A stretch of DNA of 64,000 nt from an uncultured Acidobacteriia bacterium (GTDB lineage: Bacteria; Acidobacteriota; Terriglobia; Bryobacterales; Bryobacteraceae), in contig CAIYVZ010000016.1 in assembly GCA_903929755.1 (NCBI GenBank), positions 1 to 64,000 on the forward strand, given 5' to 3'. The number at the start of each line of letters is the position of its first letter. The first letter of the stretch is position 1. A program made the position numbers and the translations under genes. Under the pieces are notes generated by a model. The model saw only the letters and a list, made by a program, of their open reading frames with translations. It was not told the origin of the DNA and ran no database searches. Shown piece after piece: positions 1-64,000 of this stretch.

Positions 1-84
1 CGCTAGACTCTCACCGGATTCCACAAGCCGTATCGCTTCCTGCTTGAACTCCAGCGTGTACTTCGCTCTCTTTGCCTTTTCCAT
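1..84 (-). CDS. IS3-family transposase OrfA, 5' end only
   Basis: The minus strand opens at an ATG at 84 after a purine-rich Shine-Dalgarno (AGGGAGAAAG) and reads 28 codons to the window edge. The peptide (MEKAKRAKYTLEFKQEAIRL, then VESGESLA) is the start of the helix-turn-helix OrfA subunit of IS3/IS911-type transposases, which binds the element ends; catalytic OrfB would lie outside the window. A TGA-beginning stretch (TGAGAATCAGC on the minus strand, about 107 to 97) could be the element's left end, directly after the hicB stop codon. Whether the element is complete cannot be seen. Confidence 0.75.
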   Translation of the reverse strand, partial: MEKAKRAKYTLEFKQEAIRLVESGESLA

Positions 85-108
85 CTTTCTCCCTTTGCTG
101 ATTCTCAG

Positions 109-378
109 CTAAGGGATACGTTTTCCGCGGGCAAGGTCACATGCAACTTCGGGAAGAAACACGTGAACCTCTTCCTGGTGAGTGGAACGCTCCTCTGGAA
201 TGGGGAGACGGTCTTTCAGGAGGCTTTCGAGGTAACCGCGTATCGCATCCGGGGCCATCGCTCTCGCTTCCGGCAGCGTCGCGCCTTCCGTAATGAGGCC
301 CGGCAGCGCGGGACAGGTCGCGACGAAACCACCTTCTTCGGTTGCCTGGAAAAGTACGGTGTAACTGAGTTCGGCCAT
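109..378 (-). CDS. hicB: HicB-family antitoxin, orphan
   Basis: This 89-residue protein has the HicB partial RNase-H-like fold signature: an N-terminal beta strand (YTVLFQATEEGGFVATCPAL), the PGLITEG turn and an EARAMAPDAIRGYLESL helix. HicB proteins neutralise the HicA mRNA interferase and often repress their own operon. No HicA follows: two bases after the stop comes sequence leading into an IS3 OrfA start, so the toxin gene is displaced, deleted or beyond the element. No C-terminal DNA-binding domain is evident. A 168-base gap separates the gene from the terminator at 547-588 and should hold its promoter, but I see no clear -35/-10 pair. A complete hicBA pair lies at 28.5 kb and a hicA 3' fragment at 53.7 kb. 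Confidence 0.8.
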   Translation of the reverse strand: MAELSYTVLFQATEEGGFVATCPALPGLITEGATLPEARAMAPDAIRGYLESLLKDRLPIPEERSTHQEEVHVFLPEVACDLARGKRIP

Positions 379-546
379 GGGAGTCTCGCTTACTTTATGA
401 GGATACGACTATCAGCGGAGCTAAAGGTTGTCCGAGTCTCTTCCATTGCCAGATGAGCCTGAACGCGTGGTGTGTTTCGAACGCAAGATGAGCATGGAGC
501 AGGGGGTGCCCGGTAAAGTCGGGCCAGGCCGGAATGCAGGCAGAGA

Positions 547-588
547 GCAAAAGAAAGAGGCCAGCGTTGCCGCTGGCCTCCTTCTTTT
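547..588 (-). terminator. Rho-independent terminator of the Ig-like protein gene
   Basis: A perfect 10-bp stem (GAGGCCAGCG / CGCTGGCCTC, 557-566 and 571-580) with a TTGC loop is flanked by A-rich sequence on the left and T-rich sequence on the right. On the minus strand the stem is followed by TTTCTTTTG, giving a classical intrinsic terminator 18 bases beyond the stop codon of the gene at 606-2396. The T-rich right flank means it may also work on the plus strand. Confidence 0.85.
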
Positions 589-605
589 GTTCGTGCTCGA
601 CAGGA

Positions 606-2396
606 TTACTTTATTGACACGGTTGCCGTGCTTTGGGTGGGTGTCCCGTTCACAGTGAGGACAACGGGGACAGCGGTTCCAGCAGCTACGCCAGCAGGGA
701 TCCGCAGATTGAACTGCTGCAGACCGTCTGTTGCGCCGGGCGTGTTGCCCGCATAAAGAACGGTTGCATCCACGCCCCCGAGAGTTGCTGTTACCGTGCC
801 GGCAACAGTCTTCAAGCCATTCGCCCCCGCTTCATTGAAGACGCCGAAGCCGGTGCCGTAGACCGACAACCAACTGCCTCGGGTGGCCGGATTCGTGCTG
901 CCATTGACGATGCCGTCACTGTTGACGACAGCCGCCTGACCCTGGCCGGTTCCTGTCATCGTAAAGATGCCCGGCACCACGGCTGCGGTTGACAGACCAT
1001 TGAAGGTCCACGCCACAGTGCCGTTACACGCCACGGTTAAAGCCGCGGGCGAGGTGATATTGGCAGGCACTACATAGTTGATCTGCCCGGGCGCATAGGA
1101 ACTCCAACTCACCGCTGTGCCATTGATGCTGACCACAGGAGCGGTGGCGCAACTGAAATTCGTCAGATACAAGGACACGATCTCATTGGGCGCAACGGTG
1201 TGATCCGGACCTGCTGCGGTGCCCGAGTTCACCTGCTGCGGCAAGGTGGTGAAGAGGCCCGACACGGCCATCTTGACCGGTACGGTGACACTGGCAACTC
1301 CCGGGCTGCTGACCACGATGGAATCGGTATAGGTTCCTGGAATGGCTTTGCTGGGGTCGAGCGTGACCGTGATCGGCGTCGGTGCGATCCCGGAAGCGGG
1401 ACTTACGGTGAGCCAGCCAGTCGAAGATGGCGAGGTGGAGACCGTAAATGCCAGACCCGGGGCTCCAGTTTGGAGGGTGTAACCAGCGGCCGAGCCAGCC
1501 GGATAGCTGGAGGCCATGGTGATGGCGGTGGGATTTGCGGTGAGTGCTGCAGGGCTGTTTACCGTCAACGTGACGGGAATGCTGATGGTCTGTACGTCGC
1601 CCAGAGCGGCACCGGCCACCGAAATGCTGCCGGTATAGGTTCCTGCCGCCAGACCGGCTGCATTGGCCATTCCGGCGACAACGCCCGGAAAGGCACCGCT
1701 GCTTTGTGTTAGGGAAAGCCAGGGTGTCGAGGTAGTTGCTGTCCAGGTTCCACTCTGATTCGCCACCACTGTGGCCGCGCCAGTTGCCAGCAATGATTGA
1801 TTGGGCACTACGGTCATACTCACTGAGCTCAGGGGGGTGATCTGTAGTGGGGCAGGTGGGGTGACAATGGCAGGTGGGGGGGGCAAAACATTAACGATCA
1901 GAGTAGAATTGGGAATGAAATTGGTAATGTTCCATGCGCAACTGTAGGCGTAGGCGCCCACGGACAAACCCATCCCGGCAATTGTTTGATTTGGAAATGT
2001 AACGCTCGTCGTGCCTAGTTGTATAAGCCCCGTGGTCGTACCCCAGGGAACAAATAACTTATCTCGATAGAGGCCGAAGGTGATACTTCCATATTGACCT
2101 TCGGTATACGACCCTGACCCAAGGTTTCCACTGCAGGTCATACCTGAGTACAGGTCGCCCGAACTTTGCGGTTGAGTTACCATGAGCGTAGGTCCAGGAG
2201 ACGCGTTCGGCTGCATGCGAGCTCGGGGAATATACATTCCGATCGGGTCTTTTGTCAGCCCAGCAATGTTATACGTTCCGGAAAGGAAAACAACCACATT
2301 AGGACCAAGCTGGACGATATCAAAAACAGCCTGTGTTGCCGATGTGGCCGTGGCCACACCAGAGATCAATAAAAACAGGCTTATCAGCTTCTTCAT
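606..2396 (-). CDS. Secreted Ig-like protein with Solibacter-type C-terminal domain (TIGR03437-like)
   Basis: This 596-residue exported protein has an N-terminal signal peptide (MKKLISLFLLISGVATATSA). Residues about 20-175 form a beta-rich segment. A proline-rich linker (PPPPAIVTPPAP) follows, then two BACON/Ig-like repeats, each with a Trp-Leu-Ser/Thr core (TPWLSLTQSSG and TGWLTVSPASG) ending in a GTYT-S-I-V strand. The C-terminal ~200 residues (from about 400: NSGTAAGPDHTVAPNEIVSL; NYVVPANI; SVYGTGFG; LNLRIP-like end) match the domain common in Solibacter secreted proteins, TIGR03437. The start follows AAGGAG by 11 bases. Function is unknown; it is probably a surface or matrix adhesin. Ser/Thr/Ala/Gly richness and lack of any catalytic motif fit a structural role. 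It is monocistronic, with its own terminator. Confidence 0.85.
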   Translation of the reverse strand: MKKLISLFLLISGVATATSATQAVFDIVQLGPNVVVFLSGTYNIAGLTKDPIGMYIPRARMQPNASPGPTLMVTQPQSSGDLYSGMTCSGNLGSGSYTEGQYGSITFGLYRDKLFVPWGTTTGLIQLGTTSVTFPNQTIAGMGLSVGAYAYSCAWNITNFIPNSTLIVNVLPPPPAIVTPPAPLQITPLSSVSMTVVPNQSLLATGAATVVANQSGTWTATTSTPWLSLTQSSGAFPGVVAGMANAAGLAAGTYTGSISVAGAALGDVQTISIPVTLTVNSPAALTANPTAITMASSYPAGSAAGYTLQTGAPGLAFTVSTSPSSTGWLTVSPASGIAPTPITVTLDPSKAIPGTYTDSIVVSSPGVASVTVPVKMAVSGLFTTLPQQVNSGTAAGPDHTVAPNEIVSLYLTNFSCATAPVVSINGTAVSWSSYAPGQINYVVPANITSPAALTVACNGTVAWTFNGLSTAAVVPGIFTMTGTGQGQAAVVNSDGIVNGSTNPATRGSWLSVYGTGFGVFNEAGANGLKTVAGTVTATLGGVDATVLYAGNTPGATDGLQQFNLRIPAGVAAGTAVPVVLTVNGTPTQSTATVSIK

Positions 2397-2874
2397 CTAC
2401 TTACTTACTCCTTAGTTTTGGGGCGTCAAATTTGAAGATTATTGCCGCAACGACAGTCCAATTGACGAGTAGGGTTCCGATAAATGAAAAACTGGTTAGG
2501 TGACTGCATCACCCCTACACCATACGACCGAGAGACTTTCTGACCAGAACTTTACCGCTTACAGAACTAGATGTTCTGGAAGTAACAATACTATCAGTAC
2601 TGATTGTTGGCCGTCAACAGAATGCTGGTGACGAGGGGATAAGCAATGCCACTGGGCTGCCGGAATGAACGGTGCTGTGACACGTTCCAGCGGGCGGGCT
2701 TCGGCACTGTCCTGCGGGTGCGGGACTAAAAGTGGAACTGGCGGCAGGCGTGTGGGGCAGCCTGCCAGTGTGCGCGACGGTTGGTACCCGCCGCTTTCTG
2801 CTGCAAACACAGAAGACAAGTCGATTGACAATCGGCCGCAGCTTACCAGGTTGCCCCACAAATAGCGGCAGCGG
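2397..2874. other. Intergenic region without a recognisable gene
   Basis: This 478-base gap lies between the start of the Ig-like protein gene (read leftward) and the 3' end of the GMC oxidoreductase gene. Short open frames exist but have no start signals, no recognisable protein features and codon use unlike the neighbours. Its right end holds a copy of a palindromic repeat (2821-2860) shared with 12576-12615. A TGTGGGGCAGCCTGCCA segment near 2750 resembles part of the same repeat family. Confidence 0.6.
2821..2860. repeat. Palindromic intergenic repeat, copy A
   Basis: About 40 bases are nearly identical to 12576-12615. The core is CGATTG-A-CAATCG (2822-2834), followed by the constant part GGCCGCAGCTTACCA and a CCCAC end. 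Both copies sit just downstream of convergent or 3' gene ends and are followed by a GGCAGCGGC-type stretch. It has no coding potential. The family resembles short dispersed repeats; a role as transcription end, protein-binding site or mobile MITE-like unit cannot be decided from two copies. Confidence 0.75.
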
Positions 2875-4449
2875 CTAGATCGCTTTCGTCTTCATCTGCT
2901 CGGCCAGGTACTCCGAGGCGCGCATGGCGAGGGCGAGCATGGTGAGGGTGGTGTTTTGCCAGCCGCAGGTGACAAAGCAGCCGCCGTCTACCTGGAACAG
3001 GTTTTTGACGTCGTGGCTCTGATTCCATTTATTGAGAACGCTCTTCTTCGGATCGTCCCCCATGCGTGCGCCACCGACTTCGTGAATGCTGTAGCCGGGC
3101 GGGTGGAACTTGTCGGTTTTTGACAGGATGTCCCAGCCGGCGGTTTTCAAGATGTCCTCGGCGGTATCGGCGGCGTCCTTCGCCATATTGTGTTCGTTGG
3201 CGGAGTCCTTTACGTCGGCGTGCAGGACGGGGATGCCCCAGGCGTCTTTCACGTCCTTATTGATGCGGACGTGGTTTTCGTAGCGGGGGAGGCGTTCGCC
3301 GTAGATGGAGGCCGTCATACAGGCTCCGGCATGGAGGTCGAGCTTTTTCTGGAGCGACTCGCCATAATCCTGGAAGAAGCCGGGCTGGGCGGCGCCGCCG
3401 CTGGCGATCATCATGCCGTAGCCCTTGGAAAAGTTGTTTTTTTCGCCTTTTTGCAGGTTGCGGAAGCGGGGGAGGAGCGCGGTGCCACCCATGAGACCTT
3501 CGGGCGGGGTCCCACCGCGGGCTTCGGGGACGGACGCTACGACCTGGACACCGTACAGCTGGTCGATGACATAGTGCCCGAGCATGCCGCTGGAATTGGC
3601 GAGGCCGGAATTCAAGAGGAGGCGCGTACTTTCGAGCGACCCGGCTGCGAGGATTACCACGCGGGCTTTGACGTGGAGTTCCTGCTTCGAGTGTCGGTCG
3701 AGGAAGTTGGCGCCGTTGACGAGGCCGGTATTTTTGTCGACCGTGAGTTCGCGAACAATGGCATTGGGCACGATCTGTAATTTGCCGGTGGCGAGGGCAT
3801 CGGGCAAGAGGAGATTTACGGAACTGGCCTGGCCGTTGCGGCCGTTGGAGGCGCGGATTTTGGAAACGAGATAGCCGCGAGACTGGGCGATCTGGGTAAC
3901 CTTTTGGACGGTGGCGGAATCGGGGCCATAGTCGGCATCGAGGAAGTTGCCGTCGGGGAAGTGGGGTTTGCCTTCTTTGCGGCCGGAGACGCGGAAGATG
4001 GCTTCGACGCGGGAGTAGAAGGGGTCGAGATCGGCGTGAGAGATGGGCCAGTTGTCGCCGACACCTTCCTTTTCGCCAGCTTTAAATTCCCAGTCGCTCA
4101 TGCGGAAGGACTGACGGCCCCAGAAGAGGCTGCGGCCACCGAGCAAGCGGACGCGGACCCAGTTGTAGGGCGTGGCGGGATGGTGGGTGTAGGGGACCTC
4201 TTTTTCGTCGACCCACTGGTTGGCGTTGAATTCGTTGGCCTGGACCACGTGGGGCAGACGGCCGGGTTTGTTCATGCCGCGGTAGGGCAGTTCCCAGGGG
4301 TTCCGGGTGGCCCGGTTGGTGGCGAGGTTGACTTCCGGCCCCGCGTCGAGCATGAGACAGGAGATACCCTTCTGCGTAAGAACATTGGCAGCCATGCCGC
4401 CGGAATGGCCGGAGCCAATAATGAGAACGTCGAACTCTTGTTTGGCCAT
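2875..4449 (-). CDS. GMC-family FAD-dependent oxidoreductase, large subunit (gluconate/sugar dehydrogenase type)
   Basis: This 524-residue flavoprotein begins with the dinucleotide-binding fold (VLIIGSGHSGGMAANVL, residues 8-24) typical of glucose-methanol-choline oxidoreductases. It ends with the GMC_oxred_C signature (IHEVGGARMGDDP near 460, then VDGGCFVTCGWQNTTLTMLA), which includes the usual His and Asn active-site positions. It has no export signal. The gene 15 bases upstream encodes a Tat-signal small subunit of the gluconate 2-dehydrogenase subunit 3 family, so the holoenzyme is expected to be exported as a folded complex and to oxidise a sugar or sugar acid in the periplasm. The cytochrome c subunit found in many such three-part enzymes is not adjacent. 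Substrate cannot be assigned. Confidence 0.9.
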   Translation of the reverse strand: MAKQEFDVLIIGSGHSGGMAANVLTQKGISCLMLDAGPEVNLATNRATRNPWELPYRGMNKPGRLPHVVQANEFNANQWVDEKEVPYTHHPATPYNWVRVRLLGGRSLFWGRQSFRMSDWEFKAGEKEGVGDNWPISHADLDPFYSRVEAIFRVSGRKEGKPHFPDGNFLDADYGPDSATVQKVTQIAQSRGYLVSKIRASNGRNGQASSVNLLLPDALATGKLQIVPNAIVRELTVDKNTGLVNGANFLDRHSKQELHVKARVVILAAGSLESTRLLLNSGLANSSGMLGHYVIDQLYGVQVVASVPEARGGTPPEGLMGGTALLPRFRNLQKGEKNNFSKGYGMMIASGGAAQPGFFQDYGESLQKKLDLHAGACMTASIYGERLPRYENHVRINKDVKDAWGIPVLHADVKDSANEHNMAKDAADTAEDILKTAGWDILSKTDKFHPPGYSIHEVGGARMGDDPKKSVLNKWNQSHDVKNLFQVDGGCFVTCGWQNTTLTMLALAMRASEYLAEQMKTKAI

Positions 4450-4464
4450 GGGAGTGAGAAGGGG

Positions 4465-5109
4465 CTAGCCTTTGTAAACCGGGGCTGGCGGGGCTGGCGG
4501 GTAAACCGGGTCCACCGGGAAGAAGTAGAGTTGTGCGCCAACGGGACGGCGGCCGGCGGCGATGGCAGCCTGGGTCCATTCGCGGGAGTTGCGGGTAGCG
4601 ACGCGGATATCGTCGTGGGCCGCGGCCATGAAGCGCGCGCCGGGCTCCTTTGGCAAGTCGAACTGCCAGGGCACGAGGACGAACAGAGGCCGGATAATGG
4701 TGTCAGCCTGGGTTGCGTCGAGGGAGGCAAAGGGCTTGCCGAACTGGGTGGCGGAGCGTGAATTGAGCAAGTCCAGACCGGATTTGTAGAGTTGCTGACG
4801 GTCGGTTGGTGACTGGCCGACGAGGAAGTCGAGGAACTGGGGAACGGCGGCTTCGAGGGCACCGGGATTCCCGTTCATGGGAGGCATGAGGAGGTGGCAG
4901 AGCTTGTGCAGGGCGGCGAAGCGGGGGGCGGTGAAGAAGTGGGAGACGGGGTCGGCGACGGCATCGCGTTTGCCGGTGGCGAGGGGGCCGGGGGGGCGCG
5001 GAGGGGGGGACTGCGCCTGCACAGATTGCGGGGTGAGCAGAGCGGGAGTAACGATAGCGGGAACTGCGGGCGCGGCAGCAATCGCCTGCATAAATCGACG
5101 GCGTTTCAC
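4465..5109 (-). CDS. Tat-exported gluconate 2-dehydrogenase subunit 3-like small subunit
   Basis: The GTG at 5109 is chosen because it gives a twin-arginine leader (VKRRRFMQAIAAAPAVPAIV). The open frame continues upstream but that part is arginine/histidine-rich and is the reverse of the FAH gene on the other strand. The mature protein of about 180 residues has the subunit-3 pattern: LHKLCHLLMPPMNGNPGALEAAVPQFLDFLV, then a C-terminal region near an Arg-Phe-Met-Ala segment. This subunit chaperones and co-exports the flavin subunit encoded 15 bases downstream. The Shine-Dalgarno is weak; an ATG inside the leader (MQAIAAAP, 5091) would lose the twin arginines and is less likely. Confidence 0.75.
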   Translation of the reverse strand: MKRRRFMQAIAAAPAVPAIVTPALLTPQSVQAQSPPPRPPGPLATGKRDAVADPVSHFFTAPRFAALHKLCHLLMPPMNGNPGALEAAVPQFLDFLVGQSPTDRQQLYKSGLDLLNSRSATQFGKPFASLDATQADTIIRPLFVLVPWQFDLPKEPGARFMAAAHDDIRVATRNSREWTQAAIAAGRRPVGAQLYFFPVDPVYPPAPPAPVYKG

Positions 5110-5259
5110 GTTGAACAGGTTAGCAACTGAGGTACGGCTCGTCAACGCGGTCCGGGCGGGCTTGCGGATAGAAGCATATTCTGATGGAAGGATACAAACC
5201 TGGGCTGCAAACCGCCGGGTACAATTGTGGGGACGCCTGTCGCGCACGAGACAACATAT

Positions 5260-5955
5260 ATGAGCTACGTTTTTCCACCTTCGCCTACCGTTTCCCTCCC
5301 CGTTGCGGGCACTGCCGAGCGCTTCCCGGTGCACCGTATTTATTGCGTGGGGAGGAATTATGCCGAGCATGCCCAGGAGATGGGCTACACAGGCAGGGAA
5401 GCCCCGTTCTTCTTTCTGAAACCGACCGATGCCATTATTGCGGTGGAGAATGGGGAAGGGGTGACGATGCCGTACCCCCCGCTCACGAAAAATCTGCACC
5501 ACGAGGTGGAACTGGTGGTGGCAATCGGCGTGGGGGGCGCGAATATCCAGGCTGCGGACGCACAGAAGCATATCTTCGGCTACGCAGTGGGGCTGGACAT
5601 GACGCGTCGGGATCTGCAGACTGACATGAAGAAGCAGGGTCGGCCGTGGTGCATCGGCAAGAGTTTCGACCAGTCGGCGCCGACTGGCCCGATTATTCCG
5701 GTGGGTGAGGTGGGCGACATTGTGAAGGCAGGCATCCGCTTGTCGGTGAACGGCGAGGAGCGGCAGACGAGCACGATTTCGCAGCTGATCTGGAATATTG
5801 GCGAGGTAATTGAACATCTTTCGGCGGCGTGGACGCTGCAGGCTGGCGATCTGATTTTCTCCGGCACGCCCTCGGGCGTTTCGGCGGTGGTTTCCGGGGA
5901 CACGATGGTGGGCTCGGTGGACGGTGTGGGTTCCATCACGGTCCGGGTGGGGTAA
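5260..5955 (+). CDS. Fumarylacetoacetate hydrolase (FAH) family protein
   Basis: The 231-residue protein is a compact single-domain FAH-fold hydrolase/isomerase/decarboxylase. Seen motifs: CVGRNYAEHAQEMG near the N-terminus, the metal-binding HHEVE (His80-Glu84, ligands Glu82 and Glu84) and Asp113 in GLDMTRRDLQ, KSFDQSAPTGPIIP, and the C-terminal GDLIFSGTPSGV. Bacterial relatives of this size act as acylpyruvases, oxaloacetate tautomerases/decarboxylases or 2-hydroxyhepta-diene-dioate isomerases; the exact substrate cannot be read from sequence. It is divergent from the GMC small-subunit gene across about 150 bases. A GTG at 5227 in frame would add 11 residues without family similarity, so the ATG is preferred. 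Confidence 0.85.
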   Translation: MSYVFPPSPTVSLPVAGTAERFPVHRIYCVGRNYAEHAQEMGYTGREAPFFFLKPTDAIIAVENGEGVTMPYPPLTKNLHHEVELVVAIGVGGANIQAADAQKHIFGYAVGLDMTRRDLQTDMKKQGRPWCIGKSFDQSAPTGPIIPVGEVGDIVKAGIRLSVNGEERQTSTISQLIWNIGEVIEHLSAAWTLQAGDLIFSGTPSGVSAVVSGDTMVGSVDGVGSITVRVG

Positions 5956-5971
5956 GCGAGGGTGGCTGTGT

Positions 5972-5986
5972 GGGGCAGATTGCCCC
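5972..5986 (+). terminator. Short hairpin after the FAH gene
   Basis: GGGGCA-GAT-TGCCCC forms a perfect 6-bp stem 17 bases past the FAH stop. There is no U-tract, so termination is uncertain. The motif TGTGGGGCA resembles one end of the dispersed repeat at 2821 and 12576 read in reverse. Confidence 0.35.
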
Positions 5987-6041
5987 AGGCTGTGTCGCAA
6001 TCTCCGAATGCCCTATATTGGTTCTTGAGGACTGAATCAAC

Positions 6042-6440
6042 GTGAAACGCATACTCCTGATGCTGGCGGTGGGGGCCCTCGCCTCGCTCAGCGCCATTGG
6101 TGCCGACGTGGCGGGTGCCTGGAAGTGCCCGAAGCCCAGCCAGACCCTGAATATGAAGCAGGATGGTGCCAAAATCACGGGCACGCTGCAGAACACGATC
6201 GGGAACCTCCGTATTGCGGAGGGCAAGATGGAGGGCGACAAGATCACGCTCCTTTTCATGGTTGTTCTGAGCAACGGTGTTGACCCGCTGGGGGTGGCTG
6301 GTTATGACTCGCTGGCGGAAGAAGGCCAGGTAACTGAAATCACTTACAAGGGCACTATCGTGGGCGACGAGATCAAGTTCAAGATCACCCAGGAACGGCT
6401 GGAAACAGTCCGTGAATTTACTTTTAAGAAAACTACCTAA
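6042..6440 (+). CDS. Small secreted protein of unknown function
   Basis: The GTG start is preceded by GAGGA at ten bases and opens a signal peptide (MKRILLMLAVGALASLSAIGA). The mature ~110-residue protein has alternating strands with repeated KITGTL / DKITLLF / DEIKFKIT patterns. This is characteristic of small secreted beta-barrel proteins, often annotated as hypothetical in Acidobacteria, that score how a compound is bound (lipocalin-like). There are no catalytic residues and only one Cys, in WKCPKP. The coding end overlaps the start of the next gene by 29 bases in another frame, so the two are probably cotranscribed. Function not known. Confidence 0.7.
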   Translation: MKRILLMLAVGALASLSAIGADVAGAWKCPKPSQTLNMKQDGAKITGTLQNTIGNLRIAEGKMEGDKITLLFMVVLSNGVDPLGVAGYDSLAEEGQVTEITYKGTIVGDEIKFKITQERLETVREFTFKKTT

Positions 6441-7932
6441 GCCAGCGCTGCTCTTCGCGCTGGCGCTGCCGTTGCTGTGGCTGCGGTTGGGGCACTGGTT
6501 TTATCTTTCGCTGGACGAAGGGATTTCGCTGGAAGGGGCGCGCCGGGTTGCTGCGGGCGAGGTGCCGTACCGCGATTTTTTCACGATCACGGGGCCGGGG
6601 GCTTTCTGGCTCTATGGCGCCGTATTTCACTGGTTTGGAACGTCACTGGCGGCAGCCCGCGCGGTACTTTGCGTGGAACTGGGAGCAACGTGCGCGGCCA
6701 TTTACTACCTGGTGGGCCGCACGACGGGCAGGATGTTCGCCGCCGCCGCGTCGCTGCTTTATTTGGCGATGCTGCTAACCACGCGGTACCCCCTCTACAT
6801 CACGCACCGGTGGGACGGTAATACTTGTGCGTTACTGGCGCTGTGCTGCATGGGGGCAGCTGAGACGGACGAGCTCCGGGCGGGCCGCTGGCTGGTTGCG
6901 GGCGGGATTTTGGCGGGTGCCGCCGCCTGGATTACGCCGCCGCTGATCTTGATGGTGCTGGCGCTGGGCCTGTGGATTGCGTTCTCGCCGCGGCCTCTGC
7001 GCGCGTACGTGGCCGGGATCGCGATACCCAGCGGTGCGGCGGTTGCCGTTCTTGTCTATACGGGTGCCCTGGGGGGCCTTGTGGAGGCGCTCCGGTGGGA
7101 TACGTCGCAGTACTCGATGGCGAATCGCCTGCCTTACGGGGCGCTGGCGGGCACCTTCCAAAGTTTCCGGGCGCAGGGCTCGGTGGCAGCTGCCGTTGTT
7201 CACTACATGGATTCGATTCTGCCGAACGTGCTGCCGGCATTGGCGGCGGTGGCGACAGTGATCCCCGTGCTGGCCAAACCAGCCTTTGCGCCCCGACGTT
7301 TTGAGGCGTTACTCTCGGTTGGGGCCTTCGCGGCGCTGGCGGCCTGCTATCCCCGGCTGGGGGCGGCGCAACTTCTATTTGCGAGTAGCTTTTTGTGGAT
7401 TGTATGTGCGACGGCGGTGAACGAGCTGTTGTCGCCGGGGTCCCGGAGCTGGGTGGCGGGGGTGGCCTGCGTGGCCGCAATGGCGGCAACCGCAGTGGGG
7501 TGGCCCCGGGAACAGCTGAAGAGCCTCAAGACGCCCGTGGGAACAGTGCGGGTCTCGCGCCGACACTTCATTACGCTGAACGATTTGCTTTCGACGACGC
7601 GCCCGGGGGAAACAGCGTTTGTCTACCCGTATCTCCCCTCGCTCTACTTCGTGACCGGCCTGCGCAACCCGACGCGGTATGCGTGGCTGCAGCCGGGGAT
7701 GATGACGGACGGAGACGTGCGGGGGGCGATTCATAGTCTGAAAACGAAGCCGCCACGCTGGGTTATCTGGCACGAGTTCGCGGAAGCCTATATCCTGAAA
7801 AACTGGCCGTCGAGCGACCAGACCCGACTCCGGTTTCCGGAAATGGAAAGTTATTTGCAGACGAACTATCACGTGGTGGTGCCGGACGGAGTGCCGACCC
7901 TGGGCTACAAGCTGATGGAGCGAAACCCGTGA
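6412..7932 (+). CDS. Polytopic membrane glycosyltransferase (GT39/ArnT-like)
   Basis: This 506-residue membrane protein has about ten hydrophobic segments. It has the hallmark first loop of lipid-linked sugar transferases: LDEGISLEGARRVAAGEVPYRDFF, with the Asp-Glu pair expected to be catalytic, then the GPGAFWLYG motif. A C-terminal non-membrane part (from about 385) contains YPYLPSLYFVTGLRNPTRY, as in many bacterial GT39/PMT-superfamily proteins. It should transfer a sugar from a polyprenyl-phosphate donor to an acceptor on the outer face of the cytoplasmic membrane; donor and acceptor are unknown. The GTG start lies inside the previous gene, and the last bases overlap the cytochrome gene (GTGA), implying translational coupling. 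Confidence 0.75.
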   Translation: MNLLLRKLPKPALLFALALPLLWLRLGHWFYLSLDEGISLEGARRVAAGEVPYRDFFTITGPGAFWLYGAVFHWFGTSLAAARAVLCVELGATCAAIYYLVGRTTGRMFAAAASLLYLAMLLTTRYPLYITHRWDGNTCALLALCCMGAAETDELRAGRWLVAGGILAGAAAWITPPLILMVLALGLWIAFSPRPLRAYVAGIAIPSGAAVAVLVYTGALGGLVEALRWDTSQYSMANRLPYGALAGTFQSFRAQGSVAAAVVHYMDSILPNVLPALAAVATVIPVLAKPAFAPRRFEALLSVGAFAALAACYPRLGAAQLLFASSFLWIVCATAVNELLSPGSRSWVAGVACVAAMAATAVGWPREQLKSLKTPVGTVRVSRRHFITLNDLLSTTRPGETAFVYPYLPSLYFVTGLRNPTRYAWLQPGMMTDGDVRGAIHSLKTKPPRWVIWHEFAEAYILKNWPSSDQTRLRFPEMESYLQTNYHVVVPDGVPTLGYKLMERNP

Positions 7933-8663
7933 AACTGGTGGTGGTACTTCTGCTTACTACTTCGCTGGCAGCTCAGTTGCCGAGCCGTGCAGCCATTGCC
8001 GGGAGCAATCAGGATGAAGCGGCGGTGGAGCGCGGATCCGCCCTGTTCGCGGCTCAATGCGCCACGTGTCACGGCCCGGCTGGGCGCGGCACGAATCCGG
8101 CTACGGACCTGATCCGGTCTGCGCTGGTTCGGCGCGAACAGACCGCGGAGAAACTCGCGACGCATCCCGATGCGGCTTTCACCAAAGGGCAAATGGAAGA
8201 TCTGGGCGCATGGCTGAAAGTGCTGCTGTTTTCGGTTTCCAGCAAAGGCAACCAGGACTTTCTGAACATTCTGACGGGAGACGCGGGGAAAGGCGGGCGG
8301 TTCTTCGCGGCCAATTGCGCCGGGTGCCACACACTTCACTCCGAGAAGGCGACAGGCGACCTGGCGGGAATGGGGGAGAAATATGACGCGTCCGTGCTGC
8401 AGTCCCTCTGGCTGAATCCGCGGCGGGCGAAGACACCGAGGACCGTGACGGTGACTCCGCCTGGAATCACCGGGACGCTGGAGCGAATTGACGAATTCAG
8501 CCTGGTGCTGAAAGACGAGGCGGGAACCCGGCACACGGTGCGGCTGGACGATGACACGCGGGTGGAGATCAAGGATCCGCTGCAGGCCCACTACGATTTT
8601 TACCCGCGCCTGACGGACGCCGATATCCACAACGTGACCGCTTTTCTGGCTTCATTGAAATGA
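7929..8663 (+). CDS. Secreted diheme c-type cytochrome
   Basis: This 244-residue exported protein has a signal peptide (MKLVVVLLLTTSLAAQL) and two CxxCH heme sites, C44-ATCH and C130-AGCH, each in a small cytochrome c domain. The C-terminal 90 residues (TVTPPGITGTLERIDEFSLVL, ending LTDADIHNVTAFLASLK) hold a beta-rich insert then the last cytochrome helix. The same architecture occurs in the cytochrome at 55472-56248. Start (GTG) and stop overlap the neighbouring genes by four bases on both sides. It is therefore translated together with the PQQ dehydrogenase downstream and is the likely electron acceptor for it in the periplasm. Confidence 0.9.
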   Translation: MKLVVVLLLTTSLAAQLPSRAAIAGSNQDEAAVERGSALFAAQCATCHGPAGRGTNPATDLIRSALVRREQTAEKLATHPDAAFTKGQMEDLGAWLKVLLFSVSSKGNQDFLNILTGDAGKGGRFFAANCAGCHTLHSEKATGDLAGMGEKYDASVLQSLWLNPRRAKTPRTVTVTPPGITGTLERIDEFSLVLKDEAGTRHTVRLDDDTRVEIKDPLQAHYDFYPRLTDADIHNVTAFLASLK

Positions 8664-10228
8664 CCGTACGCAACCTGATCACGGCGCTGCTGATGGGCAG
8701 TTCGCTGCTGGCCCAAACGCCGGACGAGGCCTGGCCGACGTATAACGGAGACTACTCGGGACGGCGTTTTTCGGGGCTCACCCAGGTAAATACGGGCAAC
8801 GTGGAGAAGCTGGCGCTCGCGTGGGCTACGAAGGTGACGAGCGGGGCGACAGGCTACGGGGTCCGGATCTCGGCAACGCCGCTGATGCTGGAGGGGGTAC
8901 TTTACTTCACGTCGCTGGATAACGTGTGGGCGGTGGACGCGCGATCGGGCCGGGAGATCTGGCGTTACTACCGGGAAGCGAAAGGCGACATGCCACGGAC
9001 GGGCAACCGGGGCGTGGCGCTGTACGGCAAGTGGCTGTACTTCGTGACGCTGGACAACAACCTGGTCTCGCTGGATGCCGCCACGGGCAAGCAACGTTTC
9101 CTGGTTCAGTTCGCCGACCCGAAGCAGCTTTTCTTCTCGACCGTGGCACCGGTGGTGATTCGGAACCACGTGATCATCGCGACTGGAGGCGACTCGCTGG
9201 ATATCCCCGCATATATTGAGGCCCACGACCCCGAGACCGGGGCGCTGCAGTGGAAATGGCGGGTGACGCCGGCGAAAGGCGAACCGGGGTTTGAAACCTG
9301 GCCGAGCGAATACGCGGCGGCTTCGGGTGGGGGGCACCCCTGGATTTCGGGAACCTACGACCCGGAGCTGAACCTCTACTACGTGGGGACGGGCAATCCC
9401 GATCCCGTGGGAGCCGGGCAGAGCCGCAAGGGCGATAATCTCTACACGTGCTCGATTGTGGCGCTGAACCCGGATACGGGGAAGCTGGTCTGGCATTTCC
9501 AGGTTTCGCCGCACGATACCCACGACTGGGACGCGGTGCAGACGCCGGTGCTGATTGATGGCGTGATTGACGGCAAACCGCGAAAACTGGTGGCGCAGGC
9601 GGGGCGGAACGGATACTTCACGGTGCTGGACCGAACGACGGGCAAGAACGTGCTGACCACCCGGATGCTTCCGACGCTGAACTGGTCGAAGGGCGTGAAC
9701 AGCGCGGGCCAACCGATCCCGGACCCGGCGAAAGAGCCGCAGCCGGACGGCACACTTGTTTCGCCGCCGACCAGTGGCGCCACCAACTGGCCACCGCCGA
9801 GCTTCAGTCCGCAAACCGGGCTTTTTTATGTGGGGACGAACGAAGGGTTCAGTCTGTATTACCTGACCGACCCCGACCAGCAGCCGCAAGGGTTCGCGTT
9901 CCGGGAAGCGGGCCTGGGGGGGAATAAATCCGCGCTGGTGGCGATCGATTACAGGACCGGAGAGCCGGCGTGGAAGCATTACTGGAGAGCGCCGGGGGGA
10001 CCCAACGGAATCCTGACGACGGCGGGAAATCTGCTGTTCACCGGACACGGGAGTTATTTGATCGGGTTCGACGCGACCACGGGGAAAACGCTTTGGCACA
10101 CGACGATGGCCAACGCGTTGACGAACGGCCCCCTCACGTATTTGCTGGACGGCAAACAATACGTGATTGTGGGGGCCGGGGATACGCTGTACGCGTACGC
10201 GCTGCATGCGCCAAAACCTGGCCCTTGA
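8660..10228 (+). CDS. PQQ-dependent alcohol-type dehydrogenase (quinoprotein) with Asp-Trp-Asp metal signature
   Basis: The 522-residue protein has a signal peptide and an eight-bladed beta-propeller of the quinoprotein dehydrogenase type with W-motif blades (WAVDARSGREIWRYY, VSLDAATGKQRF, VALNPDTGKLVWHF, VAIDYRTGEPAWKH). GGGHPWISGTYDPELNLYYVGTGNPDP carries the PQQ-stacking Trp and the Asn ligand. The catalytic segment PHDTHDWDAV has Asp289-Trp-Asp291; the second Asp is the position that marks lanthanide-dependent enzymes. The vicinal Cys-Cys next to PQQ in many relatives is absent here. The ATG overlaps the stop of the diheme cytochrome gene (ATGA). It should oxidise an alcohol, aldose or similar substrate in the periplasm. 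Confidence 0.85.
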   Translation: MTVRNLITALLMGSSLLAQTPDEAWPTYNGDYSGRRFSGLTQVNTGNVEKLALAWATKVTSGATGYGVRISATPLMLEGVLYFTSLDNVWAVDARSGREIWRYYREAKGDMPRTGNRGVALYGKWLYFVTLDNNLVSLDAATGKQRFLVQFADPKQLFFSTVAPVVIRNHVIIATGGDSLDIPAYIEAHDPETGALQWKWRVTPAKGEPGFETWPSEYAAASGGGHPWISGTYDPELNLYYVGTGNPDPVGAGQSRKGDNLYTCSIVALNPDTGKLVWHFQVSPHDTHDWDAVQTPVLIDGVIDGKPRKLVAQAGRNGYFTVLDRTTGKNVLTTRMLPTLNWSKGVNSAGQPIPDPAKEPQPDGTLVSPPTSGATNWPPPSFSPQTGLFYVGTNEGFSLYYLTDPDQQPQGFAFREAGLGGNKSALVAIDYRTGEPAWKHYWRAPGGPNGILTTAGNLLFTGHGSYLIGFDATTGKTLWHTTMANALTNGPLTYLLDGKQYVIVGAGDTLYAYALHAPKPGP

Positions 10229-10287
10229 AATGCAGTATTCTCCCCTGTTGACCCAAGTGAGAGGGTCAAAAGAAGGAGACTCGACTC

Positions 10288-11022
10288 ATGACGCTTACGC
10301 GCCGAGGATGCATTTCCGCTGTCTCAGCCAGCCTGATGGCGGGCACCTCATTCCGACTGGATGCCTTCCAGAACCAGGGAGCACGCCCTCCCGGAGCCCA
10401 TGAAGACAAGACCGACGGTAAGACCTGGATTCAGCGGCTCGAGCGGCCAGACCGCATTCCTGGCCTGAAAACGGACCAGGTAATCCAATGCCTGAAGCTC
10501 AGGCCCGGCATGGTCGTGGCCGACATCGGCGCGGGAACGGGCGCGTACTCGATTCCCTTCGCCAAGGCCGTTGCCCCATCGGGAAGATCGCTGTCCGTGG
10601 ATATCTGGCCGGAACTTCTGGAGTACGTGGCGGGAAAAGCAAAGAAGCAGGGAGTCACCAATCTGCAGACGGTGCTGGCCAAACTCGACGACCCCAACCT
10701 GCCCCGCAACCAGGTGGATCTCGCCTACTTCCACGACGTCTTCCACAATACGAACGACCGGCAGGCCTATCTGAAGATTCTGGTCTCGGAATTAAAGCCC
10801 ACTGGCCGCATCGCGATCGTGGAGCAGGAATACGACGACCCGATCGCCAAAAAATGGGACCACGACGTGGACCGGATTCAGAAGGGACAGGTGGACCAAT
10901 GGATGGCCAACGTCGGCTTCAAGCTGGTGGATCAGTTTGACATTTTCGAAGGCAGGAACAACCCTGCGGGCACCGGCATGCCCGCGCGCTGGTTTGTAGT
11001 TTACGGCCGTTCCGGCAATTGA
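10288..11022 (+). CDS. Exported class I SAM-dependent methyltransferase
   Basis: A strong AGGAG precedes the ATG by eight bases. The 244-residue protein starts with a twin-arginine-like leader (MTLTRRGCISAVSASLMAGTS). A Rossmann methyltransferase follows: motif I VVADIGAGTGAYSIPFAK near residues 75-92, acidic loop LSVDIWPELLEYVAGKAK, and motif IV-like VDLAYFHDVFHNTNDR, similar to UbiE/arsenite-methyltransferase-type enzymes. The linker contains ERPDRIPGLKTDQVIQ, found in a group of putative secreted methyltransferases. An exported SAM enzyme is odd because SAM is cytoplasmic; either the leader is not cleaved or used, or the protein is exported folded with SAM bound. The target is unknown. It stands alone between the PQQ and DUF1080 genes. 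Confidence 0.75.
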   Translation: MTLTRRGCISAVSASLMAGTSFRLDAFQNQGARPPGAHEDKTDGKTWIQRLERPDRIPGLKTDQVIQCLKLRPGMVVADIGAGTGAYSIPFAKAVAPSGRSLSVDIWPELLEYVAGKAKKQGVTNLQTVLAKLDDPNLPRNQVDLAYFHDVFHNTNDRQAYLKILVSELKPTGRIAIVEQEYDDPIAKKWDHDVDRIQKGQVDQWMANVGFKLVDQFDIFEGRNNPAGTGMPARWFVVYGRSGN

Positions 11023-11142
11023 ACGGACATACGGTCTGGGGCGATGGTTCGGTGGCGGCTGGCAAGCTGAGTCAGTTTTCTTGTTGAGGCCTTCCCCGCG
11101 AAGCCTAAATCAGTGATAGGCTTTTACGTCGGGAAGGAACAA

Positions 11143-12132
11143 ATGCGTACACTCGCCCTCAGCATCGCCCACTTCATCGCCCTCACGGGTGCTCTTGCAA
11201 TACCCAGCCTTGCGGCAGACACAGATTTCAATGGACGGTGGGACCTGATCGTCCACAATAATCCGGGGTGCACGGTCACGTGCGCCTGGTGGCTGGAGGT
11301 GAATGGAGCCGGGACGCCAACCGCCAAAGGATCGTTCGTGGGCTTCCCGGACGGCAGCCTCCACGACATTGACGTTGCGGTAAAAGACGGCGTGCTGCGC
11401 TTCGTGTGGGACCGTGCGTCAGCGCCGGGGCGCAACGGCGGTGCACCATCCCCTGCGCAGCACATTGACTATGAAGTACGCCTTGCCAACGGCAAGCTGG
11501 AGGGCGCTACGAAAGGGGCGAAGCGGGACGTCACCTTTACCGGAGAGCGAGCCCCGGTGATTGACGAACATGACGACGGCAGTTGGGTGAAGGGCAAAGC
11601 GATCACGCTGTTCAATGGAAAAGACCTGAGCGGCTGGGGCGGCATCCTCTCCCCGGACGCGGCAGGCTGGACCGTGGAGAATGGCCTGTTGACCAGCAAA
11701 GGCCACGCGGACAACCTGATCACCAAAGAGAAGTACTGGAATTTCGAGGTACACGCCGAGTACAAGATTGAAGAAGGCAGCAACAGCGGGGTTGGCTTGC
11801 GGGGACGGTATGAAGTCCAGATTGCGGCGGACTACGGCAAGCCTCCGGGGATGCATGGTACCGGGGCACTTTATACGCGCATTCTGCCTCCTGTGAACGC
11901 GGGTAAACCGAACGGAGAATGGCAGACGTACGACATTCGGCTGGTGGGTCGCGAAGTGACGACAACGCTAAACGGCGTGAAGCTTTACGACAAAGGCACG
12001 ATTATCGGGCTGACGGGCATCGCCTACGATCCGTATGAAGGAAAGCCTGGGTCTCTGGAACTACAGGGAGACCACGGAGCGGTGCAGTTCCGCAATATTG
12101 TGCTTACGCCGCTGACGAAGAAGGCGAAATAA
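11143..12132 (+). CDS. Secreted DUF1080 (3-keto-disaccharide hydrolase type) protein
   Basis: ATG 11143 has a good Shine-Dalgarno (GGAAGGAAC) and opens a signal peptide (MRTLALSIAHFIALTGALAIPSLA). The 329-residue product has an N-terminal beta domain of ~120 residues (DFNGRWDLIV, HDIDVAVKDGVLRFVWDR). Its C-terminal DUF1080 domain has the usual marks: ITLFNGKDLSGW, GWTVENGLL, YWNFEVHAEYKI, SNSGVGLRGRYEVQI, and the GALYTRILPPVNAGKPNGEWQTYDI stretch. DUF1080 proteins have a concanavalin-like jelly roll and include 3-keto-disaccharide hydrolases, so a role in extracellular sugar breakdown is likely. A GTG at 11113 in frame would lengthen the leader and is less good. Confidence 0.85.
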   Translation: MRTLALSIAHFIALTGALAIPSLAADTDFNGRWDLIVHNNPGCTVTCAWWLEVNGAGTPTAKGSFVGFPDGSLHDIDVAVKDGVLRFVWDRASAPGRNGGAPSPAQHIDYEVRLANGKLEGATKGAKRDVTFTGERAPVIDEHDDGSWVKGKAITLFNGKDLSGWGGILSPDAAGWTVENGLLTSKGHADNLITKEKYWNFEVHAEYKIEEGSNSGVGLRGRYEVQIAADYGKPPGMHGTGALYTRILPPVNAGKPNGEWQTYDIRLVGREVTTTLNGVKLYDKGTIIGLTGIAYDPYEGKPGSLELQGDHGAVQFRNIVLTPLTKKAK

Positions 12133-12168
12133 GGCTACGCCTGGAGACGTGCGCATCAGGCCGGGGAC

Positions 12169-12468
12169 TCATCTGGAGTCGGGCGTCTGGTTGACGTTAG
12201 CCTTTGGGGGCGACAGGTAGGTGACGAGGTATTTCAGGACTGCGGCATAGTCGGCGTCACTAATGGTGACGCCTCTCTCTGTGGTCATATTCGCGACCAT
12301 GCGGTCCCATTCGGCCTGGCCCAGGCGCGTGGCGGAGAACATTTCCGCGCCGTGGCAACCGGTGCAGACGCGGACGGCAACCGGCTTTCCGGGGCCATCA
12401 GGAAGGTCTTTTTGGGCGAATGCGGGAACGGCGAGGAGGGTAGCGAAGGTGATGAGGGTTTTCAACAT
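12169..12468 (-). CDS. Small secreted monoheme cytochrome c
   Basis: This 99-residue protein has a signal peptide (MLKTLITFATLLAVPAFA) and one heme site, C35-TGCH39, followed by W-x3-VANMTTERG, which supplies a candidate distal Met. This compact form resembles the cytochrome domains attached to or encoded beside quinoproteins. The ATG at 12468 is preceded by AGAGG. It is convergent with the DUF1080 gene (36-base gap) and probably serves as an electron carrier in the periplasm; a partner enzyme is not obvious from position. Confidence 0.8.
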   Translation of the reverse strand: MLKTLITFATLLAVPAFAQKDLPDGPGKPVAVRVCTGCHGAEMFSATRLGQAEWDRMVANMTTERGVTISDADYAAVLKYLVTYLSPPKANVNQTPDSR

Positions 12469-12575
12469 TTTGTACCTCTGAGGCAAGTGCCTCTGAAACT
12501 CTGGGAGCACGTTTCTGACCGTATTGTAGCGCCGGGATTGCAGCACGTGTGAACAACGCCAATTACGGTAGTCGG

Positions 12576-12615
12576 CCGATTGACAATCGGCCGCAGCTTA
12601 CCAAGCTGTCCCACA
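12576..12615. repeat. Palindromic intergenic repeat, copy B
   Basis: This is the second copy of the repeat at 2821-2860. The palindrome is longer here: two perfect 10-bp arms around a central A (12573-12593, arm CGGCCGATTG). The constant part GCAGCTTACCA and a CCCAC end follow. It lies between the cytochrome start and the 3' end of the sugar porter gene. Differences from copy A are a few substitutions in the right part (AAGCTGT for AGGTTGC). Confidence 0.75.
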
Positions 12616-12652
12616 TGGGCAGCGGCGCGGCTCGTTTTCAACAGAGCCGATT

Positions 12653-13975
12653 TCAGGAAGCCGTCATCTTTTTCTGCAGGTCTTCGAGGGAGACGCCACG
12701 TGTCTCGGGATACCAGAAGAACACGACTACGAACTGGAGGACCATCATCGCTGAGAAGAAAGCGAAAGGCGCAGCGACGTAGCGGGCCGCGACTGCCGGG
12801 AAGATGCCCGAGATGATGGCGTTGGCGAACCAGTGGGAAAAACTGCCCAGGCTTTGGCCTTTCGCTCGAACCGTGGTGGGGAAAACCTCGCTGATGTAGA
12901 CCCAAATGACGGCGCCCTGGGAGAAGCCGAAGAAGGCAATGAAGCCGATGAGGAGCCAAATAAGGAGGCCTTCATGGGAGCCAGAGCTAAAGACCCAGGC
13001 AACGGCGGCAAGGCAGGCTGCGGTGCCGACGGACCCGGTGAGCAGAAGGGCTCGGCGGCCGAATTTATCGATGACGGTGATGGCGGCCATGGTGAAGAGG
13101 AGGTTGGTGATGCCGATAGCGACGGCCTGGAGGTCACTGGAGACTTTGCTGAAGCCTGCTTTGAGGAAGATGTCGTTCAGGTAGTAGAGAATCGCGTTGA
13201 TGCCGGCGAGTTGGTTGAAGAGGCCGATGGAGATGGCAAGGAAGATGGGCAGGCGGTGCTGGCGGCAGAAGAGTTTCTGCGCATGTGCCAGTTCTTCGTC
13301 GCGGTTGGCGGCGACCATGGCGTCGAGTTCGTGGCGGGGGTTGTCTTCACCGATCTGCCGGAGGACGGCTTCCGCTTCGCTGAGGAGGCCTTTTCGGGCG
13401 AACCAGCGGGGGCTTTCCGGGATGGAGAAGAGCATGAGCACGAAACCGACGGCGGGGAAAGCGGCGACGCCCAGTTTCCAGCGCCATTCCGTATCGCCCA
13501 GGCCAGCCAGACCTACGAGGTAGTTGGACAAGTAAGCCGCGAGGATACCGAAGACGACGTTGAACTGGAAGAGGCCGACCATGAGCCCTCGGGAGCGTGC
13601 CGGGGCAATTTCGGCGATGTACATGGGGCCAATAACGGAAGATCCGCCGATGGCGAGGCCTCCGATGACGCGGAAGATGAGGAGCGAGGTCCAGTCCCAG
13701 GCGAAGCCGCTGCCGAGGGCTGAGACGACGTAGAGGAGGCCGAGGAGCTTGAGCGCGGTGCGACGGCCCCAGCGGTCGCCAGGAATGCCGCCAAAGAGGG
13801 AGCCGAGGACGGTGCCCCAGAGCGCGGCGGCCACGGTGGCGCCGAGGAGTTCGGGGGTGAGGTGGAAGACGCGGGTGAGATCCTGGGTGACGCCGGCGAT
13901 AACGGCGGTGTCGAAGCCGAAGAGCAGGCCGCCGAGGGCTGCAGTAATGGCGGAGCGCCAGAGGATGAATTTCAT
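12653..13975 (-). CDS. MFS sugar porter (major facilitator, sugar:proton symporter type)
   Basis: The 440-residue, 12-helix transporter carries the sugar porter family signatures: R-x-G-R-R in DRWGRRTALK after helix 2, the PESPRWFARKG motif after helix 6, a QLAGINAILYY-like sequence in helix 7, DKFGRRALLL after helix 8, and the C-terminal PETRG. It should import a hexose or similar sugar with protons. The start at 13975 (MKFILWRSAITAALGGLLFGFDTAVIAG) is chosen because helix 1 begins at once; the longer open frame upstream has no membrane features. No clear Shine-Dalgarno is visible. It stands alone, divergent from the stress-protein gene. Confidence 0.9.
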   Translation of the reverse strand: MKFILWRSAITAALGGLLFGFDTAVIAGVTQDLTRVFHLTPELLGATVAAALWGTVLGSLFGGIPGDRWGRRTALKLLGLLYVVSALGSGFAWDWTSLLIFRVIGGLAIGGSSVIGPMYIAEIAPARSRGLMVGLFQFNVVFGILAAYLSNYLVGLAGLGDTEWRWKLGVAAFPAVGFVLMLFSIPESPRWFARKGLLSEAEAVLRQIGEDNPRHELDAMVAANRDEELAHAQKLFCRQHRLPIFLAISIGLFNQLAGINAILYYLNDIFLKAGFSKVSSDLQAVAIGITNLLFTMAAITVIDKFGRRALLLTGSVGTAACLAAVAWVFSSGSHEGLLIWLLIGFIAFFGFSQGAVIWVYISEVFPTTVRAKGQSLGSFSHWFANAIISGIFPAVAARYVAAPFAFFSAMMVLQFVVVFFWYPETRGVSLEDLQKKMTAS

Positions 13976-14203
13976 GGTATCGGGGACTTGCTGAAGAGTA
14001 TATGACGCGGGGGGGCGGGACTGCAGCGTCAAGCAGCGACCAAGATTCGTCAACTGACCCAGATTGGGCGGACAGCCGCTGGCAGAAAACGAGCGGACCG
14101 GTCCGTATAGTGCCAATTGGCGCTGAGATTGGCCCGTGGGCGGAGATTGGAGGATAACGTGTATAGCTCTCCAGCGGTTGCGGAATGCAGCCGAGGTGGA
14201 TAC

Positions 14204-14731
14204 ATGCACGACAAACAGGCCGTAGTTGCTGTTTATGACAGCCATGACGCTGCGGAAGAAGCGGTGAAGGAACTCCAGAAAGCAGGGTTCGACATGACCA
14301 AACTTTCGATTCTTGGTCGTGATTACCATGCCGAGGAGCATGTTGTGGGCTACTACAACGCCGGAGAACGGATGAAGAGTTGGGGCGCTGCGGGAACCTT
14401 CTGGGGCAGCATATGGGGGCTCTTGTTTGGCTCGGCCTTTTTTTCGATTCCGGGCCTGGGAGCAGTGCTGATGGCGGGGCCGGTGGTTGCGGCCATGGTC
14501 GCCGCACTGGAAGGCGCGGTGCTGGTGGGCGGGCTATCGACGATCGGGGCGGGGTTATTCAGCCTGGGGGTACCGAAGGACAGCATTCTGCAGTACGAGA
14601 CGGCGATCGCGGCCCATAAATTCCTGCTGGTGGCCGATGCGAGTGCGGGAGATTTGAGTGATGCGCGAAGACTCATGAAGTCGGGGCTGGCGCACGAAAT
14701 GCAGGAGATGACCGTCGCGGGCGTCCTGTAA
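14204..14731 (+). CDS. General stress protein 17M-like membrane protein (DUF1269/YflT type)
   Basis: The ATG at 14204 follows GAGGTGG at five bases. The 175-residue protein starts with a ferredoxin-like regulatory segment (AVVAVYDSHDAAEEAVKELQKAGFDMTKLSILGRDYH). A glycine/alanine-rich helical hairpin follows (GTFWGSIWGLLFGSAFFSIPGLGAVLMAGPVVAAMVAAL, then GAVLVGGLSTIGAGLFSLGVP), and then a short tail repeating the regulatory theme. It is similar to heat/salt stress proteins annotated as YflT or DUF1269. The molecular role is unknown. It is monocistronic. Confidence 0.7.
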   Translation: MHDKQAVVAVYDSHDAAEEAVKELQKAGFDMTKLSILGRDYHAEEHVVGYYNAGERMKSWGAAGTFWGSIWGLLFGSAFFSIPGLGAVLMAGPVVAAMVAALEGAVLVGGLSTIGAGLFSLGVPKDSILQYETAIAAHKFLLVADASAGDLSDARRLMKSGLAHEMQEMTVAGVL

Positions 14732-14827
14732 GGGGCCGTTTGGGTGCGTGCGGGAAGGTTCAGGGGATGCCGATGAAGGCTTTCGGGGCGGGCGCGGGGA
14801 AATAGCGATAAAGTAATACTGATCGCA

Positions 14828-17800
14828 ATGCTCACGCCACGTTTGAAATCCTGCGCCGCCACAGCGGCTGTTTCCCTTGCCGCGTTGCTCGGACTTCGGG
14901 CTCAAAGTAAGCCGGACTTCAATAAAGACATCCGGCCGATATTCGAGACCAGTTGCTATTCGTGCCATGGGGAGAAGGTGCAGAGTGGCGGGCTGCGGCT
15001 GGACCAGAAGGCGTCGGCACTGGCGCATCTGACGGCGGGGAATTCGGGGGCGAGCGCGATTTATCTGCGGGTGGCGGGCGTGGGTTCTCAGCAGAAGATG
15101 CCGCTGGGGGGTGCCGCGTTGACGGCGGCTCAGGTTGGTCTGATCAAAGACTGGATCGATGCCGGGGCGGGGTGGGCGGATGCACCCGCGACGAGCGCGG
15201 TTCCGAAGAAAAAACATTGGGCGTTTGTGGCTCCGGTGCGGCCCGCGCTGCCTGCGGTGAAGAATGCGAAGTGGGTTCGGAATCCGATTGACCGGTTTGT
15301 ATTGGCGAAGCTCGAAGCAGAGAATGTAGCGCCTTCGGGAGAAGCGCCGAAGGCATCCCTGTTACGGCGCTTGTCGCTGGATCTTACTGGCCTGCCCCCC
15401 ACTCCGGAAGAAGTGGACGCGTTCGTGAAGGATGCCAGTCCGAAAGCCTACGAGAAACAGGTGGAGCGGTTGCTGGCTTCCCCTCATTACGGCGAAAAAT
15501 GGGCGCGGCAGTGGCTGGACGGGGCTCGTTATGCAGACTCCGACGGCTATGAGAAAGACAAGCCTCGGTTCGTGTGGGCGTATCGCGATTACGTGATCAA
15601 CGCGTTCAATAAGAACCTGGCGTATGACCGGTTCGTATCCGAGCAACTGGCGGGCGATCTGATGCCGAATGCGACGCAGGACCAGAAGGTAGCGACCGGT
15701 TTCCTGCGCAATTCGATGGTCAACGAAGAAGGCGGCATTGACCCGGAACAGTTCCGCATGGAAGCAATGTATGACCGGATGGACGCGGTGGGCAAGAACA
15801 TTCTGGGCGTAACGATTCAGTGTGCGCAGTGCCACAACCATAAATACGATCCGCTGCAGCAGGAAGAGTATTACCGGATCTTTGCGTTCCTGAATAATTC
15901 GCATGAGGGTGCGATTGCGGTGTACACGCCGGCCGAACAGATGAAGATTTCGAACATCCTGCGGCGGACGAAAGAGATTGAGGCGAAGATTCAGCAGCGG
16001 AATCCGGCGTGGCAGGACGGCATGGCCCGGTGGGAAGACGCAGCATTGAGGGCCCCGCAGCCGGAGTGGACGGTGGTGAAGCCGGAGGTGGATGACATCT
16101 CGACGGGCGGCCAGAGGTACATTCTGCAGGAAGACGGGTCGTTGCTGGCGCAGGGATACGCGCCGACGAAGCATACGGTGAAGCTGACGGTGAAGACTCC
16201 GCTGAAGTCCGTTGCGTCGGTTCGGCTGGAACTGCTGAATGATCCGAATTTGCCGCTGGGTGGGCCGGGGCGCTCGATTCGCGGGACGGGGGCGTTGTCG
16301 GAGTTCACGCTGGAGGCGGCACCGCTGAATGATGCCACTGCGAAAGCGCAGAAAGTGAAAGTGGCACGGGCCACGGCGGATATCAATCTGCCGGAAACGC
16401 CGCTGGATCCGATGTATGGGGACAAGTCGACCAAGAAACGGATGATGGGACCGATCGGGTTCGCGATTGATGGTCTGGATGAGACGGCGTGGGGCCATGA
16501 CGCGGGGCCGGGGCGACGGAATGTGCCGCAGAAAGCTGTGTTCAATCTGGCGGATCCGATCACGAATGAGGGCGGGTCCGTTATTACCGTTTATCTGAAG
16601 CAAAATGCGGGTGGCTGGAACAGCGACGATAACCAGAATCAGAATCTGGGGCGGTTCCGGCTGGCGTTTTCGGCGGATGCGAAGGCCAGTGCGGATCCCC
16701 TGCCAGTCGCGGTTCGGGAAGCGCTGGCGATTGCGCGAGAGAAGCGTTCTCCGCTGCAGACTGCCACGATTTTCGGCTATTACCGGACGACGGTACCGGA
16801 GTGGAAGGACGACAACGCGACTATTGAGGCTCTCTGGAAGGAATACCCCGAGGGCGCTTCGCAACTGGTGCTGAATGAGCGTTCGAATGTTCGCGAGACG
16901 CACCAGTTGACGCGCGGCGACTTCCTGCAGCCGGGCAAACTGGTGACGGGCGGCGTGCCGTCGTTCCTGAACCCGCTGCCGACCGACGGCCCGGTGAACC
17001 GACTCGCGTTTGCGAAGTGGCTGGTATCGCGGGATGCTCCGACGACGGCGCGGTCTTACGTGAACCGCCTGTGGCTGGCCTATTTCGGGATCGGCATTGT
17101 GGAGACGGCAGAGGACCTGGGGTCGCAGAGTTCGCCGCCCTCACATCCGGAACTGTTGGATTGGCTGGCTGTGGAATTCATGGATAAGGGCTGGGACGTG
17201 AAGGCCATCCAGCGCCTGATTGTGAACTCGGCGACCTACCGGCAGAACTCCGTAGCCTCAGAAGAATTGCAGGCGAAGGACCCGTATAACCGGCTGCTGG
17301 CTCGGGGGCCGAGGTTCCGCGTGGATGGCGAGATTGTTCGCGACATCGCACTTTCCGCGAGCGGGTTGCTGGACACGAAAATCGGCGGTCCCAGTGTGAA
17401 TCCTCCGGCTCCGGCGTTCCTGTTTATGCCGCCCACCAGCTATGGACCGAAGGTTTGGAATGAGGCGAAGGGGAGTGAGCGGTATCGCCGGGCGCTGTAT
17501 ACGTTCCGGTTCCGCAGCGTTCCGTATCCGATGCTGCAGGTGTTTGATTCGCCGAACGGGGAAGCGGCCTGCGTGCGGCGGTCCCGGTCGAATACGCCTT
17601 TGCAGGCGCTGACGACGCTGAATGAGCCGATGTTCCTGGAAACCGCCCGGGCTTTGGCGCAGAAGACTTTGAATGAGGCCGGGGCGGAAGATTCGCAGAG
17701 ACTGCGGTTCATGTTCCGGCGCGTGCTTTCGCGTGAGCCCTCGAAGGTGGAAGCGGACGAATTGCTTTCGCTGGTGGGCCGGGAGCGGCAGAATTTTTCG

Positions 17801-17950
17801 ACTGCGGGACGGGATCCGTGGAAGTTCGCGGCGAATGACCCGGAGCACCCGCCGACGCTGGCGAAGAACGTGACTCCGGAGCAGGCGGCGGCATGGACCG
17901 TTGTCTCACGCGTGCTGTTGAACCTGGATGAGACGATCACTAAGGAATAG
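14828..17950 (+). CDS. PSD1 and planctomycete-type cytochrome c protein (DUF1549/DUF1553)
   Basis: A 1040-residue secreted protein. Order seen: signal peptide (about 1-26); PSCyt1 cytochrome-like domain with C43-YSCH and the [12 protein letters not shown] motif; DUF1549 (about 155-365: [62 protein letters not shown]), which contains a second heme-type site [11 protein letters not shown] near 334; a variable jelly-roll-like middle; and DUF1553 (about 700-1000: [44 protein letters not shown]). Such proteins are paired with DUF1501 proteins in Planctomycetes, Verrucomicrobia and Acidobacteria. Function is not proven; polysaccharide or xenobiotic breakdown is suspected. The next gene begins three bases after the stop. 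Confidence 0.9.
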
Positions 17951-17953
17951 GCG

Positions 17954-19372
17954 ATGACACAGAAATTCGAACCAGTAAATCCGATTAAGCTGAGTCGCCG
18001 TTGGTTCTTTGAACAGTGCGGCGTGGGGGTTGGCGCGGCGGCGCTGCATTCGTTGCTGGCTGAGTCGGGGTATGCGGCTCAGGTGGACCCGCTGGCTCCG
18101 AAGATTCCGCACTTCGCACCCAAAGCGAAGAACGTCATCTTCCTGTTCATGGCTGGTGCGCCGAGCCACCTGGAAATCTTTGACAACAAGCCGATGCTGA
18201 AGAAGTTCGACGGCACGCTGCCTCCGGCTGAGCTGCTGAAGGGCTATCGGTCGGCGTTCATCAATCCGAATTCGAAGCTACTGGGACCGAAGTTTGAGTT
18301 TAAGAAGTACGGGCAATCGGGCGCGGAACTGACGAACCTGGTGCCGCACCTGGCCGAGATCGTGGATGACATCGCCATCGTGAAGGGCATGGTGACGGAT
18401 GCGTTTAACCACGCGCCAGGCCAGGTCCTGATGAACACCGGCGCGATGCAGTTCGGGCGGCCGAGCATGGGCGCCTGGGTGACGTATGGCTTGGGGAGTG
18501 AGTCTCGTGACCTGCCTGCGTTTGTGGTATTCAGTTCAGGCAAGAAAGGTCCGAGTGGCGGCAGTTCGTGCTGGGGCAGCGGCTTCCTGCCGACCGTGTA
18601 TCAAGGCGTGGAATTCCGGTCGGCTGGCGACCCGGTGCTGTATCTTTCCAACCCGGCGGGCGTGGATAACCAGATTCAGCGGGAGAGTCTGGATTCAATT
18701 CGGAAGATGAACGAACTGCACCTGGGCGCGACGGGTGACCCGGAAATCGCCACCCGTATCAATTCGTTCGAGATGGCTTTCCGGATGCAGTCGAGCGCGC
18801 CGGAACTGATGGACATTACGAAGGAATCGAAAGAGACCCTGGAACTATACGGGGCAGAACCGGGTAAAGCGTCCTTTGCGAACAATTGCCTGCTGGCGCG
18901 TCGCCTGGTGCAGCGGGGCACGCGCTTCGTGCAGCTTTATCACGAAGCCTGGGATCAGCATTCGGCGCTGGTGAAAGACATCACCCAGAACTGTAAAGAT
19001 ACGGACCGGGCGGCGGCGGCGCTTATAAAAGACCTGAAGCGCACCGGGTTACTGGATACGACACTCGTAGTTTGGGGCGGCGAATTTGGCCGGACCCCCA
19101 TGGTGCAGGGCGGCGAAGATGGCCGTGATCACCACCCGAATGCGTTCACTATGTGGATGGCGGGCGGCGGCGTGAAGCCCGGAATCACGCTCGGCGAGAG
19201 CGACGAGCTAGGCTTCAATGTGGTGGAAGATAAGGTCCATGTGCATGATTTACATGCCACTATGCTGCATCTTCTCGGCTTCGAACATACGAAGTTGACC
19301 TACAAGTTTCAGGGCCGGCCTTTCCGGTTAACGGATGTGCACGGACAACTGGTGCCGAAACTGTTGGCCTGA
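17954..19372 (+). CDS. DUF1501 secreted sulfatase-like protein, pair 1
   Basis: The 472-residue protein has a Tat-type leader ([22 protein letters not shown]) and the DUF1501 alkaline-phosphatase/sulfatase-like fold. It shows [73 protein letters not shown] and [21 protein letters not shown]. The Asp/His clusters are those expected for metal binding, but the sulfatase Cys/Ser nucleophile motif is missing, so catalytic activity is uncertain. It begins three bases after the PSD1 gene and is surely cotranscribed. Its paralogue at 27051-28451 shares all these motifs. Confidence 0.88.
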
Positions 19373-19428
19373 TCTTAACTCGACAGTAATCCGGTTGTAA
19401 CACGGACTTTTTAACCTGAAGGTGTCGT

Positions 19429-22400
19429 ATGACGCCTACAAAACTATTAGTGTCTCTAGCCCTGTTCGCTGGTATCGCCTGCGCGCAGATGGATCAAGCC
19501 CGGCTCACCGGGACCGTTTCCGACGCCTCGGGAGGTGTTCTCCCAAACGTCACTGTCAAGATCACCAACCAGAAAACCGGCGCGGTCCGAGAGGCGGTTA
19601 CCAGCGCTTCCGGTGTTTATTTTGCCCCCGGACTCTCCCCGTCTTCTTACGCTGTCCTTGCCGTTAGCCCCGGCCTGGAAAACTCCCAATTTACCGACAT
19701 CAACCTGGCCGTTGGCCAGGAACGGACCCTGAACATTACGATGCAGGCCGCCGGTGTTGCCACCTCAATCACCGTTTCAGGCGGCGACCTCGCCGTGGTT
19801 GAAACCAGTTCCGCCAGCGTGGGCACGAACGTTAACGCCCGCGAAGTGGCGCAGATGCCCATCAATGGACGTCAGATCTCTCAGCTCTACCTGCTCACGC
19901 CTGGCGCGCAGACCGCCGGCGGTGGCACCTTTGACAACATTCGCTTCAGCGGCCGCGCCAATCAGCAGAACGCGGTTCGGTTCGACGGCGTGGAAGCCTC
20001 TTCTATTGTCGATGCTTCTCCCGGTAACCTGAACGGCCAGATCTCCTCCAGCTTCCGGCTGCAGGCGAGTCTGGAAACGGTGCAGGAATTCCGCGTGGAA
20101 TCGAGCAACTACCCGGCCGAATACGGTACCGGCACCGGCGGTCAGATCAGTATCGTGACCAAGTCCGGCGGCAACGAGTATCACGGCAGCATGTTCGAAT
20201 ATCTCCGCAACGACGCCCTTGATGCCCGCAACTACTTCGACGGTCTCAACAAGAACCCCCTCCGCCTGAACCAGTTCGGTGGCTCCATCGGTGGTGCCGT
20301 GATTAAGGACAAGCTGTTCTTCTTCAGCCATTACGAAGGACTTCGCCAGCGTGCGGGCTTCTCTCTGGTGGGCCAGACGCCTTCGGCCGCGGTTCGCAAC
20401 CTTCCCGTTTGCGGTACTAATGTCGTGGGCCGCTGCGTTGACTCGCAGATCAAGCCTCTCTTCGCAGCCTTCCCGACCGGGAACCGCGGGGCAACAACCA
20501 ACCCCGATTTCGATCTGGCCCAGCTCGATGGCCGAGCTGTGGTGAACGAAAACTCCGAGAGTGTCCGTCTCGACTATCACCAGAGCGATAAGAACATGTT
20601 CTACGTTCGCTGGTTCCGGGATGACGGCACTTCAACGGCCCCGTTTGACGTCTCCGGCAGCGCCTTCGAACAGAAAGCCCTCGCTCAGAACGGCGTTCTG
20701 AGCTTCCAGCGGATCATCTCCGCCAGCATTGTGAACGAAGTGAAGTTCGGCTACAACGGCCCCAAGACGCGCACCAACGGCGTTGCTCCGGCGGTCCCCG
20801 GCCTTGACCTTTCTGCCACCACCCTGAACATCACGGGCGCCAACGTTCTGGTCGGCATCGGTGGTCAGGGTGCCAGCGCCGGCATTTCGATTCCTTCGGG
20901 TCTGGTTCGTGCCAGTTCCGCCACGAACGGTCGCGCACAGCCTTACACGAACTACTCCCTCAGTTATGTAGACACCCTGAGCTGGATCAAAGGAAACCAC
21001 AACTTCAAGTTTGGCGGCGAGTTCCGTCAGGTTCGCCTCTACACCGACCGTCTCGGCGGCGTGACCTATGCATTCGGCAACCTCGATGCATTCCTGGCCA
21101 ACACGCCGTCCTCAATCAGCGTCCTTGGCGATGTCAGCGCTCCCAGCCCGTTCAATAACGGCGCGACCGGCAATCGCCTCGGCAAGACCGAAATGTTCAG
21201 CGCCTACGCTCAGGATGAGTACAAGATGACTCCGGAACTGACGCTCAGCTACGGTCTGCGTTACGAATACTACACTCCGATGCGTGAAGACCGCAACCTG
21301 GTCGTGCTGTACAACATCGTGACCGGCAAACTGGATGCTCCTGGCAGCCGCCCCTTCTATCAGACGGACAAGAAGGCATTTGGCCCGCGCCTGGGCATCG
21401 CGTACGCCCCGAAAGCCCTCAAGGGCAAGACGACGCTCCGCATCGGTTCCGGCTACTACTTTGGCCCGGGACAGGGTGAAGATCTGATCCAGCCGATCGA
21501 AAGCGACCGCGTCAGCGTCAACGCCAGTGGTCGTTATCCGATCGATCCGCTGCCCATCATCAAGAACTTCAACGTGGCGACGGCGACCGGCATCGGCGTC
21601 CGCGCCTATGCTCCGGGCTACAAGGTTCCGGAAAAGATCCTCTCCTTCACGGCCTCTGTGCAGCAACAGTTGCCCTTCGGCGCCGTCCTCCAGGTTGCCT
21701 ATGTTGGCAGCCAGGGCCGCAACCTGTTCCTCCGCAGCATCGCCAACAAGATCACGGGTTTCACCATGAATCCGACGACCGGCGCCGCGACGGCTGTCCG
21801 TGAATTCGGGCCCCAGTTCGGTGAGATCGACTACAAGACCACCGGGGGCACCGATAACTACAACTCGATGCAGTCCACGCTCAATCGCCGCTTCAGCAAA
21901 GGCTTCACGCTGGGCGCGCAGTGGACTTATTCGCACTCCATCGGTAACACCGGCGGTTCCAACGAAGCCAACACGGCCACCAATCCCTACAACTTCAAGG
22001 CGGACCGGGGAAACAACGCGTTCGACGTTCGCCACTCGGCGAATTTAACCGCACTGTACGAATTGCCCTTCGGCAAGGGCCAGCGCTTTGCTTCGAACCT
22101 GAACAAGGCTGCGGACGCCATCATCGGTGGCTGGCAGATGGGTGGGATCGTCAATGGGCGCACCGGTCTTCCGCTCGACATCCGCATCACTCGTCCGGAC
22201 ATCGTTTACCGCGATACCCGGAATAACACCATCGTCAACTCACCCATCGTGGTCAACGGCACGCCGGTTACGGTCCCCGTGATCAACACGCCTGGCGGCG
22301 GCAACTCCCGCGACGTGCGATTCCCGGATGTGGTGGCGGGCGTGAATCCGTTCCTGACCAACGCAACGGACAAGCGCTTCATCATCAACCCGGCCGCATT

Positions 22401-22746
22401 TGCAACCCCGGCCCCGGGTACTTTTGGGAACCTCGGTCGCGGTGCGCTGCACGGCCCCGGCCTCAGCCAGTTCGATATGACGCTGCACAAGAAGCTCAAC
22501 CTTACCGAACGTGTGAATACGGAATTCCGCATCGAAATGTACAACGTGTTCAATAAGGGGAATTTCGCGAACCCGGCTGTCCGGCTCAACAATGTGCTGG
22601 GAACTTCCGGCAACACGCTGCAGCCCGGCCAGCCTTACACAGCCACCACTGGTGGTTCGTTCGGCTCGGTGCTTTCCACCGTGGAAAGCGCGGTTGGCCT
22701 GGGCGCACAGCGTCAGGTGCAGATGTCACTCCGCGTGAACTTCTAA
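19429..22746 (+). CDS. Oar-like TonB-dependent receptor with carboxypeptidase-regulatory N-terminus
   Basis: An outer-membrane protein of 1105 residues. After the signal peptide (MTPTKLLVSLALFAGIACA) comes a CarboxypepD_reg domain (about 20-100: ARLTGTVSDASGGVLPNVTV, then SGVYFAPGLSPSSYAV). A plug domain follows (PINGRQISQLYLLTPGAQT; VEASSIVDAS; YPAEYGTGTGGQISIVTKSGGNEYHGSMFEYLRND), then a long beta-barrel ending in an aromatic residue (SLRVNF). Such Oar-type receptors dominate acidobacterial outer membranes and probably import oligosaccharides or peptides. Codons are markedly C-ending (AAC, GAC, TTC, ATC) compared with neighbours, suggesting high expression. SD GAAGGTG. A strong terminator follows. 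It lies 57 bases after the DUF1501 gene and may be fed by that module. Confidence 0.93.
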   Translation: MTPTKLLVSLALFAGIACAQMDQARLTGTVSDASGGVLPNVTVKITNQKTGAVREAVTSASGVYFAPGLSPSSYAVLAVSPGLENSQFTDINLAVGQERTLNITMQAAGVATSITVSGGDLAVVETSSASVGTNVNAREVAQMPINGRQISQLYLLTPGAQTAGGGTFDNIRFSGRANQQNAVRFDGVEASSIVDASPGNLNGQISSSFRLQASLETVQEFRVESSNYPAEYGTGTGGQISIVTKSGGNEYHGSMFEYLRNDALDARNYFDGLNKNPLRLNQFGGSIGGAVIKDKLFFFSHYEGLRQRAGFSLVGQTPSAAVRNLPVCGTNVVGRCVDSQIKPLFAAFPTGNRGATTNPDFDLAQLDGRAVVNENSESVRLDYHQSDKNMFYVRWFRDDGTSTAPFDVSGSAFEQKALAQNGVLSFQRIISASIVNEVKFGYNGPKTRTNGVAPAVPGLDLSATTLNITGANVLVGIGGQGASAGISIPSGLVRASSATNGRAQPYTNYSLSYVDTLSWIKGNHNFKFGGEFRQVRLYTDRLGGVTYAFGNLDAFLANTPSSISVLGDVSAPSPFNNGATGNRLGKTEMFSAYAQDEYKMTPELTLSYGLRYEYYTPMREDRNLVVLYNIVTGKLDAPGSRPFYQTDKKAFGPRLGIAYAPKALKGKTTLRIGSGYYFGPGQGEDLIQPIESDRVSVNASGRYPIDPLPIIKNFNVATATGIGVRAYAPGYKVPEKILSFTASVQQQLPFGAVLQVAYVGSQGRNLFLRSIANKITGFTMNPTTGAATAVREFGPQFGEIDYKTTGGTDNYNSMQSTLNRRFSKGFTLGAQWTYSHSIGNTGGSNEANTATNPYNFKADRGNNAFDVRHSANLTALYELPFGKGQRFASNLNKAADAIIGGWQMGGIVNGRTGLPLDIRITRPDIVYRDTRNNTIVNSPIVVNGTPVTVPVINTPGGGNSRDVRFPDVVAGVNPFLTNATDKRFIINPAAFATPAPGTFGNLGRGALHGPGLSQFDMTLHKKLNLTERVNTEFRIEMYNVFNKGNFANPAVRLNNVLGTSGNTLQPGQPYTATTGGSFGSVLSTVESAVGLGAQRQVQMSLRVNF

Positions 22747-22762
22747 CCTTCGCAGCAGTACT

Positions 22763-22802
22763 CAAAGGGCCTTCCCCGTAAGGGGGAGGCCCTTTTATAT
22801 TT
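22763..22802 (+). terminator. Strong Rho-independent terminator
   Basis: A 13-bp stem (AAGGGCCTTCCCC with AGGGGGAGGCCCTT, one G-T pair) and GTAA-type loop is followed by TTTTATATTT on the plus strand. It ends the receptor transcript, and lies between convergent genes, so it may also limit transcription from the chemotaxis gene at 22812. Confidence 0.92.
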
Positions 22803-22811
22803 GTACGAGGG

Positions 22812-23699
22812 CTATGCCCTCTGACTGATGGAACTCAGAGTGGCCGAAACACGGTTCATCTGCCCGGCGATTTCATTGGTTGCGGTCACCTGTTCCGACA
22901 CAGTGGCTGCAATCGAGCGAACGTGCAGATTCAGACTGTCGATGGACGAATTGATCAGGCCGATGGCCTTTTCCACGCTGCCGGTTACCGAGGCAATCGA
23001 CTTGACCTGGTCGCCAATGGTTCCGGTCGCGGTCTGAGTGTGCCGCGAGAGGGTACGAACCTCGTTGGCTACTACGGCGAAGCCTCGGCCGCTTTCGCCC
23101 GCATGGGCGGCTTCGATGGTGGCATTCAGCGCCAGAAGGCGCGTCTGACCGGCAATACCATTGATCATCTGCACGACTTCCTGAATCCGGTTTGAGTTCT
23201 CCGACAGGGCGCCGACAGCGTCCTTTGCGAGATGCGATTGAGCAACAGCTTGTTCGGTCAGACCAGCTGAGTGGTTTAGTTGCAGGGAGATTTCCCTGCT
23301 GCTGGAGGTTAGCTGCTCGCAGGCGGCCGCAACGGTGTGGGCGGAGGAACTGACTTCGCGCACCAGCGCCTCCCGCTGCCGCTCCGCTTCCTCACGCCGC
23401 AGTTGCGAGTCGCGCATCTCGACCGTCGCGTTGTTGATGACAACTGCCGCGCCCCGATACGCCCCCTTCATGGCCCGGACCAGAACCGGGCGGTGGAACT
23501 CGCGGCGGCTGCAACATTCCAGAACCGCCTGGGACTCCCGCACGTAGGAATCAATCACGTCAAGCAGAGAGTTGATGGACGTACAAACGGTACCCCAGCC
23601 CTGCTGCGACGGCAGTGGCACGATGCGCGCTTCCAGATCACCCTTCGCGGCCCGGTCACAGATCTGGGCAATTTGTGTCATTAAATCCTGTTCGGTCAT
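22812..23699 (-). CDS. Soluble methyl-accepting chemotaxis-type signalling protein
   Basis: This 295-residue cytoplasmic protein has no membrane segment. The N-terminal 110 residues contain HAMP-like pieces ([42 protein letters not shown]). Residues about 150-290 are the MCP signalling coiled coil with the hairpin tip ([30 protein letters not shown]), which binds CheA/CheW. The tip lacks the usual Ala-Arg-Ser-Ala after the turn ([11 protein letters not shown] here). The gene overlaps the upstream PAS gene by four bases (ATGA). The pair therefore looks like an Aer-type aerotaxis receptor split into sensor and output proteins. No other che genes are in the window. Confidence 0.88.
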
Positions 23700-24247
23700 G
23701 CTGCCAGAACTCCCACTCCCGTGAATCTCGAAAGTCCAAACACGAACTCACCATACGATTTGCCTTGCTGCCGCAGAAGATCCGACAAAAGCTTTGACGA
23801 CGCCTCAAGCCCCTCCTTCTTCGACGAGTACTTTCGCTCCTCGCCCCGCAGCCGGGCGTAGAGTGTTTTGACCGCCGGCAGAGCATCGGTATAAGCGGCT
23901 CGGCGGCTGGAATGATAGCCAATGTGGTTGCCCGAGAGATCGAAGCTGGGTGTCGCATGGGCCAGAACCCAGTAGTGGCCACCGCTCTTCGTAAGGTTCA
24001 GCACATACGCGAAAATCTCGCGGCGCTGCTGCAAAGTGTCCCAGAGCAGACCAAACACACATCCGGGCATGTCCGGATGCCGGATCAGATTATGGGGTTT
24101 CCCCAGCACTTCGGCCTCAGAGTATTCCGACACCCGGACAAACACGTGGTTGGCGTACGTGACATGTCCCTTCAGATCCGTTTTGGTGACAATGATGTCA
24201 TCCTCGGAAAATCCGACCTCTCGCCCCGTTGGGGTGATGCTCGCCAT
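23696..24247 (-). CDS. Aer-like PAS sensor protein
   Basis: This 183-residue soluble protein has an Aer-type PAS domain at about 10-125: [49 protein letters not shown], then [26 protein letters not shown]. The Arg-His-Pro-Asp segment matches that of FAD-binding Aer proteins. The conserved Trp of Aer in the GEPW segment is replaced by Phe (REIFAYV), so the ligand may be FAD held differently or another cofactor. The last 60 residues are helical and charged ([29 protein letters not shown]) and may contact the MCP partner. The stop overlaps the MCP start by four bases. Divergent from the second PSD1 gene; the promoter should be within 24248-24370. Confidence 0.85.
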
Positions 24248-24370
24248 GTTTCACAACCCTCCTACCAGTTTCTTATCGCCATTCGTGGATGATAACTTTA
24301 GAATTTTCGTACGACTTTGTCCTACATGAAAAGGGAAGGGCAATTTGCGATATTCTTGCCAAGAGCCCCC

Positions 24371-27061
24371 ATGTTGGTTTCGCGCCGAACAATACTACTG
24401 ACCGTCCTGATGCTGACCCCTGCCCTGCTCCTGGGCGCGGACGGCACGGAGTTTTTCGAGACACACATCCGGCCCGTGCTTGCAGAGCGCTGCTACGGTT
24501 GCCACAGTTCGCAACTGCGCGACCCGAAGGCGGAGCTTCGCCTGGATGGCCCGGCACCGACGGTGGTTGTCCCCGGGAAGCCCGAAGAGAGTAAGCTGCT
24601 GAAGGCAATTTCGTACACCGATTTCCGGTTGCGAATGCCCCCGACCGGCAAACTACCGGATTCGGTGATTGCGGATTTCAATGAATGGGTGAAGATGGGT
24701 GCCCCGGACCCGCGTCCGGCGGTTGCGGTGGCGGTGAAACCGCTCCCTCCCGGGCTGGATCTGGAGCGGGGACGACGTTTCTGGGCGTTTCAGCCGGTTG
24801 CGGCGGCGCCTGTCCCGGTGGTGAAGAACAAGACCTGGCCGAAGGGGGATGTGGACCGCTTCGTGCTGGCAGCGCTGGAAGCGAAGGGGCTGAAACCGGC
24901 CGGGGAAACGGACCGCCGCGCGTGGCTGCGTCGCGTCACGTTTGATCTGACCGGTCTGCCTCCCACCAAAGCCGAGATGGACGCTTTCGTGGCGGGTAGC
25001 AGCTATGAAGCGGTAGTGGATCGGCTGCTCGCGTCCCCGCACTATGGCGAGCGCTGGGCGCGGCACTGGCTGGATCTGGTTCGCTATGCGGAGACGAACG
25101 GCCACGAATACGATAACAACAAGCTGGACGCGTGGCAGTATCGCGATTATGTGATCCGGGCTTTTAACGAAGACCTGCCGTTCCCGCAGTTTGTGCAGGA
25201 GCATCTGGCGGGAGATTTGCTCGCCCGACAGCGTGTCTCGAAAAACGGGCGGTTTCTGGAGTCGCCGATTGCGACGAATTTCTACTGGTTCGGGGAGGTG
25301 CTGAACAGCGCCACAGACTCGGCGAAGTCGAAGGCGGATAACGTGGATAACCAGGTGGACGTGATCGCCAAGAGTTTCCTGGGGCTCACGGTGGCCTGTG
25401 CGCGATGCCACGATCACAAGTTCGACCCTATCCCGACCCGCGACTATTACGGCCTGGCGGGCATTATGCACTCGACGGGGATGCGCGAGGTGGTGATCGA
25501 TTCGCCCGCACAGGTGGCAGCGGTTCACCAGGCGCATGAAAGTGCAGCGCCGGTGGTTCGCAAGCCGGGAAAGGCGACGATTCAACTGCGTCCCGGCGAG
25601 ACGATGTGGGAGGATTTCAACGACCTCTCGACTAACGGCTGGTACCAGAGCGGCGAGGCGTTCGCGCACGGAGTCCGCGATGGCGTGATCGATTCAGCCG
25701 GCCTCGGGGTGAATGAACTGGTCGGCTCGCTGACTTCGAAGAAGTTCAAAATGCCGAACCACTACGTGCATGTCCGGTTGAACGCGACGAAGGGCGATCC
25801 GGGCCTGATTGAGCGCGAACCGGTTCGGCTGACGCTTGTCGCCGACGACTATAAGAGTGTTCACTATATGGGTTCCGGCAAGACGCCGGGGAAGTTCGAA
25901 TGGGTCACTTACCGGATGACGTTGCCCTTCGAACGCCAGTGCTATTTCGAGATTGTGGACCGGTCGCGGACGGGCAACATTGCGGTGGATGCGATTGTGT
26001 TCTCGGAAGAAAAGACCCCGCCGCCAACCGTTGAAGAGGAGCCAGCTGTTTGGAATGAGCCCGCCGCCCAGCTGCAGATTCCGGAATCGACCTTCGGCAT
26101 GATCGCCTGGGACGAGGCTCCAGGTAACACGAAGCTGCATATTCGGGGCAGTCATCTGAACCTGGGTGACGAGGTGCCGCGGCACTTCCTACAGGTGATT
26201 TCGAAGGACGGTGAGAAGGTGGCAGTGTCTGGCAGCGGGCGGCTGGAACTGGCGCAGTGGATGACCGGCGAGGCTGCTCCGCTGCTGGCGAGGGTCTACG
26301 TGAACCGTCTCTGGGAACACCACTTTGGTGACGGCCTGGTGCGGACCGCCGATAACGTCGGCGTGATGGGCGAGCGGGCGGCGAATCGTGATCTGCTGGA
26401 TACGCTGGCGGCGAAGTTCATTGCGGGGGGCTGGAGTACGAAGAAACTGCAGCGGGAAATGGTACTGTCGGCGGCGTATCGGATGAGCAGCAAGGGTGAC
26501 GCGGCGGCTGCGAAAGCGGATCCGCGCAATGACCTGTTGCACCACTACCCCGTGCGGCGTTTAGAAGCGGAGCAGATTCGCGATTCGATTCTGGCTGTGT
26601 CGGGCGCGCTGGATGACAAGATGTACGGGCCGAGCGTGGTGCCGCATATCAGCGAGTATCAGAATGGGCGGGGTAAGCCGAAGTCCGGACCTTTGGATGG
26701 CGCGGGGAGGCGGAGCATTTATATCGAAGTGCGCCGGAACTTCCTGACTCCGCTGTTCCTGGCGTTTGATTATCCGCTGCCGATCTCGACGATTGGCGTG
26801 CGGAACCGGTCTACGGTGCCATCGCAGGCCCTGATGCTGATGAATAATGAGTTCGTGTTGCAGCAGGCGGCGCGATGGGCGGACCGGCTGAGTGGCACAC
26901 CGGAACCGGAACGCATTTCCCTGATGTACCAGCAGGCTTTTGGGCGGCTGCCGGAAGCGGGGGAGCAAAAGGAAGCGGCGGCGTTTCTGGCGGATGGAGG
27001 CACGCTCGCCGGGCTGGCGCACGTGCTGATGAATGCCCCGGAGTTCATATATGTTCAATAG
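24371..27061 (+). CDS. PSD1 and cytochrome c domain protein (DUF1549/DUF1553), second pair
   Basis: An 896-residue paralogue of the protein at 14828. ATG 24371 starts a signal peptide (MLVSRRTILLTVLMLTPALLLGA); an ATG at 24326 would add 15 residues. PSCyt1 has CYGCHSS and LDGPAPTVVVPG. DUF1549 shows [59 protein letters not shown], and a second site CARCHDHKFDPIPTRDYYGL. DUF1553 has ARVYVNRLWEHHFGDGLV and RNRSTVPSQALMLMNNEF. The middle has a carbohydrate-binding-like jelly roll (WEDFNDLSTNGWYQSGEAF). The DUF1501 partner begins inside its last codons (11-base overlap). Function unproven, as for its paralogue. Confidence 0.88.
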   Translation: MLVSRRTILLTVLMLTPALLLGADGTEFFETHIRPVLAERCYGCHSSQLRDPKAELRLDGPAPTVVVPGKPEESKLLKAISYTDFRLRMPPTGKLPDSVIADFNEWVKMGAPDPRPAVAVAVKPLPPGLDLERGRRFWAFQPVAAAPVPVVKNKTWPKGDVDRFVLAALEAKGLKPAGETDRRAWLRRVTFDLTGLPPTKAEMDAFVAGSSYEAVVDRLLASPHYGERWARHWLDLVRYAETNGHEYDNNKLDAWQYRDYVIRAFNEDLPFPQFVQEHLAGDLLARQRVSKNGRFLESPIATNFYWFGEVLNSATDSAKSKADNVDNQVDVIAKSFLGLTVACARCHDHKFDPIPTRDYYGLAGIMHSTGMREVVIDSPAQVAAVHQAHESAAPVVRKPGKATIQLRPGETMWEDFNDLSTNGWYQSGEAFAHGVRDGVIDSAGLGVNELVGSLTSKKFKMPNHYVHVRLNATKGDPGLIEREPVRLTLVADDYKSVHYMGSGKTPGKFEWVTYRMTLPFERQCYFEIVDRSRTGNIAVDAIVFSEEKTPPPTVEEEPAVWNEPAAQLQIPESTFGMIAWDEAPGNTKLHIRGSHLNLGDEVPRHFLQVISKDGEKVAVSGSGRLELAQWMTGEAAPLLARVYVNRLWEHHFGDGLVRTADNVGVMGERAANRDLLDTLAAKFIAGGWSTKKLQREMVLSAAYRMSSKGDAAAAKADPRNDLLHHYPVRRLEAEQIRDSILAVSGALDDKMYGPSVVPHISEYQNGRGKPKSGPLDGAGRRSIYIEVRRNFLTPLFLAFDYPLPISTIGVRNRSTVPSQALMLMNNEFVLQQAARWADRLSGTPEPERISLMYQQAFGRLPEAGEQKEAAAFLADGGTLAGLAHVLMNAPEFIYVQ

Positions 27062-28451
27062 ACCCTTGTTCAATCGACGGGACTGGCTTTGCCGCGCCGC
27101 GAATGGCTTTGGCGGCATGGCCCTGATGCAGATGCTGGCGCAGGCGGCGACAAAGAATGGCACGCACCACCCGGCGAAGGCGAAGGCCGTGATCTTCCTG
27201 TTTATGGATGGCGGGCCGTCGCAAATGGACACGTTCGATCCGAAGCCTCGCCTGCGGACCGACCACGGCAAGAAACTGCCGTTCAAGCCGCCCACGACGG
27301 TCTTCAATATCAGCGATCAGGTGTTCGGGTCGCCCTACGACTTTAAGCCTTACGGCCAGAGCGGGGCCACGGTGAGTGAACTTTTCCCGCATGTGGCGAG
27401 TTGCGTAGACGATCTCGCCATTATTCGCTCCATGGTGGCGGACCACTCGGAACATACGGCGGCGAATTACTTTATGCACTCGGGGTCGGGGTTTCAGGGA
27501 CGGCCGAGTATGGGCTCGTGGATCAACTATGGGCTGGGGTCGGAGAGCGATAATCTGCCGGGGTTCATTGTGCTGGAAAGCGGGTTGATTCCTCCGGGCG
27601 GCCTCGATTGCTTCTCCAGCGGGTTTCTGCCCGCGAGTTACCAGGGCACGGTCTTCCGTAAGGGCGAGCACCCGATTGCGGATCTGACGCCTCCCGCTTC
27701 GGAAGCTGCGGCGCAACAGCGCAAACTGGCGCTGCTTGCGAAGCTGAATAAAGGGGCTGTCTCGCGATTCGGCGAAGTCAGCGAGATTGAAGCCACTATT
27801 CAGAACTATGAACTGGCATTTCGGATGCAATCCGCCGTGCCGGAGTTGCTGGATCTTTCGAAGGAAACGGAAGCCACGAAGGAACTGTACGGTCTGAACG
27901 ACAAGATGACCGAGGAGTTTGGGCGCGAGTGCCTGCTGGCCCGTCGTTTGGTGGAGCGTGGCGTGCGGTTCGTGGAACTGCTGACACCGGCGCGCCCTGG
28001 GCTGGACCGGTGGGACCAGCACGCCAATCTGACGAACGGGCACCGCATCAACGCGCAATCGACCGATAAGCCCATCGCCGCGCTCCTGAAGGATTTGAAA
28101 GCGCGCGGCATGCTGGACCAGACGCTGGTGGTGTGGGGTGGCGAGTTCGGGCGGACCCCGTGTGCGCAGTTACCGGACAACGGCAATATGACGAACGTGG
28201 GGCGGGACCATAATCCGTATGGGTTCACGATGTGGATGGCGGGCGGCGGCGTGAAGCCGGGAATCGTGCACGGCGCGACCGATGATTTCGGGTACTTTGC
28301 GGTGGAGAATAAAGTCCACGTACATGATCTGCACGCGACGATGCTGCATTTGTTGGGCATGGATCATAAGCGCCTGACGTTCCGGTATAGCGGGCGGGAT
28401 ATGCGGTTGACGGATGTGGCTGGGAACGTGGTGACGGAGTTGCTGGCGTAG
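27051..28451 (+). CDS. DUF1501 secreted sulfatase-like protein, pair 2
   Basis: The ATG at 27051 is inside the end of the PSD1 gene and gives a 466-residue protein with a Tat leader (NRRDWLCRAANGFGGMALMQML). The DUF1501 motifs are all present: [92 protein letters not shown] and [21 protein letters not shown]. Its last 410 bases have a decayed copy at 34656-34816, so this module or a close sibling has been duplicated. It is translationally coupled to its PSD1 partner. Periplasmic or outer-surface location expected. Confidence 0.88.
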   Translation: MFNRPLFNRRDWLCRAANGFGGMALMQMLAQAATKNGTHHPAKAKAVIFLFMDGGPSQMDTFDPKPRLRTDHGKKLPFKPPTTVFNISDQVFGSPYDFKPYGQSGATVSELFPHVASCVDDLAIIRSMVADHSEHTAANYFMHSGSGFQGRPSMGSWINYGLGSESDNLPGFIVLESGLIPPGGLDCFSSGFLPASYQGTVFRKGEHPIADLTPPASEAAAQQRKLALLAKLNKGAVSRFGEVSEIEATIQNYELAFRMQSAVPELLDLSKETEATKELYGLNDKMTEEFGRECLLARRLVERGVRFVELLTPARPGLDRWDQHANLTNGHRINAQSTDKPIAALLKDLKARGMLDQTLVVWGGEFGRTPCAQLPDNGNMTNVGRDHNPYGFTMWMAGGGVKPGIVHGATDDFGYFAVENKVHVHDLHATMLHLLGMDHKRLTFRYSGRDMRLTDVAGNVVTELLA

Positions 28452-28534
28452 GTTGAGGCAGGCACCCGTTGAGGTGGTGTCCTCAAATCGGGATGCCGAC
28501 GAATTGTCAAAGTGGACCGGTGTAGACTCGGATC

Positions 28535-28762
28535 ATGAACTCACCGCAACGGTTAACGGCGATTATCGAACGCGAGGACGACGGATACGTTGCGTTATGC
28601 CCGGAACTTGATATCGCCAGCCAGGGTGAATCCATTGAAGAGTCGCGAGCGAACCTGATTGAAGCCTTGACGCTGTTTTTCGAGATGGCATCGCCATCGG
28701 AAATTGCCCGTCGCGCTCACTACGACGTTTTTGTAACCCAGGTCGAGGTGCCGGTTGGGTAA
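28535..28762 (+). CDS. hicB: HicB-family antitoxin
   Basis: This 75-residue protein has the short HicB fold: LTAIIEREDDGYVALCPELDIASQGESIEESRANLIEALTLFFEMA. It should bind and block the HicA toxin encoded directly after it. No DNA-binding domain is visible in this short form. The order antitoxin-toxin is the reverse of the classical E. coli hicAB but common in other phyla. The two genes overlap by eight bases. The 83 bases upstream, after the DUF1501 stop, should hold the promoter. Confidence 0.88.
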   Translation: MNSPQRLTAIIEREDDGYVALCPELDIASQGESIEESRANLIEALTLFFEMASPSEIARRAHYDVFVTQVEVPVG

Positions 28763-28979
28763 GCTCCGGGTTTTTTCGGGCCTGGAAGTGTGTCGAATTC
28801 TCGAACAAAACGGATTCGTCGCGGTCCGTCAGCGAGGCAGTCATCGGATCATGCAAAAGCAGTTGCAGACAACCACGATCACGGTTCCCGTGCCGCTGCA
28901 CAATTCGCTGCGGCGCGGTACGCTGGCAAGCGTCGTTCGACAGTCGGAACTCACGAGATCGCTTTTCGAGGGAGAATAG
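28755..28979 (+). CDS. hicA: HicA-family mRNA interferase toxin
   Basis: This 74-residue protein has the double-stranded RNA-binding-like HicA fold: LEVCRILEQNGFVAVRQRGSHRIMQ, with the catalytic His in the Gly-Ser-His motif, then ITVPVPLHNSLRRGTLASVVRQSELTRSLF. HicA cleaves mRNA and tmRNA. Start is TTG at 28755 within the antitoxin gene, consistent with coupled low-level translation of the toxin. All expected residues are present, so the toxin is probably functional. Confidence 0.88.
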   Translation: MGKLRVFSGLEVCRILEQNGFVAVRQRGSHRIMQKQLQTTTITVPVPLHNSLRRGTLASVVRQSELTRSLFEGE

Positions 28980-29299
28980 GCTCACACTGATCGCGAATGT
29001 TCGGTTTGCCAGCGAACCGGCCAAGGGGTTTCGCGGACCGGAGCGGCAAGGAGCGTGAGGCCGAATGTTCTTCCGATTTTTGCAACTGAGTTTTGCAACA
29101 TCGCCGAAACCGCAACAGCGCTGAGGGCGAGCCGAGTTGGGCGCTCCATTTTGCATCAGAGATTTGCAGCACGCCAAACCCTTTGTTGACAGGCTCCGCG
29201 CGAATTATGCAAATCTTACCCTTTGTGCGACACAATGCCACACCGTAAGGGCGGGGAAGGCCGGCAAATCAATCTTTAGTCGAGCGGTCGAACAAAATT
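28980..29299. other. Intergenic region, no gene seen
   Basis: This 320-base stretch between hicA and the convergent carboxypeptidase-regulatory-like gene has lower GC patches (ATTTTGCATCAGAG, GCGAATTATGCAAATC) and no open frame with protein-like composition. TTGACA at about 29188 followed by TATGCA at 14 bases is a poor promoter candidate. It may mark a boundary of the variable segment 28.5-35 kb. Confidence 0.5.
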
Positions 29300-29740
29300 C
29301 TACTTTCGTAAGCGAATAGTCCCGGCATCGGAAGTGCCACCGTCCCTGACCTCAATGATAAGCACATGATCTGCAACGACGGAGTCTTTCTGGACGACCC
29401 AGCCGCCATTGTCAAAGAAGCCCTGTTGAGTTCTAAGGATCCACTTTAACGGTGGAAGACCGGAAATTCGGAAGTCGCCCTTATCGTCGGTACTTACCTC
29501 GGGCGGCGTACCTTGATCGGTGAAAAAGACTGAAAGCTTCAGTTCTCCTTTTTCAACTCCGTTAAAGACGACGGCCGTCACCTTCGTCCCGGACACGGGT
29601 TTGCCCATCTCATCAACAAGTTTGCCGACGATTGTGCCCTTCCCTTGTGGGGTTTGCGCCCCAGCAAACTGGGCGCACGTAAAGGCCACGAGGCCGCCCG
29701 CAATTGCTGCAAGGGCCTTTCGTCGCGTCGAGAATTGCAT
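29300..29740 (-). CDS. Secreted carboxypeptidase-regulatory-like protein
   Basis: ATG 29740 follows AGGAAGG at eight bases and opens a signal peptide with twin basic residues (MQFSTRRKALAAIAGGLVAF). The 146-residue product is a single transthyretin-like/CarboxypepD_reg beta-sandwich: GTIVGKLVDEMGKPVSGTKVTAV, STDDKGDFRISGLPPLKWILR, ADHVLIIEVRDGG. Such stand-alone domains occur in acidobacterial secreted proteins; role unknown, perhaps binding to envelope or to TonB receptors with the same module. The longer frame upstream has no family similarity. Confidence 0.75.
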   Translation of the reverse strand: MQFSTRRKALAAIAGGLVAFTCAQFAGAQTPQGKGTIVGKLVDEMGKPVSGTKVTAVVFNGVEKGELKLSVFFTDQGTPPEVSTDDKGDFRISGLPPLKWILRTQQGFFDNGGWVVQKDSVVADHVLIIEVRDGGTSDAGTIRLRK

Positions 29741-29984
29741 ACTGTTCACCTTCCTCACATCCGAAATATGTATATCGTATCGGGATGCTGAGAGGCTTAC
29801 GGTGGCGGGCACCTTCGCCGTGCTGGCAGGTCCAGAACGCCTCGGCGGCTGTTGCAAGACTTACCCTTTGTGCAACGCTTTCTCCGCTTTGAAGTGTAAC
29901 GCCCTAACCTCCGAAGTGGCGTGGGCGTTCGGCTTCGGTGGATCGTCGGCTACGGGTACAGTGTTCGGATCCCCAGACTGCGGT

Positions 29985-30272
29985 GTGGGAACTTCGGAAA
30001 CCGAGCGCCAAGGAGTAACGATCCTCCGGCAGAGCCGGAGGCTTTCCGATTGCTGGAAGTACGACAACGTCCACCGCGCGGCTTTTCGGCGGCTTAGCTC
30101 ACTCGATGCGGCCACGACCCTGGGTGATCTGTCAGGCGGTGGGATGTCGCTGGAACCGCTCAAGGGAGATCGGATCGGGCAGCACTCCATCCGGATCAAC
30201 CTGCAGTGGCGGATCTGTTTTGTTTGGCAGAATGGAAATGCCGCAGAGGTTGAAATTGCCGATTACCACTAG
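29985..30272 (+). CDS. higB: HigB-family toxin (RelE superfamily), N-terminus unusual
   Basis: The C-terminal 60 residues are clear HigB: LSSLDAATTLGDLSGGGMSLEPLKGDR, then GQHSIRINLQWRICFVWQNG, ending EVEIADYH. HigB is a ribosome-dependent mRNA interferase. The N-terminus is atypical: the expected MI-SF start is missing, and only GTG codons (29985 chosen, 29961 alternative) precede ETERQGVTILRQSRRLSD. No Shine-Dalgarno is seen. Codons 12-20 contain a perfect hairpin (CCTCCGGC-AGA-GCCGGAGG). The GTGTGGGAACTTC segment at the start recurs at 34409, suggesting that the 5' end was rebuilt by recombination. The toxin may be weakly expressed or inactive. higA follows after 13 bases. Confidence 0.7.
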   Translation: MGTSETERQGVTILRQSRRLSDCWKYDNVHRAAFRRLSSLDAATTLGDLSGGGMSLEPLKGDRIGQHSIRINLQWRICFVWQNGNAAEVEIADYH

Positions 30273-30285
30273 AGGGAAAAATCGT

Positions 30286-30591
30286 ATGCCACAGAAGCCC
30301 GTCACCTCGCCAGTCCACCCGGGCGAGATCCTGCTTGAGGACTACATGAAGCCAGAAAAGATCTCCATTAACAGGCTGGCACTTGCCCTGCAGGTGCCGG
30401 TCACCCGGGTTAGCGAGATCGTCAATGAGAAGCGGTCGATTACGGCCGATACAGCACTCCGGCTTGGGCGGTATTTTTCGACCACGCCGCAGTACTGGAT
30501 GAACCTGCAAACGGCCTTCGATATTCGTACTGCGGCAAATATTTCTCGGGACGCGATTGAGCAGTTGGTTCGCCCCCGCAACGCGGCGTAA
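30286..30591 (+). CDS. higA: HigA-family antitoxin (XRE/Vapi type)
   Basis: This 101-residue DNA-binding antitoxin opens with PVHPGEILLEDYMKPEKISINRLALAL, the HigA signature. A helix-turn-helix follows (QVPVTRVSEIVNEKRSITADTALRLGRYF), then the STTPQYWMNLQTAFDI motif. It should bind HigB and repress its own promoter. GAGGG eight bases ahead of the ATG is a good Shine-Dalgarno. It is complete and conserved, unlike the toxin's 5' end. Confidence 0.9.
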   Translation: MPQKPVTSPVHPGEILLEDYMKPEKISINRLALALQVPVTRVSEIVNEKRSITADTALRLGRYFSTTPQYWMNLQTAFDIRTAANISRDAIEQLVRPRNAA

Positions 30592-30602
30592 AACGGCGAG
30601 GC

Positions 30603-30884
30603 TTAAGGCAGGATAATCCGCTTGGGGGCCTGGCCGTAAATCCAGTCTTCCAGATCAATGCCATCCTTCGCCTCGCGATATTTGCGAATGGGGCTGCCGA
30701 GAGCCATTTGCACCTGTTCCTGGCCCATGCCCACTTCCAGGTGGTCCATCAACCGCCGCCCGCTCTTCAGGCCACGGTTGATTTCGAGGCCCAGTTTGTC
30801 TCCTTCGAAGGAAACGTGGGGGATCTTGATTTGGTCGCCATCGCGAGCCGCGACGGCGGGTCCGCCCGCATTGGTGAGCAGCAT
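30603..30884 (-). pseudogene. Internally deleted copy of the BamE-like gene at 36015
   Basis: The minus strand from ATG 30884 reads 93 codons closely similar to the protein at 36015-36845, but with two gaps. After LKSGRRLMDHLEVGMG it jumps about 76 codons to QEQVQMALGSPIRKYREAKDGIDLEDWIYGQAP, and near the end about 27 codons are missing before RIILP. The first gap matches loss between two CCATGCC repeats that lie 228 bases apart in the intact gene (36224 and 36452). No signal peptide remains. The reading frame is still open, so a short peptide could be made, but loss of the export signal and core argues for a remnant. Confidence 0.8.
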
Positions 30885-30951
30885 AGCCTCACAGCGGCTC
30901 CGTATTGAGAACGCCCGCGCAACCGAGACGAGTGATAAACTTTGCAAGGAC

Positions 30952-32952
30952 ATGTTCTCGCTCGTGCCCATTGCCGCCGCGATCCGTCGCCTTTTGGAGA
31001 CGCCTGCAGGGGGCCTCTGGCTGATCCTGTCCCTGACCTGCCCTTGCGCCCTGGTGGCTGGGAATCACGACGCCCTGAAAGCCGATGCCGGGCAATACTT
31101 TCGTGACCGCGTCACGCCCTTCGTCAAAACTTATTGCCTTCCCTGCCACCGGAGTGAGCGACCCACAAGGGCCGGAGTGAATTTCACGCCAGCCCTCAAG
31201 ACTCCCGAACACGCCGCGTTTACCGAACAGTGGAAGAAGGCCGACGCCCGGGTAAAGGCGCACGACATGCCGCCCAAAGGGGCGCTCCTGCCGTCCGACG
31301 ACGATCGCCGGATGTTCGCAGAGTGGTTGCCTAAGCTGAAGTACCTCAGCGACAAGGAACCGGGACCGTTCACCATCCGGCGCCTGACCAAACCCGAGTA
31401 CGCCAACACGCTGCACGATCTCTTCGGCGTGCCCACGTCCATCGCCGATGGACTACCCGATGAAGTCGCGGGCCAGGGGTACCTCAATTCGCTCTCGCCG
31501 CTCCAACTCGAACAATATCTCGCCATCGCCGAAAATGTCCTGCGCCAGATTGTGGCGCCGCGCGGCCATCGGCGCACGGAGACGGAGAAGCGGCTGTTCG
31601 GCCGGTCGGCCCGGCCAGTGGGCGCCCCCAGGCGGGCAGCGCGGGAAGTCGCCCGGTCTCTGGCCCGCAAAGCCTACCGCCGGCCACCGACGGAGGCAGA
31701 GCTGGATGTCCTGGTCGCCACCTTCGACCTGGGCACGCGCAACAAACTTGCCTACCCGCAGGCGCTTGGCCTGATGCTGAAGGGCATCCTGGTTTCGCCT
31801 CAGTTCCTGTTCATCACCCCCGCAGGAGGAGCCGAGCCGGGCGCTGCCGGGCCGGGTGATGGCGAGCAGGGAGGGGGTATCGTTCCGCTGGATGACTACC
31901 AACTCGCCTCGCGTTTATCCTATTTCTTATGGGCAACCATGCCGGACGAAGAACTGATGACTCTGGCCGGCCGCAGACAGCTGCACGTGCCCGCGGTTCT
32001 GGAGGCGCAGACGAAACGCCTGCTCGACGATCCCCGTTCGCGGGCTCTGTTCGATGGGTTCGGCGCTCAGTGGCTGAACGTGGGCGGCCTGCAGCGCCAG
32101 ATCTTCGACCCGGCTCTATTTCCGCAGATGACCCCCGCCCTGCGCCTGGGGATGTATGAGGAAGTCCGGCTGTTCTTCCAGAGCATCGTCCGGGACAACG
32201 AACCCGCAATTCGTTTCGTGGATGGCGATTACACGTATCTCAATGGCACGGTGGCGGCGATTTACGGCCTGGAAAACACAGTGCAGGGCCCCGAGATGCG
32301 CAAGGTCCGGCTGAGCGACAGCCATCGCGGAGGAGTGCTGGGCATGCCGGGCATTCTGGCGGCCACCTCTTTGCCCAATCGAACCAGCCCGGTGAAGCGC
32401 GGCGTGTGGGTGCTGGAACAGGTGCTCGGCGAACACGTGCCGGCCCCTCCTCCGGACGTCCCGGCGCTGGATAAGCAGGATCCTGCGGCGGTCGCCCATC
32501 TCACACTCCGGCAGCGGACCGAACTCCATCGCACGAATCCTGTCTGCGCCAATTGCCATCAGATTCTGGACCCCATTGGGTTCGGTCTCGAGAAATTCGA
32601 TGCCATCGGACGATGGCGTGAGCGTGACAGCAATGGCCAGGCCATCGACTCATCCGGTGAACTGCCCGGCGGTGAACGGTCAGGAGCTAAGCGCTTTTCG
32701 GGTCCAGCGGATCTGAAAGCCATCATCGCTGAACGCAAGGGCGACGTGGCTCGTAATCTGGTGGGGCAGATGTTGGCCTACGCGTTGGGCCGCAAGCTCG
32801 AAGGCTACGACGAAATTGTGGTGGATGACCTGATGGGCGAGCTCGCCGGCGATGGGTATCGTATGCGGGCTATTATCAAGGGCGTTGTTTCCAGTTATCC
32901 TTTTACATATCGGCGCATTGAAGCGCAGAGGAGACTCAGTGAGAAGAATTAA
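30952..32952 (+). CDS. DUF1592-type secreted cytochrome protein (DUF1587/1595/1592/1588/1585)
   Basis: ATG 30952 follows AAGGA. The 666-residue protein has a hydrophobic leader, a heme-type site C62-LPCH66 with RAGVNF, DUF1587 ([21 protein letters not shown]), DUF1595 ([31 protein letters not shown]), DUF1592 ([21 protein letters not shown]) and DUF1588 ([32 protein letters not shown]). The second heme site is C532-ANCH536 ([17 protein letters not shown]), followed by DUF1585 ([13 protein letters not shown]). This is the planctomycete/acidobacterial family always paired with DUF1552. Its function is unknown; secreted redox chemistry on a polymer is the usual guess. The next gene starts 14 bases before the stop. 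Confidence 0.9.
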
Positions 32953-34315
32953 CAGGCGGGCTTGTTTGAAGGGGTTGGGCGTTTCCCTGTCCCTGCCGTG
33001 GATGGATTCCCTGGGTTGGGCGGGCGTCCCGGCGGGCAAGGCGGACAAGCCGCCCGTGCGCCTGGGATTCATGTATATGCCGCACGGCGTGATCATGAAT
33101 CAGTTCTGGCCGGCCAATCCGGAGAGCTATCTTTTGTCGCCGCCGCCGGCTCTGGAATCGTTGCGCGGGGTACTGGATCAGTGCGTGGTGATGAAGGGGA
33201 TTTCGGGCGTACCCATCGCGCCCTTCAACGGGGCTCCGCACGCACTGGAGCTGTCTACCTGGCTGACGGCAACGTTGCCGGCTCCCGAAAAGCGGAACGA
33301 GATCAATATCGCCATTTCCGCGGATCAGATCGCCGCCAAGCACCTGGGCGCTTTCACCGCGCTGCCCTCGCTTGAGCTGGCCACCATGCCGCAAACCTGG
33401 AAAGAGAACCAGGAGGGCCTGAACGAGGGCTATTACTCGCATTGCAGCTTCAGTTCCCCCACGCAGGCGGTGCCCGCGGAGGTCAATCCGCGCAACGTGC
33501 TCAATCGCCTCTTCAGCAAACAGGAGCCCAATAAACAGGAGTCGACGCCCCTGAGCGAACTCGATCGCAGCCTGCTTGACATCGTGCTGGGCGGCGCCCG
33601 AGACCTCCGGAGGACCCTGCCCGTCTCGGACCAGCGCAAGCTGGATGAATACCTCGACAGCGTGCGCTCCGTGGAGCGGCGCATCGCCGCAATCGAGGCT
33701 CGGCAGAAGGAGGCCTCGTTGGAGAAGGCCGGCGTCCGAACGAGCAAACGTCACGCCTCCGATTCGCCACCGATCGAGATCCGGATTCCGGAAGGCGAAA
33801 AGCGGAGCGAGTACATGCAGGTGATGTGCGACCTGAACATCCTCGCGTTTCAGACCGATATGACGCGGGTCAGCACCTACATCGGTTCCACGCCCAACGG
33901 GGCTTCGTATCCGGAACTGGGTTTCAACGACCAGCATCACTCCAACACACATCACAATAACGATCCGGAGAAGATCCGCAAGATCGCCCTGATCACCGAA
34001 TTCAACATCAGGCAATTTGCGTACATGGTGAAGAAGATGGCGAGCCTGCGGGAGGCCGACGGCACGTTGCTCGACAACTGCATCATGATGTGGGGATCGG
34101 GGCTCGAGGATGGTAACATTCACGCTCGTGAAAACCTCCCCTTTGTGATTGCCGGCAAGGGCGGTGGTTCGATCCGGACTGGACAATACTTCGCAGATAC
34201 GAAGGGAAATCAAGGCGATTTGCTCACCACGCTGCTCGCCTGCGCCGGTGTTCCGAACGACCGGCCCGTTGGGATCGCGACGAAGCAGATCGAGGAACTC
34301 AAAGCTCGGGCGTGA
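32939..34315 (+). CDS. DUF1552 secreted protein
   Basis: The GTG at 32939 (AGGAG six bases before) starts a 458-residue protein with a Tat leader ([21 protein letters not shown]). The DUF1552 body shows [96 protein letters not shown] and [13 protein letters not shown]. The fold is related to the DUF1501/sulfatase group. It is coupled to the DUF1592 gene by overlap and should be exported folded to the periplasm. The His/Asn/Asp cluster HHSNTHHNN looks like a metal site. Confidence 0.9.
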
Positions 34316-34446
34316 CAAACACAGTCGCCCGCGGATACGCTGTTCGAGACCAAAGGCGTCGCCGTCCGGCTTCGGCCCGGTCAGACCGGCGAGCGCGAGT
34401 GCGGAGTTCTCCAGTGTGGGAACTTCTGAGACCGAGCGCTTAAGGC

Positions 34447-34650
34447 TCAGGGCACGATAATCCGCGTGGGGGCCGTCTCGCTGCCCAGGCCCGCGTACTG
34501 TTCCTTCACCTTCACAACCTTCAGGCCCTGGAAGGTGACGAAGGTGATCTTGCCGGGGGCCTGGCCGTAGATCCAGTCTTCCAGATCGATGCCGTCCCTG
34601 GCCTCGCGGTATTTGCGGATGGGCCTGCCGAGAGCCATCTTCACCGCACC
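34447..34650 (-). pseudogene. 3' fragment of the BamE-like gene
   Basis: The minus strand encodes KMALGRPIRKYREARDGIDL, EDWIYGQAPGKITFVTFQGL and onward to SETAPTRIIVP. This equals the last 65 residues of the protein at 36015-36845, with only a few changes. Homology stops abruptly at CTTCACC (about 34645), where sequence of a decayed DUF1501 gene begins on the other strand. Upstream parts of the gene are absent, so this is a truncated copy. Confidence 0.85.
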
Positions 34651-34655
34651 GTATG

Positions 34656-34816
34656 AACGCGCAATCGACCGATAAGCCCATCGCCGCGATCCTCAAGGAT
34701 TTGAAGGCGCGCGGCATGCTGGATCATGGATCACAAGCGCCTGACGTTCGATTATAGTAGCCGGGACAAGCGATTGACGGAGGTGGCCGGGAATGTGGTC
34801 GGAGTTGCTGGCTTAA
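34656..34816 (+). pseudogene. Decayed 3' end of a DUF1501 gene
   Basis: The first 75 bases match 28046-28116 of the intact DUF1501 gene (NAQSTDKPIAA, LLKDLKARGML), then jump about 245 bases to MDHKRLTF-YSSRDKRLTEVAGNVV and the final ELLA stop at 34814-34816. The junction lies at similar GCTGGA(C/T)CA / CATGGATCA sequences. A further two-base loss near the end shifts the frame. Only a fossil of a third PSD1/DUF1501-type module remains. Confidence 0.8.
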
Positions 34817-34839
34817 GTCTGTTTGCCCGCCGCAGGACG

Positions 34840-35859
34840 CTATTCGGCAGCGGCGCCGACCGGCACCGGTTCGGGCTCCTCACCCAGATCGTCGAAATCA
34901 TTCGGGACGAGATACTGCAGAACCTGATCGAGCCTGGAATGCAATACCTCGGCCGAAGCGCCCGCGGACAAGTGTTGTTTGAGCGCCATCATGCCGTTGA
35001 CCACCCGCAGCCGCTCCTGGGCCGCCTCCTCAGATAACCGCGCCTCCATACTGCGGGCGTCCAGCTTGCTCAGTTCGCGCATGTCGCCCCGTATGATCGA
35101 TTCCAGAGACTCGATGAGCCGGGCCATCATCCGATAGACGGTGGCGGCTGAAAACCCACCGAGCATCGCGAGGCTGGGCTTGGCAAATGTGCGGAGCGAC
35201 GGCGAGACACTTCCTGAAAGCGTGGTCGCCAACATCAGGCCCGCCATCAGGCCGAGAACGAAACGGATCCAATAAGATGAGTTGTATTTCGGGTCGAAAC
35301 TGGTGTTTGCAACAAACCTGTTGGCGACAAAGAGCGCAGCAAACGACGCGCCGAGGCCAGCCGCGGACAGGTAGAATAACTCGTTGACAAGAAGCACGAT
35401 CCCACTGGTTTTCAAAAAATCGCCTGCGTCCGCGCCATCCGACACGTCCGGCGAGAGACTGACGCAGATGAACGCGACAATCGAAACAATGGCGACAAGC
35501 ATTAAATGGCGAACGAGAGGCACGGGTCCCAGGAATCCCAGGATTCCGCCGCGATTCGATTCGCGCTGGAAAAATGCGATCGTTTGGGGCGTTGCCGGAG
35601 CTACAATTCGCGTTAACTTCTGATGCGCGACCGAAAGACGGCGCAGTGCCTGCAAAAGCCATGCGCGATCGGAATTCCTGGCGGAGTTCAGGTCGCTGTA
35701 CTGCGTCACAACCTGGATTACTGCAGGAGGCACGGGCAATCCGGAGCTGAACGCGTGGCGGGACATCAGTCGGCATTCATTGAGCAGGCTGGGGAACATA
35801 CCTACGGACCCTGACTCGTTGCCCGCACCACCGGCCTTTATGTTTGGCGCTGTAACCAT
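34840..35859 (-). CDS. Membrane protein of unknown function
   Basis: ATG 35859 has AAGAAGG at six bases; a second ATG at 35934 in frame is possible. The 339-residue protein has a soluble N-terminal ~110 residues, then hydrophobic segments LVRHLMLVAIVSIVAFICVSL, GIVLLVNELFYLSAAGLGASFAALFVA, YWIRFVLGLMAGLMLATTL and a weaker SLAMLGGFSAATVYRMMARL. A cytoplasmic coiled-coil tail follows (RELSKLDARSMEARLSEEAAQERLRVVNGMMAL). I do not recognise the family. GC and codon bias are slightly lower than in neighbours. It lies between gene fossils and the intact BamE-like gene, so it may have arrived with that segment. Confidence 0.65.
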   Translation of the reverse strand: MVTAPNIKAGGAGNESGSVGMFPSLLNECRLMSRHAFSSGLPVPPAVIQVVTQYSDLNSARNSDRAWLLQALRRLSVAHQKLTRIVAPATPQTIAFFQRESNRGGILGFLGPVPLVRHLMLVAIVSIVAFICVSLSPDVSDGADAGDFLKTSGIVLLVNELFYLSAAGLGASFAALFVANRFVANTSFDPKYNSSYWIRFVLGLMAGLMLATTLSGSVSPSLRTFAKPSLAMLGGFSAATVYRMMARLIESLESIIRGDMRELSKLDARSMEARLSEEAAQERLRVVNGMMALKQHLSAGASAEVLHSRLDQVLQYLVPNDFDDLGEEPEPVPVGAAAE

Positions 35860-36014
35860 GGCATGCCTTCTTTCCTTACGGAACAAATCGCGAGACTCCT
35901 GAAATATCGCGAGGCTGGGTGCACTCCAGTCCATAATGCTATGGGCTGAGCGCTACTGCAACTGAAATTATGGCGCGGGACGTAATAAGTAACCGCATTT
36001 CAGAACGCGCGCCG

Positions 36015-36845
36015 TTACGGGACGATAATCCGCGTGGGAGCCGTCTCGCTACCCAGGCCCGCGTACTGTTCCTTCACCTTCACAACCTTCAGGCCCTGGA
36101 ATGTGACGAACGTGATCTTGCCGGGGGCCTGGCCGTAGATCCAGTCTTCCAGATCGACGCCGTCCTTGGCCTCGCGGTATTTGCGAACCGGGCTGCCGAG
36201 AGCCATCTTCACCTGATCCCGGTCCATGCCTTCGAGTGCCCGCTTTTCCGTGATGGCCTTTTGCATCTCGGGCGGAAGGGTCTCCATGTAGAGCTTCGAG
36301 ACCGTGTGCAGATCGAACGTCATCAGCGGCAACAAAATCCTTTTCACTTCAGCCGTTGAGAGGTTTTCCATCGGCTTGTGAAAATTCACCGCGATGTAAG
36401 TACCTGTGGTGGCGACGCCGCTGTTTCCGGAAACCGGCCGGGTACTGTTGCCCATGCCCACTTCCAGGTGGTCCATCAACCGCCTGCCGCTCTTCAGCCC
36501 ACCGTTGATTTCGAGGACCAGTTTGTCGCCTTCGAAGGATACGTGCGTGATCTTGATCTGGTCGCCTTCGCGAGCCGCCACGCCGGGCCCGCCCGCATTG
36601 GTGAGCATTTGCCAGTGAGCCTGGTCCCAGGTACCGTTGGCGTCGAAGTCGAGAGGGTTTTTGGAACGCGGCAGGTAGGTTTTGGCTTTCGCGTATTCCG
36701 CCGTCAGATTCCGCAGGATTTCGATCCGCTCGTCTTCAGTGAGCTTGTCTTTTTTGGGGATGACGGCCGCGCCGAGCGCACCAGCGGCTAGAGCGGCGAG
36801 GAGACAGACAGATCCGGTTCTTCGCCATCGAGGAGATAAGCCCAA
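36015..36845 (-). CDS. Secreted protein with C-terminal BamE/SmpA-like domain (intact copy)
   Basis: About 276 residues from the TTG at 36845 (GTG 36869 is possible; no ATG fits). A signal peptide (VCLLAALAAGALGAAV) precedes an N-terminal region: LTEDERIEILRNLTAEYAKAKTYLPRS, then NAGGPGVAAREGDQIKITHVSFEGDKLVLEINGG. The C-terminal ~65 residues (GMDRDQVKMALGSPVRKYRE, GVDLEDWIYGQAPGKITFVTF, LKVVKVKE) have the BamE/SmpA pattern: GM-x2-QV-x3-LG-x-P, then W-x-Y, then F and V-x-V. Two broken copies lie at 30603 and 34447. The start overlaps the CPBP gene by 58 bases. Probably a periplasmic or outer-membrane-associated protein; role unknown. Confidence 0.7.
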   Translation of the reverse strand: MGLSPRWRRTGSVCLLAALAAGALGAAVIPKKDKLTEDERIEILRNLTAEYAKAKTYLPRSKNPLDFDANGTWDQAHWQMLTNAGGPGVAAREGDQIKITHVSFEGDKLVLEINGGLKSGRRLMDHLEVGMGNSTRPVSGNSGVATTGTYIAVNFHKPMENLSTAEVKRILLPLMTFDLHTVSKLYMETLPPEMQKAITEKRALEGMDRDQVKMALGSPVRKYREAKDGVDLEDWIYGQAPGKITFVTFQGLKVVKVKEQYAGLGSETAPTRIIVP

Positions 36846-37669
36846 CCCCTGCGGACCGGGACGTTCCACACGGCCAGCGCCAGCAGCACCAGTACGGCCG
36901 AAGTGAGCACGCTCGCTTCGGGGCCGTATTCGCCACCACTCCAGATGTTTCCGGCTTTCCATACCAGCCTGTACTCCGTAACTCTAATTGTAAGACCACT
37001 CAGCTCCACTCCGAGGAACGGTAAAACGACATTCCAGCCGAAATGCAGGCCGGTGGCGAGCCACAGATCTCGGGTACGAAGTATAGAAGCGCCGAAAATG
37101 ATGCCGAAAATGGCGGTGTTCAGAAGGCCGAGGGCACTGGCTGCGGGATTAAAGTAGTGCGCGACGCCGAACAGGGCTCCCGCGCCAAGGATCCCGGCCC
37201 ACGCGCCGTAGCCGCGCATCAGATACTGCTGGACGAAGCCCCGAAAAGCGATTTCTTCGCCTGCAGCACCACAGAAGAGCAGGACCGGCATGAAAAGCGC
37301 GGCGCGCCAACCGATATCGGCATTCGGCAGGGTTTCAAAGTGCGCCAAGCCGAGTCCGACTGCGGGCAGAATGACCAGGGCTGCCGAAACGGCACCTAAG
37401 ACGCAGCCGGTGAGTAAATTTCGGCCGGTACCTTCGCGCCAGGCAATCCCGAGGTCACCAAAACTCCGTGATTCGAAGATCGCCATCGCCAGGGCACCGG
37501 ATACGGCAGCGGCAACCAGGGGCGGCACGGTGATGGCAACCATCTCACCGCCCAGAAAACGGCCCATGGGGACCACGATGTTGAGGACGACCCAGTACAG
37601 CAGGGCGCAGGTACCCACGCCCAGGATCGGACGCAGCGGGTCGCGTTGCTTCCGGGGCGGCTCCGGCAC
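36788..37669 (-). CDS. CPBP-family intramembrane glutamic endopeptidase
   Basis: The 293-residue membrane protein has about eight helices and the three Abi/CAAX protease motifs: GEEIAFRGFVQQYL (Glu-Glu and Arg), GVAHYFNP (His), and GLHFGWNVVLP (His and Asn). These should form the intramembrane active site that cleaves prenylated or other membrane peptides. The GTG start is one base after the stop of the GHMP kinase gene; the 3' end overlaps the BamE-like gene. The C-terminal ~30 residues after the last helix (WNVPVRRGWAYLLDGEEPDL) are unique. Substrate unknown. Confidence 0.88.
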   Translation of the reverse strand: MPEPPRKQRDPLRPILGVGTCALLYWVVLNIVVPMGRFLGGEMVAITVPPLVAAAVSGALAMAIFESRSFGDLGIAWREGTGRNLLTGCVLGAVSAALVILPAVGLGLAHFETLPNADIGWRAALFMPVLLFCGAAGEEIAFRGFVQQYLMRGYGAWAGILGAGALFGVAHYFNPAASALGLLNTAIFGIIFGASILRTRDLWLATGLHFGWNVVLPFLGVELSGLTIRVTEYRLVWKAGNIWSGGEYGPEASVLTSAVLVLLALAVWNVPVRRGWAYLLDGEEPDLSVSSPL

Positions 37670-37670
37670 T

Positions 37671-38669
37671 CTAACGCACCTTCACGCCCTGCGGCGCAAC
37701 TTTGGCATCCAGTACCTGCGCGCCGGTTTCGGTGATCACTTTGGCAACCTTTTCCTTGGCGTCGGGTTCCACCAGGAACACTACACATCCGCCGCCGCCC
37801 GCGCCACAAACCTTGGCACCGGTACTGCCGGCACGCCGGGTGACCTTGATCATCTCATCAATCAGAGGCGTGGTGATGGTGGGGATATTCTTGCGGCCGC
37901 TGGCCCAGTCCTCGCGCATCAGGCGCCCGGCTTCTGTCCAGTCCTGGCGTTGCAGCGCGGCGCGCATGGCGCAGGCAATGGCGGCGATGCGATCGAAATT
38001 CCGGTGGACGGCCTTGTCGCCGTCGATGTGCGCCTTCATCACTTCCCAATTGTTGATGCCCGAATTACGGGGGATACCCGTATAGGAGAGGACAAAACGG
38101 GCATTCAGTTCTTCTGCGGCAACAGGAAGCGCGTGATGCACGATGCCGACCGGCGAAAGATCAATGGCGGAGACTCCTCCGTACATGGCCGGGTAGTAAT
38201 CCTGCGCGCCGGTGGGAACCCGAATCACTTGAGCTTCGATGTTCTGGACGATTTCCCGGAGCTTTTCGAGCTTGTAGCCGCGGCCTGTGAGTTTGTTGAG
38301 CGCGGCGGCAACCGTAATCATGAGGGCGGAAGAACCGGAGATCCCTGCTCCTGCGGGCGCTTCCGAATCCGATTCCAGCGTGATGCCGATTTCGGGCGCA
38401 AAGAAATCCACCAGCAGCGCCAGCAGGCGAAGCTTATAGCTTTTGGCAGCGCGCAGGGCGGTGAGGGAGTCGAAGGACTCCTCCAGCTGCAGATCGCGCG
38501 AGCTGAGCACGATGCGCGAATCGTCGCGCGTTTCGAGCGTGCAGGAAGTATAACGGTCTACCGCAAAATTTACGGTAACTGCGGAGGCATGAAACAGGTA
38601 CAACGGCCAGATGTCGAGGGTAGCCCCGGCCAGATCTACACGGCAGGGAGCCTTAGCTGAGATACGCAT
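37671..38669 (-). CDS. GHMP-family sugar/heptose kinase
   Basis: ATG 38669 gives a 332-residue kinase beginning RISAKAPCRVDLAGATLDIWP, the N-terminal strand of the family. Motif 2, the phosphate loop, is EAPAGAGISGSSALMITVAAAL near 110-130; motif 3 is GAKVCGAGGGGCVVFL near 295. The region GAQDYYPAMYGGVSAIDL resembles D-glycero-D-manno-heptose-7-phosphate kinases and L-fucose kinase-like enzymes. It should phosphorylate a sugar in the cytoplasm; the exact sugar is undecided. It is first in an operon with the CPBP and BamE-like genes (one-base gap, then overlap). The promoter should be in 38670-38753, shared with the divergent DUF4159 gene. Confidence 0.88.
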   Translation of the reverse strand: MRISAKAPCRVDLAGATLDIWPLYLFHASAVTVNFAVDRYTSCTLETRDDSRIVLSSRDLQLEESFDSLTALRAAKSYKLRLLALLVDFFAPEIGITLESDSEAPAGAGISGSSALMITVAAALNKLTGRGYKLEKLREIVQNIEAQVIRVPTGAQDYYPAMYGGVSAIDLSPVGIVHHALPVAAEELNARFVLSYTGIPRNSGINNWEVMKAHIDGDKAVHRNFDRIAAIACAMRAALQRQDWTEAGRLMREDWASGRKNIPTITTPLIDEMIKVTRRAGSTGAKVCGAGGGGCVVFLVEPDAKEKVAKVITETGAQVLDAKVAPQGVKVR

Positions 38670-38753
38670 GAATTCCGAGAGAATAGACGAACATAGCATG
38701 GTGAACGGGTTGGGCACCACGTTTTCGGGCATAATCTGCCATCATGAAGGAAC

Positions 38754-39629
38754 ATGCAGTACTGGACCTCACAGCTGAGAACGGCCGCCTTGCTTCTGCT
38801 GGTTCTGGCGGTGTCGGCGCTCGCGCAGCGTTTTGGCGGTGGAGGCGGAGGGTTTGGCCGTGGCGGCCCGCGATTTCAGGGACATGGCGAAGGTCCAAAA
38901 CCTGTTTTTCCGGCGAAGGGCGAGTTCCATTTCATCCGGCTGGAATATACGGACATGCCACAGTTCCACAGGGGTTTCGGCTTCGGCTCGCGAAATGGCG
39001 AGGGCACTGGCTGGTGGCTGGTGGACTGGCCGGATTCCGATGAGCATTTCTCGCAGGGCGTGCAGCGACTCACCCGCATGGAAGTGGGCGAGCCCAGGCA
39101 CCTGCGCCTGACTGACGACCGTATTTTCGAGTATCCGTGGCTTTACGCAACGCAGACCGGCTGGTGGGGACTATCCGATGTGGAAATCGCCCGGTTGCGG
39201 GAGTACCTGCTGCGCGGCGGCTTCCTGATGGTGGACGATATGTGGGGTCCGGACCCGACCCAGTGGCAGGTATTTACCTGGACCATGAACCGTGTCTTCC
39301 CGAACAAGCCCATCACGGAGATTCTGGAAGGCGACGCCGTGATGCATTCGCTGTACGACATTAAGGATTCAGATCGGTCGTTCATTCCGGGAACGAGGCA
39401 CCTGCGGATTGGAGCGGGCGGCGCGGTTACCGTGATGCAACCGCCAGGGACACAACCCGCCTGGCGCGCGATGCATGACGACAAGGGCCACCTGATTGTT
39501 TCCGTGAATTACAACACAGATATTGGGGATGCCTGGGAGTACGCGGATGCGCCGGAGTATCCGGAACACATGACGACGCTGGCGTACCGGTATGGGTTGA
39601 ACTATTTGGTGTACGCCGTCACGCATTAA
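38754..39629 (+). CDS. Secreted DUF4159 protein
   Basis: AAGGA precedes the ATG. The 291-residue protein has a signal peptide, a Gly-rich low-complexity linker (FGGGGGGFGRGGPRFQGHG), and a DUF4159 domain from about 55: GEFHFIRLEYTDMP, DSDEHFSQGVQRLTRM, RIFEYPWLYATQTGWWGLSD, LREYLLRGGFLMVDDMWGP, and GDAVMHSLYDIKD. It resembles a glutamine-amidotransferase-like fold (as in DUF4159 N-terminal proteins of Acidobacteria and Myxobacteria) but with no catalytic Cys; function unknown. It is monocistronic. Confidence 0.85.
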   Translation: MQYWTSQLRTAALLLLVLAVSALAQRFGGGGGGFGRGGPRFQGHGEGPKPVFPAKGEFHFIRLEYTDMPQFHRGFGFGSRNGEGTGWWLVDWPDSDEHFSQGVQRLTRMEVGEPRHLRLTDDRIFEYPWLYATQTGWWGLSDVEIARLREYLLRGGFLMVDDMWGPDPTQWQVFTWTMNRVFPNKPITEILEGDAVMHSLYDIKDSDRSFIPGTRHLRIGAGGAVTVMQPPGTQPAWRAMHDDKGHLIVSVNYNTDIGDAWEYADAPEYPEHMTTLAYRYGLNYLVYAVTH

Positions 39630-39632
39630 ACA

Positions 39633-39649
39633 GGTAGCACTATGCTACC
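39633..39649. promoter_or_regulatory. Palindromic operator upstream of the toxin-antitoxin pair
   Basis: A perfect inverted repeat GGTAGCA-CTA-TGCTACC ends nine bases before the antitoxin ATG. TATGCT inside it is a fair -10 hexamer. Position and symmetry fit the autorepression site usual for ribbon-helix-helix antitoxins. Confidence 0.7.
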
Positions 39650-39657
39650 ATTCGGCT

Positions 39658-40044
39658 ATGAGCCAACCCGTAAAACTTTCCAACAGCCTGGTGCTGGATG
39701 CGCGCCTGGCGGGTGAAGCGATGGAACGCTCGATTGCGGGGCAGGTAGAGTTCTGGGCTCGTCTGGGCAAGTCGCTGGAAATGGTTCTGGAGGGTGCGCA
39801 GGTGATGGCGCTTCAGCAAGCCGGGAACGTTCGACCGTTGGCGGAATGCCTGGAGTCAGCCGACTCGGCAGTGGGGCGAGAACGGCTGGAGACGCATCTG
39901 GCGGGGTTGCAATTTCCACACTATGCACCGCATCCGAACAAGGCTGGCCTGTTGATTCGAACGGACGCGAACGGGAAGCAGATGACTGGACGGTTCGTGA
40001 AGCGGGAGTTCGTGGAAGTATCTGCAAACCGCGGGGTGAAGTGA
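39658..40044 (+). CDS. ParD-like antitoxin paired with zeta toxin
   Basis: This 128-residue protein matches the ParD_like family: an N-terminal ribbon-helix-helix (PVKLSNSLVLDARLAGEAMERSIAGQVEFWARLGKSLE) that should bind the operator at 39633-39649. The C-terminal tail (KAGLLIRTDANGKQMTGRF) is expected to wrap the toxin. It overlaps the zeta toxin gene by four bases (GTGA). The family usually neighbours zeta or ParE toxins. Confidence 0.85.
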   Translation: MSQPVKLSNSLVLDARLAGEAMERSIAGQVEFWARLGKSLEMVLEGAQVMALQQAGNVRPLAECLESADSAVGRERLETHLAGLQFPHYAPHPNKAGLLIRTDANGKQMTGRFVKREFVEVSANRGVK

Positions 40045-40628
40045 AGTTACCAGCGGGGGCGCTCCCCGTTGTGGTGGCGCTAGCCGGGCCCAACGGCGCG
40101 GGGAAGACAACGTTTTACCACTCACAACTGAAGCACGCGGGGCTGCGTTTGGTGAATGCCGATGTGCTGGCTCGCGCGGCTGGGATGGACGCCTATGCGG
40201 CGGCTCGGGCAGCGGCGGTTGTCCGCGATGAGTTGGTACGGCAACGAGAGAGCTTTGTTTTTGAGACGGTATTTTCAGACCCCGTGGGGGAGAAGGTGGC
40301 GTTCCTGCGGGAGGTCCGTAAGGCCGGATACACCACGGTGCTCTGCTTTATCGGCGTGTCAGGGCCAGACCTGTCTGAGGAACGCGTGGCGATGCGAGTC
40401 TCGCAGGGTGGCCACGACGTGCCGACAGAAAAACTGACTGCGCGTTTTCCCCGAACCATGATTAACCTCCGACTGGCGCTGGAGGTAGTGGACGAGGCCT
40501 GGATTTTTGACAACAGCGACCTTCGACACCCCTACAAGAAGGTGGCCGTAGTGAAAGGCGGACGCGTCGTCAACAAGGTTCGGTCGTTACCGAACTTTCT
40601 GAAAGCGATAGTCGCGGAGTTGCGTTAG
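40041..40628 (+). CDS. Zeta-family toxin kinase
   Basis: The 195-residue kinase has Walker A at 16-24 (GPNGAGKTTF), RLVNADVLARAAG (the Asp of zeta toxins), and a helical dimer region. The substrate motif is FVFETVFSDPVGEKVAFLREVRKAGYTTVLCF, followed by R-rich RVSQGGHDVPTEKLTARFPRT and WIFDNSDLRHP. Zeta toxins phosphorylate UDP-N-acetylglucosamine or NAD-type substrates and stop cell-wall synthesis; some chromosomal members have other targets. GTG start overlaps the antitoxin stop. It is convergent with the big oxidoreductase after a four-base gap. Confidence 0.88.
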   Translation: MKLPAGALPVVVALAGPNGAGKTTFYHSQLKHAGLRLVNADVLARAAGMDAYAAARAAAVVRDELVRQRESFVFETVFSDPVGEKVAFLREVRKAGYTTVLCFIGVSGPDLSEERVAMRVSQGGHDVPTEKLTARFPRTMINLRLALEVVDEAWIFDNSDLRHPYKKVAVVKGGRVVNKVRSLPNFLKAIVAELR

Positions 40629-40632
40629 CGAG

Positions 40633-43600
40633 TCAGGCCCGGACGCCGATTTCGCGCAGGCAGTGGTCGATCCACATCTTCGTCAGCTTCTCCTGCGCGC
40701 CGTTCTGGGAAAGGCGGGTCCGGAGGCTGCTGAAGTCGACGTGGTCTAAGGGCTGATCCTGATTGAAGCAGGAGAAGACGACGGTCTCTTCGCCGGTCTT
40801 TGGGTTCTTGTGAACCTGAAGGCACTGGGCGCAGATTTCCTTCATCATGCACTGCATGGGCGAGTTGATGCTGCCGATGGCGTGGTGGTCGGGCTTGATA
40901 TAAGGCCGCAGAACCGTGTGGCGGGCCTGCTGCACGGCCTTCATCATGCCGTCGGAACCGATGGCGATGAGGCGGTCCACGTTGCTGAGTTTGATTTGCG
41001 TTTCGCCCAGTTCACCGCGTCCGTAAGCCAGCATCGCTTCCACAATGTTGCCGACAAAGGCGGAGTCCTGCACGCGGCCGGCGGTAAAGCCGGGGGCTTC
41101 GTCGCAGACCCAAACGACGCCGTCGGCGGCGCGTTCGATTTCTTCCACTTTGTAGCGGTCGATGATTTTCTTGTAGCCCGCGAAGTAGATGACCCGCGAA
41201 CCTTCTTCCCGCAACTTCTGGCCGATGGAGAAGAGCACCGCGTTGCCGAGACCGCCTCCGGCGAGGAGAACGGTTTCTTTGGACGGCGTTTCACTGGGGG
41301 TACCGGTGGGGCCCATCAGGATGACGGGTTCGCCTTTTTTCAGAAGGGCGCAAAGGTCGGAAGAACCACCCATTTCAAGAACGATGGTGGAGAGCAGGCC
41401 CTGTTCCTGGTCGACCGAAGCGCCGGTGAGCGCGAGGCCTTCCATGCCGAGGACCGTGTTCTTCGTCCTGGTCGCGAGCGATTCGTAGTTCTGGAGGCGG
41501 TAAAACTGTCCCGGCAGGAAGGCTCGGGCGGCAATGGGAGCGCGGACAATCACTTCGATGATGTTCGGGGTGAGCCGGATCACATCATGAACGGTGGCGC
41601 GAAGTTCATCGTCAAGTTTCGCGATGAGGCTTTCCGGTCTGGAGGTGGCTGCGACCTTCGCCAGCATGCGGGAGACCACGGGGTAGCCAAGCTTGGCCGA
41701 ACCCATCGCCTTCACTACGTTACCGGAGAAAGAGGGGTGCAAGTCGCCAAAGAAGCTGATGGAGCGGCCATCTTTGTGGATGGACATGAGGACTTCCACC
41801 TTGGCGGGCTTGGCGCTGCGCTCGGGCTTCACTTTTTCGCCATCTTCGCCATAAGCCTGGAAGTAGCGGCCATCCAGCAGCACCTGACCGTCTTCGCGGG
41901 CCAGAACGGTGTTCGGCTGCGTGCCGGCGGCGACCAGAATAGTGCGGGCCGGGAGCGTGATCATCTCGTCAGTGGCGACAAGCTTGCCGGTGGCCTCATC
42001 GTAGTGGTGCCTGCGGCATTTGAGAGCGGCTGCGGTGCCGGCTGCATCCACTTCCACCTCTTCGGGCGACAGGCATTCGGCAAAGCGAACGCCTTCTTCA
42101 AACGCCTTGGAAACTTCTTCGTGGTTGAGCGTATAGCTGGGCGCATCCACCAGGCGGCGGCGGTAGGCGAGGGTGGAACCACCCCACGAATTCAGCAGGT
42201 CAAGGAACTGGGGATTGCGGCCTTCCGCGGAGGCTTTGGCACGCTCGGCGCGCAGAGCCTGGGCGTGGGCAATGAATTCCTTCGCGGTGACGGCTTCATC
42301 CGGAGTCCATGCGGCGCGGACTGTGGCCTCGCCAAGTTCATCCACAAGAGCCTCGTACCGGGCAAGGAACTTCTCCACCTGGACGACGTAGTAAGCGAGC
42401 GATTCCGTGGCCGTATCGACAGCGGTCAAACCACCACCAATCACGACAATGGGCATGCGGATCTGGAGGTTCGCGAGCGAATCGGACTTGGCCGCGCCCG
42501 TGAGCTGCAGCGCCATCAGGAAATCCGACGCCTGGCGAACACCTCGCACCAGACCGTTCTTCATGGGAATGACGGTGGGGCGGCCAGCGCCGGCGCACAT
42601 GGCGATGTGGTCGAAGCCAAGGTCGAACGCGGAGTCGATGGTGAGCGTGCCACCAAAACGCACGCCTCCGTAGATGGAAAACTGGCTGCGGCGTTCCAGC
42701 AGGAGGCGGATCACCTTGAGAAAGTTCTTATTCCAGCGAACCGTGATGCCATACTCGGCGACGCCGCCGAAACCAGCCATCACGCGATCCCCGAGACGTT
42801 CAAAGATCTCCGTCACGTCAGCGATGGGACGGAATGGAACGCGCTTACCCCAGGGATCCACGCCAGATATATCGGCGGGCAGGGGTTCTATTTTCAGACC
42901 GTCAATGGCGGCGACTGTGTGGCCGTCGTTCATCAGGTGGTGCGAGAGCGTGAAGCCCGAGGGGCCGAGGCCGACCACGAGAACTTTCTTGCCGGAGTTC
43001 TCGCGCGGGTAGGGGCGGTCGAAATTGAGCGGGTTCCAGCGCGTGAGCAGCGAATAAATCTCGAAGCCGAAGGGCAGTTCGAGGACGTCTTTCAGCGTGC
43101 GGGTTTCAATCTGCGGGATGTCGACCGGTTCCTGCTTCTGGAAGATGCAGGCCTTCATACAGTCATTGCAAATACGGTGGCCGGTGGCGGCGGCCATCGG
43201 GTTATCAATGGTGACGACAGCCAGCGCTCCGATGGGCACGCCGTGTTCCTTCACGACGTTCATTTCGGAGATTTTTTCTTCCAGAGGGCAACCGGCCAGG
43301 CGGACGCCGAAAACGGAGTTCTTGAAGGCTCCGTCCTTTTCTTTCAGGCCGTGCGAGCAGGAGTCCTTACCCTGGTTGTGGCACTTGATGCAGTAGTGTG
43401 CCTGATCAAGGGCGTGCGGGAGTTCCATACCCGGATCGGTGAGCGCGAAACCTTCGCGGTGACGCCACTGGGAGGATGCAAATTCGATCTGGTGCAGGCC
43501 ATGGCGCTCTACTGTTTGAGACGGCACCAGGTGGAACATGTCGAGCTTATGCGGCGTGCGGAACAGGATGCCGTCATGGTGCTTCGCCTTGCCGGCGGGG

Positions 43601-44124
43601 GTAAAGACGGCCCAAACGGCGTACTGCTGGGCGATGCGGAGGCTTTCGGCATTGGCAATTTCGTCGGCCAGCCAACCGTCCACATGGTCAGCGAAGGCGG
43701 CTTCGGTGATGGGGCCGCCGAACAGACCTTCCAGCTGCTGCACCACGGTGGGACCGTCAATGAGCGCCGCTTTCTCCGGATTTTGGCCGGTGAGAGCCTT
43801 TTTCTGGATGAAGCGGCGCTTCACAGAATAGAGCGGCGCGAGCGAGTGGTGGCTCTGCTGCAGGGTGCGGAGTTCGGCTTCGATGCTGAAGAGCTTGCCG
43901 ATGAAGTCGTCCAGATAGGGGGCGACTTCGATGAGGAGTTCGGACGCAGTTTTGAGGGCGAGGGCGGTGGGGTTCTCGCGGGCCGCGAGCAGTCGAGTAT
44001 GGAGCTCGGGAGCGGCCTCCGCGACGGAGGAAAGGAATTGTGCATCCAGACGCACAAGGCCATCGCGGGAGTAGAGATCCTCAAAGGAGAATCCGAAGGA
44101 GAGAGAAAGGGTACGGTTGGTCAC
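40633..44124 (-). CDS. Single-chain Nfn-like flavin/iron-sulfur oxidoreductase
   Basis: A 1163-residue soluble enzyme. Residues 1-240 are an unrecognised, partly helical domain. Cys245-x2-Cys248, SCSHG, GCPLEEKI and CNDCMKACIF form the ferredoxin-like domain of GltD/NfnB/dihydropyrimidine dehydrogenase. KVLVVGLGPSGFTLSHHL (about 380) and IVVIGGGLTAVDTATESL (about 550) bind FAD and NAD(P). From about 845 comes a PyrK/NfnA-type FAD/NAD reductase domain (LPGQFYRLQNYES, LLAGGGLGNAVLFSIGQKL), ending in a 2Fe-2S-like C-x5-C-x2-C-x16-C (CMMKEICAQC near 1091). It joins both Nfn subunits in one chain. Partners, such as ferredoxin, are not encoded nearby. Start is GTG with no clear Shine-Dalgarno. Confidence 0.8.
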   Translation of the reverse strand: MTNRTLSLSFGFSFEDLYSRDGLVRLDAQFLSSVAEAAPELHTRLLAARENPTALALKTASELLIEVAPYLDDFIGKLFSIEAELRTLQQSHHSLAPLYSVKRRFIQKKALTGQNPEKAALIDGPTVVQQLEGLFGGPITEAAFADHVDGWLADEIANAESLRIAQQYAVWAVFTPAGKAKHHDGILFRTPHKLDMFHLVPSQTVERHGLHQIEFASSQWRHREGFALTDPGMELPHALDQAHYCIKCHNQGKDSCSHGLKEKDGAFKNSVFGVRLAGCPLEEKISEMNVVKEHGVPIGALAVVTIDNPMAAATGHRICNDCMKACIFQKQEPVDIPQIETRTLKDVLELPFGFEIYSLLTRWNPLNFDRPYPRENSGKKVLVVGLGPSGFTLSHHLMNDGHTVAAIDGLKIEPLPADISGVDPWGKRVPFRPIADVTEIFERLGDRVMAGFGGVAEYGITVRWNKNFLKVIRLLLERRSQFSIYGGVRFGGTLTIDSAFDLGFDHIAMCAGAGRPTVIPMKNGLVRGVRQASDFLMALQLTGAAKSDSLANLQIRMPIVVIGGGLTAVDTATESLAYYVVQVEKFLARYEALVDELGEATVRAAWTPDEAVTAKEFIAHAQALRAERAKASAEGRNPQFLDLLNSWGGSTLAYRRRLVDAPSYTLNHEEVSKAFEEGVRFAECLSPEEVEVDAAGTAAALKCRRHHYDEATGKLVATDEMITLPARTILVAAGTQPNTVLAREDGQVLLDGRYFQAYGEDGEKVKPERSAKPAKVEVLMSIHKDGRSISFFGDLHPSFSGNVVKAMGSAKLGYPVVSRMLAKVAATSRPESLIAKLDDELRATVHDVIRLTPNIIEVIVRAPIAARAFLPGQFYRLQNYESLATRTKNTVLGMEGLALTGASVDQEQGLLSTIVLEMGGSSDLCALLKKGEPVILMGPTGTPSETPSKETVLLAGGGLGNAVLFSIGQKLREEGSRVIYFAGYKKIIDRYKVEEIERAADGVVWVCDEAPGFTAGRVQDSAFVGNIVEAMLAYGRGELGETQIKLSNVDRLIAIGSDGMMKAVQQARHTVLRPYIKPDHHAIGSINSPMQCMMKEICAQCLQVHKNPKTGEETVVFSCFNQDQPLDHVDFSSLRTRLSQNGAQEKLTKMWIDHCLREIGVRA

Positions 44125-44208
44125 GGGGTTATGCGGGAGGCGGAGGAGCCGCCTGTTTATATTTTCTCAGATGGGGTGATTTGGGGGGGAGCGCCACGAT
44201 TTGTGCTT

Positions 44209-44242
44209 CTTCAGGCACCGGCGCGACGGAAGGTGCCTGAAG
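44209..44242. promoter_or_regulatory. Inverted repeat upstream of the oxidoreductase gene
   Basis: CTTCAGGCACC and GGTGCCTGAAG form a perfect 11-bp stem around a 12-base GC-rich loop. It lies 85 bases before the oxidoreductase start and 77 bases after the glycosyltransferase stop, both on the minus strand. No T-tract follows on the minus strand, so an operator or a Rho-independent-poor terminator are both possible. Confidence 0.5.
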
Positions 44243-44318
44243 TCATGCGTGACGGGAATCGCCCGGTGAGGCAGGCGATTTCTATACGGCTACCCGGGAA
44301 CGGGGAAGCGCGTAAGCT

Positions 44319-45566
44319 TCAGGCTTTTCTTGCTCTTAGACATGCCAGGGTAAACGCCGTGAGCAGCAGGATGACCGGGTCAATGGGGTGGCGGTAGCGG
44401 GGCGGGGCCAGCGCCAGATAGTAGACAAGCGGGAAGACGACCGGAAATGCGGCCAGCGGAAGCAGGTATGGGTTTCGGCGGCGGTATAGAAGAAAGAGCG
44501 CGACGGCCGCAGCCAGAGCGGCGGCTAAGTTGAACCCGACCACCAGATAAAAGCGGATCGATTTGGCCCGTGCGAAATCGGCAATCGGGTGGGCGGTGCC
44601 TCCGGTCCAGATGGCGGTGAAGCGCTCGGCGACCATGCGGGCTTCCGCAGCGGGATGGGTCACCAGATAGTCGATGGCCAGGCCCTGCTTTTCCCGCATG
44701 TAGTCCATTTCCCCCAGTTCGACGTAGCGATCACGTTCGGACTGGCTGGTGATGGGGTGGAGACGTCCGGGCGTGAGAGTGAGCGCCTGATCGTTGTTGC
44801 CCAGCCAAAGAGCCAGGCCGGCAACGGAGCGCAGCGGGACGAATTCGTGGAAAACGAGATAGTTGCGGACAGTCCACGGCGCACAGCAGAGGAGTGCCAA
44901 AGCGGCGGCCAGGGCCGGCATCCTGAAAGTAAACCCGTTACGCTGGTGCGCTCTGTACTCGGCCCAGCCGAAAAGAATCGGCAGCAGGGCGATCAGCGAG
45001 GCGTTCGTCATCAGCGCCAGACCCCAAACGAGACCGTAAATCGCCCAGTTGCGCCTCCCCGGAGCCTCTGAGGCAACGAGTGTCAGCCAAAGCAGCGTGG
45101 CGGCCAGAAGCGCTGAGAGAGAGGCATCGAAGATTGACTCGTAAGGCAGCAGAATCGCGTTGGGAAAGATAGCCCAGAGCCAGGTGGCACCTGCGGCTAT
45201 GCCGGGCCCGAACATGCGCCTTCCGGCTGCATAAAGTGGCAGGCAGGTGAGGGCGGAGAAGACGACGTTGAGTCCGGAGGCGGCAAGGAACGCCTGCAGC
45301 GTATAAGTTCCGAAGATCTTGAAAATGCCCGCAAGGATGAGGGGATAAAGGGGCGTCATCCACGCCGTGGGGCCGGTGTCAACACGGAAGGGATTGGCAA
45401 ACCCGTGGCCCGTAGCCAGCGCGACCGCTATGTTACCGGGTTCGAAGAGAAACGGGATTGTGGAGAGCGCCCGCGGGGCATGGTGAACGACATAGTCGTA
45501 GAGAAAACCAACGCGCAGGAGAAGCGCGAAGCAGAAAATGAGGGGCAAGCTGCGCAAACGGGCCAA
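44319..45566 (-). CDS. Polytopic membrane glycosyltransferase-like protein (GT39 superfamily)
   Basis: The 415-residue protein has about nine hydrophobic helices. The N-terminal loop (PFLFEPGNIAVALATGHGFANPF, then GPTAWMTPLYPLILAGIFKIFGTYTL) is typical of bacterial PMT/GT39-type transferases. A mid-protein external loop has LWLGNNDQALTLTPGRLHP. The Asp-Glu pair of classical GT39 proteins is weak here, so the acceptor chemistry is less sure. The TTG start is the first plausible one, since helix 1 begins five codons later; there is no clear Shine-Dalgarno. Its place upstream of the oxidoreductase on the same strand, with a 194-base gap, suggests independent transcription. Confidence 0.7.
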   Translation of the reverse strand: MARLRSLPLIFCFALLLRVGFLYDYVVHHAPRALSTIPFLFEPGNIAVALATGHGFANPFRVDTGPTAWMTPLYPLILAGIFKIFGTYTLQAFLAASGLNVVFSALTCLPLYAAGRRMFGPGIAAGATWLWAIFPNAILLPYESIFDASLSALLAATLLWLTLVASEAPGRRNWAIYGLVWGLALMTNASLIALLPILFGWAEYRAHQRNGFTFRMPALAAALALLCCAPWTVRNYLVFHEFVPLRSVAGLALWLGNNDQALTLTPGRLHPITSQSERDRYVELGEMDYMREKQGLAIDYLVTHPAAEARMVAERFTAIWTGGTAHPIADFARAKSIRFYLVVGFNLAAALAAAVALFLLYRRRNPYLLPLAAFPVVFPLVYYLALAPPRYRHPIDPVILLLTAFTLACLRARKA

Positions 45567-45818
45567 TTCACTATTTTAGAGCCGCCTGGTGCCGCCAGGG
45601 TGAACCGCGAACAAATCCCCCCCAGATCGCCATTTGGCCAGCTTTCTACACTTAGCCAAAACCTGAGGACGCCACGACTGCGGACCGGGCAAGGAGCCAG
45701 CCGTAGGCAGCAACCGCTGTCAGCTTTGTTGCCGAAATCTTTCGGGTCCGCAATGGTGTGCCTCGCGCTTTGTTCCTCCGCCCTCGCGCAACCCGTCGAC
45801 CCGCAACTCTAAGCCGAT
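45567..45818. other. Intergenic region with no clear gene
   Basis: This is the first part of a 425-base gap before the GNAT gene. A frame ending in a signal-peptide-like stretch (MVCLALCSSALAQPVDPQL, about 45753-45812) stops at once, so it looks like a truncated remnant rather than a gene. No promoter could be assigned for the leftward glycosyltransferase gene. Confidence 0.4.
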
Positions 45819-45965
45819 ATGCACTGGCGCCAGATCACAGCGGCAACCCTTGCCGCGCGTTTCGCCGCGCCCTTGCCGGTATGGACCGGGGCCGTTGCCG
45901 CCATGGCGCCTTTGGGGGTACTGTCGATCATCGAAACGCTCACCGGCGGCGAGCTTCGGCCCTGA
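45819..45965 (+). pseudogene. Possible remnant of a UPF0016/GDT1-type membrane protein
   Basis: A 48-codon frame from ATG 45819 reads QITAATLAARFAAPLPVWTG, then AVAAMAPLGVLSII. This resembles the second conserved repeat of UPF0016/GDT1 (TMEM165-like) cation transporters, which runs Glu-x-Gly-Asp-Lys/Arg-Thr-Gln-x-Ala-Thr before an Ala-Ala-Arg-Phe segment. The Glu-Gly-Asp cation motif is degraded and the rest of the gene is missing. The identification is by memory of the family only. Confidence 0.35.
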
Positions 45966-45991
45966 CTAATCGAAGGAGCTAACCTGATCTC

Positions 45992-46504
45992 ATGATCGAA
46001 ATCCGGCAACTGGATGGTAATGACATTTGGGGGCAAATCGAAGGCCTGTCCGCAGTTCTGGTGGACTGCGTGGAAGGCGGCGCTTCGGTCAACTTTATGT
46101 CCGGGTTCTCCATGGACGACGCCGCTTTGTTCTTCGAAAGCGTGGCGGACGCTGTGGACCGGGCAGAGCGCCTGGCGTTCGCGGCCTTCGACGGTGAAGA
46201 AGTTCTGGGCACCGTGCAGGTAATGCTGAGAACTCCGCCGAATCAGCCACACCGGGGCGAGATTGCCAAGCTGCTGGTGCGGCGCGCATCCCGCGGTCAG
46301 GGTGTCGCGCAGCAGCTAATGGAAGCAGCCGAAGAGGCCGCGCGCGAAGCCGGAAAGACGTTGCTAACCCTTGATACGGCAAGCGACGCGGCGGAACGGC
46401 TTTACGAACGGATGGGCTGGACCCGCGTGGGCGTTATTCCGAACTTCGCGCTGTTGCCGGACGGGGCACCCTGCGCCACCACATTCTTCTGGAAGCAGCT
46501 TTAA
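45992..46504 (+). CDS. GNAT-family N-acetyltransferase
   Basis: This 170-residue acetyltransferase has the N-terminal IRQLDGNDIWG segment, strand 4 with EEVLGTVQVML, and the acetyl-CoA pyrophosphate-binding motif A (EIAKLLVRRASRGQGVAQQLM; R-x2-G-x-G/A form). It ends with motif B (LTLDTASDAAERLYERMGWTRVGVIPNFAL). The acceptor is unknown; close relatives are often antibiotic or amino-acid acetyltransferases. It is a single gene, convergent with the octaheme cytochrome gene (nine-base gap). Confidence 0.88.
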   Translation: MIEIRQLDGNDIWGQIEGLSAVLVDCVEGGASVNFMSGFSMDDAALFFESVADAVDRAERLAFAAFDGEEVLGTVQVMLRTPPNQPHRGEIAKLLVRRASRGQGVAQQLMEAAEEAAREAGKTLLTLDTASDAAERLYERMGWTRVGVIPNFALLPDGAPCATTFFWKQL

Positions 46505-46513
46505 GCGGCGCTT

Positions 46514-47644
46514 CTATTCGAAGCGCCACGCGGAGAAGTTCGGCCACTTCGCAATGTTCTGCTTCGCCCAGTCAGCGTTCTTGTCTTTGTGGCAGGCGGT
46601 ACACGCCACAATGTTCGCCTTGAAAGTATGCGCGCGAACATTCACATCGGCGATAGTCTGCTCAATCTTCGGCATGTGGCAGCCGACGCATTCCGCACCG
46701 GCGCTGCCGCCCTTGTGATTGGAGTGGGCGACGGGATCGATATTGGTATGGCAAGACTGGCAGAGTGTTGACGACGAACGAATCAGATCGGCGTTGTTCG
46801 GCGTACCGTGAACGTCGTGGCACGTGGAGCACTTGATGCCGTGCAAATACATCTGGCTCTGCACAAAGTCATTACCCTGCATGCGGTTCTTGTGGGCGGT
46901 GCCATCGGGGAAGTGGGTAAAGGATAGCTCGCCCAGCTTGTGCTCTTCCAGCTTCCAGTAATCGGAGAGCTTATCGCCCGCCGTGTAGCCAACCGGCCAG
47001 TCATAGTGGCGACCATCGGCCTGCGGATTCTTCAGGGGCTGGCCCTGCGTGTGGCACTGCATGCAGACATCGTTGGCGCGAACTGTATCGAGGCGGGCCG
47101 GGTTCACCACGTTCGTCTTCGCAGGCTTCGCAATGTGGTCACTGCCGGGCCCGTGGCACTTTTCGCAGCCCACGTTCCATTCGGTGACGGTGTGGTTCGC
47201 GACGTTGTAGTTCACAGAGTGGCAACCATCGCAGAGAGGCCCGGTGGGGCGCTGGGCCATGTCTTCGGGATAGATATTCGTCCACCAGTCCGTACCTTTG
47301 GCCAGCTTATAAGCGCGCCAAACTTTATTGGTTACGTCCCACTGAACAGGGTAGACGAAATAGTCGTCACCCTTTTTGTAGAGATAGCGTTGCTTCCACT
47401 TATCACCGTACATAAAGGCGACGTCGGAAAGCTTGAATGTCACAAGCGGGTTCGGCTTCGAGAAATCACCAGCCACGGCTTCCGGATGCACCTTCGGATC
47501 CCGCACCACATTCGCCATGCGGGTCTTCGCCCATCGGGAGTACGTTTCCGGATGGCACGTCTGGCACTTCTGCGAGCCCACGTAAGTGGCTGCGTCGAGT
47601 GTCGTTATAGTGGCCAGAATCATGGCCAGTTTCAGAAGCTTCAT
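46514..47644 (-). CDS. Secreted octaheme c-type cytochrome
   Basis: ATG 47644 follows GGAAGGG. The 376-residue protein has a signal peptide (MKLLKLAMILATITTLDA) and eight CxxCH sites: CQTCH, CDGCH, CEKCH, CMQCH, CSTCH, CQSCH, CVGCH and CTACH. The first is in the GSQKCQTCHPETYSRWAKT context of cytochrome c554/tetraheme-type proteins. The second and third are in PTGPLCDGCHSVNYN and GCEKCHGPGSDH, the pattern of doubled CxxCH motifs. Extra His residues (HFPDGTAHKNRM, SNHKGG) are likely distal ligands. It may be a periplasmic multiheme reductase or electron conduit; no membrane quinol partner is adjacent. A strong hairpin lies 23 bases before the start. Confidence 0.88.
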   Translation of the reverse strand: MKLLKLAMILATITTLDAATYVGSQKCQTCHPETYSRWAKTRMANVVRDPKVHPEAVAGDFSKPNPLVTFKLSDVAFMYGDKWKQRYLYKKGDDYFVYPVQWDVTNKVWRAYKLAKGTDWWTNIYPEDMAQRPTGPLCDGCHSVNYNVANHTVTEWNVGCEKCHGPGSDHIAKPAKTNVVNPARLDTVRANDVCMQCHTQGQPLKNPQADGRHYDWPVGYTAGDKLSDYWKLEEHKLGELSFTHFPDGTAHKNRMQGNDFVQSQMYLHGIKCSTCHDVHGTPNNADLIRSSSTLCQSCHTNIDPVAHSNHKGGSAGAECVGCHMPKIEQTIADVNVRAHTFKANIVACTACHKDKNADWAKQNIAKWPNFSAWRFE

Positions 47645-47666
47645 TGGACCCTTCCGCTGCAAGTCA

Positions 47667-47698
47667 AACCGCCCGGGCTGGAGTTAGCCCGGGCGGTT
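47667..47698 (-). terminator. Perfect 13-bp hairpin between the mini-Oar and octaheme genes
   Basis: AACCGCCCGGGCT and AGCCCGGGCGGTT flank a six-base loop (GGAGTT). On the minus strand the stem is followed by TTTGACTTGC, a weak U-tract. The ATG of the octaheme gene is only 23 bases downstream, so the hairpin either terminates the upstream operon or sits in the leader of the octaheme transcript. Confidence 0.75.
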
Positions 47699-47754
47699 GC
47701 GTTACGTTCATGATAATGTGCCGTTGCTTGCAGCGCCGGGTTAGTGCTGGAAGG

Positions 47755-48303
47755 CTAGAAGCGGAAACGAACGGCGGCCTGGGTCACACGTGGGTCACCA
47801 GCCGAAGTGATCTGGCCAAAAGCCGCTGTACCGAAGCTGGTAGTGGGGTTCGCGAAGTTCACGTTGTTGAAGGCGTTGAACGCTTCGAAACGGAGATCGG
47901 CAGAGATCCGTTCCGTGAGCGAAAACCGCTTCACCAGGCTCAGGTTCATCGCAAACAAACCAGGGCCGATAGCGGGATTGCGAGCGGAGTTGCCGGGAGT
48001 ATTGAGGGCCTGAACCTGGAACGCGGAGACGTTCAGGAAGGGCAACCGATCCATTTTCGGATCAAGGCCGCTGTTGGCCACACCGACATAGCTGCCGCGG
48101 GTGACGGGCGTGAAAGTGGCATAACCATCGGACGTGGAATCGCGCTGGATGACGATCCCGGTGGCGACGTTGTTCAGGGTGACTTTGGCTTCGGCGACTG
48201 CGCCGTTGCTTGCGTCGGTGACGAGAACACGAACAGATCCTGAGTCGGTCTGGGCGAACGCGGTGGCGCAGCACAGAGCCAGGAAGAGGATTAGTTTTTT
48301 CAT
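47755..48303 (-). CDS. Internally deleted Oar-like protein (regulatory domain joined to barrel end)
   Basis: This 182-residue open frame has an Oar signal peptide (MKKLILFLALCCATAFA) and a truncated CarboxypepD_reg domain (SVRVLVTDASNGAVAEAKVTLNN, YATFTPVTRGSYVGV). At about residue 77 it jumps directly to the C-terminal barrel strands (NVSAFQVQALNTPGNSARNP, MNLSLVKRFSLTERISADLRFEAFNAFNNVNFANP, final VRFRF). A normal protein has ~900 more residues between these parts, compared with the intact receptor at 19429. The frame is uninterrupted. It starts inside the stop of the phosphodiesterase gene (ATGA), so it would be coupled to it. It is either a recent deletion or a selected small envelope protein. 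Confidence 0.8.
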   Translation of the reverse strand: MKKLILFLALCCATAFAQTDSGSVRVLVTDASNGAVAEAKVTLNNVATGIVIQRDSTSDGYATFTPVTRGSYVGVANSGLDPKMDRLPFLNVSAFQVQALNTPGNSARNPAIGPGLFAMNLSLVKRFSLTERISADLRFEAFNAFNNVNFANPTTSFGTAAFGQITSAGDPRVTQAAVRFRF

Positions 48304-49319
48304 TTGATTTTGGTGTTTAGAACGGAGGCGAGATCTTCGTATTGGTCGGTTGCAATGAGGTTAACTCCGGCGGCAATCGCGGCATTCCATCGCTGGAGAA
48401 CCGCCTCGCGGGAACCGAAGTTGTAGCCACGGTCCCACCCGAGGCCGTCGGCCTGGGCGAAACCATCGAGGGTGTAGAAGCGAATCCAGAAGCCCAGTTT
48501 GTGGGCATGGTCGACAAGAGCACGGAGCCGGGCGTCGTCGGCGGGCGTCCAGTCACCGGCTTTAGTCTGGCCACCTTCTTCCACTTCGTACCAGGAATTA
48601 TTCCACCAGCGGCGATAGTTGGTGGGCTTCTCGGTGAGGAGCTTTTCGGGAGCGGTAGTAGCGGCCAGACGAGTGCGCTCCTCGCGGGTTCCACCTGCAG
48701 GCATGGCGGCGGTATGGGCGGAGCCAAAGAGGCGAAGTTTATCACCGCTCTTCAGTGGCTTAAAGAAGACTTCTTCCTGTGCGTCGGAGTCTTCGGTCAT
48801 CACCAGGAGGGGTTTTACGTCGTAAGGCATCAGGACGTGGGGATCAGCGCTGAACTGCGCGGTTGTAATCCACGGCTCGTATTCGCCGAGGAGGTCCCAG
48901 ACCGCATGGAGCAGTTCGGGACGATTGTCCTTTACGTCAAAATGAACGACGATCAGGGGCCAGGCGGAGCGGTTGTTTTCGCGCAGAGCTTTTTCAACAA
49001 GCGGGCGAACGTGCTCAAAGAAGTACTCCCTCAGCGTGGGTTCGCTGCCGTTAGTCTGCTTCTGGTGAGACACCACGGGACGACCCTGGCCGGTGGCCTT
49101 GTCAATGCCCCAGGCAAGATCCTGCTCAATGCCGACGGGGTAGCCGGTTTTGAGCGCGCGGTCCACACGGTCCGCCCACTTCCCTTCGTAGGGATAGCAG
49201 TTATGGGCATCCAGGATCGGACGATTGTGATTGATCGTCTCGAGAGGCCCGGCAGACTGAGCAAAGAGCACGCCCGCGAACAGGAATACGGAGAAGACAA
49301 AGGGGGGGAGGCTGCGCAT
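48300..49319 (-). CDS. Secreted PLC-like/glycerophosphodiester phosphodiesterase-type protein
   Basis: ATG 49319 gives 339 residues with a signal peptide (MRSLPPFVFSVFLFAGVLFA). The TIM-barrel phosphodiesterase pattern is visible: NRPILDAHNCYPYEGKW (first His), TGYPVGIEQDLAWG (metal Glu/Asp), VVSHQKQ (second His), LIVVHFDVKDN, and C-terminal FWIRFYTLDGF then AAGVNLIATDQYEDL. The family includes glycerophosphodiesterases and PI-PLC-like enzymes; the substrate may be a phospholipid head group or a glycerol-phosphate polymer. It is the first gene of a two-gene operon with the mini-Oar frame. It is divergent from the propeller-phosphoesterase gene across 112 bases. Confidence 0.78.
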   Translation of the reverse strand: MRSLPPFVFSVFLFAGVLFAQSAGPLETINHNRPILDAHNCYPYEGKWADRVDRALKTGYPVGIEQDLAWGIDKATGQGRPVVSHQKQTNGSEPTLREYFFEHVRPLVEKALRENNRSAWPLIVVHFDVKDNRPELLHAVWDLLGEYEPWITTAQFSADPHVLMPYDVKPLLVMTEDSDAQEEVFFKPLKSGDKLRLFGSAHTAAMPAGGTREERTRLAATTAPEKLLTEKPTNYRRWWNNSWYEVEEGGQTKAGDWTPADDARLRALVDHAHKLGFWIRFYTLDGFAQADGLGWDRGYNFGSREAVLQRWNAAIAAGVNLIATDQYEDLASVLNTKIK

Positions 49320-49431
49320 GAATCCCAAGGCTACAGACTATGTGTGACACCTCGATGAGGACAGTATGACGGTTGAATTTTTCGCCATTTTGTAATCATC
49401 CTTTCGCAATCGCTTGCCATGATGGGGTTGA

Positions 49432-51870
49432 ATGAAACCCCTCCGTTTACTGCTGTTTGTTCCCGTTCTTTTCATTTCGCTGCTGATTGCGCAGACGCCA
49501 CATCCCATACCCGGTGGCTTCTCCCTGCCGAACGGGTGGCAGATTACGCCGGTGGGCAAGGCCATCCACACGGAAGATTTGATTCTGAACCTGAGCGCGA
49601 GCAAAGACGGCAAGGTAGTGATCGCGCAGCACGGGGGCTTCAATCCGCACGGTCTGGTGGTGATCGATACGGCGACCGAAGAGGCAGTGCAGAGGATTCC
49701 TCTGCGGTCCGCCTGGCTCGGTCTGGCCTGGTCGGCAGATGGCTCGAAGTTCTTTGTTTCGGGAGGCAACGCACGGACGGAAGTCGCCCCTGTTTATGTG
49801 TTCAATTATGCCAACGGGCGGCTGAGCGAGAAGCCTGTTGCCGAGTGGAAAGATTCGGAGCCGGCAGATGGCGTTTACTGGAGTGGCCTGGCGATGCACC
49901 CGAAGAAACCGCTGCTGTACGCGGCGAACCGCGGCGCGGAGCCGGAGCGTGGCTATATCGCGATCTTTGATACGGCCACCGGCCAGGTCACCGGGAAGAT
50001 TCCGGTGGATGTGAGCCCTTACGATCTGCAATTTAATAACGATGGCTCGGTGCTCTATGTGAGCAACTGGGGGAGCGATTCCATCTCGGTGATCGACACC
50101 GCGAAAGGCAAGGTGGTGAGCACAATTCCGACGGGCGGCAACCCGAATGACATGGAACTGGGTGCGGATGGACGCCTCTACGTTTCGAATGGCAACGAGA
50201 ACACCGTCACCGTAATCGACACGAAGAAAAAGCAGGCGATAGAGACGATCAATGTGGGTCCGACCGCACGTGCGCCGCAGGGGTCCACGCCGAACGGGCT
50301 GGTGCTGGACCGCCGCAACAACATGCTGTTTGTTGCGAACGCCGATAACAACTCGGTGGCTGCTGTGAATGTGAAGGAAGCGGGCAAGAGCGAAGTGCTG
50401 GGCTTTATCCCGGCCGGCTGGTACCCGAGCGCGCTGCATTTGACGCCGCAGATGAAGCTATACATTGCGAACAGTAAAGGCCTGGAAGCGCATGCGACGC
50501 CAATGGGGCCGGCCAGTCCGCTGCTGAAGGAAGGGCAGAAGGCCGAGTCTGTGAAGGTAGTCCAGAAAGGTACCGTGAACATCGTCTCGGTGGCGAATCT
50601 GAGGGGCGAGATTAAGGGCTGGACGAAAAAAGTCTACGAAAATATTCCCTACAAGGACGACTATCTGACCATGGCCCGGGCTCCGAAAGAGCCGAGCATT
50701 GTGCCGCAGGAAGTGGGTGCCGGCTCGCCCGTGAAGCACGTAATCTACGTAATCAAAGAGAACCGGACCTACGACCAGCTCCTCGGGGATATCAAAAAGG
50801 GCAACGGCGATCCGCGGCTGACGATTTTTGGCGAACAGACCACCCCAAATCATCACGCGATTGCCAATGAGTGGGTTCTGCTGGATAACCTGTACTGCGA
50901 TGGCGAAGTCAGTGTGGACGGGCACTCGTGGTCAAACTCGGCCATTGCGACGGACTACAACGAGAAGATGTGGCCTGCAAATTATGGTGGCCACAGCAAG
51001 GCGTCCACTTCGAACGCCAATGTTCCTTCGGCAGGGCATTTGTGGGACCTGGCAGCGAAAAAAGGGTTGACTTACCGCAGCTATGGCGAATACGCGGCGC
51101 GGTCCAGCGATGGCACCACTATGCAGGCCGCGAAGGGTGTAGGTGGCCTGCTGAATCATGTATCGCCAAAGTTCAAGCTACCGGGGATGCGCGACACCGA
51201 CAACGTGAAGGTGTTCTTTAGCGAACTGGATGAGTATGAGAAGAACTTCAGCTCAAAGGATCCGCAGAAAAGACTGCCAAATCTGGTAGTGATGAGTCTG
51301 CCGGAGGACCACACAGTGGGGACGCGCCCCGGTGGGTTTAGTCCGCGCGCCATGGTGGCGAACCACGACTACGCGATTGGACAATTAGTGGAACGGATGT
51401 CGAAGAGTCCGTATTGGGCAGAGACGGCGATCTTCATGATTGAAGACGATGCGCAGGATTCACCGGATCACGTGGACGCCCGGCGAACGGTGGGTCTGGT
51501 AGCTGGCCCCTTTGTGAAGCGCGGGTTCGTGGATTCGACACTGTACACTACCTCCGCCATGTTACGGACGATGGAACTGCTGCTGGGCCTGCCTCCGATG
51601 ACGCAGTATGACGCGGCCGCGCTGCCCATGTACAACTCGTTCCGGGAGACACCGGACATGCATCCCTATGCGGCAATTGCCCCGAAGCTGGATGTGAATG
51701 AGAAGAACACAGCGAAGTCGTTCGGGGCTGCAGCGTCATTGAAAATGGACTTCGATGACGTAGATCGCGCGCCCATGTTCGCGCTGAACGAGATTATCTG
51801 GAAGAGCGTGAAAGGTGCGGATTCACCGATGCCGCTGCCGGTTCACCGGTATTGGTTCCAGCGGCGGTAG
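49432..51870 (+). CDS. Secreted YVTN beta-propeller/phosphoesterase fusion
   Basis: The 812-residue exported protein has a signal peptide, then an about 370-residue seven-bladed propeller of YVTN-type repeats (VLYVSNWGSDSISVIDTAKGKVV, RLYVSNGNENTVTVIDTKKKQAIETI, MLFVANADNNSVAAVNV). A phosphoesterase domain of the PF04185 alkaline-phosphatase superfamily occupies about 430-760 (VIYVIKENRTYDQLLGDIKKG, CDGEVSVDGHSWSNSAIATDY, VVMSLPEDHTVGTRPG, AIFMIEDDAQDSPDHVDARRT). Relatives include phospholipase C and AcpA-like acid phosphatases. Metal-binding Asp and His residues are in place. It lies opposite the PLC-like gene; both may act on phosphorylated envelope or soil compounds. Confidence 0.88.
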   Translation: MKPLRLLLFVPVLFISLLIAQTPHPIPGGFSLPNGWQITPVGKAIHTEDLILNLSASKDGKVVIAQHGGFNPHGLVVIDTATEEAVQRIPLRSAWLGLAWSADGSKFFVSGGNARTEVAPVYVFNYANGRLSEKPVAEWKDSEPADGVYWSGLAMHPKKPLLYAANRGAEPERGYIAIFDTATGQVTGKIPVDVSPYDLQFNNDGSVLYVSNWGSDSISVIDTAKGKVVSTIPTGGNPNDMELGADGRLYVSNGNENTVTVIDTKKKQAIETINVGPTARAPQGSTPNGLVLDRRNNMLFVANADNNSVAAVNVKEAGKSEVLGFIPAGWYPSALHLTPQMKLYIANSKGLEAHATPMGPASPLLKEGQKAESVKVVQKGTVNIVSVANLRGEIKGWTKKVYENIPYKDDYLTMARAPKEPSIVPQEVGAGSPVKHVIYVIKENRTYDQLLGDIKKGNGDPRLTIFGEQTTPNHHAIANEWVLLDNLYCDGEVSVDGHSWSNSAIATDYNEKMWPANYGGHSKASTSNANVPSAGHLWDLAAKKGLTYRSYGEYAARSSDGTTMQAAKGVGGLLNHVSPKFKLPGMRDTDNVKVFFSELDEYEKNFSSKDPQKRLPNLVVMSLPEDHTVGTRPGGFSPRAMVANHDYAIGQLVERMSKSPYWAETAIFMIEDDAQDSPDHVDARRTVGLVAGPFVKRGFVDSTLYTTSAMLRTMELLLGLPPMTQYDAAALPMYNSFRETPDMHPYAAIAPKLDVNEKNTAKSFGAAASLKMDFDDVDRAPMFALNEIIWKSVKGADSPMPLPVHRYWFQRR

Positions 51871-51873
51871 ATG

Positions 51874-52611
51874 CTACCGCACGCGCCCGACGTGCAGGGC
51901 GACGATGCCGAAAGTCATGTATTCCCACTCGACCACGAAGCCGATTTCCTTCATCATAGTGGCCAGTTCCGGCGCATTGGGGAACTTACGGACGGATTCC
52001 GGAAGGTATTTGTAAGCCTCAGGCGCGCCCGAGATCATGCCGCCAAGGATGGGTAACACTTTGCGCGAATACCAGTTATAAAGCGCCGCGAAGGCCTTGT
52101 TCGGCGGCTGCGTGAACTCCAGAATCGCCAGCGCCCCGCCCGGCCGCAGCACCCGGCGCATCTCGATGAGGCCTGCACGATAATTCGCGAAATTGCGGTA
52201 GCCGAACGAGATGGTGATCAGATCCAGACTGGCGTCGCGCAGAGGGAGCGCCAGGCCATCGCCTTCGAAGAGCACCGAGCGAAGCCCCGTCCGGTTGAGC
52301 TTTTCCCGCGCACCTTCCAGCATGGGGTGGCAGAAGTCGCTACCGACGAGAGCGCGCCCCGCTTCGCGTTCCAGCGCGACGAGAAGATCGCCAGTGCCGC
52401 ACGCCAGATCAAGGACGCGCGAGTCGGAACGCTTAAGAATGTCGCGAACACGGCGGACGGTGACATTGCGCCAGTGCTTGTCGATGTTGGCCGAAAGCAG
52501 GTGGTTGGCCAGATCGTAGCGCGGGGCCACGCGGCCAAACATGGAGCGAACCCAGCGGGAAGCTTCGCGCTCCGACGCGGTACCGTCAGGAGTAGTTCCG
52601 GCTACCGACAT
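51874..52611 (-). CDS. menG: Demethylmenaquinone methyltransferase
   Basis: The 245-residue enzyme has the UbiE/MenG signature: MFGRVAPRYDLANHLLSANIDKHWR, motif I VLDLACGTGDLL, DFCHPMLEGAREKL, and the second signature LITISFGYRNFANYRAGLIEMRRVLRPGG-type segment. It methylates demethylmenaquinone with SAM, the last step of menaquinone synthesis; an ubiquinone role is unlikely in Acidobacteria. The ATG overlaps the aroB stop by one base (TAATG), so the aroB product of the shikimate route and this enzyme of the chorismate-derived quinone route are translated together. An ATG nine bases upstream-encoded alternative (TTG 52620) is less good. Confidence 0.92.
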   Translation of the reverse strand: MSVAGTTPDGTASEREASRWVRSMFGRVAPRYDLANHLLSANIDKHWRNVTVRRVRDILKRSDSRVLDLACGTGDLLVALEREAGRALVGSDFCHPMLEGAREKLNRTGLRSVLFEGDGLALPLRDASLDLITISFGYRNFANYRAGLIEMRRVLRPGGALAILEFTQPPNKAFAALYNWYSRKVLPILGGMISGAPEAYKYLPESVRKFPNAPELATMMKEIGFVVEWEYMTFGIVALHVGRVR

Positions 52612-53693
52612 TATTGACAATCCGCCAGGGCGCGTTCAATGGCTCGTGTCGCCTGTGCCGGCGTGATGTCGCTGCGCACAATCACTTCGCCGATCTTCGT
52701 CGGCAGCACGAAGTGGATCTTCGACTGAATCGTCTTCTTATCCTTCACCAAACGCCCGGCCAGGGCTTCGGCGGAGATGCCGGCTACGCTCGGGATGGGA
52801 CCATAGCGGTCCAGTACGGCAAGGATGGAAAAATGGTCCTCCGGCGGCAGCATTTCCAGTTCATGCGCCAGATACGTCGCGGCCCGCATTCCCCAGGAAA
52901 CGGACTCGCCGTGCAGGAACCGCTTGTATTGAGTCTCTGCTTCGAGAGAATGGCCGAAGGTATGGCCGAAGTTGAGAATGCGACGGAGCCCGGATTCGCG
53001 TTCGTCAGCCGAGACAACTTCCGCCTTGATGCGGACGGATTCGGCGATGATGTGATCCACAATGTGGTGCCGCTGTTCCAGGACTTCATCCCGGCCGGAA
53101 GCGAGGAGGCGGAACAACGGTTCACTGGCGATAATGCCGGTCTTGATGATCTCGTAAAGTCCCGCGTCGAATTCCCGCTTGGGCAGCGTGGAGAGAACGC
53201 CGGGGTCGATGAGAACCGCCAGCGGCTGGTGGAATGCGCCGATGAGGTTCTTGCCCGTGACCAGGTTGGCGCCGGTCTTGCCTCCGACAGCCGCATCCAC
53301 CTGGGCTAGAAGCGTGGTGGGGATCTGAATCACCGGGATGCCGCGCATGAAGATGGCGGCGAGGAAACCACCAAGATCCGTAACGATGCCTCCCCCGAAG
53401 GCGATAACGAGGCTGGAGCGGTCCGCGCCACCCTCCGACATCTGCTCGGCCAGCGCCTCCACATGCGCCATGCGCTTGTTTTGTTCCGAGCCGGCGAAGA
53501 AGAGCGTGGCGTAGTCGTGGGAACCCAGCGCATCCCTGAGGTGAGATCCATGTAGTTCCCAAACGTCAGCGGTCGTCACCACGAAGATTTTGCCGAAACG
53601 AGGCGGAAGGAATTCCGGGAGGCGCGTAATCCCACCTCGTTCAACTACAACGGTGTAGGTTCGCTGCGGGGTCGAAACCTGAAACTGGGGCAT
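52611..53693 (-). CDS. aroB: 3-dehydroquinate synthase
   Basis: The 360-residue enzyme of the shikimate pathway shows the NAD-binding SSLVIAFGGGIVTDLGGFLA, PTTLLAQVDAAVGGKTGAN, FAGLYEIIKTGII-type helix, and zinc ligands in ILNFGHTFGHSLE and FLHGESVSWGM. It converts DAHP to 3-dehydroquinate in the cytoplasm. All catalytic parts are intact. It precedes menG in a two-gene operon. The next gene upstream on this strand is only a hicA fragment, so the promoter lies just upstream in 53694-53850. Confidence 0.94.
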   Translation of the reverse strand: MPQFQVSTPQRTYTVVVERGGITRLPEFLPPRFGKIFVVTTADVWELHGSHLRDALGSHDYATLFFAGSEQNKRMAHVEALAEQMSEGGADRSSLVIAFGGGIVTDLGGFLAAIFMRGIPVIQIPTTLLAQVDAAVGGKTGANLVTGKNLIGAFHQPLAVLIDPGVLSTLPKREFDAGLYEIIKTGIIASEPLFRLLASGRDEVLEQRHHIVDHIIAESVRIKAEVVSADERESGLRRILNFGHTFGHSLEAETQYKRFLHGESVSWGMRAATYLAHELEMLPPEDHFSILAVLDRYGPIPSVAGISAEALAGRLVKDKKTIQSKIHFVLPTKIGEVIVRSDITPAQATRAIERALADCQ

Positions 53694-53722
53694 TTATCCC
53701 ATTGTGGCATTGGGGCGGCGAA

Positions 53723-53848
53723 CTAAAGCCTCCGTGTGAAGTCATCCAGGCTAACTTCGATCTCGCGCAGGATTTCGCGGATCAGGGGACGTGCCAAGTG
53801 GCGACCGGCATGGTCCGGGACAGTGGTGGTCCTGCCGTCACCATATCG
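53723..53848 (-). pseudogene. hicA: 3' fragment of a hicA toxin gene
   Basis: The last 40 codons before a TAG at 53723-53725 read RYGDGRTTTVPDHAGRHLAR, then PLIREILREIEVSLDDF. This equals the C-terminal half of HicA (the TTTVP strand followed by the RxIL helix). The N-terminal half with the catalytic His is missing; the frame runs into the 3' end of the PQQ dehydrogenase gene. No HicB is next to it, so it is a remnant of a third hic locus. Confidence 0.7.
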
Positions 53849-53849
53849 C

Positions 53850-55472
53850 TTAGCGAAGCCCGAACGTGAAGATCGCGTTGCCTGCGGGAATAGAGATGTA
53901 TTGCTTGCCGTCCACCGCGTAGGTGGTGGGACCGGCCGAAACCGCGCCACCTACCATCGCCTTCCACAGCGGAGCGCCGGTCCGGGCGTCGAGAGCGTAG
54001 AAATAGCCCTCGCGACCTCCCGCGAAGACCACGTCGGAGGCCGTCACCAAAACGCCGCTGTCCGTCACGTCCATCATCTTGAATTGCCATTTGACCGCAC
54101 CCGTCTTCGGATCCAGAGCCTGAATCGCGCCCCACGCCAGTTCCGGCAGACGCTTGTTCGTCGGCCCGGGCCGCAACGCCGGGAGTTCGTGGGTCGCACT
54201 GCCACCATTGAACGGGGCGCCCTCTTTGTACGTCTCCACGCGACTGGTGTTGATGGAGTGGGTGTCCATCCAGCTGGGAACGTAGAACAGGCCCGTGCGA
54301 GGACTGTAAGCCGGGTTGTACCAGTTGGTTCCACCCTGATTTTCCGGGTAGATCAGGCTGCCTTCGGGTGTGGAGTGCCCCACACGATTCGGACGCCCTT
54401 TCGCGTCCAGCCCGTCCGCCCACGTGACCTTCACAAAAGGCTTGCCCAGAAGAAACTCGCCCGTCTGGCGGTCCAGCACGTAGAAGAAACCATTACGATT
54501 GGCGAAGAGCATCACCTTACGTGGTTTGCCCTGCCACGTCAGGTCGGCCAGCACCGGAATCTGCGTCGCATCGAAATCGAACTCGTCGTGGGGCGTGAAC
54601 TGGAAATGCCACTTCAGCTTGCCTGTATCGGGGTCAAGCGCAATCACCGAACTGGTGTAGAGGTTATCCCCGGGCCGGACATCGCCATTCCAGTCGGGGC
54701 TGGCATTGCCGATGCCCCAGTACAGGAGATTCAGGGCCGGGTCGTAAGAACCGGTGGTCCAAACAGACCCGCCGCCATGCTTCCAGGCGTCGTTCTCCCA
54801 GCTTTCATGCCCCGCCTCACCAGGCTTCGGAATGGTATTAAACCGCCACAGTTCCTTGCCTGTCTCAGCCGAGTAGGCGGCGAGGAAACCGGAGATGCCC
54901 AACTCTCCGCCGGCGGGACCGGCAATCACCAGGCCCTTCACCACGAGCGGCGCAACGGTGACCGAATACGAAGCTTCCGGACGCCCGACCTGCGTGCTCC
55001 AGATCATGTGGCCGTCGCGGGCATCGAGTGCGATCAGATTCCCGTCGATGGTACCCATAAAAAGCGAGTTGCCCAGGATCGCCAGCCCGCGATTGACACG
55101 GCCACAGCAGAGGCGCGCAGCGGGCGAGGGATTATATGCGTACGTCCAGAAGATCTTGCCGTTCACCGCATCCAGCGCCACCACCACGTTGGGCGGCTGA
55201 ACGGTATAAAGGACGCCGTCGTTCACCAGCGAAGTGGCTTCGTATTTGCTGTTCGGTTCGGCGGGAGCGCGGGACTGCAAGACCCATTTCAGCTCCAGAT
55301 CTTTCACATTCGCGGGTGTAATCTGGGTCAGACGGCTGTAACGCTGGCCGTCCAGAGTTCCGGAGTACGTCAGCCAGTTCGCCGGGTCTTTATCGGCATT
55401 TAGGATCCGGTCAAAAGGCGTTTGCGCGGCAGCGGTTGCCGCGATAATCAGAAACAGAAACGTACAGCGCAT
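53850..55472 (-). CDS. PQQ-dependent dehydrogenase (quinoprotein) with Asp-Phe-Asp metal signature
   Basis: A 540-residue exported quinoprotein with a signal peptide (MRCTFLFLIIAATAAAQT) and eight propeller blades (VALDAVNGKIFWTYAY, IALDARDGHMIWSTQ, IALDPDTGKLKWHFQFT, QALDPKTGAVKWQFK, YALDARTGAPLWKAM). RLCCGRVNRGLA (about 120) supplies the vicinal Cys-Cys that stacks on PQQ. GGGSVWTTGSYDPALNLLYWGIGNASPDW has the PQQ Trp and Asn ligand. D299-F-D301 in PHDEFDFDAT matches the lanthanide-type signature. The start overlaps the stop of the diheme cytochrome gene upstream (TAATG), which should accept its electrons. Substrate is an alcohol or aldose, undecided. It is a paralogue of 8660-10228 with the same gene order. 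Confidence 0.88.
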   Translation of the reverse strand: MRCTFLFLIIAATAAAQTPFDRILNADKDPANWLTYSGTLDGQRYSRLTQITPANVKDLELKWVLQSRAPAEPNSKYEATSLVNDGVLYTVQPPNVVVALDAVNGKIFWTYAYNPSPAARLCCGRVNRGLAILGNSLFMGTIDGNLIALDARDGHMIWSTQVGRPEASYSVTVAPLVVKGLVIAGPAGGELGISGFLAAYSAETGKELWRFNTIPKPGEAGHESWENDAWKHGGGSVWTTGSYDPALNLLYWGIGNASPDWNGDVRPGDNLYTSSVIALDPDTGKLKWHFQFTPHDEFDFDATQIPVLADLTWQGKPRKVMLFANRNGFFYVLDRQTGEFLLGKPFVKVTWADGLDAKGRPNRVGHSTPEGSLIYPENQGGTNWYNPAYSPRTGLFYVPSWMDTHSINTSRVETYKEGAPFNGGSATHELPALRPGPTNKRLPELAWGAIQALDPKTGAVKWQFKMMDVTDSGVLVTASDVVFAGGREGYFYALDARTGAPLWKAMVGGAVSAGPTTYAVDGKQYISIPAGNAIFTFGLR

Positions 55473-56248
55473 TAGCGGAGGCCTTTCAGGGTAACAAGGT
55501 AGCTGATCACGTCAGATAGCTCCTGCTCCGAGAGCTTGTCTTTGAAATTCGGCATGGGCGAAGTCTTCAGGAATTCGTATTCGCGCAGATTGCTCTTGTA
55601 GAGCGACCGAAGCTTGCCCTTGCTGTCCAGCATCTGGATCGTGTACGTATCCTGGTTCATCAGCGTGCCTGCGATCTTCGTACCATCTTTCGCAACCGCC
55701 CGCACTGGCCGGTTTTCGGGCCGAATCTCCGCGCTCGGGTCCAGCAACGCCGTCTCAATCTCAGCCAGGCGGCGCGTACTGCCAATAGCCGTCAAATCCG
55801 GCCCCGCCACCGTCCCCTGGCTCCCGATCCGGTGGCAGTTCAGACACTGGCCCTTCGTTTCAACAACGGCTTTCCCGCGACCCGCATCCCCGGCTGGGCC
55901 TGTTCGTTTTGATTTGGCCGAACCTGCCATGCTCCGGAGATAGACGACCAGAAAATTGGCCTGCTCATCGGTATACGCGCCAGGGGGCATGGCGGTACCG
56001 GGGATCCCCTTCTGGATGATCTGAACCAGATCGTTATCCGACTGCGCGCGGCGGAAGCGGCCGGAAGCCAGGTTCACCCCGGAGATCTGGTCGCCATCGG
56101 GGCCATGACAATTAATACAAAAGGAGGCGTAGGTGAAGAGTCCGCGCTGGATATCGGCCGGCGTAATGCCGTGCCCCTCCTGCGCCACCGCCGGAAGGGC
56201 TGCCAGAACCAGCACGGAAAGACAGTACTGCAATCGTTTCAAGGCCAC
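55472..56248 (-). CDS. Secreted diheme c-type cytochrome
   Basis: The 258-residue protein has a signal peptide (LQYCLSVLVLAALPAVA) and heme sites CINCH (about 44) and CLNCH (about 135). The C-terminal part (IAGTLMNQDTYTIQMLDSKGKLRSL, ending LSEQELSDVISYLVTLKGLR) is a beta insert then a final cytochrome helix, the same layout as the protein at 7929. Its stop overlaps the PQQ dehydrogenase start. It is the expected periplasmic electron acceptor for that enzyme. The GTG at 56248 or a TTG two codons on are both possible starts. It diverges from the scoAB operon. Confidence 0.9.
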   Translation of the reverse strand: MALKRLQYCLSVLVLAALPAVAQEGHGITPADIQRGLFTYASFCINCHGPDGDQISGVNLASGRFRRAQSDNDLVQIIQKGIPGTAMPPGAYTDEQANFLVVYLRSMAGSAKSKRTGPAGDAGRGKAVVETKGQCLNCHRIGSQGTVAGPDLTAIGSTRRLAEIETALLDPSAEIRPENRPVRAVAKDGTKIAGTLMNQDTYTIQMLDSKGKLRSLYKSNLREYEFLKTSPMPNFKDKLSEQELSDVISYLVTLKGLR

Positions 56249-56305
56249 CAGAGGGTTATATCACAAAGGGCCTGAATCAGATCCGACGCTATCCTGAAAT
56301 CAGCT

Positions 56306-57007
56306 ATGAATAAGGAAATTGCAACGGCGGAAGAAGCGATTGCCGATATCCGCGACGGGGCGAGCATCATGATTGGCGGCTTCGGGCTGTGCGGCATACC
56401 GGAGAATCTGATCGCGGCGCTGGTTGCGTCTGGCCCCCGGAAACTCCACACAATCAGCAACAACATGGGAGTGGAAGGTTTCGGCATCGGCCTGATCCTG
56501 GAAGCGGGCATGATCGCGGAACATACTGGCAGCTACGTGGGTGAGAACAAGATCATGGAGCGGATGATCCTTGCAGGGGAACTGAAGGTAAATCTGGTGC
56601 CGCAGGGAACCCTGGCGGAGCAAATTCGCGCCGGGGGAGCCGGAATTCCGGCCTTCTATACGCCGACGGGGGTAGGCACCATGGTCCAGGAAGGCAAGGA
56701 AGTCCGCGAGTTTGACGGGAAGAAGTACCTGATGGAGCGAGCCCTAAAGGCCGATTTCGCGCTGATCAAGGCCTGGCGCGGCGACCGGGCGGGGAATCTG
56801 GTTTACCGGAAGACGGCGCAAAGCTTCAATCCGGTGATGGCGCCGGCCGGACAGATTACCATCGCCGAAGTGGATGAGTTGGTGGAAATCGGCGAGATCA
56901 ATCCCGACCAGGTGATGACGCCCGGTATTTATGTGGACCGAATCTTCGAATCGCCGTTTTCGGAACGACGAATTGAACGGCTGATGGTCAGAGGAGGTGA
57001 AAAGTGA
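56306..57007 (+). CDS. scoA: 3-oxoacid CoA-transferase subunit A
   Basis: The 233-residue subunit has the CoA-transferase family I N-terminal motif [20 protein letters not shown]. Further segments are [55 protein letters not shown], and the C-terminal [15 protein letters not shown]. With subunit B it moves CoA from succinyl-CoA to acetoacetate, opening ketone-body and short-chain acid use. Its stop and the GTG of scoB overlap by four bases (GTGA). Confidence 0.92.
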
Positions 57008-57681
57008 GCTTACCGAACCTGACTCCGGAACTGCGGCGGCAGAGGATCGCGGCCCGCGTCGTGCATGAGATGAACCAGGGCTACTACGTGAACCTGGGGA
57101 TCGGTATCCCGACGCTGGTGGCGAATTTCATTCCGCCCGATATGGAAGTGGTCCTGCAATCGGAGAACGGCATGCTCGGTACGGGCCCGTATCCGGAACT
57201 GGGCCAGCAGGATGCCGATCTGATTAACGCGGGGAAAGAGACGATCACCGAAATTCCAGGGTCGTCATTCTTCTCAGCGGCGGAGTCATTCGCGATGATC
57301 CGCGGAGGCCACATGGACCTGAGTATTTTGGGGGCCATGCAGGTGGATGAAGAGGGCAGTCTGGCGAACTGGATGATCCCGGGGAAACTCGTGCGCGGCA
57401 TGGGCGGGGCCATGGATCTGGTGGCGGCGGCGAAGAGGGTGATTGTGGCCATGGAACACAGCACGAAGACCGGCGCTCCCAAGATTCTGAAAAAGTGTAC
57501 TCTGCCGTTAACGGGCTACCAGGTGGTGGACACGATTGTGACCGAACTGGGCGTGATTCACGTGCGGGATGTTGGTCTGGTGCTGGCGGAACTGGCGGAC
57601 GGCGTCACGTTTGACGATATTCAGGGCGTGACCGAGGCTACTCTGCTGGCCAGTCCGGGACTAAGGGAAATGAAGGGATAA
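57004..57681 (+). CDS. scoB: 3-oxoacid CoA-transferase subunit B
   Basis: The 225-residue catalytic subunit carries the active-site Glu in [16 protein letters not shown], the usual [15 protein letters not shown] start, and [24 protein letters not shown]. The C-terminal ends [21 protein letters not shown]. It forms the covalent glutamyl-CoA intermediate. It is translated together with scoA and ends at a strong hairpin. Confidence 0.92.
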
Positions 57682-57682
57682 A

Positions 57683-57723
57683 CGCACGAGTTGGGGCGGA
57701 AAACTCCCGTCCCAACTCGTGCG
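57683..57723. terminator. Long hairpin between convergent genes
   Basis: CGCACGAGTTGGG and CCCAACTCGTGCG form a perfect 13-bp stem around a 15-base loop, two bases past the scoB stop and four bases before the end of the convergent cytochrome c peroxidase gene. There is no T-tract, but the symmetry lets it block both transcripts. Confidence 0.75.
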
Positions 57724-57726
57724 TCG

Positions 57727-58734
57727 TTACTGCGGGAACGACTTCGGTTCGGTGATGCCGCGCCAACCCGTGCCACTGAGCGCCCGCATGAACGCGATCA
57801 GGTCGGCCTTCTCATCCGCGCGTAAATGGCGCGGCTTGATATGGCGATCCAGGTTCTTGTTCGGCGTGCCGCCCTTGTCGTAGTAATCCACCACTTCTTC
57901 CAGCGTTTTCATGCTGCCATCGTGCATATAGGGAGCGGTATGTTCCACGTCACGCAGGGTGGGTGTCTTGAAAGCGCCCCAGTCGGCGTCATCTTTGGTG
58001 ATGCCGTAGCGGCCCAGGTCATGATTCGCACTATCGATGCCAACCCCGATGTTCGAGTACATGTTCGAAGTGAAGTTCGCACCCTCGTGGCACGAATCGC
58101 ACTCGGCCTTCTGGAAAACATGGTAACCACGCATAGCTGCCGGTGACATGGCGCTGGCGTGGCCAGCCTTCCACTTATCGTACGGGGCATTTCCCGAAAC
58201 CACTGTACGCTCGAAGGTCGCAATGGCCTTCGCCACACGGTCGATGGTTACCTTCTCATCGCCGAAAGCGGCCTTAAAGAGCGGCTTATACCCTTCGATG
58301 GTGGCGAGCTTCGCCACCACAGCTACGTGCGTAGTACCCATTTCGATGGGGTTCGCAATCGGCCCCACCGCCTGAGCTTCCAGCGTCGCCGCGCGACCAT
58401 CCCAGAACTGCGCCAGACTCCAGGCTCGGTTAATAACCGTGGGTGCGCTGCGGCCACCCTTCTGACCGCGAATACCCGTAGAAACAGGAGCGCCGTCAGT
58501 AAAACCATACTTCGGATCGTGACAGGTGGCGCAGGAGATTGTATCGTCAGCCGAAAGCCGTTTATCAAAATAAAGCAGCTTACCGAGTGCCACTTTTTCC
58601 ACCGAGTAAGGGTTGTCGGAGGGCCAGGAGATTTTTGTGAAACCCAAGGGAGGGTTGGGCGGTGCTACGGGCGACGCGCCAAAGACGAAAGCGGCCAGCA
58701 CAAGTGTGCCAGCCGCTGCAAAAGATTTGATCAT
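57727..58734 (-). CDS. Cytochrome c peroxidase (MauG/CcpA type)
   Basis: The 335-residue exported diheme protein begins with a signal peptide. It has LGKLLYFDKRLSADDTISCATCHDPKYGFTDG (first heme, peroxidatic region), GGRSAPTVINRAWSLAQFWDGRAATLEAQAVGPI, and AECDSCHEGANFTSN (second heme). The end is FKTPTLRDVEHTAPYMHDGSMKTLEEVVDYYDKGG, with the distal Met. It reduces hydrogen peroxide with electrons from cytochrome c. All motifs are intact. The end converges on scoB at a hairpin. Confidence 0.92.
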   Translation of the reverse strand: MIKSFAAAGTLVLAAFVFGASPVAPPNPPLGFTKISWPSDNPYSVEKVALGKLLYFDKRLSADDTISCATCHDPKYGFTDGAPVSTGIRGQKGGRSAPTVINRAWSLAQFWDGRAATLEAQAVGPIANPIEMGTTHVAVVAKLATIEGYKPLFKAAFGDEKVTIDRVAKAIATFERTVVSGNAPYDKWKAGHASAMSPAAMRGYHVFQKAECDSCHEGANFTSNMYSNIGVGIDSANHDLGRYGITKDDADWGAFKTPTLRDVEHTAPYMHDGSMKTLEEVVDYYDKGGTPNKNLDRHIKPRHLRADEKADLIAFMRALSGTGWRGITEPKSFPQ

Positions 58735-58744
58735 AATGGAAGGT

Positions 58745-59281
58745 CTACTTCTTCAGAAAACCCTGAACGAAGACAGCCTTAGTGCCATTCACTGTGGTCT
58801 GCGTACCGGTAACGGTCATGACCTTGGCGAAGTTGTCGGCGGCGGCGGCGCGGAAAGTGGTGAGGCCGTCACGGCGGGGATCATGTTCTTCGTCGATCAG
58901 CAGGTAAACGTCGCCGGCTTTGGTGACGAGGCCGATGGGCTGGCCGCCCGTGATGCATTTCTTGCCACAGGTGGCGTGCTTGTCGCCGTGCTTGCCGAGC
59001 TGCAGGTAGCAGGAAAGGTCGAGGATTTCGCCCGTCAGAGTAACGGCCTTGCCCGCGACGGGCTTGTTGTCAACAGCGGCGCCATTGGTGGTATTAGTCC
59101 AAAGTTCACCACCCTTCTGGCCGAGATCGCCAGCGGGGGTCCAGCCACCGGTGGGTTCCATGCCGGGTTGCAGAATGCCGGCAGCAGCCTTCGGGGCGGG
59201 GGCGGCAGCTTTATCCTGGGAAAACGCGAGGCCGGCGGCGAGGGCCACGGCAACTACAGTAAGTGTGAGTTTTTTCAACAT
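58745..59281 (-). CDS. Secreted protein with conserved Cys-rich motif, unknown function
   Basis: This 178-residue protein has a signal peptide (MLKKLTLTVVAVALAAGLAF) and an Ala-Pro linker. Its core domain is GEILDLSCYLQLGKHGDKHATCGKKCITGGQPIGLVTKAGDVYLLID. The Cys and His residues (CYLQL, HATCGKKC) look like a metal or redox site. I recall similar segments in uncharacterised secreted proteins of several phyla, but no function. It ends ten bases before the cytochrome c peroxidase start on the same strand, so the two are probably cotranscribed. Confidence 0.7.
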   Translation of the reverse strand: MLKKLTLTVVAVALAAGLAFSQDKAAAPAPKAAAGILQPGMEPTGGWTPAGDLGQKGGELWTNTTNGAAVDNKPVAGKAVTLTGEILDLSCYLQLGKHGDKHATCGKKCITGGQPIGLVTKAGDVYLLIDEEHDPRRDGLTTFRAAAADNFAKVMTVTGTQTTVNGTKAVFVQGFLKK

Positions 59282-59382
59282 TTCGGTACGGACTCCTTGA
59301 AGAGATTCAGACAGGGGACACCACTACTACTTCAGATTCCAATGCTATGAGATGCCAGGAAAAGGCTCGGGATGCAAAAAAA

Positions 59383-62300
59383 TTACGACAGAAGCATTTC
59401 CAGGTCTTCTTTTTGCAGATTCCGGATCAGACTGTTGTCCGCCGTAATGATCGACGACACCAGATCGCGCTTCGACTGCTGTAGTTCAATCACCTTTTCC
59501 TCAACCGTATCGGTAGCAATCAGCCGGTACGCAAACACCTGCCGGGTCTGCCCGATTCGGTGCGTCCGGTCGATCGCCTGGGCTTCAACTGCAGGATTCC
59601 ACCACGGATCCAGCAGGAACACATACCCCGCCGCCGTAAGGTTCAGCCCCACGCCGCCGGCTTTCAGGCTGATCAGGAAAACCGGGCATTTCGGATCGTT
59701 CTGGAAACGCTCCACGTGATCCTGGCGGTTGTTCGTTTTGCCGTCCAAATATTCGTAGACGATGCCCTGCGCGTCCAGCCTTTTACGAACAATGTCCAGC
59801 AAACTGGTGAACTGCGAGAAGACCAGCGCCTTGTGTCCCTCCTCCACGATCGGCGTGAGATGGTCCATCAAAAGATCGATCTTGGAACTTGGTTCTTCGG
59901 TACGAGTCTTGTCGATCAAGCCCGGGTGACACGCTGCCTGCCGCAAACGCAACAGCGCTTCCAGAACGTGAATACCGGACTTCCCAATACCTTCACGCTC
60001 AATCCGCCCCAGCAGGGTATCGCGGAAGTGCTGCCGAAGTTCGTTGTAGAGGCGGCGCTCGGTAGGTTCCAATTCACAGCGAAGCGTCTGCTCGGTACGC
60101 TCGGGCAGTTCCCGGGCAACCTGACCCTTGGTACGCCGCAAAAGGAAGGGGCGCAACGCATGCGCCAGCAGAGCGCGGTTTTCTTCGTCCGGATTCCGCA
60201 TGGAACTGCCGGTCATGCGGAACACATTCGCCGAACCCAGCATCCCAGGATTCAGGAATTCGAACAGTGACCACAACTCGCCCAGATGATTCTCCACCGG
60301 CGTGCCGCTCAACACCAGCCGGTTACGGCCCTTCAGCAGTCGGACCGCTTTAGCCGATTCACTGGTAGAATTCTTCACTGCCTGCGCTTCATCCAGCACG
60401 ATGTAATCGAACTGAATGTCCTTTAGCTTCGGAGCATCACGCCGCAGCGTACCGTAAGTGGTGATGACCACGTCGAAAGCTGCCAGAGGGAGATCCGCCC
60501 GGTTCGCACCTGTGTAATCGTGGATCGTCAGCTTCGGAGTAAACCGCGCCGCCTCAGCCTTCCAGTTGAAAACAAGGGACTTAGGAACTACTACCAGCGA
60601 TGGCCCGGACACCGTAACGCCGTCGGGCGAGGCTTCGCGCAGCGCCCGGCGAGATTCCAGCAGCGCCAGAACCTGCGGTGTCTTACCCACCCCCATGTCG
60701 TCCGCCAGACAACCGCCGAAGCCGAAGCGGCGGAGGAAGCTCATCCAGCCCAGACCTTCGCGCTGGTAGTCGCGCAACTGGCCCACGAAGCCCTCGGGCT
60801 GAACCGCAGCTTCCACGCCCGAAAAGTCCCGCAATTCGGCGCGCATCCGGGTAAAGGTCTCGTCACAGGTAGCTTCCGGCTGCGCAGCAAGCAGGGCGTC
60901 CAGAATCCCGGCCTGGGCAAACCCAAATCGCATCTTGCCGTCCACCGCATCGCCCAGCCCGGCAATCAGGCCGAATCTCTTCAGCCACGAATCCGGAAGC
61001 AAACCAAAACCGCCGTCCGAAAGCCGGACCACGGTCTCGCCCCGGCGCAGCGCTTCCAGCAGTTGCGGCAGGTCGGCGGTGGCGCCGCCGTAATCCACCT
61101 GGCCCCACAAATCGAACCAGTCCACGCCGCTGGTGACTTCCACACGCATGGCGCCGGCTGGGCGGAACGACTTGCCGTCCGTCTCCACGTGCCATTTGTC
61201 ATTCACCAGCGCCCGAATAATTCGCGGAAGTTTGGCTGCGGGCAAAAGCCAGTGAATGTCGTTGTACCAAGCCTGGTAACGCCCCCCCAGCAATGCCAGG
61301 CGTTCCGTAGCCTCTCGTTCCGCTGCCGGATCCCGGCGGATGAAACGACGAGCGGCGGAATCGTAGACCCCCGACCCTTCGGCCTGCTGAAGCAGGGAAT
61401 GGCCTTCGTAATCGAACGAAAGAATACCCCGAAGGTTACGCGGGTCATCGGCGCTCGAAGAAATCCGCAGAATCGGCCGGGGAGCCGGCGACGTTTCCTC
61501 GAACTCCAGCTCAGCCGGGACCTTGATCTTCGGCAGCCGCGGGGCCGACAGGAGCGCGGCCAAAAATTCGTCGCGGTCCGGGTCCGGCACGTCCAGAGTC
61601 TGTCCGGAGCGGAAATGATTGATCCATTCCAGACTCGCCTCCGCATCAAGAGGGGAAACTTCGATGCGCACCGCGCCGTCTTTGGCAACGGGAAGGCGAG
61701 AAAAAACGAACCCGTCACCGCCGGACGCGCCCGCCGTGATGAGTTCAGCCTCAGCCACGGTGAGTCGGCTACCCTCGCGGCTCAGCATCCCCTGAAGCCG
61801 CCAGTTGCCTGCCACGGGTTCAATTTCCAGGGCAAAACCCCAGGGGCTTTCGTTCCAAACCACCGGAACGGCGTCCTGTGCCCCCTGCGCCTCACGCAGC
61901 AGCAGACGCCCCTGGCGAGCGGCCGCCGGAACCACAATCCGGGCCAGCGGCGCGTCGATCGCAGACAGCGAGGGAACCGGATTCTGACTGGCCCACCCGT
62001 AATTCGAACTCATCATTGTGCCGGAAAGAGCGCCGGAGACGGCGGCCAGAATATTGTGATCAATCTGGTCAGGCAAGCGGGAAATATCGGCGCGGCGCAG
62101 CGTGAGAGGGACAATTCGCCCCCATTCGCCATCCGCCCGGCGGTCTCTGAAGTGCAACCCCAATTGCAAGGCCCCGGTGGCTAATGCGCCGTTGCGGTTC
62201 AAAACGTACAGGATTTCACGGCCGTGCGGCCAGCGCCAGGTCTCCGCGGGGGATGTGGGAGTGGGGGCGGAAGCCGCAGGCGTGCCGTCAATCAGTTCAC

Positions 62301-62706
62301 GAAGACGAGCCCGCCAGGGCACTCCCGAAGTTGCGACGACGGGCCCGGATTCGAAGTCGGGTTCGCCGTCGGCAGTTTCCGTACCTGCGGCTTGCCCCGG
62401 CCCTGGCGCAAGCCGAGTGGCACGGGCAGCCGCCGAAAGATAACGCAGTTTCTCCGCCGCCAGCACGCCGGCCCAAAGGTGACGACAAGGGCCTTCCGTA
62501 TCAAAAAAGCTGCAATCACAGGAAAGGCGCAGCTCGTTCCCCGAAACCTCGATCATCACCTCATGCGGTTCGGTGCCCCGCACCCGGCCTTCGAATTCGG
62601 TGGGGCTGCCATGCAAAATACGCACGTAACCGGCTGTAAAGTAGGCCTGACCACGCTGGCGCACACTTTCGCTAAACCAGGGTGAGAGATGGGAGGAGAT
62701 GCTCAT
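59383..62706 (-). CDS. SNF2-family helicase with N-terminal SWIM zinc finger
   Basis: ATG 62706 gives 1107 residues; the frame continues upstream but without domain content. The SWIM zinc finger is C63-x-C65 and C74-x-H76 ([16 protein letters not shown]). A long middle region of ~500 residues is beta-rich. The SNF2 core starts at about 650: [17 protein letters not shown] (Walker A variant), [19 protein letters not shown] (DEAQ box), [20 protein letters not shown], then the C-terminal helicase half with [24 protein letters not shown] and [25 protein letters not shown]. These act in DNA remodelling or stress repair. It is monocistronic and divergent from the FeeM-like gene. Confidence 0.9.
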   Translation of the reverse strand: [1107 protein letters not shown]

Positions 62707-62832
62707 GGCGTCCGCAGACGAACGGACTGAAGTTATTTTATCTGGCCCACATGGTTTTCGGCGAAAGTTGAAAAACATCTGGCGGTAATTGCCCCCGGGA
62801 GACGCCTGTAGAAATGAAAGCGAGACCACAAT

Positions 62833-63474
62833 ATGAACTGCTTCATCGCAAACACTCCCAGCCTTTTGGACCGCGTTTACCAGCTGCGGTACTTTTGCTA
62901 CCAGCGCAAGGGCGCCATCGAACAGTCGCCGGAGGAGAAGTTCCACGACAAGTTCGATGAACTCCGAAACAGTATCAGCGTCCTCGCCGAGTCGGAAACC
63001 GGAGAGGCTCTGGCGACGGTGCGCATCTCGGTGGTAAAGCCGTCGGTGGGCTGGGGGGATTCACCTGCACAACACGTCTTCGGAGACCACCCGTGCCTCC
63101 AGGCGATCGCCGCTGAGAGCTACGTGGAAGCAAGCCGCCTGTGTTTTGGCCCCAGTGCGCGACGAGACTCCTTCGTCACCCTGCTGGGGCACATGGCGGC
63201 GCTTGCCGAGTACTACGAGGCGGACTGGCTGGTGGCCTGTCCCCGAGTCGAGCATTCCGAGGTCTATCAGCGAATGTTCGGCTTCAGGCCACTGGCCGCA
63301 CCCCGGCAGTACTTCGGGGTGAACTTCCAAACGCAGCTTCTGGGTATCCGCCGCAGCGAACTGGCTGAATATGTACGGGCAGCCCGGCCCATGAAAAACG
63401 CCTGGGCCAACGCGCTGGAGCGCCTGATAAAGTCGGCCACGCTCCCCGCGCCAATAGCTTGCCGGGCCGCGTGA
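62833..63474 (+). CDS. FeeM-like N-acyl amino acid synthase (GNAT fold)
   Basis: This 213-residue protein matches FeeM-type synthases, which join a long-chain acyl group from acyl carrier protein to an amino acid. Seen: VYQLRYFCYQRKGAIEQSPEEKF (the hallmark R-Y-x2-Y-C-x-R-K-G-A segment), FDELRNSISVLAES, ATVRISVV, VEASRLCFGPSARRDSFVTLLGHMAALAEYY, WLVACPRVEHSEVYQRMFGF, and QYFGVNFQTQLLGIRRSEL. The fold is related to autoinducer synthases. The Shine-Dalgarno is weak. No acyl carrier or export gene is adjacent; downstream lies the end of a quinoprotein on the other strand. The product is probably a lipoamino acid used in signalling or envelopes. Confidence 0.8.
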   Translation: MNCFIANTPSLLDRVYQLRYFCYQRKGAIEQSPEEKFHDKFDELRNSISVLAESETGEALATVRISVVKPSVGWGDSPAQHVFGDHPCLQAIAAESYVEASRLCFGPSARRDSFVTLLGHMAALAEYYEADWLVACPRVEHSEVYQRMFGFRPLAAPRQYFGVNFQTQLLGIRRSELAEYVRAARPMKNAWANALERLIKSATLPAPIACRAA

Positions 63475-63602
63475 AACGGAGCAACCAGCTCAAGCCTTGC
63501 GGCACAGGTTCACGCGCCCAACCAGGCCGCGGAAACCCTCTCGCAAATGCGGGCCGCAGCCAGGAATTACCCTTCCAGCCTGCGGCCCGCTACAGAAACG
63601 AA

Positions 63603-64000
63603 CTATTTATCAAGCGTGAAGGCAATGATGCTGTCGTCCACCACGGGATTATTGAAGAACCCGCCGCCCGTGGCCGTAATCACCACGTACTGCTTGCCGT
63701 CGGCTCCCTGATAAGTCATCGGCGTAGCTTCGGCGGCACCCTTCAGCTTGTACGTCCAGACTTCCTTGCCCGTCTTCGCATCGAAGGCGCGGAAGCGTGC
63801 GTCATCGGTGGCCCCAACGAACACCAGGCCACCAGCAGTAGCAATCGTGCCTCCGTTACCCGGCCTGCCGGTGTTCTGCTTATCGGCAGGAAGGCTGTCG
63901 GTAACCCCCAGCGGAACGCGCCAGGCAAACTCACCGGTGTTCACGTTCACGGCCGTCAGCGTACCCCAGGGTGTCTGCTGGCAGGGGAACTGCTGGGCCG
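63603..64000 (-). CDS. PQQ-binding quinoprotein, 3' part only
   Basis: The minus strand reads from the window edge (AQQFPCQQTPWGTLTAVNVNTGEFAW) through GLVFVGATDDARFRAFDAKTGKEVWTYKL and ATPMTYQGADGKQYVVITATGGGFF to FTLDK and a stop. This is the last three propeller blades of a membrane- or periplasm-type quinoprotein glucose dehydrogenase relative (the CQxxPWGTLTAVN motif is typical). The N-terminus, with the metal signature, lies outside. It is the third PQQ-type gene of the window. Confidence 0.88.
   Translation of the reverse strand, partial: AQQFPCQQTPWGTLTAVNVNTGEFAWRVPLGVTDSLPADKQNTGRPGNGGTIATAGGLVFVGATDDARFRAFDAKTGKEVWTYKLKGAAEATPMTYQGADGKQYVVITATGGGFFNNPVVDDSIIAFTLDK

Follow-up and report, generated by a model that had tools for sequence, protein, structure and literature searches.

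A probable stand-alone N-acyl amino acid synthase of the FeeM family encoded in an acidobacterial genome

Introduction

FeeM-type synthases were discovered through the expression of DNA from uncultured soil microbes. To our knowledge, their natural hosts and their role are largely unknown.

The single N-acyl amino acid synthase (NAS) gene Nas354, the product of which has a domain resembling the solved FeeM structure (2G0B), leads to the formation of N-acyltyrosine in E. coli, with the host assumed to provide the acyl-ACP; a lone NAS gene can therefore be sufficient (PMC4897644). Glu95 is the proposed active-site residue of FeeM, and the exchange E103A in Nas354 abolishes the phenotypes (PMC4897644). 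The OlsB-type enzymes (PF13444) are related acyltransferases, which also N-acylate amino acids from acyl-ACP. Aminolipids are formed in two acylation steps, the first of which is often catalyzed by an OlsB-type PF13444 enzyme (PMC11631085). A literature search yielded no papers that join N-acyl amino acid synthases and Acidobacteria, with subscription papers largely outside its scope, and in a broader search of titles and abstracts no such enzymes were found to be described in Acidobacteria.

Here, we have analyzed a stretch of 64,000 nucleotides from an uncultured Acidobacteriia bacterium (contig CAIYVZ010000016.1, positions 1 to 64,000), in the following called the window, for which an initial annotation had proposed a FeeM-like N-acyl amino acid synthase gene that stands alone. 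The window protein has the PF21926 domain and the catalytic glutamate (predicted to be Glu99) in common with FeeM (2G0B), NasY1, Nas343, and Nas354, and, as described for the type I NAS (PMC4897644), it would be able to act as the product of a lone gene. In contrast, its identity to the solved FeeM is very low, it lacks the PilZ domain that is carried by Nas343 and Nas354, and, in comparison with the type I NAS, its close orthologs occur, within the order searched, in a single acidobacterial family only.

Results

The open reading frame extends exactly from 62833 to 63474 on the forward strand, from an ATG to a TGA, is intact, and encodes 213 amino acids. All three segments quoted in the initial annotation, VYQLRYFCYQRKG, VEASRLCFGPSARRDS, and WLVACPRVEHSEVYQRMFGF, lie within its translation, as had been claimed. 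The features of the locus are summarized in Table 1. The protein matches PF21926 (FeeM) with an E-value of 8.4e-27 and a score of 94.3 bits, compared to a curated cut-off of 27 (hmmscan, Pfam), and because of this match the reading frame is, judged by its sequence, more than a chance ORF. The gene is present in a single copy in the genome, which is 97.9% complete. Rough dN/dS values of 0.04-0.10 among the three closest orthologs (G000, G008, and G003), which are approximate due to the saturation of dS, indicate strong purifying selection on a working gene. An Rfam search of its surroundings resulted in no match.

Table 1. Position of the predicted synthase gene, its putative key residues, and the adjacent features in the window.
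Feature	Position	Strand	Evidence
SNF2-family helicase gene, divergent, ATG at 62706	59383..62706	-	L012 ortholog matches SNF2-rel_dom and Helicase_C; synteny
Intergenic region between helicase and synthase genes, 126 bp	62707..62832	.	Alignment A7, three species
Predicted FeeM-type N-acyl amino acid synthase gene, P0001, 213 aa	62833..63474	+	PF21926; orthologs; dN/dS
Arg19 codon (LRY motif), in common with LuxI-type synthases	62887..62889	+	Invariant in 21 relatives; 5w8c alignment
Asp39 and Asp42 (HDKFDEL motif), in common with LuxI-type synthases	62947..62958	+	Invariant in 21 relatives; 5w8c alignment
Glu99 codon, predicted catalytic glutamate (FeeM Glu95)	63127..63129	+	2G0B profile alignment; conservation
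PQQ-dependent dehydrogenase gene, convergent, C-terminal part in the window	63603..64000	-	PF01011, 631 bits, L011:3604-5646

PF21926 was matched by all of the 21 relatives scanned, which, together with the score of the window protein, supports the proposed FeeM-like family. A clear assignment to another GNAT family was looked for and not found, the models of both the OlsB type and the exosortase-linked type remaining below their cut-offs. Specifically, PF13444 reached 20.7 bits, just short of the cut-off of 22.4 (hmmscan, Pfam), and TIGR03694 reached about 21-21.7 bits, far under its cut-off of 111.95 (NCBIfam); the latter, below its cut-off, and two chance-level matches were the only NCBIfam matches. 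Neither Pfam nor NCBIfam, searched up to E=10, gave a match to an autoinducer synthase (LuxI) family model. By these profile comparisons, the protein is a further member of the known FeeM family and represents no new kind of system.

The PF13444 score close to the cut-off, and the fact that 13 of the 21 relatives touch this model, would fit to an OlsB/GlsB-like enzyme that opens a pathway to membrane aminolipids and would form a lyso-aminolipid to be completed by an O-acyltransferase. However, the FeeM score is more than four times higher than the PF13444 score, and an O-acyltransferase partner of the OlsA/PlsC-like type is neither found adjacent to the synthase gene nor recognisable as a cluster among its neighbors (Pfam on selected neighbors only), and thus this function is unlikely. 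It is hardly conceivable that the synthase serves a PEP-CTERM/exosortase system, as the NAS enzymes of TIGR03694 do: The genome does encode a strong exosortase (240 bits), and the synthase is its only TIGR03694-like match, but the score of the synthase is 21.7 compared to a cut-off of 112, no protein of the genome exceeds this cut-off, and the synthase gene, on contig C16, is separated from the exosortase genes, which were found on C191, C79, and C144. The exosortase-associated acyltransferase (TIGR03694) and the synthase have a distantly related N-terminal half in common, 20 of the 21 relatives touching the model; unlike the former, the synthase is not encoded beside an exosortase.

The similarity to solved structures became visible with broad profiles alone. 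A phmmer search with the single synthase protein gave no match in the PDB, and profiles built from close orthologs did not reach FeeM. The two best PDB matches of the superfamily profile A6 were the AHL synthase 3p2f and FeeM 2G0B, the latter being covered from residue 13 to 170 (full length) with a marginal E-value of 0.013. In this alignment of marginal E-value, the glutamate of the 2G0B motif AEVVQFA (chain index 96) falls on Glu99 of the synthase. Chain index 96 is presumably FeeM Glu95, assuming one extra residue in the chain. Glu99 is conserved to at least 90% in the 21 relatives, and the ortholog of G022 has an Ala instead of the Glu. Together with Arg19, Asp39, Asp42, Arg64, and Arg102, it aligns with residues of the LuxI-type AHL synthases (5w8c and 3p2f), and the six residues are invariant or nearly so in the 21 relatives. 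In contrast to the LuxI-type AHL synthases, no recognised luxR gene adjoins the synthase gene. An AlphaFold model from a three-sequence alignment had a pLDDT of 39.7.

The neighborhood of the gene differs between lineages. The SNF2 helicase gene lies beside the synthase gene in three species, and from the genome studied this link in position extends only to G003 and G008; in G016 a helicase ortholog is present, and no FeeM is detectable in the 547 bp that remain on the contig. The helicase is a positional neighbor with no functional part. The 126-bp region between the two genes has a mean column identity of 85% in the alignment of the three species, and a sigma-70-like site was looked for in this region and not found. 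An inverted repeat (GTCCG-8-CGGAC, 62710-62727) is situated just 5' of the helicase start and is kept in G003 and G008. Genes for a PQQ dehydrogenase are found near 5 of the 28 FeeM loci, in mixed positions and on mixed strands, and the enzyme is no functional part of the synthase system. Genes for a receptor, export, resistance, or other biosynthetic steps are absent from the synthase neighborhood, and neither an ACP gene nor a lipid pathway adjoins the gene. Clustering of the neighbors over all 28 loci did not reveal any gene that is common to the group. The claim that the gene stands alone is thus borne out by its single copy, by the clustering without a conserved partner, and by the lineage-specific neighbors.

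Within the genus, the gene order SDR-hydrolase-FeeM is present in G006 and G018 and the order hydrolase-FeeM in G015, these genes lying directly upstream of FeeM, and in these three genomes a convergent ECF sigma factor gene is located on the other side of FeeM. In G015 and G018 a gene for a TPR protein is situated between FeeM and the ECF sigma gene. In addition, the hydrolase is present in all seven FeeM genomes of the genus, but only in 1 of the 12 others. A dedicated small pathway could be imagined, in which an SDR, an alpha/beta hydrolase, and FeeM would generate a modified or hydrolysable N-acyl compound. However, 51 of the 257 genomes of the order carry the hydrolase, 8 of them together with FeeM, and outside of the genus it is present in only 1 of 21 FeeM genomes. 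The SDR-hydrolase pair of G000 is encoded on another contig beside an acyl-CoA ligase gene, and in G003 and G008 the pair likewise lies away from FeeM and next to such a ligase gene. The co-occurrence within the genus may simply reflect phylogeny. A fixed pathway of this composition was therefore rejected, because the hydrolase does not track FeeM across the order, in spite of the strong coupling in the genus, and we regard the dedicated pathway as very improbable.

Of the 257 genomes of the order, 28 contain an ortholog (E<=1e-20); these represent 11 of 84 genera and one family throughout. For the genus, the count is 7 out of 19 genomes. When mapped onto an rpoB tree of 16 congeners, the presence of FeeM requires three changes, and the FeeM tree splits the genus, with moderate support only. 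Because the FeeM tree does not group the genus, loss, transfer, or both are possible explanations for the distribution. No relatives of the synthase were found among the viral contigs of IMG/VR.

Several FeeM-family genes elsewhere have other neighbors. One such gene, with the annotation acyl-homoserine-lactone synthase, lies on a Loktanella salsilacus plasmid (NZ_CP072995.1, L136:4396-6121), where it overlaps a gene that resembles those for isoprenylcysteine carboxylmethyltransferases; a SAM methyltransferase gene comes next. On Sulfitobacter plasmids (L132:5428-8221 and L133:5152-8211) genes for a SAM methyltransferase, a FeeM-family acyltransferase with 31-34% identity to the window protein, and a HAMP histidine kinase lie in a row. 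A pairing with a fatty-acid-modifying enzyme was seen twice: The start of the FeeM-family gene overlaps a fatty acid hydroxylase gene (PF04116) in G010 (contig C15, L019:8778-10138) and a fatty acid desaturase gene on a Deinococcus plasmid (L134:3925-5654). Three loci (L039:1450-3006, L034:364-2031, and L041:304-2169) encode proteins of 520-620 amino acids with a FeeM-like N-terminal domain and a C-terminal part that is aminotransferase-like by eye; for L039 the FeeM domain alone scored in Pfam, barely above the cut-off.

Discussion

The results argue for a type I NAS, i.e., a FeeM-family enzyme, that depends on acyl-ACP and stands alone, and we assign a probability of roughly 0.8 to this interpretation. 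In this reading, the acyl carrier protein of the cell itself would donate a long-chain acyl group to the enzyme, Glu99 (corresponding to FeeM Glu95) would be the catalytic residue and activate an amino acid at its amino group, and the N-acylated product would be released. We infer the dependence on ACP, the long chain of the donor, the choice of amino acid, and the nature of the product. Of the initial interpretation, the FeeM family and the lack of conserved partners are supported by the results, while the production of a long-chain N-acyl amino acid is a prediction based on the family assignment and on the putative catalytic Glu99, which has been retained.

The biological role may be that of a lipid signal, a surfactant, or an antibiotic, and none of the genes around the synthase gene favors a function as a signal or as an antibiotic. 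Regulatory genes close to the FeeM orthologs encode an ECF sigma factor (L117, L118, L100, and L120), a TetR regulator (L125/L122), or a hybrid kinase (L045), and the families differ between lineages. It might be speculated that this NAS subgroup, which is restricted to one acidobacterial family, forms a diffusible N-acyl amino acid signal, the control of which has been rewired repeatedly, because the orthologs adjoin different regulators, i.e., two kinds of ECF sigma factors, TetR, hybrid histidine kinases, and GGDEF-EAL proteins; we consider this extension unlikely.

An intact FeeM-type subgroup that is under selection has now been placed in acidobacterial genomes, where it has a patchy distribution and no fixed partner genes. 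One gene would thus be enough for expression to reveal the product of the synthase.
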